Assembly: GCA_028704385.1 (NCBI GenBank) | Contig: JAQVLA010000005.1 | Coordinates: 1 to 64,000, forward strand | From: Bacteroidales bacterium | Lineage (GTDB): Bacteria > Bacteroidota > Bacteroidia > Bacteroidales > F082 | Direction of reading: 5' to 3' | DNA: 64,000 bases | The notes under the pieces: model-generated | Seen by the model: the letters and a program-made list of their open reading frames with translations, nothing else | Database searches by the model: none | What the model was told of the DNA's origin: nothing | Shown: positions 1 to 64,000 of the stretch, one piece after another | Layout of the letters: each line of letters opens with the position of its first letter | Numbering within the stretch: the first letter of the stretch is position 1 | Position numbers and translations under genes: made by a program

Positions 1-14
1 CGCAATCAAAAAAT

Positions 15-130
<116 letters not shown>

Positions 131-137
131 TATCATT

Positions 138-169
138 AACCCCGCTACTTCTTTGTGGCGGGGTTTTTT
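138..169 (+). terminator. rRNA operon terminator
   Basis: Perfect inverted repeat AACCCCGC (138-145) and GCGGGGTT (158-165) with a 12-nt loop, followed directly by a T run. It lies just after the 5S rRNA and is read as an intrinsic terminator. Confidence 0.9.
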
Positions 170-255
170 GATTTTATCTTATTGTGGTATCTGACTGACT
201 TGTATCTAAAGTCTGATGTATTTGTTTAATTTTACACAAAATTATTCGTCTTTCT

Positions 256-2193
256 ATGTGGGCTAAATCTCTGTATTCCTCTTATATTCTTGCTTTTGTC
301 TTATTGCTTTTTAATTATTCAGTTTATTCACAATCCGATACCACTCAAATTCCTAAAATTGACTCAACAAAGATATTGTTCTTTAACTATAGTTTTGACA
401 GCCTGGCACTTAATGAAACACATTATGCTGATACCAGCCTATTTAATGCTTCTTATTTTGACCCACTAAGTGAGTCTTTCAATACTTTTGCCACACTGAG
501 CAATGCCGGTTTAGCTCATCACTCTGTTTTGAGCCCGTTTGTTAAGAATAATATAGGATTTGACATGCAGATCCCCTCTAATGAGAATTTGATAAAAAAC
601 GAAAAGGATGTACGGTTGTTTCTTCCTCTACTCCCCTATTCCGAAATTCGTTATACCATGGGAGGTAAAAAAGAACAGCAGTTAGGCGTATATTTTTCGC
701 GCGAATTTGCACCACGATTTATATTAGGAATGGATTATAACCTGATTAACTCACCTGGTCCATATCTCAATAATAAAACCAATAATAGTAGTGTGATTTT
801 TTCTGGTAGCTATCGCACTAATGACGAGAGATATGGCTTAGGCGCATTCTATTTTCGAAACAAACTCGAACAACAGGAAAATGGTGGAATTGTTGACGAT
901 AGTATCTTCATCAATAATATAGAAACTGACCGACGTGTGATTGATGTCTGGCTTGAACAAGCCAACAGTGTCATCAAATCATCAGGGTTTGGGTTTGAGC
1001 AATATTTTGTTATCTCGCCTCCAAATACACAATTAATTGATTCATCAGCAAAAACAAGAAACAGACTGCAGGCAGGACGTATTAAGCACAGCTTTCTTTA
1101 CAAAAGAAATCAATTAAGTTATTCAGATAATAATCCGTTAAATGAATTTTATGAGCCATATGATCCTGTTCTGGATGAAATTTTGACACATGATTCCATA
1201 TCAACACAAATGATTAAAAACACTTTGATTTGGAATAGTTTAAGTTATAGAAAGCCCAACAAAACCCCACTGTTCTTTTTTTATTTTGGAGGCCATCATG
1301 CTGCATATAAGTTATTTCAGGCTACTAACGACAGTCTGCTCTATGTGAGACGATACAATAATAATCAACTAGGTGTCCTTGGCGGATTTAATCTCAATAT
1401 AAAAAACAAAACTCAAATTTTGGCTCATCTGGATATGCTGATCGGTGGATATCAGGCTGGAGATTTTACATTTGAAAGTAAAGCCAGCCAAGGTTTCAGA
1501 ACTAAAACAAAGGACTTTGGTGAAATCGAGATTTCACTAAAACTTCTGTCCCAATCACCTTCCTGGTTCTATAATGGCTTGTTATCCAATCATTTCAGGT
1601 GGGATAATAATTTTGAAAAACAAAATACATTTGAACTTGAAGGAGCTTATAAATATAAATTTGTAAAAGTTGCTGTTAAACAGGCCAGCGTTGATAAATA
1701 CCTCTTTCTCAATTCTAATGCCACCCCTGAACAAATTGGAGGGACACTAAACATCAGAACGATCAAGTCAACTTTTGATATAGGTAAAGGAAAATTTGAA
1801 ATAAGAGGGTTTATCTCATATCAAAAAGCTGATATTGATAGTGTTATGCATCTTCCGGAATTTGCTGCCAATCTCAAATTTGCCTTCTCACAAACACTCT
1901 TTAATAAGGCAGCGGTAGTGCAACCTGGTTTCAATATCAGATGGTTTAGTGCCTATTATGCTGATGCCTATATGCCTGCCTTAAGAAGGTTTCATGTACA
2001 ATACGACAAAAAAATCGGTAATTATCCCTATCTGGATGTGATATTGGCATTGAAGGTAAAACGGGCTAATATTTATATCCAATATGCCAATTTATTTGGG
2101 TTAACAGGGGATTTCAACTATTTTACCACACCAGGGTATCCCATGCGCGATGCCCGGTTTTATTTCGGAGTAAACTGGCGATTTTTCCAATAA
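256..2193 (+). CDS. putative outer-membrane porin (Porin_10-like)
   Basis: A 645-residue exported protein. An N-terminal hydrophobic segment (about 8-25) ending near VYSQS is a signal peptide. The rest is made of alternating polar/aromatic stretches typical of beta-barrel strands, and it ends in an aromatic-rich strand (NWRFFQ). Length, the DTTQIPKIDSTK start of the mature protein and the overall pattern match the family annotated in Bacteroidota as putative porin (Porin_10). It should sit in the outer membrane; substrate is unknown. It ends one base before the stop of the convergent J-domain gene, with no room for a separate terminator. Family assignment is by recall of the pattern, so moderately sure. 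Confidence 0.65.
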   Translation: MWAKSLYSSYILAFVLLLFNYSVYSQSDTTQIPKIDSTKILFFNYSFDSLALNETHYADTSLFNASYFDPLSESFNTFATLSNAGLAHHSVLSPFVKNNIGFDMQIPSNENLIKNEKDVRLFLPLLPYSEIRYTMGGKKEQQLGVYFSREFAPRFILGMDYNLINSPGPYLNNKTNNSSVIFSGSYRTNDERYGLGAFYFRNKLEQQENGGIVDDSIFINNIETDRRVIDVWLEQANSVIKSSGFGFEQYFVISPPNTQLIDSSAKTRNRLQAGRIKHSFLYKRNQLSYSDNNPLNEFYEPYDPVLDEILTHDSISTQMIKNTLIWNSLSYRKPNKTPLFFFYFGGHHAAYKLFQATNDSLLYVRRYNNNQLGVLGGFNLNIKNKTQILAHLDMLIGGYQAGDFTFESKASQGFRTKTKDFGEIEISLKLLSQSPSWFYNGLLSNHFRWDNNFEKQNTFELEGAYKYKFVKVAVKQASVDKYLFLNSNATPEQIGGTLNIRTIKSTFDIGKGKFEIRGFISYQKADIDSVMHLPEFAANLKFAFSQTLFNKAAVVQPGFNIRWFSAYYADAYMPALRRFHVQYDKKIGNYPYLDVILALKVKRANIYIQYANLFGLTGDFNYFTTPGYPMRDARFYFGVNWRFFQ

Positions 2194-3006
2194 TTAAACC
2201 AGCTTACGTTCCTTTTTTATATGCTCGTAGGCAGCAGTCACTTCTTTGAATTTGGCTTCAGCAGCTTTTCTTACATCTTCGCCTAAATGATTCACTTTGT
2301 CGGGATGAAATTTTCGTGCCATCTCGTGATATGCTTTCTTCACCTCAGTATCAGAAGCTTCTGGCTGTATTTCCAGAATTTTATATGCACTGTTGGAATC
2401 CTTTACAAACATCGCTTTGATGGCATCAAAATCGGATAGCCCTATTCCTAAATAGGCCGCAATTGTGCTAATTGTATTAACTTCTTTAGGAGGTAATTGG
2501 CCATCTGCCTGGGCTATTCCAAACAAATAATGTAATAATTGCAATCGCGAAGAATAGTCCATAAACTGTTCAATCTGACGGCTTACCTCTTGGATATTAA
2601 TATCTTGCTTTAGAATCTCACGTAGCATTAATATGGATTCTTCGGCAGAAGATTGACCAAAATTGGAAATAAAAAATCGCTTCACATAATCCAATTCCGA
2701 TTTTCTAACGTTTCCATCAGCTTTCATAACAGCAGCTGAAAGCACCAACAGACTGATCTTAAAATCTCCCTCCAGGGTTCTTTCCGGGTAAGTATAGGTT
2801 CCGGTCTGCATATCTTCGAACATTTTGCCGAAAGCAAATCCCAATATCCCACCAATAGGACCACCAAAAGCCCAGCCCAGGCCCCCTCCTACCCATTTGG
2901 CATAACCACCTCTTCTTCTCTTTTTCATTTTTGCACTTGAATCATTCCTGCTATAAAAATATCCAACTAAAATCAGAATAATAATAATCGTAAAAAACCA
3001 GCCCAT
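2194..3006 (-). CDS. DjlA-like membrane-anchored TerB/J-domain co-chaperone
   Basis: About 270 residues. Order: one N-terminal transmembrane helix (about 2-17), a basic and Gly-rich stretch (about 25-60, KKRRRGGYAK then GGGLGWAFGG), a TerB-like helical domain (about 75-190) with acidic KADGNVRKSE and QADGQLPPKE motifs, and a C-terminal J domain (about 205-268) with the HPD tripeptide at about 234-236. That is the DjlA layout: a membrane-tethered J protein that stimulates DnaK. I start at the ATG at 3006 (MGWFF) rather than the frame's first ATG at 3024, because a perfect -7 box on this strand covers 3022-3029. Confidence 0.85.
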   Translation of the reverse strand: MGWFFTIIIILILVGYFYSRNDSSAKMKKRRRGGYAKWVGGGLGWAFGGPIGGILGFAFGKMFEDMQTGTYTYPERTLEGDFKISLLVLSAAVMKADGNVRKSELDYVKRFFISNFGQSSAEESILMLREILKQDINIQEVSRQIEQFMDYSSRLQLLHYLFGIAQADGQLPPKEVNTISTIAAYLGIGLSDFDAIKAMFVKDSNSAYKILEIQPEASDTEVKKAYHEMARKFHPDKVNHLGEDVRKAAEAKFKEVTAAYEHIKKERKLV

Positions 3007-3021
3007 GAATTCAATTTTTAG

Positions 3022-3029
3022 CAAAAATA
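3022..3029 (-). promoter_or_regulatory. -7 box for the DjlA-like gene
   Basis: Plus-strand CAAAAATA reads TATTTTTG on the minus strand, a perfect TAnnTTTG -7 box. It ends 15 nt before the chosen ATG, giving a very short leader. No clear -33 TTTG is seen. Confidence 0.5.
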
Positions 3030-3087
3030 GATTTTTTACCCCTATTCAGGTATTTCATTTCATGTAAAAAGTAATCGTAATTTAAAA

Positions 3088-3115
3088 TTGAATTAAACAA
3101 ATTAATATAAATTTG
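3088..3115 (+). promoter_or_regulatory. promoter of the 107-residue gene
   Basis: TTG at 3088-3090, 17-nt gap, then a perfect -7 box TAAATTTG at 3108-3115. The start codon of the next gene lies 43 nt downstream. The pairing supports the small gene as real. Confidence 0.5.
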
Positions 3116-3158
3116 TGCCTCCTTCAATTGTTGAACCTCACTTCAAAATTAAAAATCA

Positions 3159-3482
3159 ATGAATTGGAAACCTTTTGGCAAATCAGGTAAAATTCCCATT
3201 GACATTGCATATCAATATCATAAACCTGATTCCAATTGCCTGGTCGTTTATAATCTCACAAGCAGAACACTAAGGCAATTAGAAGTTGTAATTATTTGTA
3301 AATCAGGAATTAATTACAGTATAAAACTTAATGAACTCTTAAAGAAAACAGGTGATTTAATTAGCCTATCCGACTTCAACGAGGGCACATTGAATCATAC
3401 GCTTATAGATCATATTATAATAAAAGCACCCGAAATAAACTGCACTTTCATGCCAGAGCAAAATAAATTCAGACTTAAATAA
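3159..3482 (+). CDS. hypothetical protein, 107 residues
   Basis: I do not recognise a family. The protein is soluble, without signal peptide or membrane segment, with alternating beta-type stretches (LVVYNL, LEVVIICKSG, HIIIKAPE). It lies alone between a divergent J-domain gene and the convergent saccharopine dehydrogenase gene, and has its own Bacteroidota promoter (3088-3115). Codon use resembles its neighbours and no longer frame competes on the other strand, so it is probably a true gene of unknown role. Confidence 0.55.
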   Translation: MNWKPFGKSGKIPIDIAYQYHKPDSNCLVVYNLTSRTLRQLEVVIICKSGINYSIKLNELLKKTGDLISLSDFNEGTLNHTLIDHIIIKAPEINCTFMPEQNKFRLK

Positions 3483-3527
3483 TTTCTTTTATCAGCTGTT
3501 TATGATTTGTGATTTATGCCCGGTAAC

Positions 3528-4862
3528 TCATATAGTCCTTTCCTTTTCAACAAATCTTACACCATACTCTTCAAGCTCATCCAGAACCGGATTGTATAAT
3601 TCGGGCATTGTTGGGATGATAACACCTTTTTGTTTAATCTGATCCGTAAGTAACAATTTTACCGCAATTGCCAAAGGTGTACCTACCGTGATGGCCATAG
3701 CAGTTTCGGTTGTACTTTTACCGATATAGGCCATTGATGAAACTACCTGATAACGAATATCTTTCAGTTCATACTCAAATTCGTGTTGCATAAGAATCAT
3801 GTCCTTGTCATCAGGTCCAAGCACCCATTTTTCCGTCAGGAGTTTTTGTAAAATCTGAGCCGGGCTTGCATTTTTAAGTCCTATTTTTTTGTTTTCAAAA
3901 ATCCCTAGCCATTTTAGCTTGTGAATGATATCGCCATCTGGCTCAAGATGTAAATATTCTATCAGCTTTTCCTCAACAGGTTTTTCGGGATCATATTTCA
4001 AAAATGTATTGATAAATTCGCGATAAGTCATGTTTTCGGACTCCTCAATAATATAAGTGTCATCAGTGATTCCAAGCTGAACAAATACGTTCCATGCAGC
4101 TGAATAGCCCGGACGACGCATTGTGCCCCTGAAAATCGTAGGTATATTATCCAGTTGATATATCTTTCTGTATTTCAGAGAATCTCTGTTTGGATAAATC
4201 TCAAACTTCCCGTAATCCAAAACTTCTCTTTCGAGGATACGGTTAAACAACTGATGATAGGGAATATATTTATAGCGTCCGTTTTTGATATATTGCGAAA
4301 CTCCCTGGCCTGCTAACACGACATTTCTTGGGTTCCACGTAAATTTATAATTCCATGGATTATTGTCAGATTCCGGAGCAATCAAACCTCCGGTAAAAGA
4401 ATAAAACGATTTAAGTTGACCACCTTTTTCACGAATTCTGTCAATCACTCGCATAGCCGACATATGATCTATCCCGGGATCAACACCTAATTCATTCAAA
4501 AAGCTCAGGTTTTTTGCTTTGATCTCAGGTTCCATTGATTTCAGCAATGGTGAAACATATGAGGCAGTGGCCATTTGTATTCCTTTCTTAATGCAGGCCA
4601 CAGCAATAACATCGTGAAAGCGGGCTGGTAACAAAGAAACTACCACATCTTTTTTATCAATCAAACCATCTATGTCGCCTGAATCCGAAACATCAAATCC
4701 TACGGCTTTCGCCCTTGGATGACCATTTATTTTTTTTTGTGCCAGCTCTTCATTAATATCAGCCAGCACCAAATGCCAATCATAAATTTCTGCCTGTTTC
4801 AAAAGATAATTAATCAGACAAGTAGCCGACAAGCCGGCTCCCAAAACCAGAATTTGTTTCAT
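3528..4862 (-). CDS. saccharopine dehydrogenase (L-glutamate-forming), SDH half of a split LKR/SDH
   Basis: 444 residues. It starts with a Rossmann motif (VLGAGLSATCLINYLL, about 6-21) and continues with features shared with the SDH domain of eukaryotic aminoadipate semialdehyde synthase: VVSLLP, MATASYVSP, NELGVDPGIDHMSAM, a GGLIAPESDNNPWNYKF-type segment, then YPNRDSLKY and RGTMRRPGY. It should oxidise saccharopine to glutamate and 2-aminoadipate semialdehyde. The upstream gene encodes the LKR half, so together they form a lysine catabolic module. It could act in the opposite, synthetic direction, but domain type and pairing favour breakdown. Confidence 0.85.
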   Translation of the reverse strand: MKQILVLGAGLSATCLINYLLKQAEIYDWHLVLADINEELAQKKINGHPRAKAVGFDVSDSGDIDGLIDKKDVVVSLLPARFHDVIAVACIKKGIQMATASYVSPLLKSMEPEIKAKNLSFLNELGVDPGIDHMSAMRVIDRIREKGGQLKSFYSFTGGLIAPESDNNPWNYKFTWNPRNVVLAGQGVSQYIKNGRYKYIPYHQLFNRILEREVLDYGKFEIYPNRDSLKYRKIYQLDNIPTIFRGTMRRPGYSAAWNVFVQLGITDDTYIIEESENMTYREFINTFLKYDPEKPVEEKLIEYLHLEPDGDIIHKLKWLGIFENKKIGLKNASPAQILQKLLTEKWVLGPDDKDMILMQHEFEYELKDIRYQVVSSMAYIGKSTTETAMAITVGTPLAIAVKLLLTDQIKQKGVIIPTMPELYNPVLDELEEYGVRFVEKERTI

Positions 4863-4907
4863 AAACTTGTTTTAACTTATTTTTTCGGAAAGAAACTTCT
4901 TCTAAAA

Positions 4908-6224
4908 CTATTCCACAAACTTTTTTAAATAAACATAGTCAGGCGTAAGCTCACCTTGATGTAAAATCAATGCCCGCTTCAAAGGTGCCAGTAATTTAAG
5001 TTGATCAAAATCAACCCCAAAATCTGTTTCAGCAACCGCCTTGACAAATGGAAAAAGTGCATCGCTGAATGCTTCGGATGATTCACGTGGTAATTCACTT
5101 GGCAAAATATCAACAGCCATCACCAAAACTCCATCTCCTTCGAAACCCATTTTATAAGCACGTGTTTTCGGATTATATACAAAAACAGGATCTTCAATTT
5201 CTGTCCCTTTATGCGTACATTCAATTGAACCATCAGGATCGCAGGTTACATCACCTATCACTTTTAATTTTGGCTCTCCGTTGGCGTATAATTCTTCCAG
5301 AAAATCTTTCGTAACAATACGTGGATATTTTGTGTCCCAATACATGCAATTCATCAGGATGCTAAGCCTGGGAACGTACTTCTCAAAGCTATTCCTGTAT
5401 GCTTCTGGATGTTTATAATAATGTGAAAGTTCGAAATCCTGATTTTCTTCAACTGGTTCAGAGATATGTTTTTCCTTGAAAACAACTTTATAAACAATTG
5501 ATTTAGACAGTTTTTCCAGGTCCATAGATAGCAATTGTTCGGGCGAAATCTCGATAGATGGCAAGAGGTTGGCAATTTCCTGTGCACCTTTCGAAACATT
5601 ACCATAACCTGTAAAACCAATCACAACAGGTCCAACACCATCAGGAAGTCCATTTTTGGCGATATCCAATCCACATTCAGAAACTGCCTTCAAAGCTTCA
5701 TCAAGTGAATTATAAAGATGCGATTGTTTTATTTTAACAAAAGGTGTATCAATCCCCTGAATCTTAAGCCGTTGTCCATAGGACCACAGTGAATTGATCA
5801 TGCCTGCTAAACCCGCAAAGCGGCCAAAAAAGATTAAACGTCTGCCTTCATCATTGGTGATCTTCTCATAATCAATTAATTGGCATTTTTTTGCCATCAT
5901 GGCTTTTAGCATTGGCATATTATACGACTGCCCTTTGATCACATGCGAGAAGAAAATATAGGTTTTTCCTGATTCAAAAAAATCAATGGGCATTTCTTTC
6001 ACCCCAAAAATCACATCGGCATGTTGAATCTTATCTTTTATCTCAGCACCAGCTTGCTCAAATTCACTTTCCTTAAAAATTCGTTTAGCTGATTTTTGAA
6101 CTTCGAAACGGATACCCTGCTTAGTTAACTGCCTGATATGAAAGGGCACAAGTGCTACCCTTCGTTCCATGACGTACTTGTCCTCATGACGAATTCCAAT
6201 GATATATTTCATAGACATGATCAT
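4908..6224 (-). CDS. lysine-ketoglutarate reductase (saccharopine-forming), LKR half
   Basis: 438 residues of the AlaDH/PNT-like LKR domain. Diagnostic stretches line up with the first half of eukaryotic LKR/SDH: RHEDKYVMERRVALVP, FGVKEMP, FFSHVIKGQ, LIDYEKITNDEGRR, FFGRFAGLAGMIN, FTGYGNVSKGAQEI, GDVTCDPDGSIECT and LPSELPRESSEAF. The reaction is L-lysine plus 2-oxoglutarate plus NAD(P)H to saccharopine. It is the promoter-proximal gene, 45 nt before the SDH half, so both are probably cotranscribed. ATGs at 6224, 6218 and 6212 are all possible; MKYIIGIRHED at 6212 is the conserved start of the fold. Confidence 0.85.
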   Translation of the reverse strand: MIMSMKYIIGIRHEDKYVMERRVALVPFHIRQLTKQGIRFEVQKSAKRIFKESEFEQAGAEIKDKIQHADVIFGVKEMPIDFFESGKTYIFFSHVIKGQSYNMPMLKAMMAKKCQLIDYEKITNDEGRRLIFFGRFAGLAGMINSLWSYGQRLKIQGIDTPFVKIKQSHLYNSLDEALKAVSECGLDIAKNGLPDGVGPVVIGFTGYGNVSKGAQEIANLLPSIEISPEQLLSMDLEKLSKSIVYKVVFKEKHISEPVEENQDFELSHYYKHPEAYRNSFEKYVPRLSILMNCMYWDTKYPRIVTKDFLEELYANGEPKLKVIGDVTCDPDGSIECTHKGTEIEDPVFVYNPKTRAYKMGFEGDGVLVMAVDILPSELPRESSEAFSDALFPFVKAVAETDFGVDFDQLKLLAPLKRALILHQGELTPDYVYLKKFVE

Positions 6225-6378
6225 AAAAATAAAAGCACGAAATTCACCCTTTTTTTCCGATTCTTCAAGCCAAGATCGACATTTAATTGGACAAAGTTCA
6301 ATTTAGAAAGCTTTTAAATTATTGTAAAGCTGAAATTCAACCGATTGCAATAAAAAAAGAATTTATTAACTTATTTAG

Positions 6379-6412
6379 TTGCCGGCATCGAGCTATAAAA
6401 ACCGTACTTTTG
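6379..6412 (+). promoter_or_regulatory. ppdK promoter
   Basis: TTG at 6379-6381, a 23-nt gap and a perfect -7 box TACTTTTG at 6405-6412. This leaves a leader of about 75-80 nt before the ppdK ATG. It sits in the 269-bp divergent region shared with the LKR gene. Confidence 0.5.
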
Positions 6413-6493
6413 TGCTGCTTTTCGAAACGAAATCAACGTAATTATCAGTAATACAGAAATATATAATAGTTTCATCAACAAAATCTATTCAAC

Positions 6494-9280
6494 ATGTCAA
6501 AAGCCAAGTATGTTTATTCCTTCGGTGATCGCAAAGCCGATGGTAATTCCTCAATGAAAGCCCTGCTGGGTGGTAAAGGTGCCAATCTTGCCGAAATGAA
6601 TTTGATCGGTGTTCCGGTTCCTCCTGGTTTTACAATTACAACAGAGGTTTGTACACTTTATTACGAAAAAGGACATGACGCAACTGTAAAATTAATCCGC
6701 AACGAAGTTGAAGCTGCTGTTGATAAAGTTGAAAAAATAATGGGCACCAAATTCGGTGATCGCGAAAATCCGTGTTTGTTGTCAGTCCGTTCAGGGGCAC
6801 GTGCTTCAATGCCCGGCATGATGGACACAGTTTTAAACCTCGGACTGAATGATGCTGCTGTGGAAGGCATTGCACGCAAAACAGGAAACGATCGTTTTGC
6901 CTGGGATTCCTACCGTCGTTTTGTACAAATGTATGGTGATGTGGTTATGGGCATGAAACCCGAATCCAAAGAAGATCATGATCCCTTTGAAGTGATCATT
7001 GACCAGATTAAAGAAGAAAAAGGTGTTGCACTCGACACTGAACTCAAGACAGATGACCTGAAAGAAATGGTACGCCGATTTAAAGAGGCCGTGAAAAAAT
7101 CAACCGGCAAAGACTTTCCGGATGATCCATGGGAACAGCTTTGGGGATCTATCATGGCCGTATTCAACAGTTGGATGAACGAACGCGCCATTGTTTACCG
7201 CAAACTCAACAATATTCCTGCCGAGTGGGGAACAGCCGTAAATGTACAGGCCATGGTATTCGGAAATATGGGAAATACCTCAGGTACAGGTGTTGCCTTC
7301 ACACGCGATGCAGCCACAGGCGAAGATATTTTCAACGGAGAATATTTGCTCAATGCTCAGGGAGAAGATGTTGTTGCCGGAATTCGTACACCACAGGAAA
7401 TCACACTTGAAGGTTCGCATCGCTGGGCAGCACTGCAAAATGTTCCAGAAGAGGAACGTGCTAGTAAGTTCCCTTCGCTGGAAGAAGCAATGCCTGAAAT
7501 TTATCAGGAGTTGAACAGGCTTCAGCAAAAACTTGAAGACCATTATCGTGATATGCAGGATCTTGAATTTACTATTCAGGAAGGCAAACTTTGGATTCTA
7601 CAAACACGAAACGGAAAACGTACGGGTGCCGCTATGGTTCGTATTGCTGTAGAAATGATGAAACAAGGCACCATCAGCAAAAATGAAGCTATTATGCGTG
7701 TTGAACCTAACAAACTGGACGAATTACTTCATCCTGTTTTTGATGGTAATGCACTTACCAAAGCCAAAGTAATGGCCAAAGGTTTACCCGCATCACCTGG
7801 TGCTGCCAGCGGACAAATCGTTTTTCATGCTGATGAAGCCGAAACCTGGGCAGCTGACGGTAAAAAAGTGATACTGGTACGTGTGGAAACATCACCCGAG
7901 GATCTCAAAGGTATGAATGTAGCTGAAGGAATCCTAACCGCTCGTGGTGGAATGACATCACACGCTGCTGTTGTTGCCCGCGGAATGGGCAAATGTTGCG
8001 TTTCGGGTGCTGGTGGAATTAAGATAGACTACAAAGCTCGCACCATAACCATGAATGGAAAAACCTTTAATGAGGGTGATTTCATCTCTCTGAATGGTAG
8101 TACCGGTGAAGTTTATGATGGTCGTGTTCAAACCAAAGACCCTGAATTGAGTGGCTATTTTGGCGAACTGATGAAATTGGCCGACAAGAAATCGAAACTC
8201 ACTGTAAGAACTAATGCTGATACACCGCACGATTCTGAAGTTGCTCGTAATTTTGGCGCTCAGGGTATCGGCCTTTGCCGCACAGAACATATGTTCTTTG
8301 GCGGAGACAAGATCATCGCTATGCGCGAAATGATCCTCGCAGCTGATGAAGCTGGACGGCGTAAAGCATTGGACAAACTGTTACCCATCCAACGCGAAGA
8401 CTTTGAAGGCATTTTTGAAGCAATGAATGGCCTTCCCGTCACGGTACGTTTGCTCGACCCACCTTTGCATGAGTTTGTACCACATGATGATAAGGGTCAG
8501 CAGGAAATGGCCAAAGTGATGGGTGTGCCAGTCGAAACCATTAAAAATAAGGTTCATGATCTGGCTGAGTTCAACCCCATGTTGGGTCATCGCGGCTGCC
8601 GCTTAGGAAATACTTATCCCGAAATTACTGAAATGCAGGCCAGAGCCATCATCGAAGCTGCACTCAACCTGAAAACCCGTGGTGTTGTTACCTTACCTGA
8701 AATTATGATCCCACTCACCGGTACGCATGCAGAGATGAAAATGCAGGAACAAATCGTTCGCGACACTATTAATAAGGTATTTGAAGAACGAAACGACTCC
8801 ATCAAATATCTGGTCGGGACTATGATCGAAGTTCCGCGTGCTGCCCTTACTGCCGATGAAATTGCAAAATCAGCAGAGTTTTTCTCTTTCGGAACAAACG
8901 ACCTTACACAGATGACCTTTGGCTACAGCCGTGATGATGCCGGACGTTTTCTCGATGTGTATCTTAAAAAAGGCATCCTGAAACATGATCCTTTCCAGAT
9001 TTTGGATCAAACCGGTGTTGGACAATTGGTAAAAATGGCAGTTAAAAGGGGTCGCAAAACACGTCCTGATATCAAATTAGGAATTTGTGGAGAGCATGGT
9101 GGCGAGCCAAGCTCAGTCATGTTCTGTCATGAGGCAGGATTGAATTATGTGAGCTGTTCACCTTACCGTGTACCAATCGCACGTTTGGCTGCCGCTCAAG
9201 CTGCAGTGGCTGAAAAAATGGCAAAAAAAGCCAAAAAAGCAGCCAAGTCTAAAAAAGATAAGAAAAAGTCTAAAAAATAG
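6494..9280 (+). CDS. ppdK: pyruvate, phosphate dikinase
   Basis: 928 residues with all PPDK domains: N-terminal ATP-grasp nucleotide-binding part ([10 protein letters not shown] near 30, [16 protein letters not shown] near 95-110), the swivelling phosphohistidine domain with catalytic His490 in [13 protein letters not shown], and the C-terminal PEP/pyruvate barrel with GLCRTEHMF and the Cys region [11 protein letters not shown] (Cys near 865). It interconverts pyruvate, ATP and Pi with PEP, AMP and PPi in the cytoplasm. Length is slightly above the usual 870-910 because of a Lys/Ala-rich tail of about 20 residues (from about 908). Followed by its own terminator and then pckA, the other PEP-forming enzyme. 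Confidence 0.97.
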
Positions 9281-9305
9281 GCACTTGAGCAAGCAATTAC
9301 ATATA

Positions 9306-9334
9306 AAGGCAACCAAAAATCGGGTTGCCTTTTT
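9306..9334 (+). terminator. ppdK terminator
   Basis: AAGGCAACC (9306-9314) pairs with GGTTGCCTT (9323-9331) and is followed by Ts. It separates ppdK from pckA, so the two are transcribed independently. Confidence 0.85.
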
Positions 9335-9363
9335 ACTTGCGCTTATATTCCAATCGCAAACGA

Positions 9364-9393
9364 TTGAGATTCGACAATTCTTTTTTACCTTTG
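9364..9393 (+). promoter_or_regulatory. pckA promoter
   Basis: ATTG at 9363-9366, 19-nt gap, perfect -7 box TACCTTTG at 9386-9393. Spacing matches the Bacteroidota consensus. The pckA ATG follows 41 nt later. Confidence 0.65.
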
Positions 9394-9434
9394 CCTCTTT
9401 ATTTTTTATCATAAAATAATTCAAATACAAAAAC

Positions 9435-11054
9435 ATGATGGTTAAAGATGATGCTAAAATCAAAGCGGATTTGGCTTCATACGGTATTACCGATGTCAAT
9501 GAAGTATTCTACAACATCAGCTACGAAAAACTTTTCGAGCACGAAACAGATCCAAACCTCGATGGCTTCGCCAAGGGAGTAGTAACAGAAACCGGTGCCG
9601 TATCAGTTGATACAGGTATTTTTACAGGCCGTTCACCAAAGGATAAATACATCGTTATGGATGATGTTTCAAAAGACACTGTTTGGTGGGCAACCGAAGG
9701 CAAAAACGACAACAAGCCACTTGAGCCTTCAAAATGGGAGAAACTAAAAACCATTGCATCAGATGAGCTCTCCGGAAAAAAACTTTATGTAATGGATGCC
9801 TATGCCGGCGCAAACCCCGACACTCGTTTAAAAGTGCGTTTTGTGATGGAAGTTGCCTGGCAGGCTCACTTCGTTAAAAATATGTTCATTCGTCCGTCAG
9901 ACGAAGAAATGAAGACATTTACCCCTGATTTTGTAGTACTAACCGCATCGAAAACTGTTAACCCCAACTGGAAAGATATGGGGATGCATTCCGAAAATTT
10001 CGTTGTATTCAACCTTACTGAGCGTATGGCTTTGATAGGTGGAACATGGTATGGTGGCGAAATGAAAAAAGGCATTTTCACCATGATGAATTACTACCTT
10101 CCCCTTAAAGGTATTGCAGCCATGCACTGCTCGGCCAATGTAGGCCAGAAAGGCGATGTTGCCATATTTTTTGGACTTTCCGGGACAGGCAAAACAACCC
10201 TCTCTGCCGATCCGAAAAGGGCTCTGATTGGCGACGACGAACATGGCTGGGACGATGACGGCGTGTTTAATTTCGAAGGAGGATGCTATGCCAAATGTAT
10301 CAACCTGAGTAAAGAAAACGAACCCGATATCTTTAATGCGATCAGAAGAGATGCACTTTTGGAAAATCTGGTTGTTCGTAACGATGGCTCGATAGACTTT
10401 GCTGACAGCTCCAAAACAGAAAACACCCGTGTTTCCTATCCAATTTACCATATCGAAAATATTGTAAAACCCGTTTCAAAAGCGGGCCACGCAACAAAAG
10501 TGATCTTTCTCACAGCCGATGCTTTTGGAGTGTTGCCTCCTGTTTCAAAACTGAGCAGTGACCAAACTGAATATCACTTCCTCTCGGGATTTACTGCCAA
10601 ACTAGCTGGAACCGAACTTGGTGTAACCAAACCACAACCAACATTCTCAGCCTGTTTTGGTAATGCTTTTCTGGCATTGCATCCAACAAAATATGCCATT
10701 GAACTGGTAAAAAGGATGAAAGCAAGCGGTGCTAAAGCCTATCTGGTTAACACCGGCTGGAATGGAACCGGAAAACGAATCTCTATCAAGGATACCAGGG
10801 CTATCATAGATGCCATTTTAGATGGCAGCATTGATAAGGCTCCGACTAAAACCATTCCACTCTTCAACCTTGAAGTTCCGACAACACTCGAACGCGTTGA
10901 TGATGGCATACTGGATCCACGCGATACTTATCAAAATGTCGGCGATTGGGAAGAAAAAGCCAGAAACCTGGCAAAAATGTTTATTGACAACTTCGATAAA
11001 TATACGGATAGGAAGGAAGGCAAAAGACTAGTGGCTGCCGGTCCTCAGCTTTAA
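9435..11054 (+). CDS. pckA: phosphoenolpyruvate carboxykinase (ATP)
   Basis: 539 residues, normal length for the ATP-dependent family. Visible: the PEPCK P-loop [11 protein letters not shown] starting at residue 247, the substrate and metal region [12 protein letters not shown] near 62-73, HCSANVG before the P-loop, the GDDEHGWDD kinase-2 region, and [10 protein letters not shown] near 386. It decarboxylates oxaloacetate to PEP with ATP hydrolysis, or runs in the reverse, ATP-forming direction as in many anaerobic Bacteroidota. It neighbours ppdK but has its own promoter and terminator. The frame starts MMVKDD; either of the first two Mets is possible. Confidence 0.97.
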
Positions 11055-11111
11055 ATTTCGATTAAACCTGATTGAAAAATAAGTATCGTAATTTTCAAAA
11101 TCATTCTAACT

Positions 11112-11146
11112 AAAAAAGCTTGCCTAACGAAAGGGCAGGCTTTTTT
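11112..11146 (+). terminator. pckA terminator
   Basis: AAAAAAGCTTGCC and GGCAGGCTTTTTT pair with one G-T wobble around a short loop, ending in a T run, 58 nt after the pckA stop. Confidence 0.8.
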
Positions 11147-11247
11147 GTTGCCTCAGTCAAATCTTAATAAAGCGCTAAACTCAACTTAAAAATTTGTTGA
11201 AATAACCCATTTACCTTCGTGGTTCAAATAAATTAATTTCCTGTTTC

Positions 11248-11463
11248 ATGCACAAAGGTCTTATAATCGAAATACATCTAAACAAAGGCTATGGATTTGT
11301 GAAAGAATTGATGAGTGGCACGATTTTTCGGTTTAATACTGCTGAATTAACTGATCCTTATAGAATACATGATCAGGTATTTTTTAACCTGATCGAACTT
11401 GAACCGGGCAAGTTGGCTGTAAATCTCAGAAAACTAAGTGTTGTGAATCAAATTATCAGCTAG
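11248..11463 (+). CDS. small cold-shock-like (OB-fold) protein
   Basis: 71 residues. The early GYGFV motif (14-18) followed by FRFNTAEL and a later VFFNLIELEPGKLAVNLRKL resembles the cold-shock domain layout (GYGFI, then FVHxSxL, then V.F....G..A.NV). The usual second RNP motif FVHY is replaced by FRFN, so this is a divergent relative at best. A near-consensus -7 box (TACCTTCG, 11212-11219) lies upstream. It ends one base before the stop of the convergent TonB receptor gene. RNA binding is an inference from fold resemblance only. Confidence 0.5.
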   Translation: MHKGLIIEIHLNKGYGFVKELMSGTIFRFNTAELTDPYRIHDQVFFNLIELEPGKLAVNLRKLSVVNQIIS

Positions 11464-11464
11464 T

Positions 11465-13846
11465 CTAAAATTCAACCATGATTCCTATCGAAGGCAAAAC
11501 GGTGCCGGAAGTGTTATTAATACCTCTCAACACATATTTGGTGTCATCGTCCACGGTGATAAAATTACCATTGACATCTTTTTCTCTCACCACATCATCC
11601 TGAAGTTTGGCTTTAAAATTGTAAACATTCTGGATATCAAGATAAACCATTAAAGACCATTGATCGAAAAAATAGCGTTTGTCAACCCGCAAATCCAGCT
11701 GATGATACGGTTCCAGGCGTAACTGATTCAGGTTCGTGAAATCGAAATAGGGCCGGCCTTGTGCATCCCAGGCTGAGATGAGTGCCGATTTTTCCATGTC
11801 GTAAGGTGTAAATGGCAAGCCGCCATCAAATCGCCACTTTATCCCTGCAATCCAGTTTTTACTGAAATTTTGTGATGCCGTCAGGGCAATAATATGTCGG
11901 AAATCCCAGCTTGAAGGAATCAGTTTTTGCTTATAATCTTCAAACTCGCTGCGCACAAAAGTGTACGAAAAAATCAAATTAAGTCCGATGGGCAATTTTG
12001 ACCGGTTCAAAAACTCAAAACCATAAGCCCTCCCTATACTCGTTGATCGCACTTCCTCATTGCCCAACACCCCATAATCTGCTCCTTTGTTTGCCAGACT
12101 AATCGAATCGTTTACAGAAAAAGGATATTGGTTATATAGCTTATAAAATCCTTCTAATGAGAAAAATACATCTTCGCGTGGAATAAACTGAAGACCTGCT
12201 ATATAATGATTCGCACCAATATATTTCAGATCATTATCCTTATTCACCAGATCGCCGGTATTATTTCTGAAACCCAATGTAGTATAAGCTGGAAGTTGAT
12301 AATACCGACCCAGATTAGCTGTTACTGCCCACCGATCAGATAAAACATAAGATGCCGAAAAACGAGGTGATAACTGATCAATAGGGTTACTCATAGAGGC
12401 ACTATAATTGTTAAAATCAGTCCTTAAACCTGCCGAGAGCGTTAAACGATCACTTAAGAAATTTCTGCTAACCTGAGCCGATCCTCCAGCCATCAACAGG
12501 CTCAAGTCTGTTTCATAGTCTAATGTAATAAGCTCGTTTCCAATAAAAATCTGTTGATTTGTTCTATTAAAATATTTAGCATAAGTGCCACCAACTGAAT
12601 AAATAAATTTATAATCACCCCATCGGATATTATTTTCGTATCGTAGCTTGTTTTCTGTTTCCTGCGATTTGTAATCCAGAATACGGGCTCTGCTTTCATC
12701 GTTTTCGGGATGTTTATAACTGATATTGTTTAACATGTTCCGGCTGAGAACCAATGTTTGGAAACTCTTTTGCTTGTAATGCTTGTAAACTGCTCCAATC
12801 GCATACGACCACTGCTCATTTACAGGAAGATAGGTTAATATATATTCTTGTTCTTCAGTAGGATTTTTAATGCCTGTGTTTAGCTTAAACTGATCCAATG
12901 CGCCAATACTCACAATAGTGAGCTCATTATGTTTATCAAATCGTGTCTTCCATTTAAACTGATAATCGTTGAATGTTGGTAAAAAAGGTAATCCGATAAC
13001 ATCAAACAGAAACTGAAGATACGAACGACGGATAGAAAAAATGTAGTTTGACTTCTGGCCTGCATGCCCATCGAGCGTTAAACTTAATTCTGATGCACCC
13101 ACCGTACCACGAAAGCGTGTTTTTTCTTTGTTGCCTTCTTTTTGTGTAAATTCAAAAACACCACTCAAGGCATTGGAACGATTAGCCGGAAAGGCTCCGG
13201 AATAAAAATCTACAGAACTGATAAAATCAGCATTTAAAATTCCAATTGCTCCACCGGAAGAACCTTGTGTGGCGAAGTGATTGATTGTCGGAATTTGAAC
13301 TCCATCCAGGTAAAAAACTGCCTCACTGGGGCCACCTCCTCTGATAATGATATCGTTACGAAATGAAACACCAGAACCAACACCAGGCAGCGACTGAATT
13401 ACCCGCGAAATATCACGATTACTCCCCGGACTGGTCTCTATCTCACTAACTCCAATTTTTTGTAACGAAAGCGGACTTTCCTCTGTTCTGACAAACGGAT
13501 TTGCTTTCACCTCCACTTCCTGAAGTGCTATTCCAGCATTTTCCATACTTATGATCACGTACTCCCTTTTGGCGTTTGTAAGTTGAATTTCGGCCGAAAC
13601 TGCATTCTTGTAGCCAACGTAGGTTGCTTCGAGCGTTACAAATCCAGGATTTAATCCGGCAATGGTAAATTCACCGTCAAAATCGGTAGTGGCTCCTGTT
13701 TTAGTGCCTTTTACAACCACATTGGCAAATGGTAAAGGCTCGTTACTTGTTTGATCGATCACACGTCCGCTCACTACTGCATTTTGGGCGTTCAATTGAA
13801 ATACCAGGGCTGTTAACCCAAAAATACTGATCAATATCTTATTCAT
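11465..13846 (-). CDS. TonB-dependent receptor with CarboxypepD_reg-like N-domain
   Basis: 793 residues. Signal peptide (1-20, ending FQLNAQ), a CarboxypepD_reg-like beta-sandwich (about 24-110: VSGRVIDQTSNEPLPFANV...GEFTIAGLNPG), a plug domain (about 125-235: SRVIQSLPGVG, IIIRGGGPSEAVFYLDGV, LSGVFEF), then a 22-strand-type barrel ending in VEF with a terminal Phe. It should import a substrate across the outer membrane using TonB energy. No SusD, kinase or transporter gene lies beside it, so the substrate cannot be inferred. Confidence 0.88.
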   Translation of the reverse strand: MNKILISIFGLTALVFQLNAQNAVVSGRVIDQTSNEPLPFANVVVKGTKTGATTDFDGEFTIAGLNPGFVTLEATYVGYKNAVSAEIQLTNAKREYVIISMENAGIALQEVEVKANPFVRTEESPLSLQKIGVSEIETSPGSNRDISRVIQSLPGVGSGVSFRNDIIIRGGGPSEAVFYLDGVQIPTINHFATQGSSGGAIGILNADFISSVDFYSGAFPANRSNALSGVFEFTQKEGNKEKTRFRGTVGASELSLTLDGHAGQKSNYIFSIRRSYLQFLFDVIGLPFLPTFNDYQFKWKTRFDKHNELTIVSIGALDQFKLNTGIKNPTEEQEYILTYLPVNEQWSYAIGAVYKHYKQKSFQTLVLSRNMLNNISYKHPENDESRARILDYKSQETENKLRYENNIRWGDYKFIYSVGGTYAKYFNRTNQQIFIGNELITLDYETDLSLLMAGGSAQVSRNFLSDRLTLSAGLRTDFNNYSASMSNPIDQLSPRFSASYVLSDRWAVTANLGRYYQLPAYTTLGFRNNTGDLVNKDNDLKYIGANHYIAGLQFIPREDVFFSLEGFYKLYNQYPFSVNDSISLANKGADYGVLGNEEVRSTSIGRAYGFEFLNRSKLPIGLNLIFSYTFVRSEFEDYKQKLIPSSWDFRHIIALTASQNFSKNWIAGIKWRFDGGLPFTPYDMEKSALISAWDAQGRPYFDFTNLNQLRLEPYHQLDLRVDKRYFFDQWSLMVYLDIQNVYNFKAKLQDDVVREKDVNGNFITVDDDTKYVLRGINNTSGTVLPSIGIMVEF

Positions 13847-14221
13847 TACTTATTGATTTTCAATGTGATTGATTCAAATATTTCCAAAGCTGTTGTGATA
13901 GATTTTAGATTAGAATAGAGCTTATTATCAGCTCCCGAAAAATGACTGTATCCTAAGTGATTCAGCTAATAAACATTTTGAAGTTTACCAAGATCAACAG
14001 CATAAGTGATGCCATTCCCAATTGATTTTTATATTAGTATTTTGCTTTCCTTGTCTGAAACACTTTGCGAAAAAGTGGTAAAGGATGACATAGGCATTAT
14101 CACTCCTAACAGGCTTAGTGTTAATTTGGTTTGTGACTTCATTTTGTTTAATAAACCTAAAGCAAAGAACAATTAATTAATTATCTGGTTCGGAGAGACA
14201 GTGAATTATTTTGCCCTAAAA
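13847..14221. other. 375-bp intergenic region with one short open frame
   Basis: Between the TonB receptor (13846) and the dnaN terminator. A/T-rich, with no RNA gene seen. It holds one short minus-strand frame with a signal-peptide-like translation (14029-14142, listed separately) and the upstream region of the TonB receptor, where CAAATATT at about 13875 is only a one-mismatch -7 box on the minus strand. Confidence 0.4.
14029..14142 (-). CDS. possible 37-residue secreted peptide or signal-peptide remnant
   Basis: An ATG at 14142 opens a 37-codon frame that begins MKSQTKLTLSLLGVIMPMSS and then has FTTFSQ, i.e. a basic N-region, hydrophobic core and a signal-peptidase-type end near FSQ, followed by only about 11 charged residues and a stop. 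It may be a small exported peptide, or the surviving 5' end of a lost exported gene. There is no clear promoter or homology to recognise, so confidence is low. Confidence 0.3.
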   Translation of the reverse strand: MKSQTKLTLSLLGVIMPMSSFTTFSQSVSDKESKILI

Positions 14222-14222
14222 C

Positions 14223-14248
14223 AAAAAAACCCCCGAAAATTTCGGGGG
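14223..14248 (-). terminator. dnaN terminator
   Basis: CCCCCGAAA (14230-14238) and TTTCGGGGG (14240-14248) form a strong hairpin. On the minus strand it is followed by a run of seven T (plus-strand A run 14223-14229). It lies 22 nt after the dnaN stop and ends the minus-strand block. Confidence 0.9.
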
Positions 14249-14269
14249 CATCACAACTAGAACCGAAAA

Positions 14270-15397
14270 TCATTGGTTGAGCATGACAGGCATGATCAAC
14301 ATTAATATATCCTCTTCTTTATTTTCATTATCAACAGGCACCAGAATACCTGCCCGATTGGGAGCCGACATTTCAAGTTGAATGTTGTCGGTTTCCAAAT
14401 TACTAAGCATTTCCTGGAAAAATCTTGAATTAAAACCTATCTCCATATCATCGCCTTCGTAACTACAGCTCAATCGTTCTCGTGCTTCATTGTAATAATC
14501 AAGGTCTTCGGCCGAGAGCATAAGTTCCTGGCCTGTAATTTTAAATCGAACCTGATGTGTGGCCTTATTCGAAAAAATAGCTACCCTTCTGATTGAATTA
14601 AGCAATGAAAGACGGTCTATACTTAATTTATTAGGATTTGTTGTTGGGATCACTGCTTCATAATTTGGGTATTTCCCTTCGATCAATCGGCAAACCAGTT
14701 TAACATTATCAAAACTGAAAGAAGCATTTTTCTGGTTAAACGACAGGGTAACATCACCATCATTTTTTGCAGAAAGCAGATTTTTCAGCTGGTTGATGGG
14801 CTTTTTAGGCAGGATAAAGGCTGCATTTTGATCGGTTTTCACATCAATTCTCCGATACCTGACGAGTTTATGTGCATCGGTGGCAACAAAGGTGAGATAA
14901 TCCTCCGAAAGCTCAATCAAAACACCAGACATCACTGGACGCAATTCGTCATTTCCGGTAGCAAAAATTGTTTTTTCGAAACCATTTGCTAAAATTTCGG
15001 CAGAAAGATTTATTGTTGTAGGGTCTTCCAGAACCGGAGTTTGTGGAAACTCATCACTTTTATGGCCTGATAATTTATAATGCCCCTCTCCTGCTGTTAG
15101 TTCAACCATCAGGTTTTCCGGCTTCACCTGGATGGTAACCGGTATGTCAGGAAAAGTTTTCATGATGTCTAATAGCAGGCGTGCCGGAATAGTTACTTCA
15201 CCAGTTCCCTCCTGCATGTCAGGCTTTAAGCTGATCATCATGGTCGTTTCAAGATCGGAGGCTGTGATACGTAACTCGCCATCAGAAAGGCTGAAAAGAA
15301 AATCATCGAGTATTGGAAGTGTGTTGTTTGAACCTATTACTCCTCCCAAAGCCTGGATGCTTTTCAATAACTTTAAGCTGGAAATTATAAATTTCAT
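14270..15397 (-). CDS. dnaN: DNA polymerase III beta subunit (sliding clamp)
   Basis: 375 residues, the standard clamp length, with three repeated clamp domains. Recognisable stretches: an N-terminal region LPILDDFLFSLSDGELRITASDLETTM, the SGHKSDEFPQTP loop, FVATDAHKLVRYR near 173-187, RLIEGKYPNYEAVIP near 237-251, and the C-terminal LMLIMPVMLNQ. It forms the ring that tethers polymerases to DNA. Here it is last in a minus-strand run after plsY (82-nt gap) and not beside dnaA. The DinB polymerase in this window carries a clamp-binding motif that should dock on this protein. Confidence 0.96.
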   Translation of the reverse strand: MKFIISSLKLLKSIQALGGVIGSNNTLPILDDFLFSLSDGELRITASDLETTMMISLKPDMQEGTGEVTIPARLLLDIMKTFPDIPVTIQVKPENLMVELTAGEGHYKLSGHKSDEFPQTPVLEDPTTINLSAEILANGFEKTIFATGNDELRPVMSGVLIELSEDYLTFVATDAHKLVRYRRIDVKTDQNAAFILPKKPINQLKNLLSAKNDGDVTLSFNQKNASFSFDNVKLVCRLIEGKYPNYEAVIPTTNPNKLSIDRLSLLNSIRRVAIFSNKATHQVRFKITGQELMLSAEDLDYYNEARERLSCSYEGDDMEIGFNSRFFQEMLSNLETDNIQLEMSAPNRAGILVPVDNENKEEDILMLIMPVMLNQ

Positions 15398-15479
15398 AAT
15401 GTCGAATGTTTTAAAGTGTAAAAATAAGAATTTTGACAGCGTTGGATACCCTTATCCAAAAAGTTTTACAAACATTTTA

Positions 15480-16130
15480 TCATTCCTTTTGTTTTGCCTT
15501 GTTTCCCGTGAATTTCGATTCGGTTCCATTTAATAAACGACGAATATTTTTGCGATGTGTCAGGGGTAAAAATACAGCAACAGCAACGGCTAGCAGGATA
15601 AAAACAAAATGGTCGGGCGGAAAGAGAAACACTACAAAAAAAGGAAATGATAAGCCGGCCGAGATACTTGACAATGACACATATTTACTGATCAACAGCA
15701 CTATGATAAAAGTAATGAGGGCAAGGATTGTGGCATAGGGATATAAACCAAAACCTATTCCAAGTAAGGTTGCAACTCCCTTGCCACCTCTGAAACCTGC
15801 AAAAACAGGAAAGGTATGTCCCATAACTGCAGCAGTAGCAACCAATAATTGAAGTATGGGAGATATTTCAGATCCGCCAACTGCTTCAACAAGCGGTTCA
15901 ATAAGCAATATAGATGCAAGTCCTTTAAATACATCAATGAGTAAAACCGGAATACCGGCCGCAAGTCCTAACACCCTAATGGTGTTTGTTGCGCCTGCAT
16001 TGCCAGAACCTTCGCACCTGACATCCTTTCCATAAAATAGTTTTCCTACCCAAACAGCTGTTGGTATTGAACCAATCAAATAGCCCGTCAGAATTGGTAA
16101 TATATTGCTTAAGAATAAGTTAAAATTCAT
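15480..16130 (-). CDS. plsY: acyl-phosphate:glycerol-3-phosphate acyltransferase
   Basis: 216 residues, five or so membrane helices. The PlsY signatures are present: GYLIGSIPTAVWVGKLFYGKDVR near 16-39, GSGNAGATNTIRVLG near 41-55, and GHTFPVFAGFRGGKGVAT near 103-120 with the GGKGVAT phosphate loop. It transfers an acyl group from acyl-phosphate to glycerol-3-phosphate at the inner membrane, the first step of phospholipid synthesis. It starts 2 nt after the stop of the giant exported protein gene, which suggests translational coupling. Confidence 0.95.
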   Translation of the reverse strand: MNFNLFLSNILPILTGYLIGSIPTAVWVGKLFYGKDVRCEGSGNAGATNTIRVLGLAAGIPVLLIDVFKGLASILLIEPLVEAVGGSEISPILQLLVATAAVMGHTFPVFAGFRGGKGVATLLGIGFGLYPYATILALITFIIVLLISKYVSLSSISAGLSFPFFVVFLFPPDHFVFILLAVAVAVFLPLTHRKNIRRLLNGTESKFTGNKAKQKE

Positions 16131-16132
16131 AA

Positions 16133-19100
16133 TCAGTTCAATTGGTAACGTCTGATAAAATCAACAACACTCCGTTTTGAGGCAATCACATATTCATAAA
16201 TAAAATCAGAGTCTTTGTCTTCTAGAATTCTCTTTTCCGGTTTAAGTTCAAGCAATCTTTCATTAAAATCCTGTGAAGAAGAAATAGCCTGCATAACGCC
16301 ATTTTCATAATGAAAATAATACCATTCTGATTGACTGGGTTGCAAATAAAAAGTAACGGCATCTCCTGCCCTTCCTTTTACAAACACAACTATTCCGCTG
16401 AGGCTCTTATTCACCTGATTTCGAAGCACATTTGCAAGGCGCAGATCACCCTGAGATATAAATGCATTTCTGTCAGCGTCCCAACTCATATCTAAGTTGT
16501 TGAATACCAAACTTTTTTGGTAAATATCAGGAATCCGGCGGGCAGATCCGTACAAGCTCAACTCTGATTGTACCCGGTTCATTTCATCAGTTCCTGCGAG
16601 CAGGCCGAGGGTATATAAATAATTGCTCTGACTCAATTGCGCACCTTTTTGCGCAGATTTATTAATACTGTCAGCCATCATTTGAAGTAGTTTCTCATCA
16701 AACATAAAGTCGAAAACCACTGTTGTCGAAATTACCGTGCTGTCCGGAATAAGAAAGTGCTCGTATGCACCTAAAAGTTTTAGATCTGTCAGTGGCAGGT
16801 TAAGTCCTGAATTCAGAATGCCTTTTCCCTTTATCAAACAGCGATTTACAGCAAGTTCTAATGTTGAGGGATTACTATTTTTGTTTTCGGCCTCCAACTT
16901 AAAAGTATTGTTTGTCCGGTCGTACCATAAAATGCCGGATGCTGTGTTTACACTAAAATTATTTGAGGTTCTCGCCGGTGTTAAAAATGTCCCATAGTAA
17001 CTTTGGCCGGGTGTATCAAAGAACATTCCTGCAAGAATTTTCTCGCCATATTCATCCACGCTGTTGGTATCTATTGGAATACGGATATCTCTGGGATCAA
17101 TCGCAGAGTTGAAGCGAACCCATGGGGTTTCAACCTGGTTACAGGCATATCGGGGTTTAAAAAGACCATCAAAACTTAGTAAGGGTTCGTTGGCTTTTAA
17201 AAGCACTTTTCCGGCATAATCAAATTGAGGACTTAACTTAAACTGTCCTGATTTTTCAATCGTGCCACTTGCTTTGGTAACACCCTTTTCATCAGGAAAA
17301 ACAGCTGAAAAATAGATGGGGAAAGAATTACCTTTATAATCCACATAATTATACTCTCCTGACGCCTCATAAAGCTTTTTACTGAAAATTGTGACATTTG
17401 CATTCGAAAAATGATGTTGTCGGTTTGTTGTGTCAGCAATTATATAAGCTTTCTTAAGTGTTTCCATGCGAGCACCTTCAAGTATTCGGACCATGCCATC
17501 TTCAGGAAATACAGCAGCATCAGCTGTTTTAATAATCTTAACATCCTGTGCCTGAATAGCATAGGTTTTTAGATCATAGTTCGCCTTTAAACTGAAAAAT
17601 GAAAGGGAATCCTGATCGGGATGAACAGAAATAAATTCGGAACCAACCAAATCGAGCTCAATTAATTGATCAAATGTCAGTGTATCAATATCAAACTGTT
17701 GTTGGAATGTTATATTTTTCAACTCCACCCTGTCTTCATCCATTAGCCAGGCTGCCTCATCCAAAGTACAGATATAACTATTGTACGGGAACGAAAGTGC
17801 ACTTGGATCTCCGGTGTTTTCAAAATAGGCTTCACGGCTTTTAAAATCAACATAAGTGTTATAATGCATGGCTACAAAAGCCGGTTCACCTTCAAGGGCT
17901 GTATGTAGCCTGAAATCAGAAGTATCTGCATTGAAGGCCGATTGATTAAAATTAAAATACTCAGAAGCAATATAGGCATGTCCAAAATTCAGTTCACCAA
18001 CTGCCCTCAATTCAGTTGGACTTAAACTTGCCGTACCTTCAAAAATTCCATTATTATATAAAACCAACGGCTTCCGAACGGTTTGCAGTATAACCAGATT
18101 TGTATCAGTTAACCAGGTAAACTGTATGGTATCGGATTGTGCCTGTGGTAATGATGGCGATTCTTCCTGCTCAGCCAGTGCAAATCGATGCGCTAGCGCC
18201 CTTACTTTATCTGGAAAAAACACAAAGCTATCAGCAAGTGTTTCACTTGTACCATATCTCAGCGCCCCATTACCCCAAAAACCCTCATTACTCAAAAAAA
18301 TGCTGTCGTTGTAGAATGCTTTCTCGGAGTACATTGGCAAGGCGTCTTTTGTGTCATGTGAAAAGCCTAAGGAATAATCCTTTAGCACAACCAAGGGTTC
18401 ATTAATGGCAGGAAATATTCCAGCCGAATTCAAATAACCTTCAAAGCGTAAATAGTCTGTTTTGAAATCATCAAGGCTGTCGATTACAAATGGATCAACT
18501 ACGTAATAAAATTCCTCTTTGAGCAGCCGATTTTCATTGATTGAAGGCCGCTGAAAATAAACATACGATTCATTTTTACTATCGAAGATCGGATATTGAG
18601 GAGATAATTTATTGCCTGACTTGTTATCGCTCTGATCAATGTACAGCGTTCCAGAAATATCGGAAATCACATTCTCGACCCGCACATAATCGCGACTTCC
18701 ATCCGCACGTTCCGGCTGATCAAAACGGGGTACAAAAAACGAAAGTGAATCAACTTTTGTAAGGTTTAATTTGAAATCCTCATATTCAAAACTTGATTCC
18801 TTTGTATAAAATTCAAATAAGCCGGCTCCCACAAAACCAGAAAAAGTAAAATCGCGGTTAGCACCAATTGCAACAAATTCATTCTCCGGAAAAATTCTGA
18901 CACGCTGTACATTACTCAGCACAACTTCCTTCACGCCGGCAACATTTAATACCAGGCTGTCGAGATCCATTTTAATATTAGGATTTAAAGCAGAAGTTGC
19001 ACTATTTATACGGATAACATCATAATCAACATCTCCACTTCTGGCCTTTAGTGTGTTCGAAAACCTTTCGTTTAAAAGAGCCACCTGGGTATCGGGATCA

Positions 19101-20611
19101 TACACTAAATAACCATCGGCAGCTAATCTAAGCAATTGAGTAAGTGCTTGTTCCTGTGGCTTTTTAATGAAATTTGCATACCAGTTCAACTGAATATCAT
19201 TCACTCCGCCATGAGTTTTCAGATAATTCTCAATCGAAAACATGGGGTGCTGATTATCAATTAATCTAAGACGATCAAAGTCAGAAAAAGAAAAATAATT
19301 CATGGATTGAAGAAACCCAACACTTTCAGCCCGTGTGCCTTCCAATTGACGGAAATGCAATTCGGAACTATCTATCATCCAGTAGAGTGACTCAAAATGT
19401 ATATCCAGCTTATGAAAAGAATCGAAAAACGGACTATCAGCCAATCCCGCTTCAGTACGGTATAAAATCAACCTTCTGGTCTGGTCGTCGTACTGAAAAT
19501 GAACTGCAGGATGATATAGCGAGTCCTGCCCTAACGGAATTAATACAGCAGTAGTATTTGAAACAATTTTTTTCTGTGTAAGCACAAACTCGGACGATCT
19601 TAAGACCATTCTCAGTTTATCATCCTGAAAAAACTCCAATTGGGCCTTTCGCCTTCCATTTCCGGTGCCTTTTATGGTAGCACCTTCGATCATAAAACCA
19701 CCCCTGTAGGTAATACTTTTGAATATCTGTTTCAATTCATAATCATTAAAATAGGCATAAAATCTTGGATAGGATGTTCTATTACCAGGCGGGCTGCTAA
19801 ACACCTTATCTTCAAATCGACCAAGCATGGAGAAATTAAAATATTTTCCATACGAAAAAGTAACTGAGTCAGCACTATATTCCGATTGCGACAGATCAAC
19901 AGTATAATCGCTAAAATGTAACTTTAAGTCATTTTCGTCTATTTCGAAACGCCACCAAACGGTATTTCCACCCTGGCCCTTCCAAAGATTTTCAGAGGCA
20001 TAAAAAATTCCGGATGTATTTAAAATGAGTGCACTATCGCGACGACTTGCACAAATAAGATCAGCTTTTACAACCTGCAAAATAAGTGCAGTATCGGAGG
20101 CAAAATGGTAACTGGCATTTCGCAAAAACCAGGAATAGGAACCGCGTTCAGAAATTATCTGGCTAATCAACAGTTTATTTGAATATTCCAGATGATCCCC
20201 AAAGGTTCTCTGTGATTCATTTTCAAGTTTAAGTTTGGTAAATAATAACCAATTGACTATGCTCCGTTCGTTGTGACTACTTCCTGCAAATGCATTCAGG
20301 GCTTTATAAAAGTCGAAGAAATAAGGATAATTCCGGTATTTTTTCGCATACAGAACTTCACATATCTCCTTTATCAGTTCTTTCTCACTTTTCGAAAAAC
20401 GTCCGGCCTGCCAACGTGGCAGAAAAGCCTGCATCAATTCTCCGCCCTGTTTCAGATACGACTTATTTGAGGTTTCACCCAAAAGAGTTGTGATCTGCTG
20501 AATAAAAACTTCAGAGTCCTGAATAAAAAATTTTTCTTCCTGACCTGCTAAATGTTGAGTCAGTAACACAAATAAAACCAGTATTATGCTTCGCTTGAAG
20601 CACTTCAGCAT
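16133..20611 (-). CDS. giant exported protein of unknown function (1492 residues)
   Basis: I do not recognise a family. The N-terminus (MLKCFKRSIILVLFVLLTQH, then LAGQ) is a clear signal peptide, so I start at the ATG at 20611; the longer frame begins with TTG at 20638 inside prmA. No other membrane segment, no T9SS tail and no lipobox are visible. The body is rich in short beta-type, aromatic stretches (many F, Y, W and YxxYF-like phrases), some of which read like repeated beta-solenoid or OstA/AsmA-like strands; this is a weak impression. It lies 10 nt after prmA and 2 nt before plsY, in a block of housekeeping genes, so a role in the cell envelope is a reasonable inference. Confidence 0.75.
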   Translation of the reverse strand: MLKCFKRSIILVLFVLLTQHLAGQEEKFFIQDSEVFIQQITTLLGETSNKSYLKQGGELMQAFLPRWQAGRFSKSEKELIKEICEVLYAKKYRNYPYFFDFYKALNAFAGSSHNERSIVNWLLFTKLKLENESQRTFGDHLEYSNKLLISQIISERGSYSWFLRNASYHFASDTALILQVVKADLICASRRDSALILNTSGIFYASENLWKGQGGNTVWWRFEIDENDLKLHFSDYTVDLSQSEYSADSVTFSYGKYFNFSMLGRFEDKVFSSPPGNRTSYPRFYAYFNDYELKQIFKSITYRGGFMIEGATIKGTGNGRRKAQLEFFQDDKLRMVLRSSEFVLTQKKIVSNTTAVLIPLGQDSLYHPAVHFQYDDQTRRLILYRTEAGLADSPFFDSFHKLDIHFESLYWMIDSSELHFRQLEGTRAESVGFLQSMNYFSFSDFDRLRLIDNQHPMFSIENYLKTHGGVNDIQLNWYANFIKKPQEQALTQLLRLAADGYLVYDPDTQVALLNERFSNTLKARSGDVDYDVIRINSATSALNPNIKMDLDSLVLNVAGVKEVVLSNVQRVRIFPENEFVAIGANRDFTFSGFVGAGLFEFYTKESSFEYEDFKLNLTKVDSLSFFVPRFDQPERADGSRDYVRVENVISDISGTLYIDQSDNKSGNKLSPQYPIFDSKNESYVYFQRPSINENRLLKEEFYYVVDPFVIDSLDDFKTDYLRFEGYLNSAGIFPAINEPLVVLKDYSLGFSHDTKDALPMYSEKAFYNDSIFLSNEGFWGNGALRYGTSETLADSFVFFPDKVRALAHRFALAEQEESPSLPQAQSDTIQFTWLTDTNLVILQTVRKPLVLYNNGIFEGTASLSPTELRAVGELNFGHAYIASEYFNFNQSAFNADTSDFRLHTALEGEPAFVAMHYNTYVDFKSREAYFENTGDPSALSFPYNSYICTLDEAAWLMDEDRVELKNITFQQQFDIDTLTFDQLIELDLVGSEFISVHPDQDSLSFFSLKANYDLKTYAIQAQDVKIIKTADAAVFPEDGMVRILEGARMETLKKAYIIADTTNRQHHFSNANVTIFSKKLYEASGEYNYVDYKGNSFPIYFSAVFPDEKGVTKASGTIEKSGQFKLSPQFDYAGKVLLKANEPLLSFDGLFKPRYACNQVETPWVRFNSAIDPRDIRIPIDTNSVDEYGEKILAGMFFDTPGQSYYGTFLTPARTSNNFSVNTASGILWYDRTNNTFKLEAENKNSNPSTLELAVNRCLIKGKGILNSGLNLPLTDLKLLGAYEHFLIPDSTVISTTVVFDFMFDEKLLQMMADSINKSAQKGAQLSQSNYLYTLGLLAGTDEMNRVQSELSLYGSARRIPDIYQKSLVFNNLDMSWDADRNAFISQGDLRLANVLRNQVNKSLSGIVVFVKGRAGDAVTFYLQPSQSEWYYFHYENGVMQAISSSQDFNERLLELKPEKRILEDKDSDFIYEYVIASKRSVVDFIRRYQLN

Positions 20612-20621
20612 ATTGTTAATG

Positions 20622-21455
20622 TTAATATTTAAATTCAACGGCCACCCAGTTATTTTGTACGATTTTTTTTCGAAAGATTAATCCCAATCCCTCAGCCGTT
20701 TGTTGAATTATTTCTAAATCAGTTAAATAAAATCCACTAAATAAGATTATTCCATTCGGGTAAAGTGCGTTCACATAATGCGGCATGTCTTCGAGTAGGA
20801 TGTTTCTGTTGATGTTAGCGAGGATGATGTCGAATTTTCGTTTGCCAATGGCAGATGCATCACCAAGTTCCACCGAAATATTAGCGCAATTATTAAGTGA
20901 CGTATTTTCCTGTGCATTATTATAAGCCCACTCATCATTATCAATAGCAACAATCTTGGGGCTTCCCATTTTTTCGGCCAAAACTGCCAAAACTGCCGTG
21001 CCCGAACCCATATCCAGTACAGTGAGTCCATTAAAATCCAAGTCGAGCATCAGTGCAATCATCTGTGCTGTGGTTTCGTGATGAGCCGTACCAAACGACA
21101 TCTTTGGCGCAATAATCAATTCATAATCATACGTATCCGAAGCCTCATGAAATGGAGCTCTGATTCTGCATTTTTCCTCAATTACTACATCTTCATAAGC
21201 AGCTTCCCAGTTGGCATTCCAGTTTTCGTTAGTAAGTTTTTTTACGGCTACCAGTTGGATTGAGCTAAGTTCCCCCTGCAAAAGAATCTTCTCAATTTCA
21301 GATTTAACAAAATGTTCTTCAGGACAATACGCCTTGAAGAACATTTCATCTTCCATAAAACTATCGCAGCCAGACTCGGCAAGCCAGGCTGTTAGAATTT
21401 CTTTTTGAGCTTCCGATTTTGGCAGTGAAAACCTGATTTCAAGGTATTCAGACAT
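20622..21455 (-). CDS. prmA: ribosomal protein L11 methyltransferase
   Basis: 277 residues from the ATG at 21455 (MSEYLEIRF). The 21 extra upstream codons would overlap tpiA and do not look conserved. It carries the PrmA pattern: APKMSFGTAHHETTAQM near 150, the SAM-binding motif VLDMGSGTAVLAVLAEKMG, an acidic VAIDNDEWAYNNA, and the DIILANINRNILLED catalytic stretch (NxN motif). It trimethylates ribosomal protein L11 using S-adenosylmethionine. tpiA ends 1 nt before it and the giant exported gene begins 10 nt after, so all are probably one transcript. Confidence 0.92.
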   Translation of the reverse strand: MSEYLEIRFSLPKSEAQKEILTAWLAESGCDSFMEDEMFFKAYCPEEHFVKSEIEKILLQGELSSIQLVAVKKLTNENWNANWEAAYEDVVIEEKCRIRAPFHEASDTYDYELIIAPKMSFGTAHHETTAQMIALMLDLDFNGLTVLDMGSGTAVLAVLAEKMGSPKIVAIDNDEWAYNNAQENTSLNNCANISVELGDASAIGKRKFDIILANINRNILLEDMPHYVNALYPNGIILFSGFYLTDLEIIQQTAEGLGLIFRKKIVQNNWVAVEFKY

Positions 21456-21456
21456 T

Positions 21457-22218
21457 TTACAATGAGGCCTGTTTGCAGATGGAAATAAACTCATCAGCCT
21501 TAAGCGATGCACCACCAATCAGGCCACCATCAACACCTTCCTGCGAAAATATTTCAAGTGCATTTTCTGAATTACAACTCCCGCCATACAAAATCATGGT
21601 AGCTTTTGCTACTTCATCACCATAACGTTCGGAAATCAGTGTTCGGATGTAGGCATGCATATCTTTGGCTTGCTCAGGCGTTGCGGTCATCCCTGTTCCA
21701 ATCGCCCAAACCGGTTCGTACGCGATGATAACCTTGGCAAATTCATCCGTGTCAAGATGAAATAGACCATGACGAACCTGTCTTCTGACCACTTCAAGGT
21801 GCTTACCTGTTTCTCTTTCAGGAAGTGATTCTCCAACACAAAAAATAGGAATCAACTTATTTGCCAGTGCCTGATTAACTTTAATAGTCAACATCTTATC
21901 ATCTTCATTGAAATACTTTCTGCGCTCGCTATGGCCAAGGATACAATGTGTTACATCCATCGAAGCCAACATAGCAGCAGAAACTTCACCAGTATAAGCA
22001 CCTGAATCGAAGGGGCTGATGTTTTGAGCACCTACTTTAAACAGATGTTCTTCCATATAATCCGTTGCCATTTCGATGAACGGATGCGAAGGACAAATGA
22101 TAACTTCTGCTGTTGGCTTGGCTTCTTCAAGCTCGTCCATCAGATTATGAATGAGGTCTTCGGCCTCATGAAACGAAAGATTCATCTTCCAGTTACCGGC
22201 TACAATTTTCTTACGCAT
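21457..22218 (-). CDS. tpiA: triosephosphate isomerase
   Basis: 253 residues from the ATG at 22218 (MRKKIVAGNWKMN); the frame's earlier start is TTG and is not needed. Active-site parts are present: N and K in AGNWKMN, His in GHSERRKYF near 95, the catalytic Glu in AYEPVWAIGTGMTAT (Glu near 165) and the phosphate loop GGSCNSENA and GLIGGASLKADEF. It interconverts dihydroxyacetone phosphate and glyceraldehyde 3-phosphate. Known Bacteroidales genomes keep tpiA beside the DoxX-like and DUF1599 genes, as here. Confidence 0.96.
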   Translation of the reverse strand: MRKKIVAGNWKMNLSFHEAEDLIHNLMDELEEAKPTAEVIICPSHPFIEMATDYMEEHLFKVGAQNISPFDSGAYTGEVSAAMLASMDVTHCILGHSERRKYFNEDDKMLTIKVNQALANKLIPIFCVGESLPERETGKHLEVVRRQVRHGLFHLDTDEFAKVIIAYEPVWAIGTGMTATPEQAKDMHAYIRTLISERYGDEVAKATMILYGGSCNSENALEIFSQEGVDGGLIGGASLKADEFISICKQASL

Positions 22219-22245
22219 AACCAATTTTTTAAGTTGTTAGAGTAT

Positions 22246-23325
22246 TTAAGCTAAACGAATTCGGGGATCCAGTATCCCATAAATAATATCTACAAAAATA
22301 TTAATAAAAATCAAGATAGCAGCAATCAACAGCACTGCTCCCATAATTAATGGAAGATCATATTTTTCGAGTGCCTCAACGATCAACATCCCGATTCCCT
22401 TCCAGTCGAAAACATATTCCACAAAAACTGCCCCTGCCAGTAGCGAGGCAAACCAACCCGAAACAGCTGTGACAACAGGATTTAAGGCATTTCGCAAAGC
22501 ATGAAATCCCATTACCCGCGAAGCTGACAAACCTTTGGCCTTTGCGGTTCGAATAAAATCCATACCCATAACTTCATTGAGTGAAGTTCGGGTAAGTTCC
22601 GTTACAATTGCCAGCGGCCTGATGCCTAATGTGATGGCAGGCAGAATTAAATTTTTAAGTTGCAAATTGGCACCGGTTCCATAATCATCCACCTCGTAAA
22701 GGCTGCCAAACATATCCAGCCCTGTATAATCTGACAACAGATAGCCAAAAATCCAGGCCATTAAAATTGCTGCAAAAAAAGAAGGCAACGCCATGCCCAG
22801 ACTTGTAAAAACAAGAATAAACTGATTGAACCAGTTCTTGTTAACAACCACTGTGATAAAACCCAGTAACAAACCCAGACTAAATGCCAGACCTACTGCT
22901 ATTCCTGCCAGTAGTAAGGTTTTGGGGAATGCTTCGGCAAGCATGGCTGTCACTTTTTTTCTGGTTTGAAAAGATTCTCTTAGCCAGGGTGTCTTCAACA
23001 CAATCACTGTTGATTGCATGGAGATTAACACAACTGAATTACTATATTTTCGTTGATCATAATACCAGGACGAATTTTCCGCTACTGTTGTATGAAAAGA
23101 AACAGGGGACAGATCATTCAGGTAATTCAAATACTGCATGATAAGGGGCTGATTTAACCCCAGCTCATCGCGAATGGCATCCACAGCATCCTGATCAGCA
23201 CGTTGGCCAAGCATCATTCGGGCAGGATCACCGGGTAAAATTGTGAATAAAACAAAAACCAAACTTATAACTCCAAACAGGACAACCAGACCATACCATA
23301 TTTTGCGCAGGATATAGGAGCCCAT
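22246..23325 (-). CDS. orphan ABC transporter permease (DppB/OppB-like)
   Basis: 359 residues with six predicted membrane helices. The first helix and PGDPARMMLGQRADQDAVDA follow the DppB/OppB N-terminal pattern, and the EAA-type cytoplasmic loop (ELTRTSLNEVMGMDFIRTAKAKG, split over about 237-260) is intact. An extended periplasmic segment after helix 1 makes it longer than the usual 305-340. A full importer would need a second permease, two ATPases and a binding protein, none of which is nearby. It sits between the DoxX-like gene (13 nt) and tpiA (27 nt) in one apparent operon. Confidence 0.85.
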   Translation of the reverse strand: MGSYILRKIWYGLVVLFGVISLVFVLFTILPGDPARMMLGQRADQDAVDAIRDELGLNQPLIMQYLNYLNDLSPVSFHTTVAENSSWYYDQRKYSNSVVLISMQSTVIVLKTPWLRESFQTRKKVTAMLAEAFPKTLLLAGIAVGLAFSLGLLLGFITVVVNKNWFNQFILVFTSLGMALPSFFAAILMAWIFGYLLSDYTGLDMFGSLYEVDDYGTGANLQLKNLILPAITLGIRPLAIVTELTRTSLNEVMGMDFIRTAKAKGLSASRVMGFHALRNALNPVVTAVSGWFASLLAGAVFVEYVFDWKGIGMLIVEALEKYDLPLIMGAVLLIAAILIFINIFVDIIYGILDPRIRLA

Positions 23326-23338
23326 TTGTGCTTAGGTT

Positions 23339-24454
23339 TTATTCCGAAAATTGTTTAATAATTTGCTTCAACTCCTCACCTTCCGGAAAATCGTTATGAT
23401 GCCATTTCTTTTTCACAACTCCCTGATTCATAAGAATTAATCCGGGATTGGACCTCACCATTGTTTTCAGAACTATGTCGTCAGCATAATAAACTTCATA
23501 AAGTTCGGGATGTTGCTCGCTCAATGCATTTACTTCATCAGGCAAAGTTGATGTAAGCCAGATAATTCCGTTTCCTTCAGCTGATGCAATGGCATCAAGT
23601 GTAGCAATCTTATCAAAGACATTTGCCGGAATTTTGTACAGATCATAAGCAACTATTACAAAAATATTCGGAGATTCCAGGACGATTGCGGTCATATCAT
23701 TGCCATTTTCGTCCTCGGCAAATAGGCCATGACCTGCAAGCTCACCTACAATTTCGGTCCGTTGATCAACAAATTCCCAGTTGTTCAACCAGATACTATC
23801 ATTCCAGGGATATTCGGGTGAGAGATATTCTTTATCTTCTCCGGTATTTTTATTTCGATAGGTAAGGTAAACAAGTGTTTCTTGCACACCTTCAGGATTC
23901 ATTTGTTTGCCCTCCTTCCAGGCTCTGAAATCCATTATTGGAAGATGGTTGTAGTTGTACAGAGAAAAATACGCAAAACCGGCCAGATACAAGAAAATCA
24001 AAAGGGTTTGAATTGGTGTGGGCATATTGATTTTAAACTTCCTACGACTAACAAAAATGATAAGTACAAGAACTATCAGAACAATATTCTTATAAAAAGT
24101 TTCCCAATTTGTTAACTTGATGGCATCGCCAAAACAACCACAATCAGGCACAGGTTCGTATAGTGCATCGTAAAAAGTGAGCCCTGTAAAAAAGACCATC
24201 ATCCACAATAACACTTTCGAAATCAAAATCATACGAAAACCACTTATCAGTGCAAGTCCAAGAACAAACTCCGAAGTAGATAATAAAACAGATAATCCAA
24301 CAGACAAAAATGAAGCCCATTCTGTGCCATAAGCAATAAAGTAATCTTCGATGCGATAGGCTGTTCCTAAAGGATCAACTCCTTTAACAAAACCTGAAAA
24401 CATGAAAACTATCCCTACAATCCAACGGCTGATATTCCTTAACAGACGGTTCAT
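23339..24454 (-). CDS. DoxX/MauE-like membrane protein (BT_3928 family)
   Basis: 371 residues. The N-terminal half (about 8-160) has four membrane helices of the DoxX/MauE type, with FMFSGFVKGVDPLGTAYRIEDYF near 18-40 and a VPDCGCFGDAIKLTNWETF cytosolic or periplasmic loop carrying a Cys-Gly-Cys. A fifth helix follows near 150-165. The C-terminal half (about 180-371) is soluble and may be thioredoxin-like, but has no CxxC. The same architecture is annotated in Bacteroides as the BT_3928 family, next to DUF1599 and tpiA. Function is unknown; the CGC loop hints at redox or quinone-linked chemistry. Confidence 0.78.
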   Translation of the reverse strand: MNRLLRNISRWIVGIVFMFSGFVKGVDPLGTAYRIEDYFIAYGTEWASFLSVGLSVLLSTSEFVLGLALISGFRMILISKVLLWMMVFFTGLTFYDALYEPVPDCGCFGDAIKLTNWETFYKNIVLIVLVLIIFVSRRKFKINMPTPIQTLLIFLYLAGFAYFSLYNYNHLPIMDFRAWKEGKQMNPEGVQETLVYLTYRNKNTGEDKEYLSPEYPWNDSIWLNNWEFVDQRTEIVGELAGHGLFAEDENGNDMTAIVLESPNIFVIVAYDLYKIPANVFDKIATLDAIASAEGNGIIWLTSTLPDEVNALSEQHPELYEVYYADDIVLKTMVRSNPGLILMNQGVVKKKWHHNDFPEGEELKQIIKQFSE

Positions 24455-24471
24455 ACTTACACTTTCCTAAT

Positions 24472-25008
24472 TTATAAGTTTAACAAAATCAAGGCAAAAA
24501 CAGCATAATTGATAATATCAAAATAATTTGAAGCAACACCTTCAGAGGCAATAGTTACTCCCTCATTATTCTCTATCTGCTTTATTCTAAGTAACTTAAC
24601 TAAAATAATATCCGTTAAAGAACTGATGCGCATATTTCGCCAGGCCTCATCATAGTCATGATTTTTATTATTCATCAGCTCAAAAGCCTCATTTAAAACT
24701 TTTTGATGTGCATCAATGGCTTGTTCTTTCGACAGATCAATCTCGACTACAGCACCATATTCAAGCTGAATGATTGCCATTGCAGCATAATTAACGATTC
24801 CGATAAATTCATCAGTAATATTGTCCTCAATTTTCTGAACCTTCTTCTCCTGAATACTTCTTATCCGCTTTGCTTTGATATAAAGCTGATCGGTTACTGA
24901 CGAAGGTCGCAAAGCACGCCAGGCAGCACCATAATCCTCTAGTTTCTTCTGAAATATGGCAGCACATTGTATAATAACCTGTTGGTATTGTTTGGCAGTA
25001 TCGGCCAT
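24472..25008 (-). CDS. DUF1599 protein with two internal repeats
   Basis: 178 residues. The protein is visibly an internal duplication: YGAAWRALRPSSVTDQLYIK with AKRIRSIQ in the first half (about 22-50) and YDEAWRNMRISSLTDIILVK with LLRIKQIE in the second (about 118-147). This is the DUF1599 family, linked in databases to a nucleotide-modification-associated domain. No catalytic role can be read from the sequence. It is the first gene of the long minus-strand block and faces folP, 52 nt away. Confidence 0.85.
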   Translation of the reverse strand: MADTAKQYQQVIIQCAAIFQKKLEDYGAAWRALRPSSVTDQLYIKAKRIRSIQEKKVQKIEDNITDEFIGIVNYAAMAIIQLEYGAVVEIDLSKEQAIDAHQKVLNEAFELMNNKNHDYDEAWRNMRISSLTDIILVKLLRIKQIENNEGVTIASEGVASNYFDIINYAVFALILLNL

Positions 25009-25039
25009 AAATATTAATTATGTGTTGAATACAAAAGTT

Positions 25040-25047
25040 TAAATTTG
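25040..25047 (+). promoter_or_regulatory. -7 box of folP
   Basis: Perfect TAAATTTG at 25040-25047, 13 nt before the folP ATG, so the leader would be only a few bases. No well-spaced -33 TTTG is evident. Confidence 0.45.
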
Positions 25048-25060
25048 CCTAAAAAAGGGA

Positions 25061-25969
25061 ATGCAATCGGCCTTTACTTTCCGGCAAATCGCCGGTAAAA
25101 ATAGCGAATTTTTGCCAGACCAAAAACTCATTTATAATGGAAAAACACTTGATTTAAGTGAACCATTGGTCATGGGAATTCTTAACCTTACTCCAGATTC
25201 CTTTTACAAAGGTAGTCGTATTCAGAACATTGAACAATTAATTGGGATAGCAGGCAAAATGCTCGAAGCTGGTGCTAAATGTCTTGATCTGGGTGCCTTT
25301 TCTACCAGGCCGGGAGCTGATTTTATTTCGGCTGAAGAAGAAGCCGATCGTTTACTTGAGTCTTTGCAACTACTCCAAAAATCCTTTCCTGAGATATGGC
25401 TTTCAGTGGATACTTTTCGCGAATCTGTTGCCCGTCAAGCGATAGAAAACGGTGCCAGCATGATCAATGATATATCAGGAGGCACGTTTGACGAAAATAT
25501 GCTTGCATTTATTGCCAAAAATAATATTCCATATGTATTGATGCATATTGCCGGCACAATCGAAACAATGCATCAACATACACTTAATGCAGATGAAATT
25601 ATTGGTGAAGTGAAGGAGTTTTTTGAAAACCAAGTAAACAAACTCTTACGGTTGGGGGCAACACAGTTGGTGCTCGATCCTGGATTTGGTTTTGGTAAGT
25701 CACTGGCTGCCAATTATAAATTGATTAGCGGATTTGAACAAATTAATCCGTGGAATTTTCCCGTTCTGACAGGTGTATCGCGAAAATCAATGATTTGGAA
25801 AATTCTGGAAAATGATCCAGAAAAAGCCCTGAATGGCACATCAGTTCTGCATAGCTGGGCCTTACAGCAGGGAACCACAATCCTGCGAGTGCACGATGTA
25901 AACGAAGCAGCCGAATGTATCAAGCTCTCACAATTTATGAGACAGGTTTTGATCGGGCAGAATGATTAA
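25061..25969 (+). CDS. folP: dihydropteroate synthase
   Basis: 302 residues, TIM-barrel DHPS. Motifs: MGILNLTPDSFYKGSR near 38-53, CLDLGAFSTRPGAD near 75-88, the SVDTFRES strand, INDISGGTFDENM near 136, LVLDPGFGFGKS near 204, and TGVSRKSMI near 239. It joins 6-hydroxymethyl-dihydropterin pyrophosphate to p-aminobenzoate in folate synthesis and is the sulfonamide target. cdaA follows 45 nt downstream, a gene order common in Bacteroidota. Confidence 0.96.
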   Translation: MQSAFTFRQIAGKNSEFLPDQKLIYNGKTLDLSEPLVMGILNLTPDSFYKGSRIQNIEQLIGIAGKMLEAGAKCLDLGAFSTRPGADFISAEEEADRLLESLQLLQKSFPEIWLSVDTFRESVARQAIENGASMINDISGGTFDENMLAFIAKNNIPYVLMHIAGTIETMHQHTLNADEIIGEVKEFFENQVNKLLRLGATQLVLDPGFGFGKSLAANYKLISGFEQINPWNFPVLTGVSRKSMIWKILENDPEKALNGTSVLHSWALQQGTTILRVHDVNEAAECIKLSQFMRQVLIGQND

Positions 25970-26014
25970 CTTTGCTTGTTAAAATTTAATTGTTGTTTTG
26001 CAAAACAATAAAAA

Positions 26015-26818
26015 ATGTTGAACATATTTTATCCCTTATTTATTGATCTGCGCTTTATTGATGTCATTGATATAATCTTTGTAGCAGGACTATTATACGG
26101 GCTTTACTATTTGTTGAGAGGTACTGTAGCCATCAATATTTTTCTGGGGATAGTGGCCGTATTTCTGATCTGGAAAGTTGTTTCGGCATTACAAATGGAA
26201 TTACTGGGGGATATTTTGGGAGCCTTTGTCAGTGTTGGATTTATTGCGCTGATTATCATTTTCCAACCAGAAATAAGACAGTTTTTGCTTGCCTTGGGAA
26301 CTCCAGGTTTTATAAAGCGATTTAACCCAAGATTCACATGGGGTTTTTTAAAATATAGAAGCGAGCAACACATTGATTTAGAAAGTATTGTCAATGCTTG
26401 TATTTCAATGGCCGGGAAAAAAACCGGTGCTTTGATCGTGATAACGCGCCAAAATGAGCTTTTTCAAACCATTCAAAGTGGAGTTCAAATCGATGCTATC
26501 ATCAGTCAGGCACTGATAGAGCAACTTTTTTATAAAAACACTCCCCTACATGATGGTGCTGTGATTATAACTGGCAATAAAATAAAAGCTGCCGGATGCA
26601 TACTTCCTGTAACAAAAAAACTTGATCTTCCGGGAAGGCCGGGATTACGTCATCGGGCAGGGTTGGGTATGACTGAGCAAAGCGATGCGATTGCAATCAT
26701 TGTTTCGGAAGAAAACGGAAGCATAAGTATAGCTGATAGTGGTTCGTTGAGTAAAATCAAAAAAGAAGATCTCATCAAAACATTACTGATAGCACTTTAC
26801 GATAAAGCCGAAAGTTAA
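26015..26818 (+). CDS. cdaA: diadenylate cyclase (c-di-AMP synthase), CdaA type
   Basis: 267 residues. Three N-terminal membrane helices (about 15-90) are followed by a DisA_N cyclase domain with both catalytic motifs intact: DGA at residues 180-182 and RHR at 212-214 (HRAGLGMTEQSDA). It condenses two ATP to cyclic di-AMP, a second messenger for envelope and osmotic control. It probably shares the folP transcript; a possible internal -7 box TAACTTTG overlaps the folP stop at 25967-25974. Confidence 0.95.
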   Translation: MLNIFYPLFIDLRFIDVIDIIFVAGLLYGLYYLLRGTVAINIFLGIVAVFLIWKVVSALQMELLGDILGAFVSVGFIALIIIFQPEIRQFLLALGTPGFIKRFNPRFTWGFLKYRSEQHIDLESIVNACISMAGKKTGALIVITRQNELFQTIQSGVQIDAIISQALIEQLFYKNTPLHDGAVIITGNKIKAAGCILPVTKKLDLPGRPGLRHRAGLGMTEQSDAIAIIVSEENGSISIADSGSLSKIKKEDLIKTLLIALYDKAES

Positions 26819-26849
26819 TATAACACTGATATTCAAATATTTACCAACT

Positions 26850-27596
26850 CTAATAAACCAACTCTCTTTTGACCAGGATCACAGGTTTGCCTGTTTTATG
26901 TATTGTCTTTTCTGTCCAATTATTTTTCCTGTCGTAAACATACTGAAATGTAGTTGTCTGGATAAGATTCCCATCTTTATCGCTAACTCTTTCTGAAATA
27001 ATATTACCTTGCTGATCGTAAGTATAGTTTCTGATTTCCAATAAATTACCCTGATTGTCGAACCTAAAATTCCGGTCGACTTCATTCTTGAAATTATAGG
27101 TATAGGTAAACTTCATATGGAACTCATTCCCATTGTGATAGCTATAATCTTCGCGCACCTTACCTTTATCGTCATAGCTATATACAAAGCGTTTATCAGG
27201 CTTGCCATCCCCATCATAACTCTGATCATATTCAAGCAGGCCGTCTTCATTATAAACGTATTCAATGGTACGCATTAATTTCCCACTTTCATCCGTAAGC
27301 TCAAGCTTATTGCGCAGATTACCAGTGTTGTAATACTTGTAAACTTTGATAAGATTTCCGGCTGAATCATACACCATGTCCTGAATACGATTACCAAAAC
27401 TATCAAAGCTGTTCTCATAATAGTGGGATAAGATTAATTGTTCGCCCGGTTCCTGATCGGCATTAATCAGGAAATGCTTCTCAGTCATGGATTTCACCCG
27501 GGGATGAGGATCAGAGCTTTTAAACGAACTTTTTTGGGCTAATCCCTGAAAATCTAAAAATAAAATGAAAAGAATCAGAAAATTTACAGCTTTCAT
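26850..27596 (-). CDS. exported protein with YD/RHS-like repeats
   Basis: 248 residues from the ATG at 27596, with signal peptide MKAVNFLILFILFLDFQGLA ending at about residue 22. The mature part consists of short beta-hairpin repeats of the form G-N-x-I/L-(8-10)-Y-x-Y-x, for example DSFGNRIQDMVYDSAGNLIK and YDQQGNIISERVSDKDGNLI, like YD/RHS or MORN-like toxin-cage repeats. There is no toxin or effector domain, so it is a small secreted repeat protein of unknown role. A -7 box overlapping the upstream codons (27615-27622) supports this start. Confidence 0.7.
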   Translation of the reverse strand: MKAVNFLILFILFLDFQGLAQKSSFKSSDPHPRVKSMTEKHFLINADQEPGEQLILSHYYENSFDSFGNRIQDMVYDSAGNLIKVYKYYNTGNLRNKLELTDESGKLMRTIEYVYNEDGLLEYDQSYDGDGKPDKRFVYSYDDKGKVREDYSYHNGNEFHMKFTYTYNFKNEVDRNFRFDNQGNLLEIRNYTYDQQGNIISERVSDKDGNLIQTTTFQYVYDRKNNWTEKTIHKTGKPVILVKRELVY

Positions 27597-27614
27597 AACC
27601 AGTTGAATTTTGGA

Positions 27615-27622
27615 CAAAATTA
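27615..27622 (-). promoter_or_regulatory. -7 box of the YD-repeat gene
   Basis: Plus-strand CAAAATTA reads TAATTTTG on the minus strand, a perfect -7 box 18 nt before the ATG at 27596. It excludes the longer start at 27617. Confidence 0.45.
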
Positions 27623-27806
27623 AAGGAATTTTTTTGCAATCACAGGAATCATAAAAACTATTAGTTCAGCGACTTAAAAATTATTTCACCTGATCCAAAA
27701 AAAAATCAAAATTGAATTCAAACCATTGTCAGGTGACGGATGCAGAACATTTCAAATCCAAAGATTTAAAGCAAAACACTTGCTTAAAAACACTCACCAA
27801 TTGAAA

Positions 27807-28148
27807 TTATGGTGATTGAAATGTCCGCATGAAAGGCTGATCTATAAAATCTACCAAATAATCCACCACCACGGTCTCCGAAATCACCTCATGGAGATAA
27901 TTCAAGATTTTTACATGCTCTGGATGCACGCGATAAAGTTCAAGTTCTTTCTCACTTTTGAAATGCGTAACCAACACTAAATCAAAGGCATTTGGTCTTT
28001 TGCTGAGATTTAAACCAACTTCCAGAAAATCTAATTCTTCAATAGCGGATTTCAGGTTTTTGAGTAACTGTTTCAGCTTTTGCATTTGTTGTAGTTTCTC
28101 ATGCGGTTCTGTACTTTTGAATCGCATCATGACAATATGTTTCAACAT
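27807..28148 (-). CDS. Dabb (stress-responsive A/B barrel) domain protein
   Basis: 113 residues of the dimeric alpha/beta-barrel Dabb family: starts with MLKHIVMMRFKS, has LEVGLNLSKRPNAFDLVLVTHF in the middle and RVHPEHVKILNYLHEV near 80-95. Members are small dimeric barrels with varied or unknown roles. It follows the DCC-family gene with 12 nt between, so the two are probably cotranscribed. Confidence 0.85.
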   Translation of the reverse strand: MLKHIVMMRFKSTEPHEKLQQMQKLKQLLKNLKSAIEELDFLEVGLNLSKRPNAFDLVLVTHFKSEKELELYRVHPEHVKILNYLHEVISETVVVDYLVDFIDQPFMRTFQSP

Positions 28149-28160
28149 AATTCAAAAAAA

Positions 28161-28556
28161 TTATTGTTTCAGGTCTAAAAATCTGGATTTATCCACTTTT
28201 GAATTCAAACCGCAATGCGTTGTCATTCCAAATATTCTTTTTCGAAAACTGGCAACAACATCGTATTTCCAATTGAGTAAGCTATCGGGCAAGAACCTGA
28301 AAATCCTGAAAAAACGGGGCCAGCCCTTCAAATAGTCCAATACCTTGAAAACTGCAGCAGATTTGATATAAATCCGATTGCCAATCTTTAAAACTAAACT
28401 TTCAGGAAGATCAAGTCCGGCGAGTTCTTTTTCGGCAAAATCAGAATCAAGTGCTGCAAAATGTAAATCCTGATTTTTTTCGTGCTTCAAAACAAAACGC
28501 ACGGCTCTGTTACACAGCGAACATTCGCCATCAAAAAAAAGTATTGGTTTAGCCAT
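28161..28556 (-). CDS. DCC-family thiol-disulfide oxidoreductase (DUF393)
   Basis: 131 residues from the ATG at 28556 (MAKPILFFDGECSLCN). The DxxCxxC signature sits at residues 9-15 (Asp9, Cys12, Cys15), after which the family's NRAVRFVL helix and later LFLDxKS-like end (ILFxxFLPDSLLNWKYD) appear. Probable role is thiol redox; partners are unknown. I prefer this start because a perfect -7 box (28566-28573) overlaps the longer frame start. Confidence 0.88.
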   Translation of the reverse strand: MAKPILFFDGECSLCNRAVRFVLKHEKNQDLHFAALDSDFAEKELAGLDLPESLVLKIGNRIYIKSAAVFKVLDYLKGWPRFFRIFRFLPDSLLNWKYDVVASFRKRIFGMTTHCGLNSKVDKSRFLDLKQ

Positions 28557-28565
28557 AAATAGCAA

Positions 28566-28573
28566 CAAATTTA
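28566..28573 (-). promoter_or_regulatory. -7 box of the DCC-family gene
   Basis: CAAATTTA on the plus strand reads TAAATTTG on the minus strand, 9 nt before the ATG at 28556. This implies an almost leaderless transcript. Confidence 0.45.
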
Positions 28574-28842
28574 GTCCAAATTAAAAACTCCCCGGATTTT
28601 TCTATCAGCTTCTTCAAAGTCAGGTATTGATAGCATTTTCAGCCTTTTAAACAAAAGTACTATCTCCATATCCAGTCTGAGAATAAAACAAAATTTATTA
28701 AAAGTGGAAATTCCATGAAATCAGTGTGCGAGATTATTCAGTTCTTGAAAGTCTGCACTTCAAAAATAACAGGATTTTTTTCTCCGAAGACATACTTTGC
28801 CGTTGACTAGTTATCAGTTATAAAAATAATATCGGAGAAAAA

Positions 28843-29445
28843 TCACCATTTCGTTGGTTTGTAATGCTTTAGATAAAATCTGTATGGCAGCTTCGCATCT
28901 TCACCAGCATAGTCAACTCCCACACGGGTTGAGGAGACCACCTCCTGAGATGTTTTTAATATTGAATTGTAAATCTGTATCATATTTTCATTCAGCATCA
29001 TACCATTATGTTTTAGGGTAATACCCAATTTACTGGAAAGTTTTCCGGGGCCATTTGCCAAACCTTCCCATTTCGCAAATCTTGTGGCAAAGTATGAGGG
29101 AAGATGCTCCTTACCCACCGGAACAATCCCTCTGATCAGGACTGCGTGTGGTATCCCTGCCTGATTTGTGACAATATTTAACAGATGATGAATGCCATAA
29201 CATAAATAAACATAAACATGACCTCCTGATAAATATAAGGTCTCTGTTCTGTTTGTTCTCCGGCCACCATAAGCATGAGAAGCCCTGTCGGTTTCGCCAG
29301 CATAAGCTTCGGTTTCGGCGATAATACCTGCTTTAAAGGTTTTTTGATCATCAACAAGGATGATCTTCCCAATCAATTCGCGGGCGATAGCTACCACATC
29401 ATCACGCAGAAAAAAGGATTGATCTACTAAAACAGGCTCAGTCAT
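28843..29445 (-). CDS. mpg: 3-methyladenine DNA glycosylase (AAG/MPG family)
   Basis: 200 residues, normal for the bacterial AAG family. Key parts: IIAETEAYAGETDRASHAYGG near 42-62 with the catalytic Glu in the AETEAY motif, RRTNRTETLYLSGGHVYVY, CYGIHHLLNIVTN, PHAVLIRGIVP near 100, and NGPGKLSSKLGI near 132. It removes alkylated and deaminated purines in base-excision repair. It overlaps the recQ stop by 8 bp, indicating a repair operon with recQ. Confidence 0.94.
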   Translation of the reverse strand: MTEPVLVDQSFFLRDDVVAIARELIGKIILVDDQKTFKAGIIAETEAYAGETDRASHAYGGRRTNRTETLYLSGGHVYVYLCYGIHHLLNIVTNQAGIPHAVLIRGIVPVGKEHLPSYFATRFAKWEGLANGPGKLSSKLGITLKHNGMMLNENMIQIYNSILKTSQEVVSSTRVGVDYAGEDAKLPYRFYLKHYKPTKW

Positions 29446-31369
29446 TGATATCCAACTGCTTTTTACTTCTTAAATATCCGTTACCATCCTTCACAATTAA
29501 GCCATTATCAGTAAGCCATCTGATCACTTCCAAAACCTTTTCCTCAGAAATACCCTCAACAGCACTGGCTGCTTCAAAAACCGGTACTGGTCTTTTCTGC
29601 AGCATTTCCATAAGCTTGTCGCGAACTTTCTGAAAGACCACATCTGACACCGATATGCTGTTTCGTTTGAGACAAACATCACACTTACCGCAGCGTTTGC
29701 GATGTGTCTCTCCAAAATAGGCCAGTAATTGAATACTTCTGCAAACATCATCATTTCTTACAAAATCAATAACCGCCTGAATCCGTTTAGCAGCGCTTTT
29801 TTTTCGGTCGGCATAAATCTCATTACTCAACTGCAAATCTTTTGAAGCCAACCGCTCGCTTATCATTATCAACTGCGGCTTTTCTTTTCGTGCTGCGTAC
29901 GACAGAAACTGAAAATCATGCAGTTTTTGCAGCATTGACGTGGTTTGCTGCGCAGAGATATTTAACTTTGAAGCTATCTGAGGCTCATCTATTTTCACAA
30001 AATCCGATAAAATTCCCGGAAAATTACGCAACAAAAACTTGATAAAACCATCATAGGCCGGTTGCTCTACCTGAAACCGATACAAATCCTCCCTGCTGGC
30101 CCGGATAAAAACTTTTGAAGTTTGATCTTCATTTTCTGTCAAACTTAACAACCCTTCCTTTTCGAGCAGATGCAGACTATTGAAGGTTTCTAAAACATTG
30201 AAGTTGTAATTCTTTGTAAAACTTGTTAATTCAAAATCGAAATGTTGATCTTTTCCGGCACCTACCGGAATTTGCAAAAAATTACCAAGTGCTTCATACA
30301 CAACTCTTATCTGTTTGAGAGGAGGAAAAGAGGCCTCAAAACCATCTTTAAGATTCTTGATATCTGTTTCTGAAACTATCAAAAAGGTTTGTGCTTGTTT
30401 GCCATCTCTACCAGCCCTTCCGGCTTCCTGAAAATAGGCTTCGAGGCTATCCGGCAGATCCATATGAGCCACAAGTCGCACATCGGGTTTATCAATTCCC
30501 ATTCCGAAAGCGTTGGTTGCTACCATCACTTTAAATTTGCCAAACATCCAGCTTTGTTGCCGCTGGTCTCTTGTTCGGGCATCCAGTCCGGCATGATAAT
30601 AGGTCGCACTTATCCCGCGGCTGCTCAGCCAATCCGCTATCTCTCTGGTTCGTTTTCGGTTTCTAACATATACGATACCACTCCCCTGATCCAGTTTTCT
30701 GAACAACCGAAACAAAACACCAAACTTATCGGCCTCGTAAAGAACGCTATAGGTGATATTTTTCCGCTCATAACTGGTTTGAAAAACCTGTGCATTTTTA
30801 AAATGCAACTTCTGTTGAATATCACTTACAACATCTGGTGTTGCTGTGGCTGTAAGGGCCAAAACCGGAACTTCAGGTATATAGGGTCGTATTTCGGCAA
30901 TCCGCAGATAAGGTGGCCTGAAATCATAGCCCCATTGCGAAATACAATGCGATTCGTCCACGGCCAACAGATTCACTTGCATTCGTTTCACTATATCGAT
31001 AAAACGGTCAGTTACTAATCGTTCGGGAGAGAGGTAAAGAAATTTCAATTTGTTAAAAGCTGCCTGATTATAAGCCAGTTCCATTTCCTGATAATGCATC
31101 CCCGAATAAACGGCAGCAGCTGCTATCCCATTTTTTTTCAGGTGTTGCACCTGATCTTTCATCAATGCAATCAAAGGAGTGATTACCAGACACATGCCGG
31201 GCATCACCATGGCCGGCACCTGAAAACAAATTGATTTTCCGCCACCTGTAGGAAGCAGTGCCAGGGTATCGTTTCCTGCAATAACATGGTCAACAATTTC
31301 TTCCTGCATTGGCCTGAAACTGCTGTATCCCCAGTATTTTAATAAGGCTGCTCTGCTTTCCTTGCTCAT
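29438..31369 (-). CDS. recQ: RecQ-family ATP-dependent DNA helicase
   Basis: 643 residues. Motif I TGGGKS ends at residue 46, motif II DESH is at 138-141 followed by CISQWGYDFRP, and motif VI is in the QEAGRAGRDGK stretch. The RecQ-Ct zinc-binding part has a Cys cluster CRSI..KRCGKCDVC near 545-570, followed by a winged-helix-like C-terminus. No HRDC domain is visible, so it is a short RecQ, as in one of the two usual Bacteroidota paralogues. It lies 17 nt after the hybrid kinase and overlaps mpg. Confidence 0.94.
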   Translation of the reverse strand: MSKESRAALLKYWGYSSFRPMQEEIVDHVIAGNDTLALLPTGGGKSICFQVPAMVMPGMCLVITPLIALMKDQVQHLKKNGIAAAAVYSGMHYQEMELAYNQAAFNKLKFLYLSPERLVTDRFIDIVKRMQVNLLAVDESHCISQWGYDFRPPYLRIAEIRPYIPEVPVLALTATATPDVVSDIQQKLHFKNAQVFQTSYERKNITYSVLYEADKFGVLFRLFRKLDQGSGIVYVRNRKRTREIADWLSSRGISATYYHAGLDARTRDQRQQSWMFGKFKVMVATNAFGMGIDKPDVRLVAHMDLPDSLEAYFQEAGRAGRDGKQAQTFLIVSETDIKNLKDGFEASFPPLKQIRVVYEALGNFLQIPVGAGKDQHFDFELTSFTKNYNFNVLETFNSLHLLEKEGLLSLTENEDQTSKVFIRASREDLYRFQVEQPAYDGFIKFLLRNFPGILSDFVKIDEPQIASKLNISAQQTTSMLQKLHDFQFLSYAARKEKPQLIMISERLASKDLQLSNEIYADRKKSAAKRIQAVIDFVRNDDVCRSIQLLAYFGETHRKRCGKCDVCLKRNSISVSDVVFQKVRDKLMEMLQKRPVPVFEAASAVEGISEEKVLEVIRWLTDNGLIVKDGNGYLRSKKQLDIND

Positions 31370-31386
31370 TGAAATCCTCCGGTATC

Positions 31387-33420
31387 TTAAAGCAATTTGT
31401 TGATCACAGACAATAATTCGGTTAGGCTGATTGGTTTGGTAATGTATTCATCGCATCCGGCTTCGAGTGCGGCTTTTTGATTTTCTGTTTCTGCAAAGGC
31501 AGTCTGGGCAATAATCGGTAATTTGGGATTCATTTGTTTGATCTGTCTGCTTGCCTCATAACCATCTTTTTCGGGCATGCGTATATCCATCAAAACCAAG
31601 GAAAGGTCGTTGTGCCTGCCTACAATTTCTATGGCTTCAGTCCCATTTTTTGCCCAGAGAATCTGTGCAGCAGTATCTTTCATAACGGCTTTTAAAAACA
31701 GGTAATTGGCCTTTACATCATCGGCAACTAAAAACTTAAATCCCGACCAGTTTTTATTGAACTTTCCATAACGAACAGACTCTTCATTTTCAAGTTTCGC
31801 AAAATCCTTTGGAGCAGGAAGCGTAAAATAAAAAGTTGTGCCTTTGCCTTCCTCCGAATCGAACCATATTTTCCCACCCAGAAGTTCGGTAAGACTGTGA
31901 CAAATTGCCAGGCCCAGGCCTGTCCCATCCAAGTTGCGTTTATAAGTGCTATCGACCTGCCCAAAACGCTGAAATATTAAATGACTTTTGTCGCGTTCTA
32001 TGCCTACTCCGGTATCTTTCACATAAAACTGTATTAGTCCGCCCTTGGGCTGTGTGTAACCAAACTCGATAAAACCTGTATCAACGAATTTAAGGGCATT
32101 CACAAGCAAATTCATCATGATCTGACGCAATCTGAACGGGTCTGACTCTATAAAGAAATTCTCAATTTCGAGTCCTTTTCGCAACCTGATCTCAATATGT
32201 TTTTTCTCTCGCTTTTTCTGTTCATTTCGGACGTTGATCAAGATTTCGTCCAATAGCTGATGCAGTTCAAACTCGGAAATGGAAATCCTGATCTGGCCTG
32301 CTTCAATTTTTGAAATGTCAATAATGTCGTCAATCAGCTGCAGCAGGGTTTTTCCGGCTGAACTAATGAGCTGTAAAAACTGATGTTTTTCTTCAACACT
32401 TGTTTCTTCATCAAGCATTATTTCAGAAAAACCAATGATTGAATTGAGCGGCGTTCTGATTTCGTGCGACATATTAGCCAAGAAAGCAGATTTCAGTTTA
32501 TCTGCCTCTTCGGCTTTCAACCTGGCATCAATAAGTGACTGCTCGGTTTTCTTAGTACTTGTAACATCTCTCAGCAAGGCATGAACAAGTTTTCCGGTGT
32601 TCAAACTTGAAAAACCAAGACTAACTTCAGCTTCAAAAATGCTTCCATCCATGCGTTTATGCTGCCAATAAAAACGTTGGGGCACGCCGGAAAGCACTCT
32701 ATTGATTAGTTCTCTGCCTTTTTCATCAGACAGGCTTCCATCGGGTTGTGTTTTAGGGGATATATCAGCCGGGTGTTTACCTATGATCTCTGCACGATCA
32801 CAGAGAAACATCTCGCAAATCTTTTGATTAATTTCGGTGATGGTATTGGATTTATCCAGCAAAATGATACCATCCGTTGCATTTGAAAAAACAGCTTTAT
32901 AGCGTTCCAGCTCTTCGGTTATAACTCGTTCCTTTTGATACTGCATCTCCTCGCGCACCAGCAATTTTGAAGCCTCACCCACCAACAGGGAAACTTCATC
33001 TGAATCGGTTCTGTTTTTAAAATCAAGGCCGCATAATACCAACCATTTATCCTGCCCTATCAAATGCCTGGATCCGACAAAATAACGTAGCAGTTTGCTT
33101 TCGAACAAGAGATTGTTAGTAAGGTATTTTTTTAGCTCAGGTCCTGTTTTTACGATCAGATTCTCTTTTGTATCCTTGAAAATATCCATACAGAAATCTG
33201 CATGATTTTTGGGTTCCATTTGGACGAAACGTCCATGCAAAAAACTTGATCTGTAAGTTAATTTGTATTGGGTCAAATCCAGTATTCCTAAAAACACAGC
33301 ACTCAGGTCCAGCGTTTGATGCAGGGCAAAAATGATATTTTCAATATTTTGAAGCGGATGAACTGATATCTGTTGCCTCACCTTACTACAAAAGATATTG
33401 AGTTTTTTTGAGTTCTGCAT
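31387..33420 (-). CDS. hybrid sensor histidine kinase / response regulator
   Basis: 677 residues. Order: GAF-like N-domain (about 20-165), PAS (about 175-295, with NATDGIILLDKSNTITEINQ), HisKA with phospho-acceptor His319 in NMSHEIRTPLNS, HATPase_c (about 425-545, DTGVGIERD and GTGLGLAI), and a C-terminal receiver with Asp612 in LMDIRMPEKDGYEA. No membrane helix, so it is a cytoplasmic sensor; the ligand of the GAF/PAS pair is unknown. It is transcribed ahead of recQ and mpg with a 17-nt gap. A separate output protein is required, since the receiver has no DNA-binding domain. Confidence 0.92.
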   Translation of the reverse strand: MQNSKKLNIFCSKVRQQISVHPLQNIENIIFALHQTLDLSAVFLGILDLTQYKLTYRSSFLHGRFVQMEPKNHADFCMDIFKDTKENLIVKTGPELKKYLTNNLLFESKLLRYFVGSRHLIGQDKWLVLCGLDFKNRTDSDEVSLLVGEASKLLVREEMQYQKERVITEELERYKAVFSNATDGIILLDKSNTITEINQKICEMFLCDRAEIIGKHPADISPKTQPDGSLSDEKGRELINRVLSGVPQRFYWQHKRMDGSIFEAEVSLGFSSLNTGKLVHALLRDVTSTKKTEQSLIDARLKAEEADKLKSAFLANMSHEIRTPLNSIIGFSEIMLDEETSVEEKHQFLQLISSAGKTLLQLIDDIIDISKIEAGQIRISISEFELHQLLDEILINVRNEQKKREKKHIEIRLRKGLEIENFFIESDPFRLRQIMMNLLVNALKFVDTGFIEFGYTQPKGGLIQFYVKDTGVGIERDKSHLIFQRFGQVDSTYKRNLDGTGLGLAICHSLTELLGGKIWFDSEEGKGTTFYFTLPAPKDFAKLENEESVRYGKFNKNWSGFKFLVADDVKANYLFLKAVMKDTAAQILWAKNGTEAIEIVGRHNDLSLVLMDIRMPEKDGYEASRQIKQMNPKLPIIAQTAFAETENQKAALEAGCDEYITKPISLTELLSVINKLL

Positions 33421-33527
33421 GGCTGCTAAAAAATTAGATAACTGGTTAATCGATTACACGCTGTAAAGGTAAACATTTAATTCATCATCAACACAATAGG
33501 CACAATGTTAGTTGATCAGGGATGACA

Positions 33528-33566
33528 CAAAAACAACAAAGCAGCACCTGTGTAAGATGCTGCTTT
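33528..33566 (-). terminator. rpsP terminator
   Basis: AAAGCAGCA (33538-33546) pairs with TGCTGCTTT (33558-33566). On the minus strand the stem is followed by TTGTTTTTG. It lies 24 nt after the rpsP stop. Confidence 0.8.
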
Positions 33567-33590
33567 GAATGAAAATAAGTTAAAATATTA

Positions 33591-34208
33591 TTAGGCTTCA
33601 GATTCTTTTTTATCGGTATCTTCAGCTTTTACTTCTGTTGTATCCTCAGCTTTTGCTTCTGTAGTTTCTTCAGCAGCTGGCTCAGCGCTTTCCTCTGCCA
33701 CAGCTTCAGTGTTTTCTTCTGCGGCGGCCTGTTTTTCAGCTTTCAACTCAGCAGCTCTTTTCTTGGCCAGTTCGGCAGCGCGGGCTTCATTTACTTTAGC
33801 TTCCTCTTCGAGTGCTTTTTTGCGCTCTGTGCGTTCGGCATCGGTAAGGCCACGGCGTTTAGCTTCAATTTTTGCTTCTTTTTCTTTGAGCCAATTCTGG
33901 AACTTAACCTCAGCTTGTTCTTCGGTTAATGCACCTTTTTTAACGCCTTTCAACAGGTGACTTTTGTAAATAACACCTTTATAGGAAAGGATTGCACGGG
34001 CAGTGTCAGAAGGCTGTGCGCCATTCTGCAACCAGGTGAGTGCCTTGTCGAAATCCAGTATGATTTCGGCTGGGTTTGTAATGGGATTGTAGGTGCCAAT
34101 CTTCTCAATAAATCTTCCGTCTCGTGGTGCACGACCATCCGCAATTACAATGTGATAAAAAGGTCTGCCCTTTTTACCATGACGTTGTAATCTTATTCTT
34201 GCTGGCAT
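33591..34208 (-). CDS. rpsP: 30S ribosomal protein S16 with long acidic C-terminal tail
   Basis: 205 residues. The first about 85 are ordinary S16 ([52 protein letters not shown]). The rest, about 110 residues, is a helical Lys/Glu/Ala linker followed by repeated acidic [18 protein letters not shown]-type units. Many Bacteroidota S16 proteins carry such tails, so it is a family trait, but the tail here is long. It has its own terminator and is not followed by the usual rimM-trmD genes in this window. Confidence 0.95.
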
Positions 34209-34311
34209 GAGCTTTAATTTTAATTGATAATTAGAGTATTAAACTTTTTATTTTCGGGCTGCAAAAATCGTCATTTTTTTCTGATTTACAAATTTTATGC
34301 CGAAAAAAACC

Positions 34312-34638
34312 TTAATTTTTATCAAAAAGTTCCATTTCAGCATCTATTTCCCATCCGTGAAGCCGACAAAGCTCAGCAAACTGCTGAAAGTTTTGCCGGA
34401 CTTTGCTTTTCATTGTGCGGCACTGAATTTCCCAGACGTCCTTTATTTTTGTTCTCATTTCCATGTCGCGCTGCACAAATAACAAGGCCTCAAAATTCTG
34501 TTGCAACTGCACGAAAACCTTAGCAAGCGAATCGTCCAGTTGCATAAGTTTGTCCAGTATTAGCTGATATTCTGAATTCCCTTCCACCGGATGGATTCCA
34601 AAAACCTGCATAAAATATGTAATCAAAGACTGTGACAT
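34312..34638 (-). CDS. hypothetical protein, 108 residues
   Basis: I do not recognise a family. The protein is mostly alpha-helical (LILDKLMQLDDSLAKVFVQL, VQRDMEMRTKIKDVWEI), soluble, without signal peptide. I start at the ATG at 34638 (MSQSLITYF) because a perfect -7 box covers the longer start. It faces away from the exonuclease-polymerase cassette, and both may share the palindromic operator at 34697-34713. A competing plus-strand frame over the same bases looks like a shadow. Confidence 0.5.
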   Translation of the reverse strand: MSQSLITYFMQVFGIHPVEGNSEYQLILDKLMQLDDSLAKVFVQLQQNFEALLFVQRDMEMRTKIKDVWEIQCRTMKSKVRQNFQQFAELCRLHGWEIDAEMELFDKN

Positions 34639-34647
34639 AATGGCCGG

Positions 34648-34655
34648 CAAAATTA
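34648..34655 (-). promoter_or_regulatory. -7 box of the 108-residue gene
   Basis: CAAAATTA on the plus strand reads TAATTTTG on the minus strand, 9 nt before the ATG at 34638. It fixes the start and argues that the gene is real. Confidence 0.45.
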
Positions 34656-34696
34656 CAGCTTTTTATTTTGCTGCTATTCAGCTAAAATAGTTTTAC

Positions 34697-34713
34697 TGAT
34701 TAATTATTAATCA
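34697..34713. promoter_or_regulatory. palindromic operator candidate
   Basis: TGATTAATTATTAATCA is a perfect palindrome with 8-nt arms around one central base. An extra half-site TTAATCA occurs at 34731-34737. It lies between the divergent promoters of the 108-residue gene (34648-34655) and the exonuclease gene (34756-34763), so a dimeric repressor or activator binding here could control both. Inference from position and symmetry only. Confidence 0.45.
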
Positions 34714-34755
34714 ATTAAAATGTCTGTTTTTTAATCATTTTGAATAAAAATACCT

Positions 34756-34763
34756 TAATTTTG
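34756..34763 (+). promoter_or_regulatory. -7 box of the exonuclease-polymerase operon
   Basis: TAATTTTG is a perfect -7 box, 21 nt before the ATG at 34785. A TTTG at 34738-34741 is closer (14 nt) than the usual -33 spacing. Confidence 0.5.
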
Positions 34764-34784
34764 TAGCATGATTTTAGATTAAAA

Positions 34785-36149
34785 ATGAATTCGTCCGAAA
34801 AAAAATATGTGATCATTGATGTGGAAACCACCGGGCTAAAAGCCGGTCCGGAGAAGATCACCGAGATTGCTGCCGTGCTCCACGACGGGCATCGGGTAAT
34901 TGACAGTTTCAGTTCGCTGGTCAATCCCGAGAAGAAAATTCCTTACCGCATCACGCAGCTCACAGGCATCAACGACCAGATGGTTGCCGGAGCACCCAAG
35001 TTTTATGAGCTGGCCCGCCAATTCATCGAATTTACGGAAGACGCCATTTTGATAGGACACAACGTTAGTTTTGATTATCGCTTCATCCAGGCGGAATATA
35101 AGAGTCTGGGATACGATTTTCGCCGACAAACGATGGACACCGTTAAGCTGAGCCGCAAACTCATTCCGGGACAGCCGTCCTATAGCCTGGGCAAGCTTTG
35201 CCGCAACTTGAATATCCAAATCGAAAACCGCCATCGTGCGTTGGGAGATGCGCTGGCCACTACCCGACTTTTTGAGCTGCTTTGCTCTATCGAAAACGAA
35301 CCCGAAAAGTTAAGCCTGAAAGGCACGCACTCCAACCTGAATCACCAACTGATCGAAAAACTGCCTGAAGCCCACGGCGTTTATTATTTTTACGATCACA
35401 GCGGAAAGCTGATTTATGTAGGCAAATCTATTAACATCAAAAACCGGGTGATGCAGCATCTGAGTAACAACAGCAGCCGCAAATCCATTGAAATGAAAAA
35501 TAATATTGCTGATGTAAGTTACGAACTCACTGGTAATGAACTGATAGCCCTGCTACTCGAATCAGATGAGATAAAAAAACATAAACCTGTTTATAATCGT
35601 TCCCAGCGCAGGTCATTTTTCAACTACGGACTTTACAGCTACGAAAACGAAGCCGGCTACCAATGCCTCAAATACGCTAAAACCATTGATACTTTGCATC
35701 CGTATCACACTTATGCCTCCCTGACGGAAGCCAAGAATCATCTTTTTCAGCTCACCGAGAAGTTTCGGCTTTGCCAGGGGCTCAACGGGCTTTATCCGGG
35801 CAAGGGAGCCTGTTTTCATCACCAAATCGGGCAATGCCTGGGAGCCTGTTGCGGAGAAGAAGATTCAATAAGCTACAACGAGCGTGTTGAACAAGCCCTG
35901 GAACGTTACCATTTTGATTACGAAAATTTTATAATCATCGAAAAAGGCATTGATCCGGAGCAAAAAGCCATCGTCAAAATTGAACAAGGCGTTTACAGGG
36001 GATTTGGTTATGTGCCGGCATCGCTTTTAAATAATGGCATAGCCGAAGCTGACGACTTTATCAGGCCTTACGCTGACAATCGCGATGTACGACAAATCAT
36101 ACAAGCCTATCTGCGCAAGCATCCCAAAGTTTTGTTGATTCCTTTTTAG
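34785..36149 (+). CDS. DEDDh exonuclease / GIY-YIG endonuclease fusion (DnaQ-Cho-like)
   Basis: 454 residues. N-terminal DnaQ-like exonuclease with intact DEDDh residues: Asp12 and Glu14 (IDVETTG), Asp97 (GHNVSFDYRF), His150 and Asp155 (HRALGDA). Residues about 193-275 form a UvrC/Cho-type GIY-YIG domain: GVY at 198-200, YVG at 211-213, Arg221 and a late Glu/Asn pair near 259-271. About 100 further residues carry KGACFHHQIGQCLGACCG, the Cys-containing UvrC-like segment. It should cut or trim DNA in repair. The Y-family polymerase gene starts 22 nt downstream, so both are one operon. Similar fusions are known from actinobacteria and Bacteroidota, but their exact role is not settled. Confidence 0.88.
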   Translation: MNSSEKKYVIIDVETTGLKAGPEKITEIAAVLHDGHRVIDSFSSLVNPEKKIPYRITQLTGINDQMVAGAPKFYELARQFIEFTEDAILIGHNVSFDYRFIQAEYKSLGYDFRRQTMDTVKLSRKLIPGQPSYSLGKLCRNLNIQIENRHRALGDALATTRLFELLCSIENEPEKLSLKGTHSNLNHQLIEKLPEAHGVYYFYDHSGKLIYVGKSINIKNRVMQHLSNNSSRKSIEMKNNIADVSYELTGNELIALLLESDEIKKHKPVYNRSQRRSFFNYGLYSYENEAGYQCLKYAKTIDTLHPYHTYASLTEAKNHLFQLTEKFRLCQGLNGLYPGKGACFHHQIGQCLGACCGEEDSISYNERVEQALERYHFDYENFIIIEKGIDPEQKAIVKIEQGVYRGFGYVPASLLNNGIAEADDFIRPYADNRDVRQIIQAYLRKHPKVLLIPF

Positions 36150-36171
36150 AACCCAAAAACAAGTTTACAAT

Positions 36172-37326
36172 ATGCCCGAACGCACCATAGCACATCTTGA
36201 TCTCGACACTTTTTTCGTGTCGGTGGAACGTTTGGTCAACCCATCGTTAACAGGCAAACCTGTCATTATCGGAGGAGTTTCGGACCGGGGCGTGGTGGCC
36301 AGCTGCAGCTATGAGGCAAGGCGCTTTGGTGTACATTCGGCCATGCCCATGCGGATGGCGCGACAGCTATGCGGCCAGGCTGTGTATATCCGGGGCGATA
36401 TGGAACTTTACAGCCGTTATTCGCGTCTGGTAACCGATGTGATCGCCGACAGTGCTCCGCTTTATGAGAAAACTTCTGTGGACGAGCATTACCTTGACCT
36501 AACCGGGATGGATCGTTTTTTTGGCACTTACAAATGGACACACGAGCTTCGGCAACGGATTATTCGCGAAACCGGCCTGCCCATTTCTTTCGGGCTTTCG
36601 CAAAACAAAACCATTTCGAAAATTGCCACCGGACAAGCCAAACCCAATGGCGAGCTGCAAGTGCTTCCCAATCAGGTGCATCCTTTCCTGGATCCGCTCT
36701 CGATACGAAAAATCCCTATGGTGGGCGAAGTGGGTTATCGCTTGCTTCGGGCTATGGGTGTGGCAAAAATTGGCACCTTGCGCCTGATGCCTCCCGATAT
36801 GGTACAACAGGTGCTGGGCAAAAACGGTCTGATAGTATGGAAAAAAGCCAACGGCATCGATCCTAGTCCGGTTAAGCCTTACAGCGAACAAAAATCCATC
36901 AGCAGCGAACACACCTTCGATCAGGATACCACAGATATGGCTTTGCTAAAACAAACCCTGACACATATCGTGGAAAAAATAACTTTCGAAATGCGTAGCA
37001 AACAAAAGCTTACAGGATGCGTCACCGTGAAAATCCGCTATGCTAATTTTGATACACACAGCCGCCAAAAACACATTGCCTACACCGCTTTTGATCATAT
37101 TCTGCTCAATACCGTGATGGATCTTTTTGTTCAACTTTACAACCGGCGCATGCTCATCCGCTTGATTGGTGTGAGGTTTAGCCATCTTGTGGGAGGCTCG
37201 CAACAGCTCGATCTTTTTGATGACAAACCCGAGATCAGCAGGCTCTATCAAACCATGGATCATATCCGGCGTCGTTATGGCAAAACCGCTGTTGGCAGAG
37301 CTGGCGGGATGAAACCATCAGAATAA
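36172..37326 (+). CDS. dinB: Y-family DNA polymerase (DinB/Pol IV-like)
   Basis: 384 residues. Catalytic carboxylates: Asp10 (LDLDTFFVSVE), Asp104 and Glu105 (SVDEHYLDL). HhH region (KIPMVGEVGYRLLRAMGV) and little-finger domain follow. A beta-clamp binding motif QLDLF is at residues 345-349, so it should bind the DnaN clamp encoded in this window. It performs error-prone translesion synthesis. Its partner gene is a proofreading-type exonuclease fused to a nuclease, which suggests excision-and-resynthesis of damaged DNA. The two genes read as more GC-rich than their neighbours. Confidence 0.94.
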   Translation: MPERTIAHLDLDTFFVSVERLVNPSLTGKPVIIGGVSDRGVVASCSYEARRFGVHSAMPMRMARQLCGQAVYIRGDMELYSRYSRLVTDVIADSAPLYEKTSVDEHYLDLTGMDRFFGTYKWTHELRQRIIRETGLPISFGLSQNKTISKIATGQAKPNGELQVLPNQVHPFLDPLSIRKIPMVGEVGYRLLRAMGVAKIGTLRLMPPDMVQQVLGKNGLIVWKKANGIDPSPVKPYSEQKSISSEHTFDQDTTDMALLKQTLTHIVEKITFEMRSKQKLTGCVTVKIRYANFDTHSRQKHIAYTAFDHILLNTVMDLFVQLYNRRMLIRLIGVRFSHLVGGSQQLDLFDDKPEISRLYQTMDHIRRRYGKTAVGRAGGMKPSE

Positions 37327-37424
37327 CAAAAAAATCAGATTGAAAGACTATTTATAATCAGTATAAATTCCAAAAATCAACCTAAATCATCACGCTTAAT
37401 CAACCCAAATTTCATGGGGTTGCA

Positions 37425-37432
37425 TAGCTTTG
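37425..37432 (+). promoter_or_regulatory. -7 box of the TiaS-like operon
   Basis: TAGCTTTG is a perfect TAnnTTTG, 28 nt before the TTG start at 37461. With transcription starting a few bases later, the leader is only about 20 nt, too short for a riboswitch. Confidence 0.5.
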
Positions 37433-37460
37433 CAATACTAAAACTAATTTTACAGAAAAA

Positions 37461-38204
37461 TTGAAACAAACCATTCTGATAGGCATTGATGATACCGACA
37501 ACAAAGAAAGTCGTGGCACCGGCTATAATGCCCGTCAGTTGGGACATTTGCTGGAGCGTAAAAAACTTGGAGAAGTCCATTCCATCAGTCGCCATCAGCA
37601 TTTTGTGCATCCGGATATTCCTTTCACATCCCAAAACAGCTCAGCCTGTTTGTATCTTCAAAACGGAAATATTGACCAACTTATTCCTGTTTGTCAACAA
37701 TTTATGCAACAAAGCTGTGTTCCGGGATCCGATGGTGGCCTGGCAATTGCCAGCCTTGACAACATCGCAGAGAAAGTGATTCACTGGGGTAAAATGTCAA
37801 AAAAAATTGTTTTAAAACAAGCAGATGCATGGCAACTGGCCAAGGAAAATGATATTTTTCTGGAAGGTTTTACTGGGAATAATGACGGTGTGATAGGTGC
37901 TTTGGCTGCAATCGGACTCAGAAAATGGGGAAACGATGGCAGATGCATCTGGCTGAAAGGAAAGGAAATCCGTGAAATTTCCGGAATTTTTTCTCAGGAA
38001 TCATTGAAATCAATTTGCCCGATTGACCTCATCATCACCGAAGAAGGTATCGCAGCAGAAGCAGACGATCTTATCCAAACCGGTGACTGGATGAGGCCGG
38101 CAATAAAAAATCACAAGATCACCCTTTATATTGAAAAGTCGAATCACCCCAAATACAAATGGCATGCTAAACCCAAATCCCGTCTCAAAGCACTTACCGA
38201 TTAG
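37461..38204 (+). CDS. stand-alone TiaS-like kinase-domain protein
   Basis: 247 residues, TTG start (no nearby ATG). The start GIDDTDNKESRGTGYNARQL (8-27) matches the GIDDTDSP...T.Y motif of the ATP-using kinase domain of archaeal TiaS, the tRNA-Ile2 agmatidine synthetase. Further matches: RHQHFVHPDIPFTSQNSS (like TiaS NPNIPWKT.GN) and NDGVIGALAAIGL near 142-153 (like the family's GLIGALAAIG). The C-terminal OB-fold and zinc ribbon of true TiaS, used to bind tRNA, are absent. Bacteria use lysidine instead of agmatidine, so another substrate is likely. First gene of a five-gene operon with membrane and outer-membrane transport proteins; a salvage-kinase role is my inference. Confidence 0.72.
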   Translation: MKQTILIGIDDTDNKESRGTGYNARQLGHLLERKKLGEVHSISRHQHFVHPDIPFTSQNSSACLYLQNGNIDQLIPVCQQFMQQSCVPGSDGGLAIASLDNIAEKVIHWGKMSKKIVLKQADAWQLAKENDIFLEGFTGNNDGVIGALAAIGLRKWGNDGRCIWLKGKEIREISGIFSQESLKSICPIDLIITEEGIAAEADDLIQTGDWMRPAIKNHKITLYIEKSNHPKYKWHAKPKSRLKALTD

Positions 38205-38715
38205 CCGTACAGCCCTCGAAATTGTTGTGTTATCACTGATAGGAATAGCAGCCGTTGTGATCAGGACCAAACTGCGAATTCCACTCAATATGCCCGGCCA
38301 TCATGGGCTGGAAGTGATGGCAATTCTGTTGATCGGACGTCATTGGGCAAAGCTGCCGCTGGCTTCTTCCATCAGCAGTTTGTCATCTGCCCTGTTTTTA
38401 TTGTTGCCCTGGGCTGGCATTAAGGATCCGTTTCTTCCGTTCATATATATTTTGATGGGAATCATAATTGATCTGCTTTATCGGTTTACCTTTTCTGAAA
38501 AAAGAATGTTGTTATCACTGGTGATCATTGGCAGTATTGCGTACAGCATCATCCCGCTTTCCCGCCTTTTAATTCACTTCTCAGTTGATTATCCTTACGG
38601 CTCATTTGTTAAAACCGGTTATTTATATCCTGTTTTTTCTCATTTTATATTTGGTGCTGCCGGCGGATTGTTAGCTGGTCTGCTGATCAAAGCACAACTT
38701 AAAATCACCAAATGA
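38164..38715 (+). CDS. six-helix membrane protein resembling an ECF S-component
   Basis: 183 residues from the ATG at 38164, overlapping the upstream stop by 41 bp; the longer frame uses TTG at 38131. Six hydrophobic segments are visible (about residues 17-38, 47-62, 66-87, 91-109, 118-144 and 154-179), with PGHHGLEVMAILLIGRHW between helices 1 and 2. Size and helix number suit the substrate-binding (S) part of an energy-coupling-factor vitamin importer, but no diagnostic family motif is recognised. It is placed between a TiaS-like enzyme and a lipoprotein/TonB receptor pair, consistent with moving the same ligand across the inner membrane. Confidence 0.7.
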   Translation: MLNPNPVSKHLPISRTALEIVVLSLIGIAAVVIRTKLRIPLNMPGHHGLEVMAILLIGRHWAKLPLASSISSLSSALFLLLPWAGIKDPFLPFIYILMGIIIDLLYRFTFSEKRMLLSLVIIGSIAYSIIPLSRLLIHFSVDYPYGSFVKTGYLYPVFSHFIFGAAGGLLAGLLIKAQLKITK

Positions 38716-38753
38716 TTAATTTTTATAATTTGATATTAATAAGATTTAGAATC

Positions 38754-39665
38754 ATGCGAATTGTAATAAATTTCATAACGATTGTAACATTCTTAGCCGT
38801 CTTCTGCTTTGTTGGCTGCACTAAAGACAAACAACATCCAGGATTAAAACCTGAAATTAAATTTCTTAAGGCAGCAGAATTAATTTCTTCGGACACCATT
38901 CTGGCCATCAATCAAAAAGTTAAAATCGGAATTGAAGCCAGCTCCAAATCGGGTGCTCCAATCACCCAATTAACTGTAATTTCAAGCTTTGATGAAAACA
39001 CTACTTCAATCGACTCGGGATTATACAGCTCCGAATTTCAATACAACATAGAAATTACGAAAGGTTTGGCCGAAACAGAACATTGGCGGTTTTATGTGAA
39101 GGATCGGGATGGTAATTGTTCAGATACCATTGGTTTGAAACTTTTTAAAGATGAAAGTTCAGGATTTGGTCCAATTCAATCCTTTGGAAACATTGTTCTG
39201 GGAGCACAATTCAATTCCGATCCGGGAAGTTTTTATTCCTATGAAACAAACCGAACTTACACTATTTCAGAAGCTTACGATAACCAACAAATCATTGACT
39301 TATTATATTATTACGATATCGTGGAATCTGACGCGCACACCATTGCCTCTCCGGGAGCCAATATTGATCAGGCCATATACAACAGCGACCTGGCTCCTGC
39401 AAATTGGACAACACGCACCACCTTAAGATTTGAATATTTACCCGATCTCACTGCTGAAGATTTTGAATCATGCACAAATGACAGCCTGATTCTTTCCAAC
39501 ACTTTTGTTTTTGGATCAGGCAAAAGAAAAGCAAAAAATTTGTCTCCGGGTCAGATTTATGCTTTTGTTAGCGAAACCAACGAAAGAGGAATATTCACAG
39601 TTCAAAGGCTTGAAGGTGAAGCAAATGGATATGTTGAGATTTCAATAAAAATGCAGGAGCAATGA
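38754..39665 (+). CDS. lipoprotein of unknown function
   Basis: 303 residues from the ATG at 38754, chosen because MRIVINFITIVTFLAVFCFV then GC (Cys22) makes a normal lipoprotein signal; an earlier ATG at 38712 overlaps the upstream stop as ATGA and would lengthen it by 14 residues. The mature protein has beta-rich, immunoglobulin-like stretches (SSDTILAINQKVKIGIEA, DTIGLKLF) and no recognisable enzymatic motif. It sits directly before the TonB receptor (ATGA overlap) and probably acts as a surface or periplasmic partner of it. Confidence 0.75.
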   Translation: MRIVINFITIVTFLAVFCFVGCTKDKQHPGLKPEIKFLKAAELISSDTILAINQKVKIGIEASSKSGAPITQLTVISSFDENTTSIDSGLYSSEFQYNIEITKGLAETEHWRFYVKDRDGNCSDTIGLKLFKDESSGFGPIQSFGNIVLGAQFNSDPGSFYSYETNRTYTISEAYDNQQIIDLLYYYDIVESDAHTIASPGANIDQAIYNSDLAPANWTTRTTLRFEYLPDLTAEDFESCTNDSLILSNTFVFGSGKRKAKNLSPGQIYAFVSETNERGIFTVQRLEGEANGYVEISIKMQEQ

Positions 39666-41737
39666 AAAAGATACTTTTACTGACATTTTTTGGCTTTATT
39701 TTTTTTAGTCTTTTCGGGCAAACTCAAGACAGTTTGAAACGTGAAATCGAACTTGGTGAAATAGTTGTTACAGCAACACGTACTTACCGTCAGGCCAACG
39801 ATTTACCCGTACAAACCAATTCCATTTCAGCTAAGATGATTCAAAACTTTCCGGTTTTGAATATCGATGATGTTTTAAAAACCACTGCCAATGTTTTTGT
39901 AAACCGAAGCTGGGGAATTTTCTCAAAAAATGCTGCCGTCACCATGCGTGGACTCGAAAGCAGCGACAGGACGCTAATTCTGATTGACGGACTTCCGAAA
40001 AACAGATTAGCAGGTGGATCGGTCAACTGGCATAATATCAATCCGGATCAGATCGAAAAAATTGAGATCATCAAAGGACCAGCTTCAGCATTGTATGGCA
40101 ATAATGCCATGGGCGGCGTGATCAACATCATTACAAAAAAACCACAAACCGATTTAAGTGGAAATGCACGTGTTTTCTATGGCAGCCACAATACATTGGG
40201 CGGATCAGTAAGTGCTGCAGGCAATAAATTTGAAAACGACAGAGGCTTCTACTGGCAAGTAACCGGTAATTATAGGCGGGGTGATGGTTACATCTTTGAA
40301 TTGCCAGAGTTTCTGGACGAAACAGACGCCAAAACAAAACTTGATGAAGGCGGCGGAAGCCTCAAACTGGGTTACCAATTTAACAAGCATAATAACATAG
40401 AATTCGCTATGGATCATTATCAGGAGAAACGCGGAGCTGGTCGTCAGGTTTATGCCCCCGATGGCAGCTTTGATGAATACCTGACAAATACATTTCGCAT
40501 CACTACTAATAATTTATTAGCTGGTGGACTTTTGCAAAGCACCATTTATTATTCCGCTGAAAACTATTACGGACAAAAGGAAAGCTTTAATGAATCAAAA
40601 GAATTCAAATTGCTGGATGCCTACACTGACAGGGAAGATCTTGGTTTGATGTCGAACTGGTCGAAACGCCTTTCTGCAAAGCACCTGCTAACAGCCGGAA
40701 TAGAAGTGAAAGCAGGTACAATGAAGTCACATGAAATCTATCGTACTTCACCCGATGAAATTGAAGCCGCAAGCAAGATGATCATTTATGGAATTTATTT
40801 ACAGGATGAAATCAAACTTTCACCCGAAAAATGGCAGCTTATCGCAGGTCTTCGGGCTGATTTCTCCAACTTTTTCCAGGGATGGCAAAGGGTGACGAAC
40901 CCAACAAAATCAACTGGCTTTGAACAAAGTTTTTATGAAGATTTTCCGGAAACAAGCTGGTCGGCTTTAAGCCCGAAGATCGCATTGCAATACCAGCTTA
41001 TTCCTGAGCTTGAAACCTATGTTTCTGTAGGAACTGGTTTTAAACCGGCTAAACTTAAAGACTTAAGCCAGTCGGGGAAAATCAACAAAGGTTTCAGGCT
41101 GGCAAATCCCAAGGTAAAACCGGAATACCTTACAAATTTTGAATGGGGTTTTCATTTTGATCCGAACAACAAATTCAGGCTTTCCGGAGCAATTTATCAC
41201 AGTATTGGCCGTGATTTTCAATATTCGATTGGAACCGGTGATTCAGTTGACACCGGAGGTAACAGCCTAAAGCCTGTTATTCTTACTGATAATGTAGCTG
41301 AAATTTCTGTTACAGGTGGAGAATTGTCCATGCATTATTTTGTGCATCCGCAAGTGCTTTTTCAGGCGAGTTATTCTTATAACAATTCAGTTATAACTTC
41401 TTATATTCCAAATATTAACATGCCGGATTACAACCTTTCAGGCAAAAAAATGACAGAAGTGCCCCCGCAACTTTTTTATGCAGGTGTTTTCTGGCAAAAT
41501 AAATATTTCAACCTGAATATAAATTGCAGCTTCATTGATGAACAATGGTTTGACGTAGAAAACACCATAAAAGTTGACAGCTGGTTTTTGATTAATGCCA
41601 GGATATCACGTATTTTTGCCAAACAATACGAAATCTATATAGATATTCAGGATTTGCTTGACAATCCCTATGTTGATCGTAAAGGTCAGCTTTCGCCAGG
41701 CAGATTTATTATAGGAGGTATTAATTTTAAATTTTAA
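39662..41737 (+). CDS. TonB-dependent receptor (BtuB/CirA-like)
   Basis: 691 residues. Signal peptide (1-20, ending FGQT), TonB-box-like EIELGEIVVTATRT at about 30-43, plug domain (about 45-155: MRGLESSDRTLILIDGLPKNR, ALYGNNAMGGVINIITKK) and a barrel ending GINFKF. It lacks the CarboxypepD_reg domain of SusC-type receptors, so it is the classical small-ligand type used for cobalamin, siderophores and similar. It overlaps the lipoprotein gene by 4 bp and the next gene starts 12 nt later. Confidence 0.9.
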   Translation: MKKILLLTFFGFIFFSLFGQTQDSLKREIELGEIVVTATRTYRQANDLPVQTNSISAKMIQNFPVLNIDDVLKTTANVFVNRSWGIFSKNAAVTMRGLESSDRTLILIDGLPKNRLAGGSVNWHNINPDQIEKIEIIKGPASALYGNNAMGGVINIITKKPQTDLSGNARVFYGSHNTLGGSVSAAGNKFENDRGFYWQVTGNYRRGDGYIFELPEFLDETDAKTKLDEGGGSLKLGYQFNKHNNIEFAMDHYQEKRGAGRQVYAPDGSFDEYLTNTFRITTNNLLAGGLLQSTIYYSAENYYGQKESFNESKEFKLLDAYTDREDLGLMSNWSKRLSAKHLLTAGIEVKAGTMKSHEIYRTSPDEIEAASKMIIYGIYLQDEIKLSPEKWQLIAGLRADFSNFFQGWQRVTNPTKSTGFEQSFYEDFPETSWSALSPKIALQYQLIPELETYVSVGTGFKPAKLKDLSQSGKINKGFRLANPKVKPEYLTNFEWGFHFDPNNKFRLSGAIYHSIGRDFQYSIGTGDSVDTGGNSLKPVILTDNVAEISVTGGELSMHYFVHPQVLFQASYSYNNSVITSYIPNINMPDYNLSGKKMTEVPPQLFYAGVFWQNKYFNLNINCSFIDEQWFDVENTIKVDSWFLINARISRIFAKQYEIYIDIQDLLDNPYVDRKGQLSPGRFIIGGINFKF

Positions 41738-41749
41738 AAAAACTAAACT

Positions 41750-42592
41750 ATGAAACACATTTATCTTTTTCTGATCACGTTGATGATCACTGCAAGTACT
41801 TTTGCACAGACTGAAACTCTTGCAAAATGGACTTTCCCATCAGGTGATGTTGCCGATACGCTGGCTGAAGAAGCTAATGAATTTAATCAAAATGCTTTCC
41901 TGTCAACCATGGGCGGAACCGGTGCCATTGAAATGAAAAATGGCGAAACCACTAAAGCTGCTCAATGTAATGGATGGGATAACGGTGCTGGTACCAAAGC
42001 CTGGTACATTCAAATAAGCACAATGAGCCACAAGAATATTACTGTGAGTTCCAAGCAGCAATCCGGCAATAACGATCCCGGACCAAAAGATTTCAAACTG
42101 CAGTTTAAAACTGAAGATATACGCGATTGGATAGACATTGAAAATGCTGAGATTTCTGTAGTAAACGACTGGACTACAAGCGCTTTAGTTAATTTTCAAC
42201 TTCCTGAACCTTGTGAAAATCAGGAAGTGCTATTAATCAGATGGGTGCTCACCTCAAATCTGGATATCAATGGCGTTGAGCTGGTTGAAAGCGGCAAAAC
42301 CAAAATTGATGACATAGAAATAAAAGGTGAAGTTTTTACATCTTTAGATCAAATTGATGACAAAAAAAATCCCATAATTCTTTATTATAATTCTGACAAT
42401 CAGATTCAATTCAAGAGTTCAATTCTAATAAAGCAAGTATTACAGTATGATTTGTCGGGTAGAGAGCTGCAAAAAATTAGCTTTGATGATTTTTCTGGCA
42501 CCATCACAAACCAGCAAAGACAAGGCATTAGCGTTCTAGTTTTTCAGGATCACCAAGGCAAAAGTTATGCTAAAAAAGTTTTAAACCTCTGA
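41750..42592 (+). CDS. T9SS-exported protein of unknown function
   Basis: 280 residues. Signal peptide ends at ASTFAQ (about residue 20). The middle (about 22-195) resembles a beta-sandwich that could bind ligand: LAKWTFPSGDV and KAWYIQISTMSHKN are typical of secreted galactose-binding/lectin-like modules. The last about 75 residues form a T9SS type A sorting tail (VLQYDLSGRELQKI, GISVLVFQDHQGKSYAKKV, ending LNL). It is the last gene of the TiaS-like/TonB operon. It may be a surface-exposed ligand-binding protein that feeds the receptor; this is inference. Confidence 0.72.
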   Translation: MKHIYLFLITLMITASTFAQTETLAKWTFPSGDVADTLAEEANEFNQNAFLSTMGGTGAIEMKNGETTKAAQCNGWDNGAGTKAWYIQISTMSHKNITVSSKQQSGNNDPGPKDFKLQFKTEDIRDWIDIENAEISVVNDWTTSALVNFQLPEPCENQEVLLIRWVLTSNLDINGVELVESGKTKIDDIEIKGEVFTSLDQIDDKKNPIILYYNSDNQIQFKSSILIKQVLQYDLSGRELQKISFDDFSGTITNQQRQGISVLVFQDHQGKSYAKKVLNL

Positions 42593-42669
42593 AAATAACA
42601 ACTTGTATTTTTAACTTAAAACAATGATAATAAAGTAACTGTAAAGTTTAACTTCATCATTAGGCAACA

Positions 42670-42715
42670 AATAAAGAGGCTGATTCATCAACTGATTCAG
42701 CCTCTTTATTTTTTA
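42670..42715. terminator. strong bidirectional terminator
   Basis: AATAAAGAGGCTGA (42670-42683) pairs perfectly with TCAGCCTCTTTATT (42697-42710) around a 13-nt loop, followed by TTTTT on the plus strand and preceded by an A/T stretch for the minus strand. It closes the five-gene plus-strand operon and the convergent receptor gene. Confidence 0.9.
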
Positions 42716-42732
42716 GTGACTTGACCGTAAAA

Positions 42733-45627
42733 TTAGAAGTTATAGTTAATGCCGATACTAATTGCCCTGCCGGGCTGATAAACCTCATAAGGCTGATTTT
42801 CTGCTTTATAAGATTTATAAACTTCGTTAAATGTCTCTCCAAGCAGATTGGATACCTTGAGATCGATCATCGTTTTGCCAGACTCACCAAGTTTTTTATT
42901 GATACTAAAATTCAAACTATGAAAAGGCTCAACATAAATATCCGGGAAAAGCCCACCTCCAATGATGGTTAGAGTGGAACCCTTCACATTGTAAAACATC
43001 CCTGTTTCCATTCCAAACTTATCTATCTTGTATGTTAATCCGGCATTAATAACATAAGGCGACTGGCCTGCCATCACACGAGACTTTTTAATTGTTTCGC
43101 CAGTTTTTTCGTAGGTTTTGCGCGAATTAAACTCAGCATCCGTCATATCAATTTCTGAATAAACCAGGGTCAGGTTTCCACTAAAGCTCAATGCCTGCAA
43201 AGAAGGTGACAGGAAACTCATGTCTTTTCGCAATTCGAATTCAAATCCAAATAATTGCCCGTCACCCACATTACGAGCCTGATATTCAGTACTTGTTTGT
43301 TGCGTTGGAATGCGCACCAGTTCGATTGGTTTATCAAATTTTTTGAAGAATCCACTCAGGCTTATCATTTGGCCTCTTTCCAGGAACCATTCCCACCTGA
43401 TATCCAGGTTATCAATTCTTGTCTCAACCAGTTTTCCATCCCAATCGGGGTAAATGTGCAGACTTCCATTAAAAATTCGATTGGTTATAGGATCGATAAT
43501 CTGTGCAAAAGAAAGCTCTTTAAATGATGGGCGGGCAATTGTTTTTGCATAAGCTAATCGGAGGTTTTGATCAGGTGTTAAACTATAGATAAAATTGATG
43601 GAAGGAAAAAAATCCATGGCATCAAGCACTATATCATTATCCAGATTATTGCCTGCTAGTCCTCCACTTCCCGAATACTCCTGGTCGCGACCTGTATGCC
43701 GCTGAACAAAATTTTCCAACCTGACTCCCAATATGGATTTTAATCTGTTAATTGGCTGAAATTCAATCGATACATATGCAGACAGCATATTCACATTTGA
43801 GCTATATTCATTGGAATTTGGATCGTTGTTACCGGTTTGATAGTATATTCCATTAGGCCGGTTTGGGTACAAATTTTGATCGTTCAGCACCTCGTTAACA
43901 TCAGAGCTTTCCCAGCTTTGTCCGGACGAAAACTGAATATCATAAAACAGGATTTCATAATCCCTGAGCTTATAATTATGGCTACCTCCAAATTTAAGTT
44001 TTGCAGGGTTTTTTCGAATCACAAGATTTTTTGATACATCAATTTTAGCGGTATTGTTCACCTCATCCAGATAACGCCAGATGCGCGAAGGATTGCCCCC
44101 GGCACCTGCCATAAATAAGGTATCACGCTCCCGGTAAGTAAATGCTGTTTTTCTGATATCCGGATCATCCGAGCCGGACTTTGTGGGTGATATCCGCCAG
44201 TCGATTTCCCAGCCCGAACTTCCCAGGAGGTGAGTTCCGTTTAACAGCATATTTGTCAGTTCCCGCTGATTATACACCAGATTATCAGATCCGGCAATAT
44301 AACCTGACTGACCCACTGCCTCACCATCGTTGTCAATAAGAAAATGTCCGGCTCTACTTACCCCATTTTGCAGGTGCATTGCAGTCAACTTAAACTTTGA
44401 ATACTGAGATTTATAGGCGATTCCTGCCAGTCCGCCGATCAGAACACTGTGCTCGGCCAATGCACCTTTTTGAATGGTGGCATAGCGCATCTCATATTTT
44501 TCAGGATCAATAAATCGCTGATATTCACCGTAAACCTTACCATCATAGTATTTCTGCTCTGATTTATAAGTCAGGGAAAAAATATAACCCAGCTTATGTA
44601 TTTTTCCGCGCTTCGACAGCATATCAATTTGATTACCAATTGATAAGCTAAGGCCGTAGTCAGCAAAACTTCTTTGTTTCGCTGCACCAAGCCTTGGATT
44701 AAAACTTCTGACAAAATCGACCACTTCCTGTTCGGCTGCACCGTTGTAAGGAGTGGGTATGGTTTTTCCCCTGGCTCCGTCAGGCAAAGCTCGTGTGCCG
44801 TCATCAAAACCTAAAAAGTCAGTTTTGCCACCTTTGTAGGATAGGTAATCAGGATTGAAATGCATATCAGGATTAAAACCTATATCTGCCGATACTGTTA
44901 TCGTTTTCGTCTCCGGAAAATCCTTGGTTTCAATATTGACAAGTCCTCCTGTGAAATCTGCAGGAAGCTCGGCAGTGAAATTCTTCACAACCATAATATT
45001 ATTGATCAGGTTGGTTGGAAAAATATCCATTTGCAAAGAGTTTCGGTCAGGATCAAGACCCGGGATATCAACATTGTTGAGTGTGGTTTTTGAATAGCGA
45101 TCACCTAAACCTCTCACATATACGTATTTACCATCCTCGATAGATACACCGGTAACACGCTTGGCCGCTTCCACAGCATTCCCATCTCCGGTAAGTCGTA
45201 TTTTGGCTGATGAGATACCATCAAGCATGGAAGCCGATTTTTTCTTTACAGTAAGCAAGGCAGTTTCTGTTGTGCGAATGGCTTCGGCAGAAACAACAAC
45301 CTCGGCCAGCTCCTGGCTGCTTTCTTTCATGATCAGATTATCAAGTATAGTGACCTTATCTGCTTCTACAACAACATTTTCCAACACTATGGTCTGATAT
45401 GAAATATAGGACAATTGCAGCGTATATTTCCCTGGAGCTACTTCAAGAGTAAACTGACCATCAAGATCAGACATTGTGCCGGTAGTTGTGCCTACAAGCA
45501 GCACGGTAACTCCAACCAGTGTTTCACCACTCAGGTCTTCATAAATGGTTCCCCTGATTTTTCCGTTTTGAGCCAGCAAACTCACAACTGAAATTATTAA
45601 ACTGATTATCAGAAAAATACGCTTCAT
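42733..45627 (-). CDS. TonB-dependent receptor with CarboxypepD_reg domain
   Basis: 964 residues. Signal peptide (1-19, ending SLLAQ), CarboxypepD_reg domain (about 22-100, IRGTIYEDLSGETLVGVTV), plug (about 125-240, KRVTGVSIEDGKYVYVRGLG, TLNNVDIPGLDPDRNSLQMD), and a long barrel ending GINYNF. The plug begins with SSAKIRLTGDGNAVEAAKRVTGV, a form typical of the receptor subfamily that is paired with a beta-helix lipoprotein, as here. It should import a nutrient, possibly phosphorus- or metal-related, but the sequence does not identify it. Confidence 0.9.
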   Translation of the reverse strand: MKRIFLIISLIISVVSLLAQNGKIRGTIYEDLSGETLVGVTVLLVGTTTGTMSDLDGQFTLEVAPGKYTLQLSYISYQTIVLENVVVEADKVTILDNLIMKESSQELAEVVVSAEAIRTTETALLTVKKKSASMLDGISSAKIRLTGDGNAVEAAKRVTGVSIEDGKYVYVRGLGDRYSKTTLNNVDIPGLDPDRNSLQMDIFPTNLINNIMVVKNFTAELPADFTGGLVNIETKDFPETKTITVSADIGFNPDMHFNPDYLSYKGGKTDFLGFDDGTRALPDGARGKTIPTPYNGAAEQEVVDFVRSFNPRLGAAKQRSFADYGLSLSIGNQIDMLSKRGKIHKLGYIFSLTYKSEQKYYDGKVYGEYQRFIDPEKYEMRYATIQKGALAEHSVLIGGLAGIAYKSQYSKFKLTAMHLQNGVSRAGHFLIDNDGEAVGQSGYIAGSDNLVYNQRELTNMLLNGTHLLGSSGWEIDWRISPTKSGSDDPDIRKTAFTYRERDTLFMAGAGGNPSRIWRYLDEVNNTAKIDVSKNLVIRKNPAKLKFGGSHNYKLRDYEILFYDIQFSSGQSWESSDVNEVLNDQNLYPNRPNGIYYQTGNNDPNSNEYSSNVNMLSAYVSIEFQPINRLKSILGVRLENFVQRHTGRDQEYSGSGGLAGNNLDNDIVLDAMDFFPSINFIYSLTPDQNLRLAYAKTIARPSFKELSFAQIIDPITNRIFNGSLHIYPDWDGKLVETRIDNLDIRWEWFLERGQMISLSGFFKKFDKPIELVRIPTQQTSTEYQARNVGDGQLFGFEFELRKDMSFLSPSLQALSFSGNLTLVYSEIDMTDAEFNSRKTYEKTGETIKKSRVMAGQSPYVINAGLTYKIDKFGMETGMFYNVKGSTLTIIGGGLFPDIYVEPFHSLNFSINKKLGESGKTMIDLKVSNLLGETFNEVYKSYKAENQPYEVYQPGRAISIGINYNF

Positions 45628-45662
45628 GGCAATGAATCTTTTTGTAATTATTGAAAATCAAA

Positions 45663-45697
45663 GAACAGATCCACTGTGATTAGCAATGGATCTGTTC
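45663..45697 (-). promoter_or_regulatory. intercistronic hairpin between lipoprotein and receptor genes
   Basis: GAACAGATCCA (45663-45673) and TGGATCTGTTC (45687-45697) are perfect 11-nt arms with a 13-nt loop. The structure lies after the lipoprotein stop (45746) and before the receptor start (45627); on the minus strand it is followed by CTTTGATTTTC, a weak T tract. It may be a partial terminator or an mRNA-stabilising hairpin giving unequal expression of the two genes. Confidence 0.6.
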
Positions 45698-45745
45698 GAT
45701 ACTCAGACACAAGTTTTTAAGAATACTTTCAATCGGATCAATTAA

Positions 45746-47206
45746 TTATAAGCCAGACAAAGCACCTGCATTTGAAGCCCATGTCCAACCTAAAACTGAG
45801 GTGTTAACAGTTGAAGAACCGCCAGCAACAACGCCATTGGGAACAACATCACCGGCCACATAGTCAACCAAATTGGCAGCAGGAACATTAAGCATGATAT
45901 TATCGAAATCAACACCGGCAGCATTAACGCGGTTTATTTTTTGTCCTTCAACTATGGCCGTGAAGTAAATATTCCGGAGCGTAACAATCGAGTTTGCATC
46001 CACATTAATCAAATCAGCCGAATAGCGGTCTAATTCAGGATCATTGGCAATTACGATTCCGTTTTGAATGGTATGTCCGGCTTCATAGGAACCTTCAGGG
46101 CCATCCAACTCAAAATTATGATCGCCAGGAGCGATGATCACAAAATTATTAAGAGTACCAGCCCACGACTGGTCGGTATCGATGGCATCATCGCCTGTGT
46201 TCCAAACCACAACATTTGATACGCTTACCGTTCCACCAAACCACTCGATCCCATCGTCCTGGTTGGACACAATTTCAACGTTTTCAATTACAGTACCCGA
46301 ACCGACACCGCCAAGCGTTAAACCATTGATTTCGTTTCCAGCACCTATGTTTGTACCGCCATGACGAATAGAGATATATTTGATCACACCAGAATTGTCT
46401 GCATCATTATTACCACCATAAAGGCCATTGGGATCTGAAGTTGGAATACCTTCAATCTGAACCTGACTTACATCACCACTTTCGTTAGAGGCAGAAATGC
46501 GGGCATTCCCAAGAATAATCACACCACCCCACAAGCCATTCAAATCAGGATCGAGATTAGGGCTGGCGATCTGTCCGGGAATAATTTCATCAGCCACAGT
46601 AGTAAAAATGATGGGTGCATCGGCAGTACCTTCTGCCATCAGTTTGGCACCACGAGCTACCAAAAGTGCAGTGGCATTAGCACCGGTTCCAGCTTCGCCC
46701 TTAACAATTACACCTGGCTGAATTGTAAGTGTAGCACCAGCTTCAACAGCAATACGGGTTTCGAGGATATAAATTTTTCCTGATTCCCAAGTTGTGTTTT
46801 CGGTAATATTGCTGTTGATGCGGAAAACTGATTGCTCGGCAACAACATTTACAACTGCAGTAGCATCATCCGAACGATTGCTTTTATCGGCAATGCTTAA
46901 GGTAACCGAACCTGCACCAGCGTTGTTTCCGGCTGTGAAGCTAACAACTATTGTTCCTGAAGTAGCACCTTCAGTACCGTCAGTTTTTATTACTGCACTG
47001 CCATTGGTGGCTGCAACAGTGGAAGAGGCAAAGCCATCTTCAGCATTATAAGTAAATGATAAGTCAACAGTGGTTCCAACCAATGCTTCAGTTGCACTGG
47101 GAGCATTTACTTTTGGAGCCTGTTTTACATCAGAATCATCATCTTTTTTACAGGATGAAACGATTGCCATCGAAGCAATCAATACATACATCAGGAGTTT
47201 TTTCAT
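45746..47206 (-). CDS. beta-helix surface lipoprotein paired with the TonB receptor
   Basis: 486 residues. Lipoprotein signal with Cys19 (VSSCKKDDDSD, acidic after Cys, as in surface-exposed Bacteroidota lipoproteins). A cadherin/Big-like domain (about 30-125) precedes a right-handed beta-helix region (about 130-450) with regularly spaced short strands: TLTIQPGVIVKGE, GLWGGVIILGNARIS, KYISIRHGG, TVIENVEIVSN, WFGGTVSVSNVVVWN. No catalytic residues can be assigned. Transcribed ahead of the receptor gene. Such lipoprotein-receptor pairs recur in Bacteroidota; a phosphate-starvation role has been suggested for related pairs but is not shown here. Confidence 0.78.
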   Translation of the reverse strand: MKKLLMYVLIASMAIVSSCKKDDDSDVKQAPKVNAPSATEALVGTTVDLSFTYNAEDGFASSTVAATNGSAVIKTDGTEGATSGTIVVSFTAGNNAGAGSVTLSIADKSNRSDDATAVVNVVAEQSVFRINSNITENTTWESGKIYILETRIAVEAGATLTIQPGVIVKGEAGTGANATALLVARGAKLMAEGTADAPIIFTTVADEIIPGQIASPNLDPDLNGLWGGVIILGNARISASNESGDVSQVQIEGIPTSDPNGLYGGNNDADNSGVIKYISIRHGGTNIGAGNEINGLTLGGVGSGTVIENVEIVSNQDDGIEWFGGTVSVSNVVVWNTGDDAIDTDQSWAGTLNNFVIIAPGDHNFELDGPEGSYEAGHTIQNGIVIANDPELDRYSADLINVDANSIVTLRNIYFTAIVEGQKINRVNAAGVDFDNIMLNVPAANLVDYVAGDVVPNGVVAGGSSTVNTSVLGWTWASNAGALSGL

Positions 47207-47288
47207 TTTTTAAAGGTTTAAGTGATAAATTTTGCTGCAAAAGTGATCTATTCAGATCATCCGGCTAATTAAGGAGGCTTTACATAAA

Positions 47289-47309
47289 TGTTAAGGTTTT
47301 ATTAAGTTG
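47289..47309 (-). promoter_or_regulatory. Pho-box-like direct repeats upstream of the lipoprotein-receptor pair
   Basis: On the minus strand CTTAAT and CTTAAC are repeated with an 11-bp period (plus-strand TTAAG at 47291-47295 and 47302-47306). The 11-bp direct-repeat spacing and CTTAAC core resemble PhoB/PhoP boxes. A third copy, CTTAACA, in the opposite orientation is at 47323-47329 and makes a 7-bp inverted repeat with the first. About 85 nt upstream of the lipoprotein start. Regulation by phosphate is inference. Confidence 0.35.
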
Positions 47310-47415
47310 AAAAACTCAGCAGCTTAACAAAGAACTATACCCCTTGTAAATGAACTTTTTGTAAGCCAATGAGACAGGTTTTCTTTTATTGCTTATTTTT
47401 ACAAAAAGTTAAACC

Positions 47416-49659
47416 ATGAAAATTCTATTTCCTTTTCTGATATTTCTATTTACCCCTTATATCTCAATTTCTCAATCAGTTAATCCTGAAAAAGGCGTTG
47501 TTTATTGTGATACACTTGTGCCAAGGATCGACATCAGCATTCATCCGGATACTTTAAACTGGATTTATGAGAATGTACAGAGTGAAATTGAGTTTCGTGC
47601 TGCATTTGTATTCAATGACGGAAATGTGCGCGATAGTATTAATCCCATAGGATTCAGATTGAGGGGAAACACCTCGCGTTTTAGTCAAAAAAAATCCTTT
47701 AAAGTATCATTCAATACCTGGACAGATGGTGGCAATTACTATGGGATTGAAAAGCTTAACCTGAATGGAGAACATAACGACCCATCAATAATGCGTGCAA
47801 AACTGATGTGGGATTTGTTGCGAAAATGGGGCATTCCGGCACCAAGAGCAAATCATGTGCAAGTTTATATCAACGGAAATTATTACGGGCTCTATATCAA
47901 TGTGGAACATATTGACGAAGAATTTGTGGATTTACGTTTTGGGAACAAAGATGGTAATCTGTATAAGTGCCTTTATCCGGCCGATCTGGATTACCTGGGC
48001 AGTGATCCCGATTTATATAAGTTAGAAGAAAACGGTCGCCGGGTTTATGAACTCAAACGTAACGAGGAAGCGGATGATTACAGCGATCTGGCAAATTTTA
48101 TTTCCAAATTAAACAATAGTAATGATGCCACTTTTAACTGCGCAATTGATCAGGTTTTCAATACAACTGACTATCTAAAAGTGATTGCTGCAGATGTGCT
48201 TTGCGGAAACTGGGACGGCTATATCTACAACAAAAACAACTTCTATCTGTATCATAATGAGTTTTCCGATCGCTTCGAATACTTGATTTATGATGTAGAT
48301 AATACTTTTGGGATAGATTGGTTCAACATCGACTGGACCAGCCGCAACCCTTATCATTGGGAAATGGACGGCAACGAAAAACGTCCGCTTTATACACGAA
48401 TTATGGAAGATGATATTTTGCGAAGGCAATATACATGGATAAGTCAACAACTTATAAATCAAATTGATCTGGATTCATTATTTCAATCCATGCAGGCCAG
48501 GCAGGCTCTGATCGCTCCTTATGTTGTAAATGATTCCTATTATCCACTTGATTACGGTTATACCTTCAATGATTTTGAAAGGTCATTAACGGAAGTGATT
48601 GGTGCTCACGTAAAAACAAGCATATTCGGGTTCCTTACAAATCGATTCAACAATATGCAGAACCAGTTGGAAAACACTCAGGCAACTCCATTGATCAATC
48701 ATATCAGCTACAATCGGTTAGATGATAATCGTCTTTTTATTGGTGCCTGGGCTGAAGCAGAGTTTCCGTTTAATCTTGATGCACAGTTAGTTATCGATGA
48801 AGATATCAGCGATAATGCTACGATGTTTGATGATGGATTACATGGCGATGGTGAAGCCGGAGACAAGTATTATGGTACAATTCTGGAAAACATCTTTCCG
48901 GAAACCAGTATTCTTTATCAAATTGTAGCCGTTGACACAACCGACCAACTCACTGTTAAACCCTGCGACTATATTTATGTAAGACCACTTTCGGGCGAAC
49001 TGCCATTGCTGTATATCAATGAGTTTATGGCCGATAACGACAACTATATCGCAGATGAATATGGCAACTATAGCGACTGGGTAGAGCTTTATAACGGAGA
49101 CACTGAAGCCATCTTCCTGGCCGATTATTATCTTACTGACAAGCTGGATAATCCCGACAAATGGCAAATGCCGGAGATTTATCTGGAGCCGGGAGCCTTT
49201 ATACTTTTCTGGGCCGATGACGAGGAAAACCTGGGCGAGAGACACACAAACTTCAAATTGAGTAAAGACGGAGAAGCTATTGGCATATTTAATGGCCTTA
49301 AAGAAGTGGTTGATGAAATTACCTTTACCGCTCAAACCACAGATGTGAGCTCTGGACGTGAAACAGACGGTGACCCGAACTGGATCTTTTTTATTCAGGC
49401 TACACCAGGCGAATCTAATAACCATAGTAATTTAACTGATTTTGAATTGAAAAAAGACAATCTGGTTTATCCTAATCCTGTTACAGAAGGAAAAGTCTAT
49501 TTTAAAATACAAGACAACTTCGAACTTTACGACCTGAACGGAAAACTTATCCATACCAGCGAACCGGTTGACTGCCTTGATGTAAGCACATTACCAAAAA
49601 GCCTGTATCTCTTAAAAACGCATAATTTTGGTAGTCAGCTAATCCACATAATTAAATGA
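47416..49659 (+). CDS. secreted CotH-kinase / lamin-tail-domain protein with T9SS tail
   Basis: 747 residues. Signal peptide (1-19, ending YISISQS). CotH kinase-like domain (about 30-430) with RLRGNTSRFSQKKSFKVSF near 75-93, the NLNGEHNDPSIMRAKLM stretch and the catalytic-type DVDNTFG at 293-299. A lamin-tail domain follows (about 530-625: LYINEFMADN, GNYSDWVELYN, YYLTDKLDNPDKW). The last about 75 residues are a T9SS type A sorting tail (VYPNPVTEGKVYFKI, YDLNGKLIHTS). CotH proteins phosphorylate secreted proteins in Bacillus spores; the bacterial surface substrate here is unknown. No neighbour shares its strand, so it is probably monocistronic. Confidence 0.87.
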   Translation: MKILFPFLIFLFTPYISISQSVNPEKGVVYCDTLVPRIDISIHPDTLNWIYENVQSEIEFRAAFVFNDGNVRDSINPIGFRLRGNTSRFSQKKSFKVSFNTWTDGGNYYGIEKLNLNGEHNDPSIMRAKLMWDLLRKWGIPAPRANHVQVYINGNYYGLYINVEHIDEEFVDLRFGNKDGNLYKCLYPADLDYLGSDPDLYKLEENGRRVYELKRNEEADDYSDLANFISKLNNSNDATFNCAIDQVFNTTDYLKVIAADVLCGNWDGYIYNKNNFYLYHNEFSDRFEYLIYDVDNTFGIDWFNIDWTSRNPYHWEMDGNEKRPLYTRIMEDDILRRQYTWISQQLINQIDLDSLFQSMQARQALIAPYVVNDSYYPLDYGYTFNDFERSLTEVIGAHVKTSIFGFLTNRFNNMQNQLENTQATPLINHISYNRLDDNRLFIGAWAEAEFPFNLDAQLVIDEDISDNATMFDDGLHGDGEAGDKYYGTILENIFPETSILYQIVAVDTTDQLTVKPCDYIYVRPLSGELPLLYINEFMADNDNYIADEYGNYSDWVELYNGDTEAIFLADYYLTDKLDNPDKWQMPEIYLEPGAFILFWADDEENLGERHTNFKLSKDGEAIGIFNGLKEVVDEITFTAQTTDVSSGRETDGDPNWIFFIQATPGESNNHSNLTDFELKKDNLVYPNPVTEGKVYFKIQDNFELYDLNGKLIHTSEPVDCLDVSTLPKSLYLLKTHNFGSQLIHIIK

Positions 49660-49995
49660 AGCAGACCATCTGTCATCCATTTTTTAGTTTATTTCGGCCG
49701 TTAAAATCCGGCTAAATCAATTCAAAACCAAGTATTTACTTTAATCAAACAGCATTTCACCTTAATTGGATATTATTTCAATCTATACTTCGTGAAAAAT
49801 CAACTTTTTATGAGATAGAAGTAAAAAATTAAGTTACAGTTGACAATTTTCACAAGCAGATGAGTAACATCTGATTTTTTTCAAGCCATTTATACAAAGA
49901 ATTGACTTTGCTTCGTTCTTTAATCGAGGCTCACAAGATGGCCGATTTTGTAAATCCCATTTTTTATTTTTGTCAACTTCAGAAAGCAATATACA
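49660..49995. other. 336-bp intergenic region with promoter of the DUF3078 gene
   Basis: A/T-rich. No coding frame, RNA gene or clear terminator for the CotH gene was found. Near its end a perfect -7 box TATTTTTG (49965-49972) lies 23 nt before the GTG start of the DUF3078 gene; a TTTG at 49947-49950 is too close (14 nt) for a standard -33. Confidence 0.5.
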
Positions 49996-50982
49996 GTGAA
50001 TAATAATTATCTGAAAATCAATATCCGCTTTTTGGCAGTGTTATGGGTACTTTTCCCACTTACACTTTTTGCCATGCCCGATACAAATCACACTGCAAAA
50101 CCTGACTCGGTACGCTATTGGAAATTCAGCGGAAACACAGGACTTACCTTCAACCAGTTATCACTAACCAACTGGGCTTCAGGAGGCGAAAGCTCTGCTT
50201 CAGGAAAAGTTAATGCAAACACCAAATTAGTTTATAACAAAAACAGGTTTCAATTCGAGTCAATATCCAAGCTCGCTTATGGTATCGTTGGCTATGGCGG
50301 AAAACGTATAGAAAAAACAGAAGATCGCATTGATTTAGCTACTTCCGCGACGATAAATTCAGATAAAAACTGGGCTTTTTCCTCTGTACTTTCCCTGAAA
50401 ACACAATTTGCAAACGGATACAAATATCCCAACGATTCAACGCTCATTTCCACATTTTTCGCGCCCGGAGTTGTAAATGCTTCCATCGGATATCGGTATA
50501 AAAAATCAGATGTTTTCGAGCTTTTCCTTAGTCCGGCATCCGGTAAGTTCACTTTTGTGCTCAATCAGGAATTGGCCAATAAGGGCGCTTTTGGAGTTAA
50601 GCCGGCAGTAAAGGATACAAATGGAATGGTGCTTGTTCCGGGAAGCAATCTCTTTGGTGAATTTGGATTTAATTTGCTGGCCAATTTTGCAAAAGAAGTA
50701 TCAAAAAACATTGAATTATCGTCAACTTTAAACCTCTATAACAACTACCTTGACGACAACTTCAGCAACCGCTGGAACATTGATGTGGATTGGGAAACAA
50801 CAATAAATTTCACGATCAACAAAAGGGTTCAAACAGTTTTGTTTATGCAATTAAAATACGATCACAATGTAAAACTACCAGTTTTTGAAGTGGTCGATGG
50901 CGAAAAAGTTCAGATTGGTGAAGCTCCCAAACTTCAATTTAAAGAATCTCTGGGAATTGGAATAACGTATAATCTTGGTTAA
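49996..50982 (+). CDS. DUF3078 outer-membrane protein
   Basis: 328 residues, GTG start. Signal peptide (about 1-29, ending TLFAM). The mature part begins with WKFSGNTGLTFNQLSLTNWASGGESS, the conserved DUF3078 opening (LSLTNWASGGE), followed by beta-strand-like pieces (FESISKLAYGIVGYG, KTEDRIDLATSATINS, SASIGYRYKKSDV-like) and a barrel-type end (LGIGITYNLG). It is probably a small beta-barrel of the outer membrane. Function unknown. It precedes the nucleotide-sugar genes but has a separate promoter. Confidence 0.85.
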   Translation: MNNNYLKINIRFLAVLWVLFPLTLFAMPDTNHTAKPDSVRYWKFSGNTGLTFNQLSLTNWASGGESSASGKVNANTKLVYNKNRFQFESISKLAYGIVGYGGKRIEKTEDRIDLATSATINSDKNWAFSSVLSLKTQFANGYKYPNDSTLISTFFAPGVVNASIGYRYKKSDVFELFLSPASGKFTFVLNQELANKGAFGVKPAVKDTNGMVLVPGSNLFGEFGFNLLANFAKEVSKNIELSSTLNLYNNYLDDNFSNRWNIDVDWETTINFTINKRVQTVLFMQLKYDHNVKLPVFEVVDGEKVQIGEAPKLQFKESLGIGITYNLG

Positions 50983-51017
50983 CCCAAAAATACGCGTTTG
51001 ATTTGTCAATATATTCC

Positions 51018-51048
51018 TTGCATCGCAGCTTAAATTCGCTTTACTTTG
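51018..51048 (+). promoter_or_regulatory. probable promoter of the nucleotide-sugar operon
   Basis: TTG at 51018-51020, a 21-nt gap and TACTTTG at 51042-51048, which is one base shorter than the TAnnTTTG consensus. 35 nt before the UDP-glucose dehydrogenase start. Confidence 0.35.
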
Positions 51049-51083
51049 CTCTAAAATATAATTTCTAACAAACAGCTTATCAC

Positions 51084-52409
51084 ATGAAAATTTCCATCGT
51101 TGGAACCGGTTATGTAGGATTGGTTACCGGAACATGCTTTGCCGAAGTGGGCATTGATGTACATTGCGTTGATATCGACAAGAAAAAAGTAGAAAATCTC
51201 AACAATGGCATTATCCCAATATACGAGCCCGGCCTCGAAGAAATGGTAACCCGAAATGTTGAAAAGAAGCGACTTTTCTTCACCACAGATCTGGCTTCTA
51301 CCCTGTCCGGTTGTCAGGTAATTTTCAGTGCTGTTGGTACACCGCCTGATGAAGATGGCAGTGCCGATCTGAAATACGTAATCGAAGTAGCTCGCGAAGT
51401 GGGCCGAAATATGCAGGATTATGTGCTGATCGTTACCAAAAGTACCGTTCCGGTAGGCACTGCCGAAAAAGTAAGAAATGCAGTTCAGGACGAACTCAAC
51501 AAAAGAGGAGTAAATATTCCTTTTGATGTAGCCTCAAACCCCGAATTTCTGAAAGAAGGTGCTGCTGTTGACGACTTTCTGAAACCCGATCGTATCGTTG
51601 TGGGTGTGGATTCAGAACGTGCAGAAGAACTCATGAAAAAACTGTACAAACCTTTTACCATGAACGGCCATCCGGTGATTTTCATGGACATCGTTTCTGC
51701 CGAAATGACCAAATATGCCGCTAATGCCATGCTGGCAACAAAAATCAGCTTTATGAACGATATCGCCAACCTCTGCGAAATTGTTGGTGCCGATGTAAAC
51801 ATGGTGCGCAAAGGCATTGGATCTGACAGACGTATCGGCAAGTATTTTATTTATCCCGGAACCGGTTATGGTGGATCCTGTTTTCCAAAAGACGTGAAGG
51901 CACTTATCAAAACAGCCAAATCCTATAACTATAACCTGCGTGTTCTTCAGGCTGTTGAGGATGTAAACGACGATCAGAAATCCATTATGTTCAATAAACT
52001 CAGCAAGTATTATGAGCATGATTTAAAAGGAAAAACTATTGCTGTTTGGGGCCTTTCGTTCAAGCCGAATACAGATGATATGCGTGAAGCACCATCGCGC
52101 GTAATCATTGCAAGGTTGCTTGAAGCAGATGCAAAAGTGAAAGCTTACGATCCGGTTGCGATGGAAGAAGGCGAACGCATCTTTAACGACAAAATTGAAT
52201 TTGCCAAAGATCAGTACGATGCTTTGATTGATGCCGATGCCCTGATAATCGTGACGGAATGGTCCGAATTTAAATTCCCTAACTTCAGGGTGATGAAAAA
52301 ACTCCTTAAGAAAGCCGCTATTTTCGATGGACGTAACATTTACGATGCCAAGGAAATGCAATCCGAAGGCTTTGATTATTTTGGAATAGGGATAAAAAGC
52401 TACAATTAA
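51084..52409 (+). CDS. ugd: UDP-glucose 6-dehydrogenase
   Basis: 441 residues. NAD-binding motif [17 protein letters not shown] at 6-22, a [14 protein letters not shown] stretch near 119, [14 protein letters not shown] near 152, and the catalytic Cys266 in [16 protein letters not shown]. The C-terminal UDP-binding domain has [17 protein letters not shown]. It oxidises UDP-glucose twice to UDP-glucuronate. The next gene decarboxylates that product, so the pair makes UDP-xylose for surface polysaccharide. Confidence 0.95.
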
Positions 52410-52456
52410 TTTGAACTGGAATAAAATCAGAATTATATCCAATAAATAATCCCCCC

Positions 52457-53392
52457 ATGAAAAGTATATTGGTAACTGGTGGAGCAGGTTTTCTTGGTTC
52501 ACATCTTTGCGAAAGATTGCTCAACGAAGGCAATGAGGTGATCTGTCTTGACAATTATTTTACCGGACAAAAAAGTAATGTGGTTCATCTGATGGATCAT
52601 CCTTATTTTGAGTTGGTAAGACACGATGTAACAACACCTTTTTTTGTTGAAGTGGACGAAATTTACAACCTGGCTTGTCCGGCTTCACCTGTACACTACC
52701 AGTATAATCCAATCAAAACGGTAAAAACCTCGGTGATGGGTGCCATTAATATGCTTGGCCTGGCCAAACGTATCAAGGCAAAAGTGTTGCAGGCATCTAC
52801 TTCTGAAGTTTATGGTGACCCCGAGCAGCACCCTCAAAAAGAAACTTATTGGGGACATGTAAATCCAATCGGGCCACGAGCCTGCTACGATGAAGGTAAA
52901 CGATGTGCGGAAACACTTTTTGTGAATTATCACCAACAAAATGACGTCCGTATTAAAATTGTACGCATTTTTAATACATATGGCCCGCGTATGCATCCCA
53001 ACGACGGGCGTGTGGTTTCGAACTTTATTGTGCAGGCATTGCAGGGTAAAGACATCACCATTTATGGCGATGGAATGCAGACCCGAAGTTTTCAGTATGT
53101 AGATGATTTGGTTGAAGGCATGATCCGTTTGATGGCTACACCAGATAACTTTACTGGCCCTGTAAACATTGGCAATCCGGGAGAGTTCACTATGCTTGAG
53201 CTGGCACAGATGATCATCCAAAAAACCAACAGCAAATCCAAAATAGTTCATTTCCCTTTGCCAGCTGACGACCCTATGCAACGACGCCCGGATATCAGTC
53301 TGGCAAAAAAGGTGCTCGACTGGGAACCAAAAGTATCTCTGAATGAAGGTCTTGATAAAACGATAGCATTTTTTAAAACCATCGTGAAATGA
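52457..53392 (+). CDS. uxs: UDP-glucuronate decarboxylase (UDP-xylose synthase)
   Basis: 311 residues, short-chain dehydrogenase fold. Glycine motif TGGAGFLGS at 7-15, Ser/Tyr/Lys catalytic set with [20 protein letters not shown] and [11 protein letters not shown] (Tyr144, Lys148), and [22 protein letters not shown]. The YGDP..P.QxE.YWG and [13 protein letters not shown] patterns separate UXS from epimerases. It converts UDP-glucuronate to UDP-xylose. Overlaps the next gene as ATGA (53389-53392). Confidence 0.93.
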
Positions 53393-54255
53393 ACATTCTG
53401 GTAACTGGCAGCAATGGCCAACTTGGGAATGAATTTCAAAAGATTGCCCAAACAGATCGTAAGCATGTATGGTATTTTACTGATGTTGAAGACCTTGATA
53501 TTACTAATCCAACTCAGCTAAAACATTATATCAATGCCGAAAATATAGAGGTGTGTATCAATTGTGCTGCCTATACCGCAGTGGACAAAGCCGAAGATGA
53601 GCCCGAAAAAGCACAGCTTCTAAATGCCCGGGCTCCCGCCTTTCTGGCCGAAGCATGCAAAAGTGCAGATTCGCTGCTTGTACATTTCTCTACCGATTAC
53701 GTTTTTAGCGGGCGACACTTTAAACCATATCTCGAAGATGATCCTGTAGAACCGGCTTCCTCATATGCCCAAAGCAAGGCTGACGGAGAAAGAAACATCA
53801 TGCTTAGCGGAGCTAACTTTATGATTATCAGAACATCATGGCTTTACAGCAAAACAGGAAACAACTTCCTTAAAACCATGATACGGCTAGGTAAAGAAAA
53901 AGAATCAATCAATGTGGTGGCCGATCAGGTCGGAACGCCAACTTATGCATTTGACCTCGCTGCAACCATTTTGCTGATGGTCGAAAATTATAATGAAAAC
54001 TCTATTAATCAGATCTATCATTACAGCAATGAAGGGGCAATCAGTTGGTACGATTTTGCGAAAGCCATTATGGACTTAGAAAAACTTGATTGTAAAGTGA
54101 TTCCAATCGAGTCAAAAGATTATCCGGTAAAGACTGTTCGTCCTTTTTACAGTGTGATGAACAAAGCCAGAATCAAATCAACCTTCAATATTACCGTTCC
54201 TTATTGGCGCGATAGTCTGAAAAAATGTCTGGAGGAATTGAATGAACATAAGTAG
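53389..54255 (+). CDS. rfbD: dTDP-4-dehydrorhamnose reductase-like protein
   Basis: 288 residues. RmlD signatures: [17 protein letters not shown] at 1-17, [20 protein letters not shown] near 59-78, [16 protein letters not shown] near 101-116, [11 protein letters not shown] (catalytic Tyr-x3-Lys) and [13 protein letters not shown]. In most genomes RfbD belongs with rfbA, B and C, which are absent here, so it may act on another NDP-4-keto sugar, or the partners are elsewhere. Translationally coupled to uxs. Confidence 0.9.
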
Positions 54256-54640
54256 GATTAATCGGCTTGTTATGCAGGTTTATGAAGCAGCCCGGGAAGT
54301 TCATGAGCAATATGGAATTGGCATTCCTGTGGATTTGCTTAAATCCTGTTTGGCTCACGAATTGAGAATCAGAGGATTGAGATTTCAGGCATCTCCGGAT
54401 TTTCATGTAGTCTATAATGATATCAAACTCGATCATACACTCAAAACCGATATTTTAATAGAAGAAACCTTAGCTCCGATTCTCTTCAAAAACAACGAGC
54501 AGGCCATAGACGAAATGGCTAATTTACTTAGCCTTTCACAGATACCTGTTGGTTTAGCGATTGAAATTGACAAAAACCGATTCATTGATGGTTTTAAAAA
54601 AATTCAAAATTCAAACAATAATAGGTATGAATACCATTGA
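54242..54640 (+). CDS. divergent GxxExxY-family protein
   Basis: 132 residues. The N-terminal part (INRLVMQVYEAAREVHEQYG) and LAHELRIRGLRFQ match the GxxExxY family seen inside polysaccharide clusters. The usual GLLESVYEECL signature appears as GIPVDLLKSCLAHEL, so the Glu and Tyr of the motif are missing, and the ELKA motif of the PD-(D/E)XK-like core reads PILFKNNEQA. It is probably an inactive or altered relative. It overlaps rfbD by 14 bp and the mutase gene by 14 bp, which shows tight coupling. Confidence 0.65.
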   Translation: MNISRINRLVMQVYEAAREVHEQYGIGIPVDLLKSCLAHELRIRGLRFQASPDFHVVYNDIKLDHTLKTDILIEETLAPILFKNNEQAIDEMANLLSLSQIPVGLAIEIDKNRFIDGFKKIQNSNNNRYEYH

Positions 54641-56363
54641 TCCCCAAGTTATGGCAGAGGCCAAAAAATGGCTGCAGCCACCCTACGACTTAGAAACTAT
54701 CAAAGCCGTTCAACAAATGATCGACAATGATCCAAAAGAGTTGACCGAAAGTTTTTACAAAAAACTTGAATTTGGAACCGGCGGATTAAGAGGCATCATG
54801 GGTGCTGGAACAAATCGCATGAATAAATACACGGTTGCGAAAGCTACACAGGGCTTGGCGAATTATATGAAAAAAATGTTCCCTGGTCAGAAGCTTTCGA
54901 TGGCAGTAGCTCACGACTGTCGCAACAACAGTGATTATTTTGCACGCATCACTGCAGAGATTATGTCGGCAAACGGAATTCAGGTTTACCTCTTCAAAGG
55001 TCTAAGACCTACTCCGGAACTTTCCTTTGCCATTCGTGAACTAAAATGCCAAAGCGGCGTAGTGATCACGGCTTCGCACAATCCCAAAGAATACAATGGA
55101 TACAAGGCCTACTGGGATGACGGGGGGCAGCTCATTGCTCCGCATGATAAAAATGTAATAGCCGAAGTTGAACAGATTAAAGACCTTTCCGAAATAAAAT
55201 TTGATGCCATCGAATCGCTGATAACTTATCTGGATGAGGATTTTGACAAAAAATATATCGACAGAATTAAATCGTTAAGCCTTTCGCCTGATGTTATTCA
55301 ACGTCAGAGCAATATGAAAATCGTATATACACCCATTCATGGCACCGGCGTTAAACTTGTTCCGGAAGCACTAAAAGCTTTTGGCTTTAAGGCGGTGTTT
55401 AACGTGCCGGAGCAGGATGTTGTGGACGGCAACTTCCCGACAGTTCACTCACCAAATCCGGAGGAGCCTGCAGCGCTTGAAATGGCCATTGCCAAAGCCA
55501 AAGAAATAAATGCCGACCTGGTAATGGCTTCCGATCCGGATGCCGACCGGGTGGGATTAGCCATCAGAAACGAAAACAACGAATTTATCCTTTTAAATGG
55601 AAATCAGGCAGCCAGTTTGTTAATTTATTATTTGCTTAACAAATGGCACGAAAACGGTAAACTTACTGGTAATGAATATATTGTGAAGACAATTGTTACC
55701 TCAGAACTGCTTTTCGATATTGCAGATAAATTTAATGTTGAACACTTTGAAGTACTTACCGGATTCAAATATATTGCAGATATAATCAAATCACTTGAAG
55801 GGAAAAAACAGTTTATCGGTGGTGGGGAAGAGAGTTATGGCTATCTGGTTGGTGATTTTGTACGTGATAAAGATGCCGTTAGTTCGTGTGTGATGTTGGC
55901 CGAAACAGCCGCATGGGCAGCTGATCAGGGAAAAACCTTGCTTCAGATGCTAAAAGAGCTTTATGTAGAATTTGGATTTTACAAAGAAAATCTACTCTCT
56001 GTCACCAAAAAAGGAAAAGAAGGTGCCAAGGCAATTAAAGCATTGATGGACAAGTATAGAAATAATCCTCCAACTATGATTGGTGATGAAAAGCTTGTCG
56101 AAATAAGGGATTATAAACTAAGTGAAATCCGAAATCTTGAAAACGGAAAAATCAGTAAAATTGAATTACCCAAGTCGGATGTATTGCAGTTTATCACTTC
56201 GGGCGGATCCAAAATTAGTGTGAGGCCATCCGGAACAGAACCTAAAATCAAGTTTTATTTTGGTGCTAAAACTAAACTGAAATCAGTTGCCGATTACGAA
56301 AAAACCAATACACTTCTGGACCAAAAAATTGAAGCTTTCAAAGTTTCATTGAATATTACATAA
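54627..56363 (+). CDS. pgm: phosphoglucomutase/phosphomannomutase family phosphohexomutase
   Basis: 578 residues from the ATG at 54627 (MNTIDPQVMAEAKKW); the longer frame adds 22 codons inside the previous gene. Catalytic Ser150 in TASHNPKEYNGYKAYWDDGG, metal loop DPDADR at 303-308, sugar-binding GGGEESYGY, and phosphate-binding RPSGTEPKIKFYFG. It interconverts hexose-6-phosphate and hexose-1-phosphate, feeding UDP-glucose for the upstream genes. Length and GTGGLRGIMGAG resemble the PgcA/YbbT-like group rather than small PMM. Confidence 0.94.
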   Translation: MNTIDPQVMAEAKKWLQPPYDLETIKAVQQMIDNDPKELTESFYKKLEFGTGGLRGIMGAGTNRMNKYTVAKATQGLANYMKKMFPGQKLSMAVAHDCRNNSDYFARITAEIMSANGIQVYLFKGLRPTPELSFAIRELKCQSGVVITASHNPKEYNGYKAYWDDGGQLIAPHDKNVIAEVEQIKDLSEIKFDAIESLITYLDEDFDKKYIDRIKSLSLSPDVIQRQSNMKIVYTPIHGTGVKLVPEALKAFGFKAVFNVPEQDVVDGNFPTVHSPNPEEPAALEMAIAKAKEINADLVMASDPDADRVGLAIRNENNEFILLNGNQAASLLIYYLLNKWHENGKLTGNEYIVKTIVTSELLFDIADKFNVEHFEVLTGFKYIADIIKSLEGKKQFIGGGEESYGYLVGDFVRDKDAVSSCVMLAETAAWAADQGKTLLQMLKELYVEFGFYKENLLSVTKKGKEGAKAIKALMDKYRNNPPTMIGDEKLVEIRDYKLSEIRNLENGKISKIELPKSDVLQFITSGGSKISVRPSGTEPKIKFYFGAKTKLKSVADYEKTNTLLDQKIEAFKVSLNIT

Positions 56364-56386
56364 CATTTTGTAAGCAAATGTTTAAG

Positions 56387-56422
56387 AACATGCCCCATCC
56401 GGTTGATGTGGCATGTTTTTTT
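56387..56422 (+). terminator. terminator of the nucleotide-sugar operon
   Basis: AACATGCC (56387-56394) and GGCATGTT (56410-56417) pair, followed by a T run to 56422. 24 nt after the phosphohexomutase stop. Confidence 0.85.
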
Positions 56423-56442
56423 CATAATGAGCGATTTAACTT

Positions 56443-56473
56443 TTTGTTTTTCAGTACTTTATTTTTAACTTTG
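56443..56473 (+). promoter_or_regulatory. promoter of the FemAB-like gene
   Basis: TTTG at 56443-56446, 19-nt gap, TAACTTTG at 56466-56473: a full consensus Bacteroidota promoter. 43 nt to the ATG at 56517. Confidence 0.75.
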
Positions 56474-56516
56474 CAAAATCGTTCCGGACAAACAAGTTAA
56501 AAAATTTTCTATCCTC

Positions 56517-57641
56517 ATGATTACAGACATCGTTCAAAAAGACGTTGAAGAATTATATTCTTCACCTATTGTTCAGCAGACCGCCTTTTGGTCAAAGTTG
56601 AAACAAAAAGCTGGTCTTAAAACCCTGGCGATAGATTTCAAGTCGCAGACCGGCAGTATATGTGATCAACCTGATTCGCAGCAAACGATACAGTCTGACG
56701 TGCTTGTTATCATGCAGCCGATAAATAGAAACTTTTGCATCGCTTATGCACCCTATGGTCCTGAGTTGGAGCCGAAAGAAGAGAACCAGGGCATGTTTCT
56801 GGAGTCACTTTCTGAAAATCTGAGGCCTCACCTGCCTGCCAATTGTATTGCGATCAGATACGACTTGCAATGGGAATCCTACTGGGCAAAAGACGCTGCT
56901 TTTTTTGATGCAGAAGGAAACTGGCTTGGTGAGCCCTCCTCCCGAACACAGGAATTCAGGTTTAATTATAACACACAAAACTGGAATTTCGAGAAATCAC
57001 TCACCAATATCCTTCCTTCTCACACCTTTTTTATTGACTTAAAGCTATCAGATGAGATACTGCTCCAAAAAATGAAACCCAAAACACGGTACAATATCAA
57101 GCTGGCTCAACGAAAGGGTGTTTCTGTCAGAACGCTGGATATAAACCAACTTGATATCTGGTATAAACTCTATCAGGAAACTGCCGAGCGCAATCGCTTC
57201 TATGTTAATGATTTAAATTATTTCAAAACCGTACTTAGCACCAAAGCGAACAACACTTACTCGTCTGCAGAAGTTTATTTACTTGTGGCCGAATGGAATA
57301 GTGAACCACTCGCTGCCATGTTTTTGATTGTTTCCGAAAAAAGAAGCTCCTACTTATATGGTGCTTCAACAGCAAAACATCGCAATGTGATGGCAACTTA
57401 CGCTCTGCAATGGGAAGCCATTCAACTGGCAAAAGCAAAGGGCTGCACTGAATATGATATGTTTGGAACTTCCCCTACACCTGACCCGACACATCCCATG
57501 TACGGACTTTACAAATTTAAAAGTGGTTTTGGTGGCAAGCTTTTTCATAGTTTAGGATGCTGGGATTATCCCTTACTTCAACAATCCTATGATATGTACA
57601 AAGCAATTGAATTGCAGGCTGCAGGATTCCATATGAGTTGA
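56517..57641 (+). CDS. FemAB/FemX-like aminoacyl-tRNA-dependent peptide ligase
   Basis: 374 residues with two GNAT-like folds as in FemAB. Recognisable: HTFFIDLKLSDEILLQKMKPKTRYNIKLAQRKGV (split; about 165-200, KPKTRYNI is the family core), WYKLYQETAERNRF near 215, and SYLYGASTAKHRNVMATYALQWEAI followed by YDMFGTSPTPDPTHPMYGLYKFKSGFGG, the family's C-terminal signature. It probably adds an amino acid to a peptidoglycan precursor or a lipid-linked acceptor in the cytoplasm; exact substrate is unknown. Confidence 0.85.
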   Translation: MITDIVQKDVEELYSSPIVQQTAFWSKLKQKAGLKTLAIDFKSQTGSICDQPDSQQTIQSDVLVIMQPINRNFCIAYAPYGPELEPKEENQGMFLESLSENLRPHLPANCIAIRYDLQWESYWAKDAAFFDAEGNWLGEPSSRTQEFRFNYNTQNWNFEKSLTNILPSHTFFIDLKLSDEILLQKMKPKTRYNIKLAQRKGVSVRTLDINQLDIWYKLYQETAERNRFYVNDLNYFKTVLSTKANNTYSSAEVYLLVAEWNSEPLAAMFLIVSEKRSSYLYGASTAKHRNVMATYALQWEAIQLAKAKGCTEYDMFGTSPTPDPTHPMYGLYKFKSGFGGKLFHSLGCWDYPLLQQSYDMYKAIELQAAGFHMS

Positions 57642-57686
57642 TGAAGCTGAAATGTAATTGTTATATTTATTCATTGTAAAGTTTAC

Positions 57687-57717
57687 TTGTCTTTTAAGTA
57701 TCTATCCATTACTTTTG
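57687..57717 (+). promoter_or_regulatory. promoter of the XRE / Omp85-like pair
   Basis: TTG at 57687-57689, 20-nt gap, TACTTTTG at 57710-57717. The leader to the XRE ATG is about 75 nt. Confidence 0.6.
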
Positions 57718-57796
57718 TGAAGTAAATCCATGCACTAAAAAAGGTATGTTTTTTCGTTTAACCAACCACTGTGATAAACCCAATTGATGATTGGTG

Positions 57797-58009
57797 ATGA
57801 AGAATAGTATAAAAGCAGAACGGGCAAAAAAAAATCTCACTCAGGCTCAACTTGCTGAAATGGTGCAAGTAAGCAGACAAACAATCAATGCAATCGAATT
57901 AGGCAAATACAACTTATCCACGATTCTTGCCCTAAAGATTGCAAGTATTTTTGATCAACCGATCGAAAACATTTTCGAGTTGGAAAAATCGGATTGGCAT
58001 GTTCAATAA
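57797..58009 (+). CDS. XRE-family helix-turn-helix regulator
   Basis: 70 residues from the ATG at 57797; earlier TTG/GTG codons in the frame are not needed. Single HTH: KAERAKKNLTQAQLAEMVQVSRQTINAIELGKYNLSTILAL (split) with the Q-A-E-L-A and VSRQTINAIE recognition helix near 24-33, followed by IASIFDQPIENIFEL. Such short regulators in Firmicutes and Bacteroidota often control a membrane protein beside them. The Omp85-like gene starts 12 nt downstream. Confidence 0.9.
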   Translation: MKNSIKAERAKKNLTQAQLAEMVQVSRQTINAIELGKYNLSTILALKIASIFDQPIENIFELEKSDWHVQ

Positions 58010-58021
58010 GCACATCAAAAA

Positions 58022-59896
58022 ATGATAAACAACTCATATTTGATTCGTGTTCTGCTATATTTCTCTGTTCTGATTGTTTTGTTTTTTATTCAACCGGTGA
58101 GTTTAACAGCGCAACAAACCCGAAAACAGCCAAAAACAACTTCCGACACGAATCAAAAAAATGATATAAAGGAATCTGACTCTGTCCTTTTCAAGAGATT
58201 AGAACAAAAAGGTAACAATAGTAAGTTTTTAAAGGAACTCATCGATATCACTTTCAAAGATCAGGAGCAACCCGAACAAAAAGAACTGACAGACAATACA
58301 TCAAGATGGTTGCCTTTCAAAGGTTTGGTTATCAGCCATATTATAGTTAAACAACCGCCTCCGGGCAGCTCATTTTTACCTTATATTTCAGAAAACGACA
58401 GCAGCCGGATCAAAAAGTTTATTCAAAAACTTCATGTTTATACAAGAAGCTCCGTAATTCAAAAGAATCTGTATGTCAATTCAGGAGACAGTCTGATACC
58501 TTGGTTAATCGCTGACAACGAAAAACTTATTCGTGATCTGCCTTACATCGAAAATGCGCGATTTTACCCCGAATCAGTCAGGAACGATTCTATCACCTTA
58601 ATTCTGGTTGTTCAGGATAATATTCCCTATGGTGTTTTTCCTGTGATCTATTCAGCTTCTAAGCAAAGTTTAAAAATATGGAACTCTAATTTTTTGGGCT
58701 TTGGCAATGAGGTCGGGTTTAGTCTGACTAACGAAAAGCCCGATTTTTATATGTCAGATCTGTATTTTAAACTTAACAACCTGGATAAAAGATTTATTCA
58801 AAACAGCATAAGGTATCAGCGTTCACTAAAGCAGGAATATTATACATTAACACTTGAAAGGCCTTATCTGCCAGGAGCTTACAAGTTAGCCGGCGGACTT
58901 GAGCTGGCACGAAAACAGGAAAATCTTCCTGACTATTATACTACCCAACCCGAAACCGTCCTCGAAACAAGATATTTTCAGGCTAACGGATGGCTGGGTT
59001 ATCAGTTCAAACTGAATAAACATCAACCTGATAAGCGGCCTCAGTACCTGGTTCCTGCGATCGGAATTTACAACACTTATTTTCAGAAAAGACCCTTTGT
59101 CAGTGCAGATTCCAATTACGTGTTAAATAATTTTACGCGAATAATGGCATCTGTAAACTGGGTAAATCAAAACTTTGTTGAAAGCGACAAACTCTTTGCA
59201 CAAAACCATCCTGAAGCACTTCCGGTTGGTTTTAGATTGGGCCTTACATTTGGGTACAACTGGAATGAATTCAATAAAATGCCCTACATTGGTACAGAAT
59301 TCAGATGGAGTTCGTTGGGGAAAAAAACTGATTACTGGGTTGTTTCAGCCGGATTCGGCAGCTATATTCAAAATCAAAAACTCAGACAGGGCGCTGTGAA
59401 GGGCACTTTGTATTATTTGAGTAATTTAGTGCCATTAGGCGAATACACCTTAAGGGTTTTAAGTGGAGTCAATTACGTTAGAGGAATAAACCGCCTTAGC
59501 TACGACAGTTTGCACCTGAACAACGGACGTGGGATTACAGGTTTACGCACCGATGCACTGAGCGGAATGCAACGCATTAACACAGAACTACAGTTTATGC
59601 TCTATACCCCCTGGAAATGGCTTGGGTTTAGCTTTACACCTTATCTGCTTTGTGAGGCCGGCTTTATTGCCGAAGAGAATGAAGAACTATTCAAAAACCG
59701 ACTGGTGACCGGACTGGGTATTGGTCTCAGACTCAGGAACAAATTTCTTGTTTTTTCATCAATACAGCTGAGGCTTATGTATTACCCCTATACTCCTGCG
59801 GGTGCGGCCTCCTGGTCATTCGATCTCTCTGATGATCTTGGATGGGAGCTCTTTAATTTTGATCCAAAACAACCGGATGAATTAATTTTCAGGTAA
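58022..59896 (+). CDS. Omp85/BamA-like surface antigen protein
   Basis: 624 residues. N-terminal hydrophobic segment (about 8-30, ending SLTAQ) is a signal peptide. A charged linker is followed by about one or two POTRA-like units (about 98-200: LVISHIIVKQPPPGSS, NSGDSLIPWLIADNEKLIRDLPYIENARFYPE), then a barrel with WNSNFLGFGNEVGFSLT, LEARKQENLPDYYTTQ-like and a strongly beta C-terminal part. POTRA-barrel order is that of BamA/TamA-type insertases, but it is shorter than BamA (usual 750-850), so a specialised exporter or lipid transporter is likely. Downstream partner of an XRE regulator. Confidence 0.7.
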   Translation: MINNSYLIRVLLYFSVLIVLFFIQPVSLTAQQTRKQPKTTSDTNQKNDIKESDSVLFKRLEQKGNNSKFLKELIDITFKDQEQPEQKELTDNTSRWLPFKGLVISHIIVKQPPPGSSFLPYISENDSSRIKKFIQKLHVYTRSSVIQKNLYVNSGDSLIPWLIADNEKLIRDLPYIENARFYPESVRNDSITLILVVQDNIPYGVFPVIYSASKQSLKIWNSNFLGFGNEVGFSLTNEKPDFYMSDLYFKLNNLDKRFIQNSIRYQRSLKQEYYTLTLERPYLPGAYKLAGGLELARKQENLPDYYTTQPETVLETRYFQANGWLGYQFKLNKHQPDKRPQYLVPAIGIYNTYFQKRPFVSADSNYVLNNFTRIMASVNWVNQNFVESDKLFAQNHPEALPVGFRLGLTFGYNWNEFNKMPYIGTEFRWSSLGKKTDYWVVSAGFGSYIQNQKLRQGAVKGTLYYLSNLVPLGEYTLRVLSGVNYVRGINRLSYDSLHLNNGRGITGLRTDALSGMQRINTELQFMLYTPWKWLGFSFTPYLLCEAGFIAEENEELFKNRLVTGLGIGLRLRNKFLVFSSIQLRLMYYPYTPAGAASWSFDLSDDLGWELFNFDPKQPDELIFR

Positions 59897-60005
59897 TAGT
59901 TTCTGTAATCCTTTACAGTAGCCAGACAGCAATGAAAGTTATAATCAAGCACTTTGTTTGGAAAAAGACATACAAAATCAATACTTCATTAGTTTCCCTT
60001 CAAAT

Positions 60006-60458
60006 TCAGATGATTTGTAAAATTTTGTAAGGTTTGTTATTAAAACTGAAGCTTTCACCTTTTTTCTTTGATTTCATGGCATGATATACCGGAACGAGCA
60101 TCGAAATAACGATGACTTCTTCTTCCTGAAACTGGATGATTCCAAGCCCAACACCAACAAAAAACAACTCAGAATCTGTTTGCACCAAAGCTCCAAATCC
60201 AACTTCTTTCTGAGGTTTATTAATTTCTGGTTTTTTAAGCAAATCCAAATACTGCATTGCTTTAAACATTTGTTTGGCAAACATATCTTTTTTTCTGAGC
60301 TGTTGGTTTCTGAAACCATCATACCGGTCTTTGGGTGTGCCATAGTTGTTGGCCTCTTCCTGAGCCTCATCCATAGCCTTTCGGGCATGATCAATAGCAG
60401 CTTCCTGCATATGGATCAAATGTTGGATAAGTTCAGTTTTATACTCCGGTGTTCTCAT
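60006..60458 (-). CDS. Gre-like transcription factor (GreA/GreB-related)
   Basis: 150 residues. N-terminal helical hairpin (about 1-70: TELIQHLIHMQEAAIDHARKAM) followed by a beta domain (about 85-150: VGFGALVQTDSELFFVGVGLG, VISMLVPVYHAMKSKKKGES). This matches the GreA/GreB fold: coiled coil reaching into RNA polymerase, then an FKBP-like C-domain with IS..SP/V...l.GKk.GD pattern. The acidic tip residues of Gre factors are not obviously present, so the transcript-cleavage function is uncertain. Transcribed from a promoter that overlaps the divergent DUF5063 promoter. Confidence 0.7.
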   Translation of the reverse strand: MRTPEYKTELIQHLIHMQEAAIDHARKAMDEAQEEANNYGTPKDRYDGFRNQQLRKKDMFAKQMFKAMQYLDLLKKPEINKPQKEVGFGALVQTDSELFFVGVGLGIIQFQEEEVIVISMLVPVYHAMKSKKKGESFSFNNKPYKILQII

Positions 60459-60471
60459 CAGAATACCTAAA

Positions 60472-60502
60472 TTTGCATTCAGTCGAGCAAATTTAAGCTT
60501 TG
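60472..60502 (+). promoter_or_regulatory. promoter of the DUF5063 gene
   Basis: TTTG at 60472-60475, then about 18-19 nt, then TAAGCTTTG at 60494-60502 (one base longer than the strict box). 23 nt before the ATG at 60526. Overlaps the minus-strand promoter of the Gre-like gene. Confidence 0.45.
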
Positions 60503-60519
60503 CTCAGAAATTAACCAAA
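60488..60519 (-). promoter_or_regulatory. promoter of the Gre-like gene
   Basis: Plus-strand CAAATTTA at 60488-60495 reads TAAATTTG on the minus strand; plus-strand CAAA at 60516-60519 supplies TTTG with a 20-nt gap. A full consensus match. 29 nt upstream of the ATG at 60458. Confidence 0.7.
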
Positions 60520-60525
60520 TAAAAC

Positions 60526-61068
60526 ATGAACACATCTGATCCTACCCTATCGCGTAACATATTGGAAATGGTGGCCGTAGCAAGTGAGTTTTGTAATTTT
60601 GCAGAAGATACTGCTAACCTCAGACAACAGTCATTTTTTAATTTGCTTCAAGGTTTGGTACCACTACTTTATCTGCGGGGCACGCTCCTGCCCGAAATCG
60701 AGCCTGAATTTCCGGAAGCCGACGAAAGATATGTCACACAAGAACAGTATGAAGGGCTTTTCAATGCACTTCGCGAAATAAGCAGCGACTTGGATGAGTT
60801 TTGGTATATTGACCACAGTGGAACACAAATCACCGAAACACTAAAAGGTAGTTTTGCTGAACACCTGGCTGATATCTATCAGGATCTGAAGGATTTTGTA
60901 ATGCTTTATAAAAGACCACAAATTGCAGCCCGCGAAAATGCCATTGCAAGCTGCAAAGCCAACTTTGCTCCCCACTGGGGTAAAAGACTGGCCAATTTAC
61001 TCCCTGCCTTACACGAACTTGTTGCAGAAGAAAAACCTACTGATCAGGAAGAGGATTTTTTTCTATAG
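60526..61068 (+). CDS. DUF5063 protein
   Basis: 180 residues, all-alpha and acidic, no signal peptide. The stretch VASEFCNFAEDTANLRQQSFFNLL near 16-39 and the late NFAPHWGKRLANLLPALHELV near 147-167 match the DUF5063 family of Bacteroidota, whose gene often lies beside a 3'-5' exonuclease. No function can be read from the sequence. Divergent from the Gre-like gene and upstream of FeoAB, with 93 bp in between. Confidence 0.8.
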   Translation: MNTSDPTLSRNILEMVAVASEFCNFAEDTANLRQQSFFNLLQGLVPLLYLRGTLLPEIEPEFPEADERYVTQEQYEGLFNALREISSDLDEFWYIDHSGTQITETLKGSFAEHLADIYQDLKDFVMLYKRPQIAARENAIASCKANFAPHWGKRLANLLPALHELVAEEKPTDQEEDFFL

Positions 61069-61091
61069 TGATGATTTATTTTTAAGTTGAT

Positions 61092-61129
61092 ATATACCTA
61101 CTATTTGGTATGTTGCTCCTTTGGTATAT
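61092..61129 (+). promoter_or_regulatory. repeat cluster upstream of feoAB
   Basis: TTTGGTAT occurs at 61104-61111 and again at 61120-61127, period 16. ATATACC (61092-61098) is the inverted partner of GGTATAT (61123-61129). Nearer the start codon GCTAT and ATAGC form a second inverted repeat (61141-61145 and 61152-61156). In Feo promoters such elements may bind an iron- or oxygen-responsive regulator such as a DtxR-type or Fur protein; this is positional inference. Confidence 0.35.
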
Positions 61130-61161
61130 TTTCTTTTTTTGCTATGGCAAAATAGCATGAT

Positions 61162-63687
61162 ATGAAAACCCTGGAGCAGCTTAAAGAAGGAGAAAAAGGT
61201 ATCATCACCAAGGTGAAAGGCCGGGGTGCGTTCCGCAAAAGAATCATTGAGATGGGATTTGTGGTTGGCCAGCCCGTTATTGTGGTAAAAAATGCTCCGC
61301 TTCGCGATCCAATCGAATATAATATCATGGGTTATGAAGTCTCATTAAGAAGAAGCGAAGCTGCATTGATTGAGGTGTTAAACGGCGAATCCATGAAAAT
61401 GGATATCTCAGCTGCCTATCATGGCGTGCATGCACTCGAACAATCAATGAAACTGAGGCCACTCTCAAATACAAAACTTATTACAGTTGCCTTGGTCGGA
61501 AATCCTAATTCAGGAAAGACAACCCTGTTCAACTTTGCCTCCAACTCAAAAGAAAGAGTCGCCAACTATTCCGGTGTGACAATAGATGCTAAATATGCGA
61601 CTTTTAAGTTACATGAATATACATTTAAACTTGTTGACTTACCAGGCACATACAGCATCACAAGCTATACACCTGAAGAACTTTATGTTCGTAATCATAT
61701 TTTTGAAGATCTGCCTGATGTGGTACTTAATGTGGTTGATGCTTCCAATCTCGAACGTAACCTCTATCTTACTACCCAGCTGATTGACATGGACATCAAG
61801 GTAGTACTGGCCCTGAATATGTATGACGAGTTCCTGCAAAAAGGAGATCAGTTTGATTATAATAACCTTGGCAAAATGCTGGGGATTCCAATTGTACCAA
61901 CGGTTGCATCGAAAGGAACAGGTATCATTGAGCTGTTCGAACGTATCATTACAGTGTACGAAGACCGTGATCCTGACATCCGGCATATTCATGTAAATTA
62001 TGGTGAAGAAATCGAATCTTCTATCCGTAAACTTCAGGAACTAATAAAAGTTAATGGCAATCAGCACATCACCAATATTATTTCACCCCGCTATCTTTCG
62101 ATCAAACTACTTGAGGGCGATCAGGAAGAGCTTACCCGCATTAAGTCGTGCGTGAATCACAGTGAAATCACATCAATACTCAACAAAGAAGCCTTAAAGA
62201 TATCTACAACATTCTCGGACGATCCGGAGACAATTATTACAGATGCCAAATACGGTTTTATTGAAGGCGCACTGAAAGAGACCTTTAAACCTGTGAAGCA
62301 GACGGTAACCAAAAGCCGAAGAATTGACGGCATTTTGACACATAAACTTCTTAGTTATCCTATTTTTATTGGGATAATGTGGGGCATCTTTCAGGCTACT
62401 TTTATTTTAGGTGATTATCCAATGCAATGGATAGAATTGTTGATAGAATGGCTTGGTGGATTGATGTACAAAATTATGCCGGATAATTTTTTCCGCGACC
62501 TTGTTGTAGATGGCATTATTGGTGGTGTGGGAGGCGTTATTGTTTTTTTGCCTAATATTTTAATTCTGTTTTTCTTCCTTTCGCTACTCGAAACTACCGG
62601 ATATATGGCACGAGTAGCATTTATAGTTGACAAACTGATGCACAAAGTAGGGCTTCACGGACGTTCGTTTATCCCACTCCTGATGGGTTTTGGTTGTAAT
62701 GTTCCTGCTATAATGGCCACCCGCACAATTGAGAACCGAAGCGACCGTATGGTCACAATGATGATCATCCCTTTTATGTCGTGCAGCGCACGTTATCCTG
62801 TTTACATACTCATCATCAGCGCATTTTTCGATTCTTTCAGAGGAACCATTCTTTTTGGAATCTATTTACTGGGAATTCTTTTTGCAGGATTACTGGCCTG
62901 GATTTTCAAAAAGGTATTGTTTCAGGCCAATGAAATGCCATTTGTGATGGAGCTACCCCCCTATCGTATGCCGACAAGCAAAGCAATTTTTAAGCAAACA
63001 TGGTTCAAAGGACGGCAATACATACACAAAATGGGAACCATAATTCTAATAGCCTCAATCATCATCTGGGCACTGGGATATTTTCCACTGGGTCGCCAGA
63101 TAGATCAGGATTATCAGGAAAAAATTGCCCTTGTAAGTGCTGATTATGAGAATCAGATCACTGATATTGAAAGCGCTAATATCGAGGCCAGAAATAAACT
63201 GGAAGAAGTAAAACATGCACAAATTCTTCAATTGGAATTTGAACAACAAAGTAAAAAGCAGGAAAATTCGGTAATTGGACGCATTGGAAAACTTATTGAA
63301 CCTGCTATCCAGCCACTTGGCTTCGACTGGAAAATGGGTGTGAGCCTGTTGGCCGGAATGGCTGCCAAAGAAATTGTGATTTCAACCATGGGAGTGCTGT
63401 ATCAAACCGGTCCCGAAGATGAACCATCCGAAAGCCTGATAACAAAGCTTCAGGAAGATACCTACAGAAGCGGCCAAAAATCAGATCAAAAAGTAATGCG
63501 CCCATTGGTTGCCCTTTCGTTTTTGGTTTTTGTGTTGATCTATTTTCCATGTGTGGCAGTGTTTGCGGCAATTAAAAAAGAATCTGGTGCCTGGAAATGG
63601 CCTCTTTTCACCTCATTTTATACCACAAGCCTCGCCTGGTTGGCTGCTTTTGCCGTGTACCAAATTGGATCATTATTAGGCTTTTGA
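61162..63687 (+). CDS. feoB: ferrous iron transport protein, FeoA-FeoB fusion
   Basis: 841 residues. FeoA-like SH3 domain (1-75: TLEQLKEGEKGIITKVKG, RIIEMGFVVGQPV), then the FeoB GTPase with G1 GNPNSGKTT starting at residue 113, G3 DLPG at 159-162 and G4-like ALNMYD near 216-221, then the helical regulatory region and about ten membrane segments (about 410-840), including PLLMGFGCNVPAIMATR and the SCSARYPVYILI Gate-type motif. It imports Fe(II) across the inner membrane. FeoA-FeoB fusion is common in Bacteroidota. Lys/Glu-rich insert near 660-705 lies between membrane blocks. Confidence 0.96.
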   Translation: MKTLEQLKEGEKGIITKVKGRGAFRKRIIEMGFVVGQPVIVVKNAPLRDPIEYNIMGYEVSLRRSEAALIEVLNGESMKMDISAAYHGVHALEQSMKLRPLSNTKLITVALVGNPNSGKTTLFNFASNSKERVANYSGVTIDAKYATFKLHEYTFKLVDLPGTYSITSYTPEELYVRNHIFEDLPDVVLNVVDASNLERNLYLTTQLIDMDIKVVLALNMYDEFLQKGDQFDYNNLGKMLGIPIVPTVASKGTGIIELFERIITVYEDRDPDIRHIHVNYGEEIESSIRKLQELIKVNGNQHITNIISPRYLSIKLLEGDQEELTRIKSCVNHSEITSILNKEALKISTTFSDDPETIITDAKYGFIEGALKETFKPVKQTVTKSRRIDGILTHKLLSYPIFIGIMWGIFQATFILGDYPMQWIELLIEWLGGLMYKIMPDNFFRDLVVDGIIGGVGGVIVFLPNILILFFFLSLLETTGYMARVAFIVDKLMHKVGLHGRSFIPLLMGFGCNVPAIMATRTIENRSDRMVTMMIIPFMSCSARYPVYILIISAFFDSFRGTILFGIYLLGILFAGLLAWIFKKVLFQANEMPFVMELPPYRMPTSKAIFKQTWFKGRQYIHKMGTIILIASIIIWALGYFPLGRQIDQDYQEKIALVSADYENQITDIESANIEARNKLEEVKHAQILQLEFEQQSKKQENSVIGRIGKLIEPAIQPLGFDWKMGVSLLAGMAAKEIVISTMGVLYQTGPEDEPSESLITKLQEDTYRSGQKSDQKVMRPLVALSFLVFVLIYFPCVAVFAAIKKESGAWKWPLFTSFYTTSLAWLAAFAVYQIGSLLGF

Positions 63688-63943
63688 CAAGATGTGCCTC
63701 GTGAAAGTCGCACAATCTTTTTTATTGGACTTTGATTATTTTTTTCCCTGACCTTCAATTCATTCAGATTATTGCTTAAATTTGTGTGGGTGAAAGCTTT
63801 TACTTAAAGGTAAATACAGTTTACCCTTTACAGAATGATCATATCGTGTTGATCAAATGTTATTTACATGTACACAGTTCTTAATACTAAACGAGCCGGC
63901 AAAACCGATCTGATTAGAATTAAAATCACAACACCGAACCTCC
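63688..63943. other. intergenic region with promoter elements of a gene cut by the window end
   Basis: After the terminator, a perfect -7 box TAAATTTG is at 63777-63784, without a clear -33. Downstream of it lies GGTAAA/TTTACC (63809-63814 and 63820-63825), a 6-bp inverted repeat that could be an operator or 5' hairpin, and two TGATCA palindromes at 63836-63841 and 63850-63855. The next ATG is at 63944, giving a leader of about 150 nt. Confidence 0.4.
63689..63723 (+). terminator. feoB terminator
   Basis: AAGATGTGC (63689-63697) pairs with GCAC-A-ATCTT (63710-63719) with one bulge and is followed by a T run. It begins 2 nt after the feoB stop. Confidence 0.7.
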
Positions 63944-64000
63944 ATGATTACAACATATTTTTCCGGTAATAAGAAGTTTATCGTTCAGCAAAAATATCAA
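63944..64000 (+). CDS. partial gene at window end
   Basis: An ATG at 63944 opens a frame that stays open for 19 codons to the end of the window. It has a basic, aromatic start (MITTYFSGNKKF) with no signal peptide. Family cannot be judged from so few residues; an upstream promoter makes it plausible. Confidence 0.35.
   Translation, partial: MITTYFSGNKKFIVQQKYQ

Follow-up and report, generated by a model that had tools for sequence, protein, structure and literature searches.

Which compound is handled by a bacterial operon that joins a TonB-dependent receptor to an S-component-like membrane protein and a kinase-domain-like protein? Such a set of five genes lies in the window (the whole stretch of 64,000 nucleotides analysed here), and a preliminary description had proposed that it salvages a small molecule such as a vitamin or nucleoside by capture at the cell surface, passage through both membranes and trapping by phosphorylation. 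The five reading frames of that description, with their overlaps, the 12-nt gap, the -7 box and the terminator, were all found where it had placed them, and their arrangement as one operon was borne out:

37425..37432, plus strand: -7 promoter box (Bacteroidota) TAGCTTTG, inside TTGCATAGCTTTGCAA
37461..38204, plus strand: gene 1, 247 aa, TTG start
38164..38715, plus strand: gene 2, ATG at 38164, reading frame open from 38131, 41-bp overlap with gene 1
38712..39665, plus strand: gene 3, ATGA overlap with gene 2 at 38712, alternative start at 38754
39662..41737, plus strand: gene 4, 691 aa, ATGA overlap with gene 3
41750..42592, plus strand: gene 5, 12-nt gap after gene 4
42669..42711, plus strand: intrinsic terminator hairpin, 15+3 bp, with a T tract on its 3' side

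The box TAGCTTTG at 37425 is the sole TAnnTTTG within 134 bp upstream of gene 1. The surrounding TTGCATAnnTTTGCAA is kept in three close relatives (L006-L008), in which only the central nn differs and in which the start codon of gene 1 is GTG instead of the TTG of the window. The hairpin at 42669-42711 has a folding energy of -23.9 kcal/mol (z = -9.2) and was absent from the output of a simple terminator scan. No Moco/tungsten riboswitch was detected between positions 30000 and 48000 of the window at E values up to 1, nor in seven related loci. A cobalamin riboswitch (RF00174) occurs on the minus strand of one locus (L032:3553-3768), about 6 kb upstream of gene 1, and is probably unrelated. 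Downstream, the operon meets a convergent pair on the minus strand (42733-47206), a TonB receptor with a carboxypeptidase-regulatory domain and a 486-aa lipoprotein-like protein, which also adjoins the operon in L006 and L008.

The gene order and the overlap of genes 1 and 2 are conserved

To place the operon in a wider context, we scanned GTDB genome contigs for relatives of gene 1, of which 462 were confirmed. The best 80 of these 462 were analysed as loci, a sample biased to the closest relatives and consisting mostly of MAGs. The open reading frames of these loci were clustered, and one representative per cluster was scanned. Other Bacteroidales families share the five-gene order, with identities of 33-47%. 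A locus that belongs to a different family within the class (L005, genome G172) has all five genes in identical order, with identities of 46% for gene 1, 42-44% for gene 2, 34% for gene 3 and 33% for gene 5. Such an arrangement is far from a chance adjacency. Nor did the genes turn out to be members of unrelated, already characterised pathways. Within the 80-locus sample, gene 2 comes next after gene 1 in 67/78 loci, position 3 is a lipoprotein in 48/77, position 4 a TonB receptor in 42/70 and position 5 a T9SS protein in 23/63, counts in which many contigs stop early and the loci from outside the Bacteroidota are without genes 3 and 5.

The pair of genes 1 and 2, overlapping at their ends, is likewise present in Chloroflexota, Proteobacteria, Cyanobacteria and Actinomycetota, and the record titles of the carriers name Bacteroidota, Chloroflexota, Gammaproteobacteria, Nitrobacter, Cyanobacteria, Acidobacteria and Actinomycetes. 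Across phyla, in 51 of 54 aligned pairs, the two genes stand in one frame relation with a spacing that is constant within 12 bases, residue E30 in the first membrane helix of gene 2 starting 14-26 bases past the stop of gene 1. So constant a spacing and frame mark the overlap as both old and conserved. Judging from such conservation, the operon is ancient and linked by descent. On a Pimelobacter plasmid, gene 1 is divergent from the gene 2 homologue. Haloarchaeal plasmids carry gene 1 as well; on one of them (L004) no gene 2 was seen, and gene 1 adjoins an iron-chelate/B12-type ABC importer with its binding protein. A search for viral homologues of gene 1 found none.

Some loci carry additional copies of single parts. 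In Nitrobacter winogradskyi, a broken extra gene 1 that is split over two frames (L080:7203-7975) lies beside an intact gene 1 and gene 2. Second lipoprotein-TonB sets occur in six loci (L013, L016, L020, L023, L041 and L075), some with an as yet unassigned family of lipoproteins (cluster 22), and L016 has three tandem lipoprotein paralogues.

Protein families encoded by the operon

Gene 1 retains a GIDDTD motif, and the PDB chains of TiaS (3au7, 3amt and 4rvz) match positions 2-153 of its profile with E values of 6e-10 to 1.5e-9. The TiaS-like domain that had been assigned to gene 1 is thus borne out at E values of about 1e-9, while the enzyme itself is not TiaS. TiaS, the tRNA(Ile2) agmatidine synthetase, has its N-terminal TCKD kinase domain with the GIDDTD motif in common with residues 2-153 of gene 1 but possesses C-terminal domains, and gene 1 occurs in tungsten loci. 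An assignment of gene 1 to TiaS was ruled out by its length (247 aa versus about 420 aa), by the absence of these C-terminal domains and by a score far under the cut-off (NF040849: E 4e-5, 22.4 bits, cut-off 600). The best NCBIfam match is TIGR03280, methanogenesis marker protein 11 (E 2e-13, 50.1 bits, cut-off 255.8), yet it covers only positions 133-283 of the 292 in the model and leaves the first 132 unmatched. Gene 1 thus falls short of the TIGR03280 membership score for methanogenesis marker 11. Throughout the gene 1 family, 58/58 members match TIGR03280 and 52/58 match TiaS. PDB 3u02, a stand-alone protein of equal size (252 aa) labelled TFIIS-like, is also hit by the gene 1 profile (E 4e-9); it comes from Pyrococcus furiosus, a tungsten-dependent archaeon. 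The papers listed by a literature search for 'marker protein 11' deal with human or animal MMP11. By these profile matches, we classify gene 1 as a stand-alone TiaS-kinase-domain-like (methanogenesis-marker-11-like) protein.

For gene 2, a search by sequence returned no solved structure. Its AF2 model comprises six helices (pLDDT 92.7) and matches ThiT (Z 13.5), 5edl (Z 13.4), RibU (11.9) and BtuM (8.5), where a Z of about 13 is only moderately specific for helical bundles, as chance matches are commoner for these than for other folds. S-components, among them FolT and PanT, account for most of the top matches, with CbiM and BtuM ranking lower. The alignments for structure prediction were made from the window and chosen loci. 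Gene 2 is therefore predicted to have an S-component fold, in agreement with the earlier assignment. The most conserved region of gene 2 is loop L1, whose motif reads R-x-P-L-x-x-P-G-[HRK]-[HQ]-G; from the positive-inside rule and S-component topology, this loop would face the outside. Residues R49, H57 and H58 in the putative outer pocket of gene 2 are conserved. An ECF module that might serve gene 2 from elsewhere in the genome, a point raised in the preliminary description, did not come to light: ECF-T (EcfT/CbiQ, PF02361) went undetected in the draft genome of the window (G000, 96.6% complete), as it did in 29 of 30 genomes overall, and gene 2 would therefore work alone.

The assignments of gene 3 as a lipoprotein and of gene 4 as a TonB receptor both held. 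Gene 3 has an invariant lipobox cysteine (Cys36) in 47 homologues, and its AF2 model (pLDDT 94.3) combines an Ig-like domain with a C-terminal beta domain. The best structure match is the DUF4466 protein 4ei0 (Z 15.5 over 215 residues), with an rmsd of 18.6 that suggests a different placement of the two domains; the match to Pfam DUF4466 (PF14725; E 0.074, 13.2 bits) is below the cut-off of 25. Gene 3 is thus predicted to be an outer-membrane-type lipoprotein, DUF4466-like by structure. In gene 4, the TonB plug (PF07715, 1e-25) and barrel (PF00593, 2e-35) were recognized, and the nearest NCBIfam model is the TonB heme receptor TIGR01785 (198 bits, cut-off 316.85). Gene 4 can accordingly be classed as a TonB-dependent receptor of the heme/siderophore size class that scores under the specific cut-offs among the models listed. 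For gene 5, export by the T9SS had been proposed. This stands for the family, as 22 of the 24 members scanned match Por_Secre_tail/TIGR04183, whereas the copy in the window scores below the T9SS-tail models; we classify gene 5 as a putative secreted protein of a T9SS-exported family.

Tungsten and molybdenum genes accompany the operon

A tungsten or molybdenum gene lies within eight genes of the operon in 42/80 loci. The neighbours were identified as ModE by TIGR00637, as the tungsten aldehyde oxidoreductase AOR by PF01314/PF02730 and as WtpA by scores above the curated cut-off. Counted by loci, they include ModE-like HTH proteins (22), PBP-like regulators (16), TupA (14), WtpA (11), AOR (7), ThiF (7), MoeA (6) and MoaA (6), and MoaC and a MOSC-MoaB fusion are also found among them. 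Five Bacteroidota loci (L025, L032, L034, L038 and L040) bring together AOR, ModE, genes 1 and 2, TonB, MoeA and MoaA, and in two of these, L032 and L038, an almost complete tungsten set surrounds the five-gene operon. In a distant lineage, a gammaproteobacterial locus (L084) assembles TupA, a ModE-PBP regulator, MoaC, MoaE and ModE with genes 1 and 2 and a TonB receptor. In the genome of the window, the corresponding genes lie away from the operon: AOR beside ThiF (L091) and WtpA beside a ModE-like regulator (L090), along with a WtpB-like permease and MoaC. The WtpA-ModE pair (L090:7555-14503) is divergent from a Rex-like regulator and bifurcating-hydrogenase-like genes, as read from the sequence.

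Other gene families also recur nearby. In four Chloroflexota loci (L043, L049, L069 and L072), a lipoprotein family with an Oxidored_molyb domain, as scanned in its representative, is located near gene 1, and small lipoproteins resembling this family occur in twelve loci (L033, L052, L055, L062-L067, L069, L073 and L076). Such Oxidored_molyb-type lipoproteins of Chloroflexota and Actinomycetes are possibly the monoderm counterpart of gene 3; a comparison with the cluster-22 lipoproteins gave no relation. A gene resembling PpnP-type (PF06865) nucleoside phosphorylases is found upstream of gene 1 and near the operon in nine loci (L013, L018, L034, L035, L037, L038, L040, L071 and L082).

The association extends to whole genomes. 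Among 149 genomes of the same order, 24 have gene 1 and 61 have AOR, and AOR is present in 24/24 genomes with gene 1 versus 37/125 without it. For this same-order sample, Fisher's test gave p = 1.8e-11, or p = 6e-11 once one weak match was dropped, values that serve only as a guide because the genomes lack independence. Of the gene-1 genomes in the Bacteroidota set drawn from the 80 loci, 51/52 have AOR versus 2/149 in a sample of the class, the genome of the window being one of the two. WtpA above the cut-off was found in 24/30 carriers versus 0/148 others. Among the 26 carriers outside the main Bacteroidota set, mostly non-Bacteroidota, AOR was present in 18 and not found in 8; the partner of the operon is therefore tungsten and molybdenum use generally and not AOR alone. 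As 37 genomes of the order have AOR without gene 1, the operon must be dispensable for tungsten use and hence accessory. Taken together, physical linkage and co-occurrence connect the operon to tungsten/molybdenum genes with very high confidence. Both indicate tungsten or molybdenum in place of the vitamin or nucleoside ligand that the preliminary description had envisaged.

A candidate route for tungsten acquisition

We probably face an operon with a role in acquisition, and the full explanation that we favour, with moderate confidence, is an accessory acquisition system for tungsten and possibly also molybdenum. At the cell surface, the T9SS-type protein of gene 5 and the DUF4466-like lipoprotein of gene 3 would capture a scarce tungsten species, most likely tungstate bound to an organic ligand, which the TonB receptor of gene 4 would then pull into the periplasm. 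Free tungstate would subsequently be imported by a separately encoded importer of the WtpABC/TupABC type. Gene 2, working without an ECF module, may move the ligand or the chelate over the inner membrane, and the translationally coupled gene 1 may modify it in the cytosol with ATP, resulting in trapping or metal release. The ligand and kinase steps of this route are tentative.

Tungstate is a small oxyanion that is imported by WtpABC/TupABC and should pass porins; the need for a TonB receptor is therefore unexplained without an unseen organic ligand. Metallophore biosynthesis genes were not recognized in an unsystematic look through the loci. Since carriers make molybdopterin (MoaC is present in 47/50, and for two of the three exceptions the available contig stops next to the MoeA/MoaA genes of the operon), a metal or metal chelate is likelier as the ligand than a pterin, and we rejected molybdopterin auxotrophy of the carriers. 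The haloarchaeal gene 1 in L004 fits a chelate-sized ligand, as it adjoins an iron-chelate/B12-type importer, and an importer of this class, the MolBC-A system, also serves molybdate. With no gene 2 beside it, however, the same copy counts against the full uptake model. Phosphorylation of the ligand by gene 1 is plausible; to our knowledge, this chemistry is known solely on a tRNA base. That the receptor and the solitary S-component-like protein import an organic tungsten carrier, which the TiaS-type enzyme phosphorylates in the cytosol for trapping or metal release, is a possibility we put forward with reserve; it would amount to a pathway dedicated to a tungsten metallophore.

Relation to known uptake systems

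The overall logic of the preliminary description, a TonB receptor followed by an S-like protein and a trapping enzyme, has a close precedent in BtuB, BtuM and BtuR, in which a TonB receptor and a solitary S-component are co-localised with an enzyme proposed to trap the ligand (PMC6072759). Both systems contain a small protein of S-component fold without an ECF module and a neighbouring putative trapping enzyme. They differ in that BtuB-BtuM-BtuR handles cobalamin with an adenosyltransferase, whereas the operon described here has a tungsten/molybdenum context, a TiaS-domain protein and an extra lipoprotein and secreted protein. In systems of the HmuY-HmuR type, a lipoprotein shares an operon with a TonB receptor that falls in the heme/siderophore size class, like genes 3 and 4, but in a heme context, while gene 3 is predicted to be DUF4466-like and lies in a tungsten/molybdenum context. 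WtpABC and TupABC occur in the same loci as the operon, presumably for the same metal, and differ from genes 1-5 in belonging to other protein families, acting at the inner membrane and taking free tungstate. With a known uptake logic, a new metal and a new enzyme, we therefore rate the operon as a variation on a known architecture.

Tungsten uptake as known to us ends at inner-membrane ABC importers. In the titles and abstracts listed by our searches of open-access literature, we found no described system for TonB-dependent uptake of tungsten or molybdenum. A recent publication on oxidoreductases that use tungsten gives TupABC and WorX/ThiF as the genes for uptake and accessory functions and leaves TonB unmentioned (PMC13328260). 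If the proposed route is true, some bacteria also possess an outer-membrane route for tungsten, and nature may hold an unknown tungsten-carrying compound. A stand-alone TiaS-like/marker-11-like family and a solitary S-component-like family would gain a functional context, and both could be tested in a carrier that is available in culture, for instance Perlabentimonas gracilis (L075).

Alternative explanations

Genes 1 and 2 might instead form a cofactor-maturation or pterin-modifying module for tungsten and molybdenum enzymes, with the TonB, lipoprotein and T9SS genes merely co-regulated; gene 1 would then phosphorylate a ring carbonyl in the way that TiaS acts on cytidine. The adjoining MoaA, MoeA, MoaC, MoaB and ThiF genes, the nested co-occurrence with AOR and the match of gene 1 to methanogenesis marker 11 are all consistent with such a role. 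We nevertheless consider it unlikely, given the eight carriers without AOR and the TonB receptor that again accompanies genes 1 and 2 in Gammaproteobacteria and Nitrobacter and adjoins them in Brasilonema. Moreover, cytosolic maturation needs no S-component-like membrane protein.

Salvage is disfavoured, be it of molybdopterin or of a vitamin. For molybdopterin, tungstopterin or a breakdown product as the imported compound in place of the metal, one may point to the Oxidored_molyb lipoproteins and their small lookalikes near gene 1, but carriers that can produce the pterin themselves, as the MoaC counts indicate, make this reading improbable. Slightly less credit still is due to salvage of a vitamin, a nucleoside, heme or cobalamin, which the preliminary description had put forward in general terms. 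The models nearest to gene 4 are those of heme receptors, and gene 2 is closest to structures of the ThiT/YkoE/RibU type; the heme receptor cut-off was missed, though, and vitamin or heme genes did not stand out nearby, where molybdenum and tungsten genes are frequent. Finally, gene 2 as a membrane sensor in a module that regulates tungsten uptake with no transport of its own is very improbable: sensor histidine kinases have the S-component fold too (PMC11109136), but no histidine kinase family recurred in the annotated neighbour clusters, and ModE-like and PBP-type regulators are already in place.
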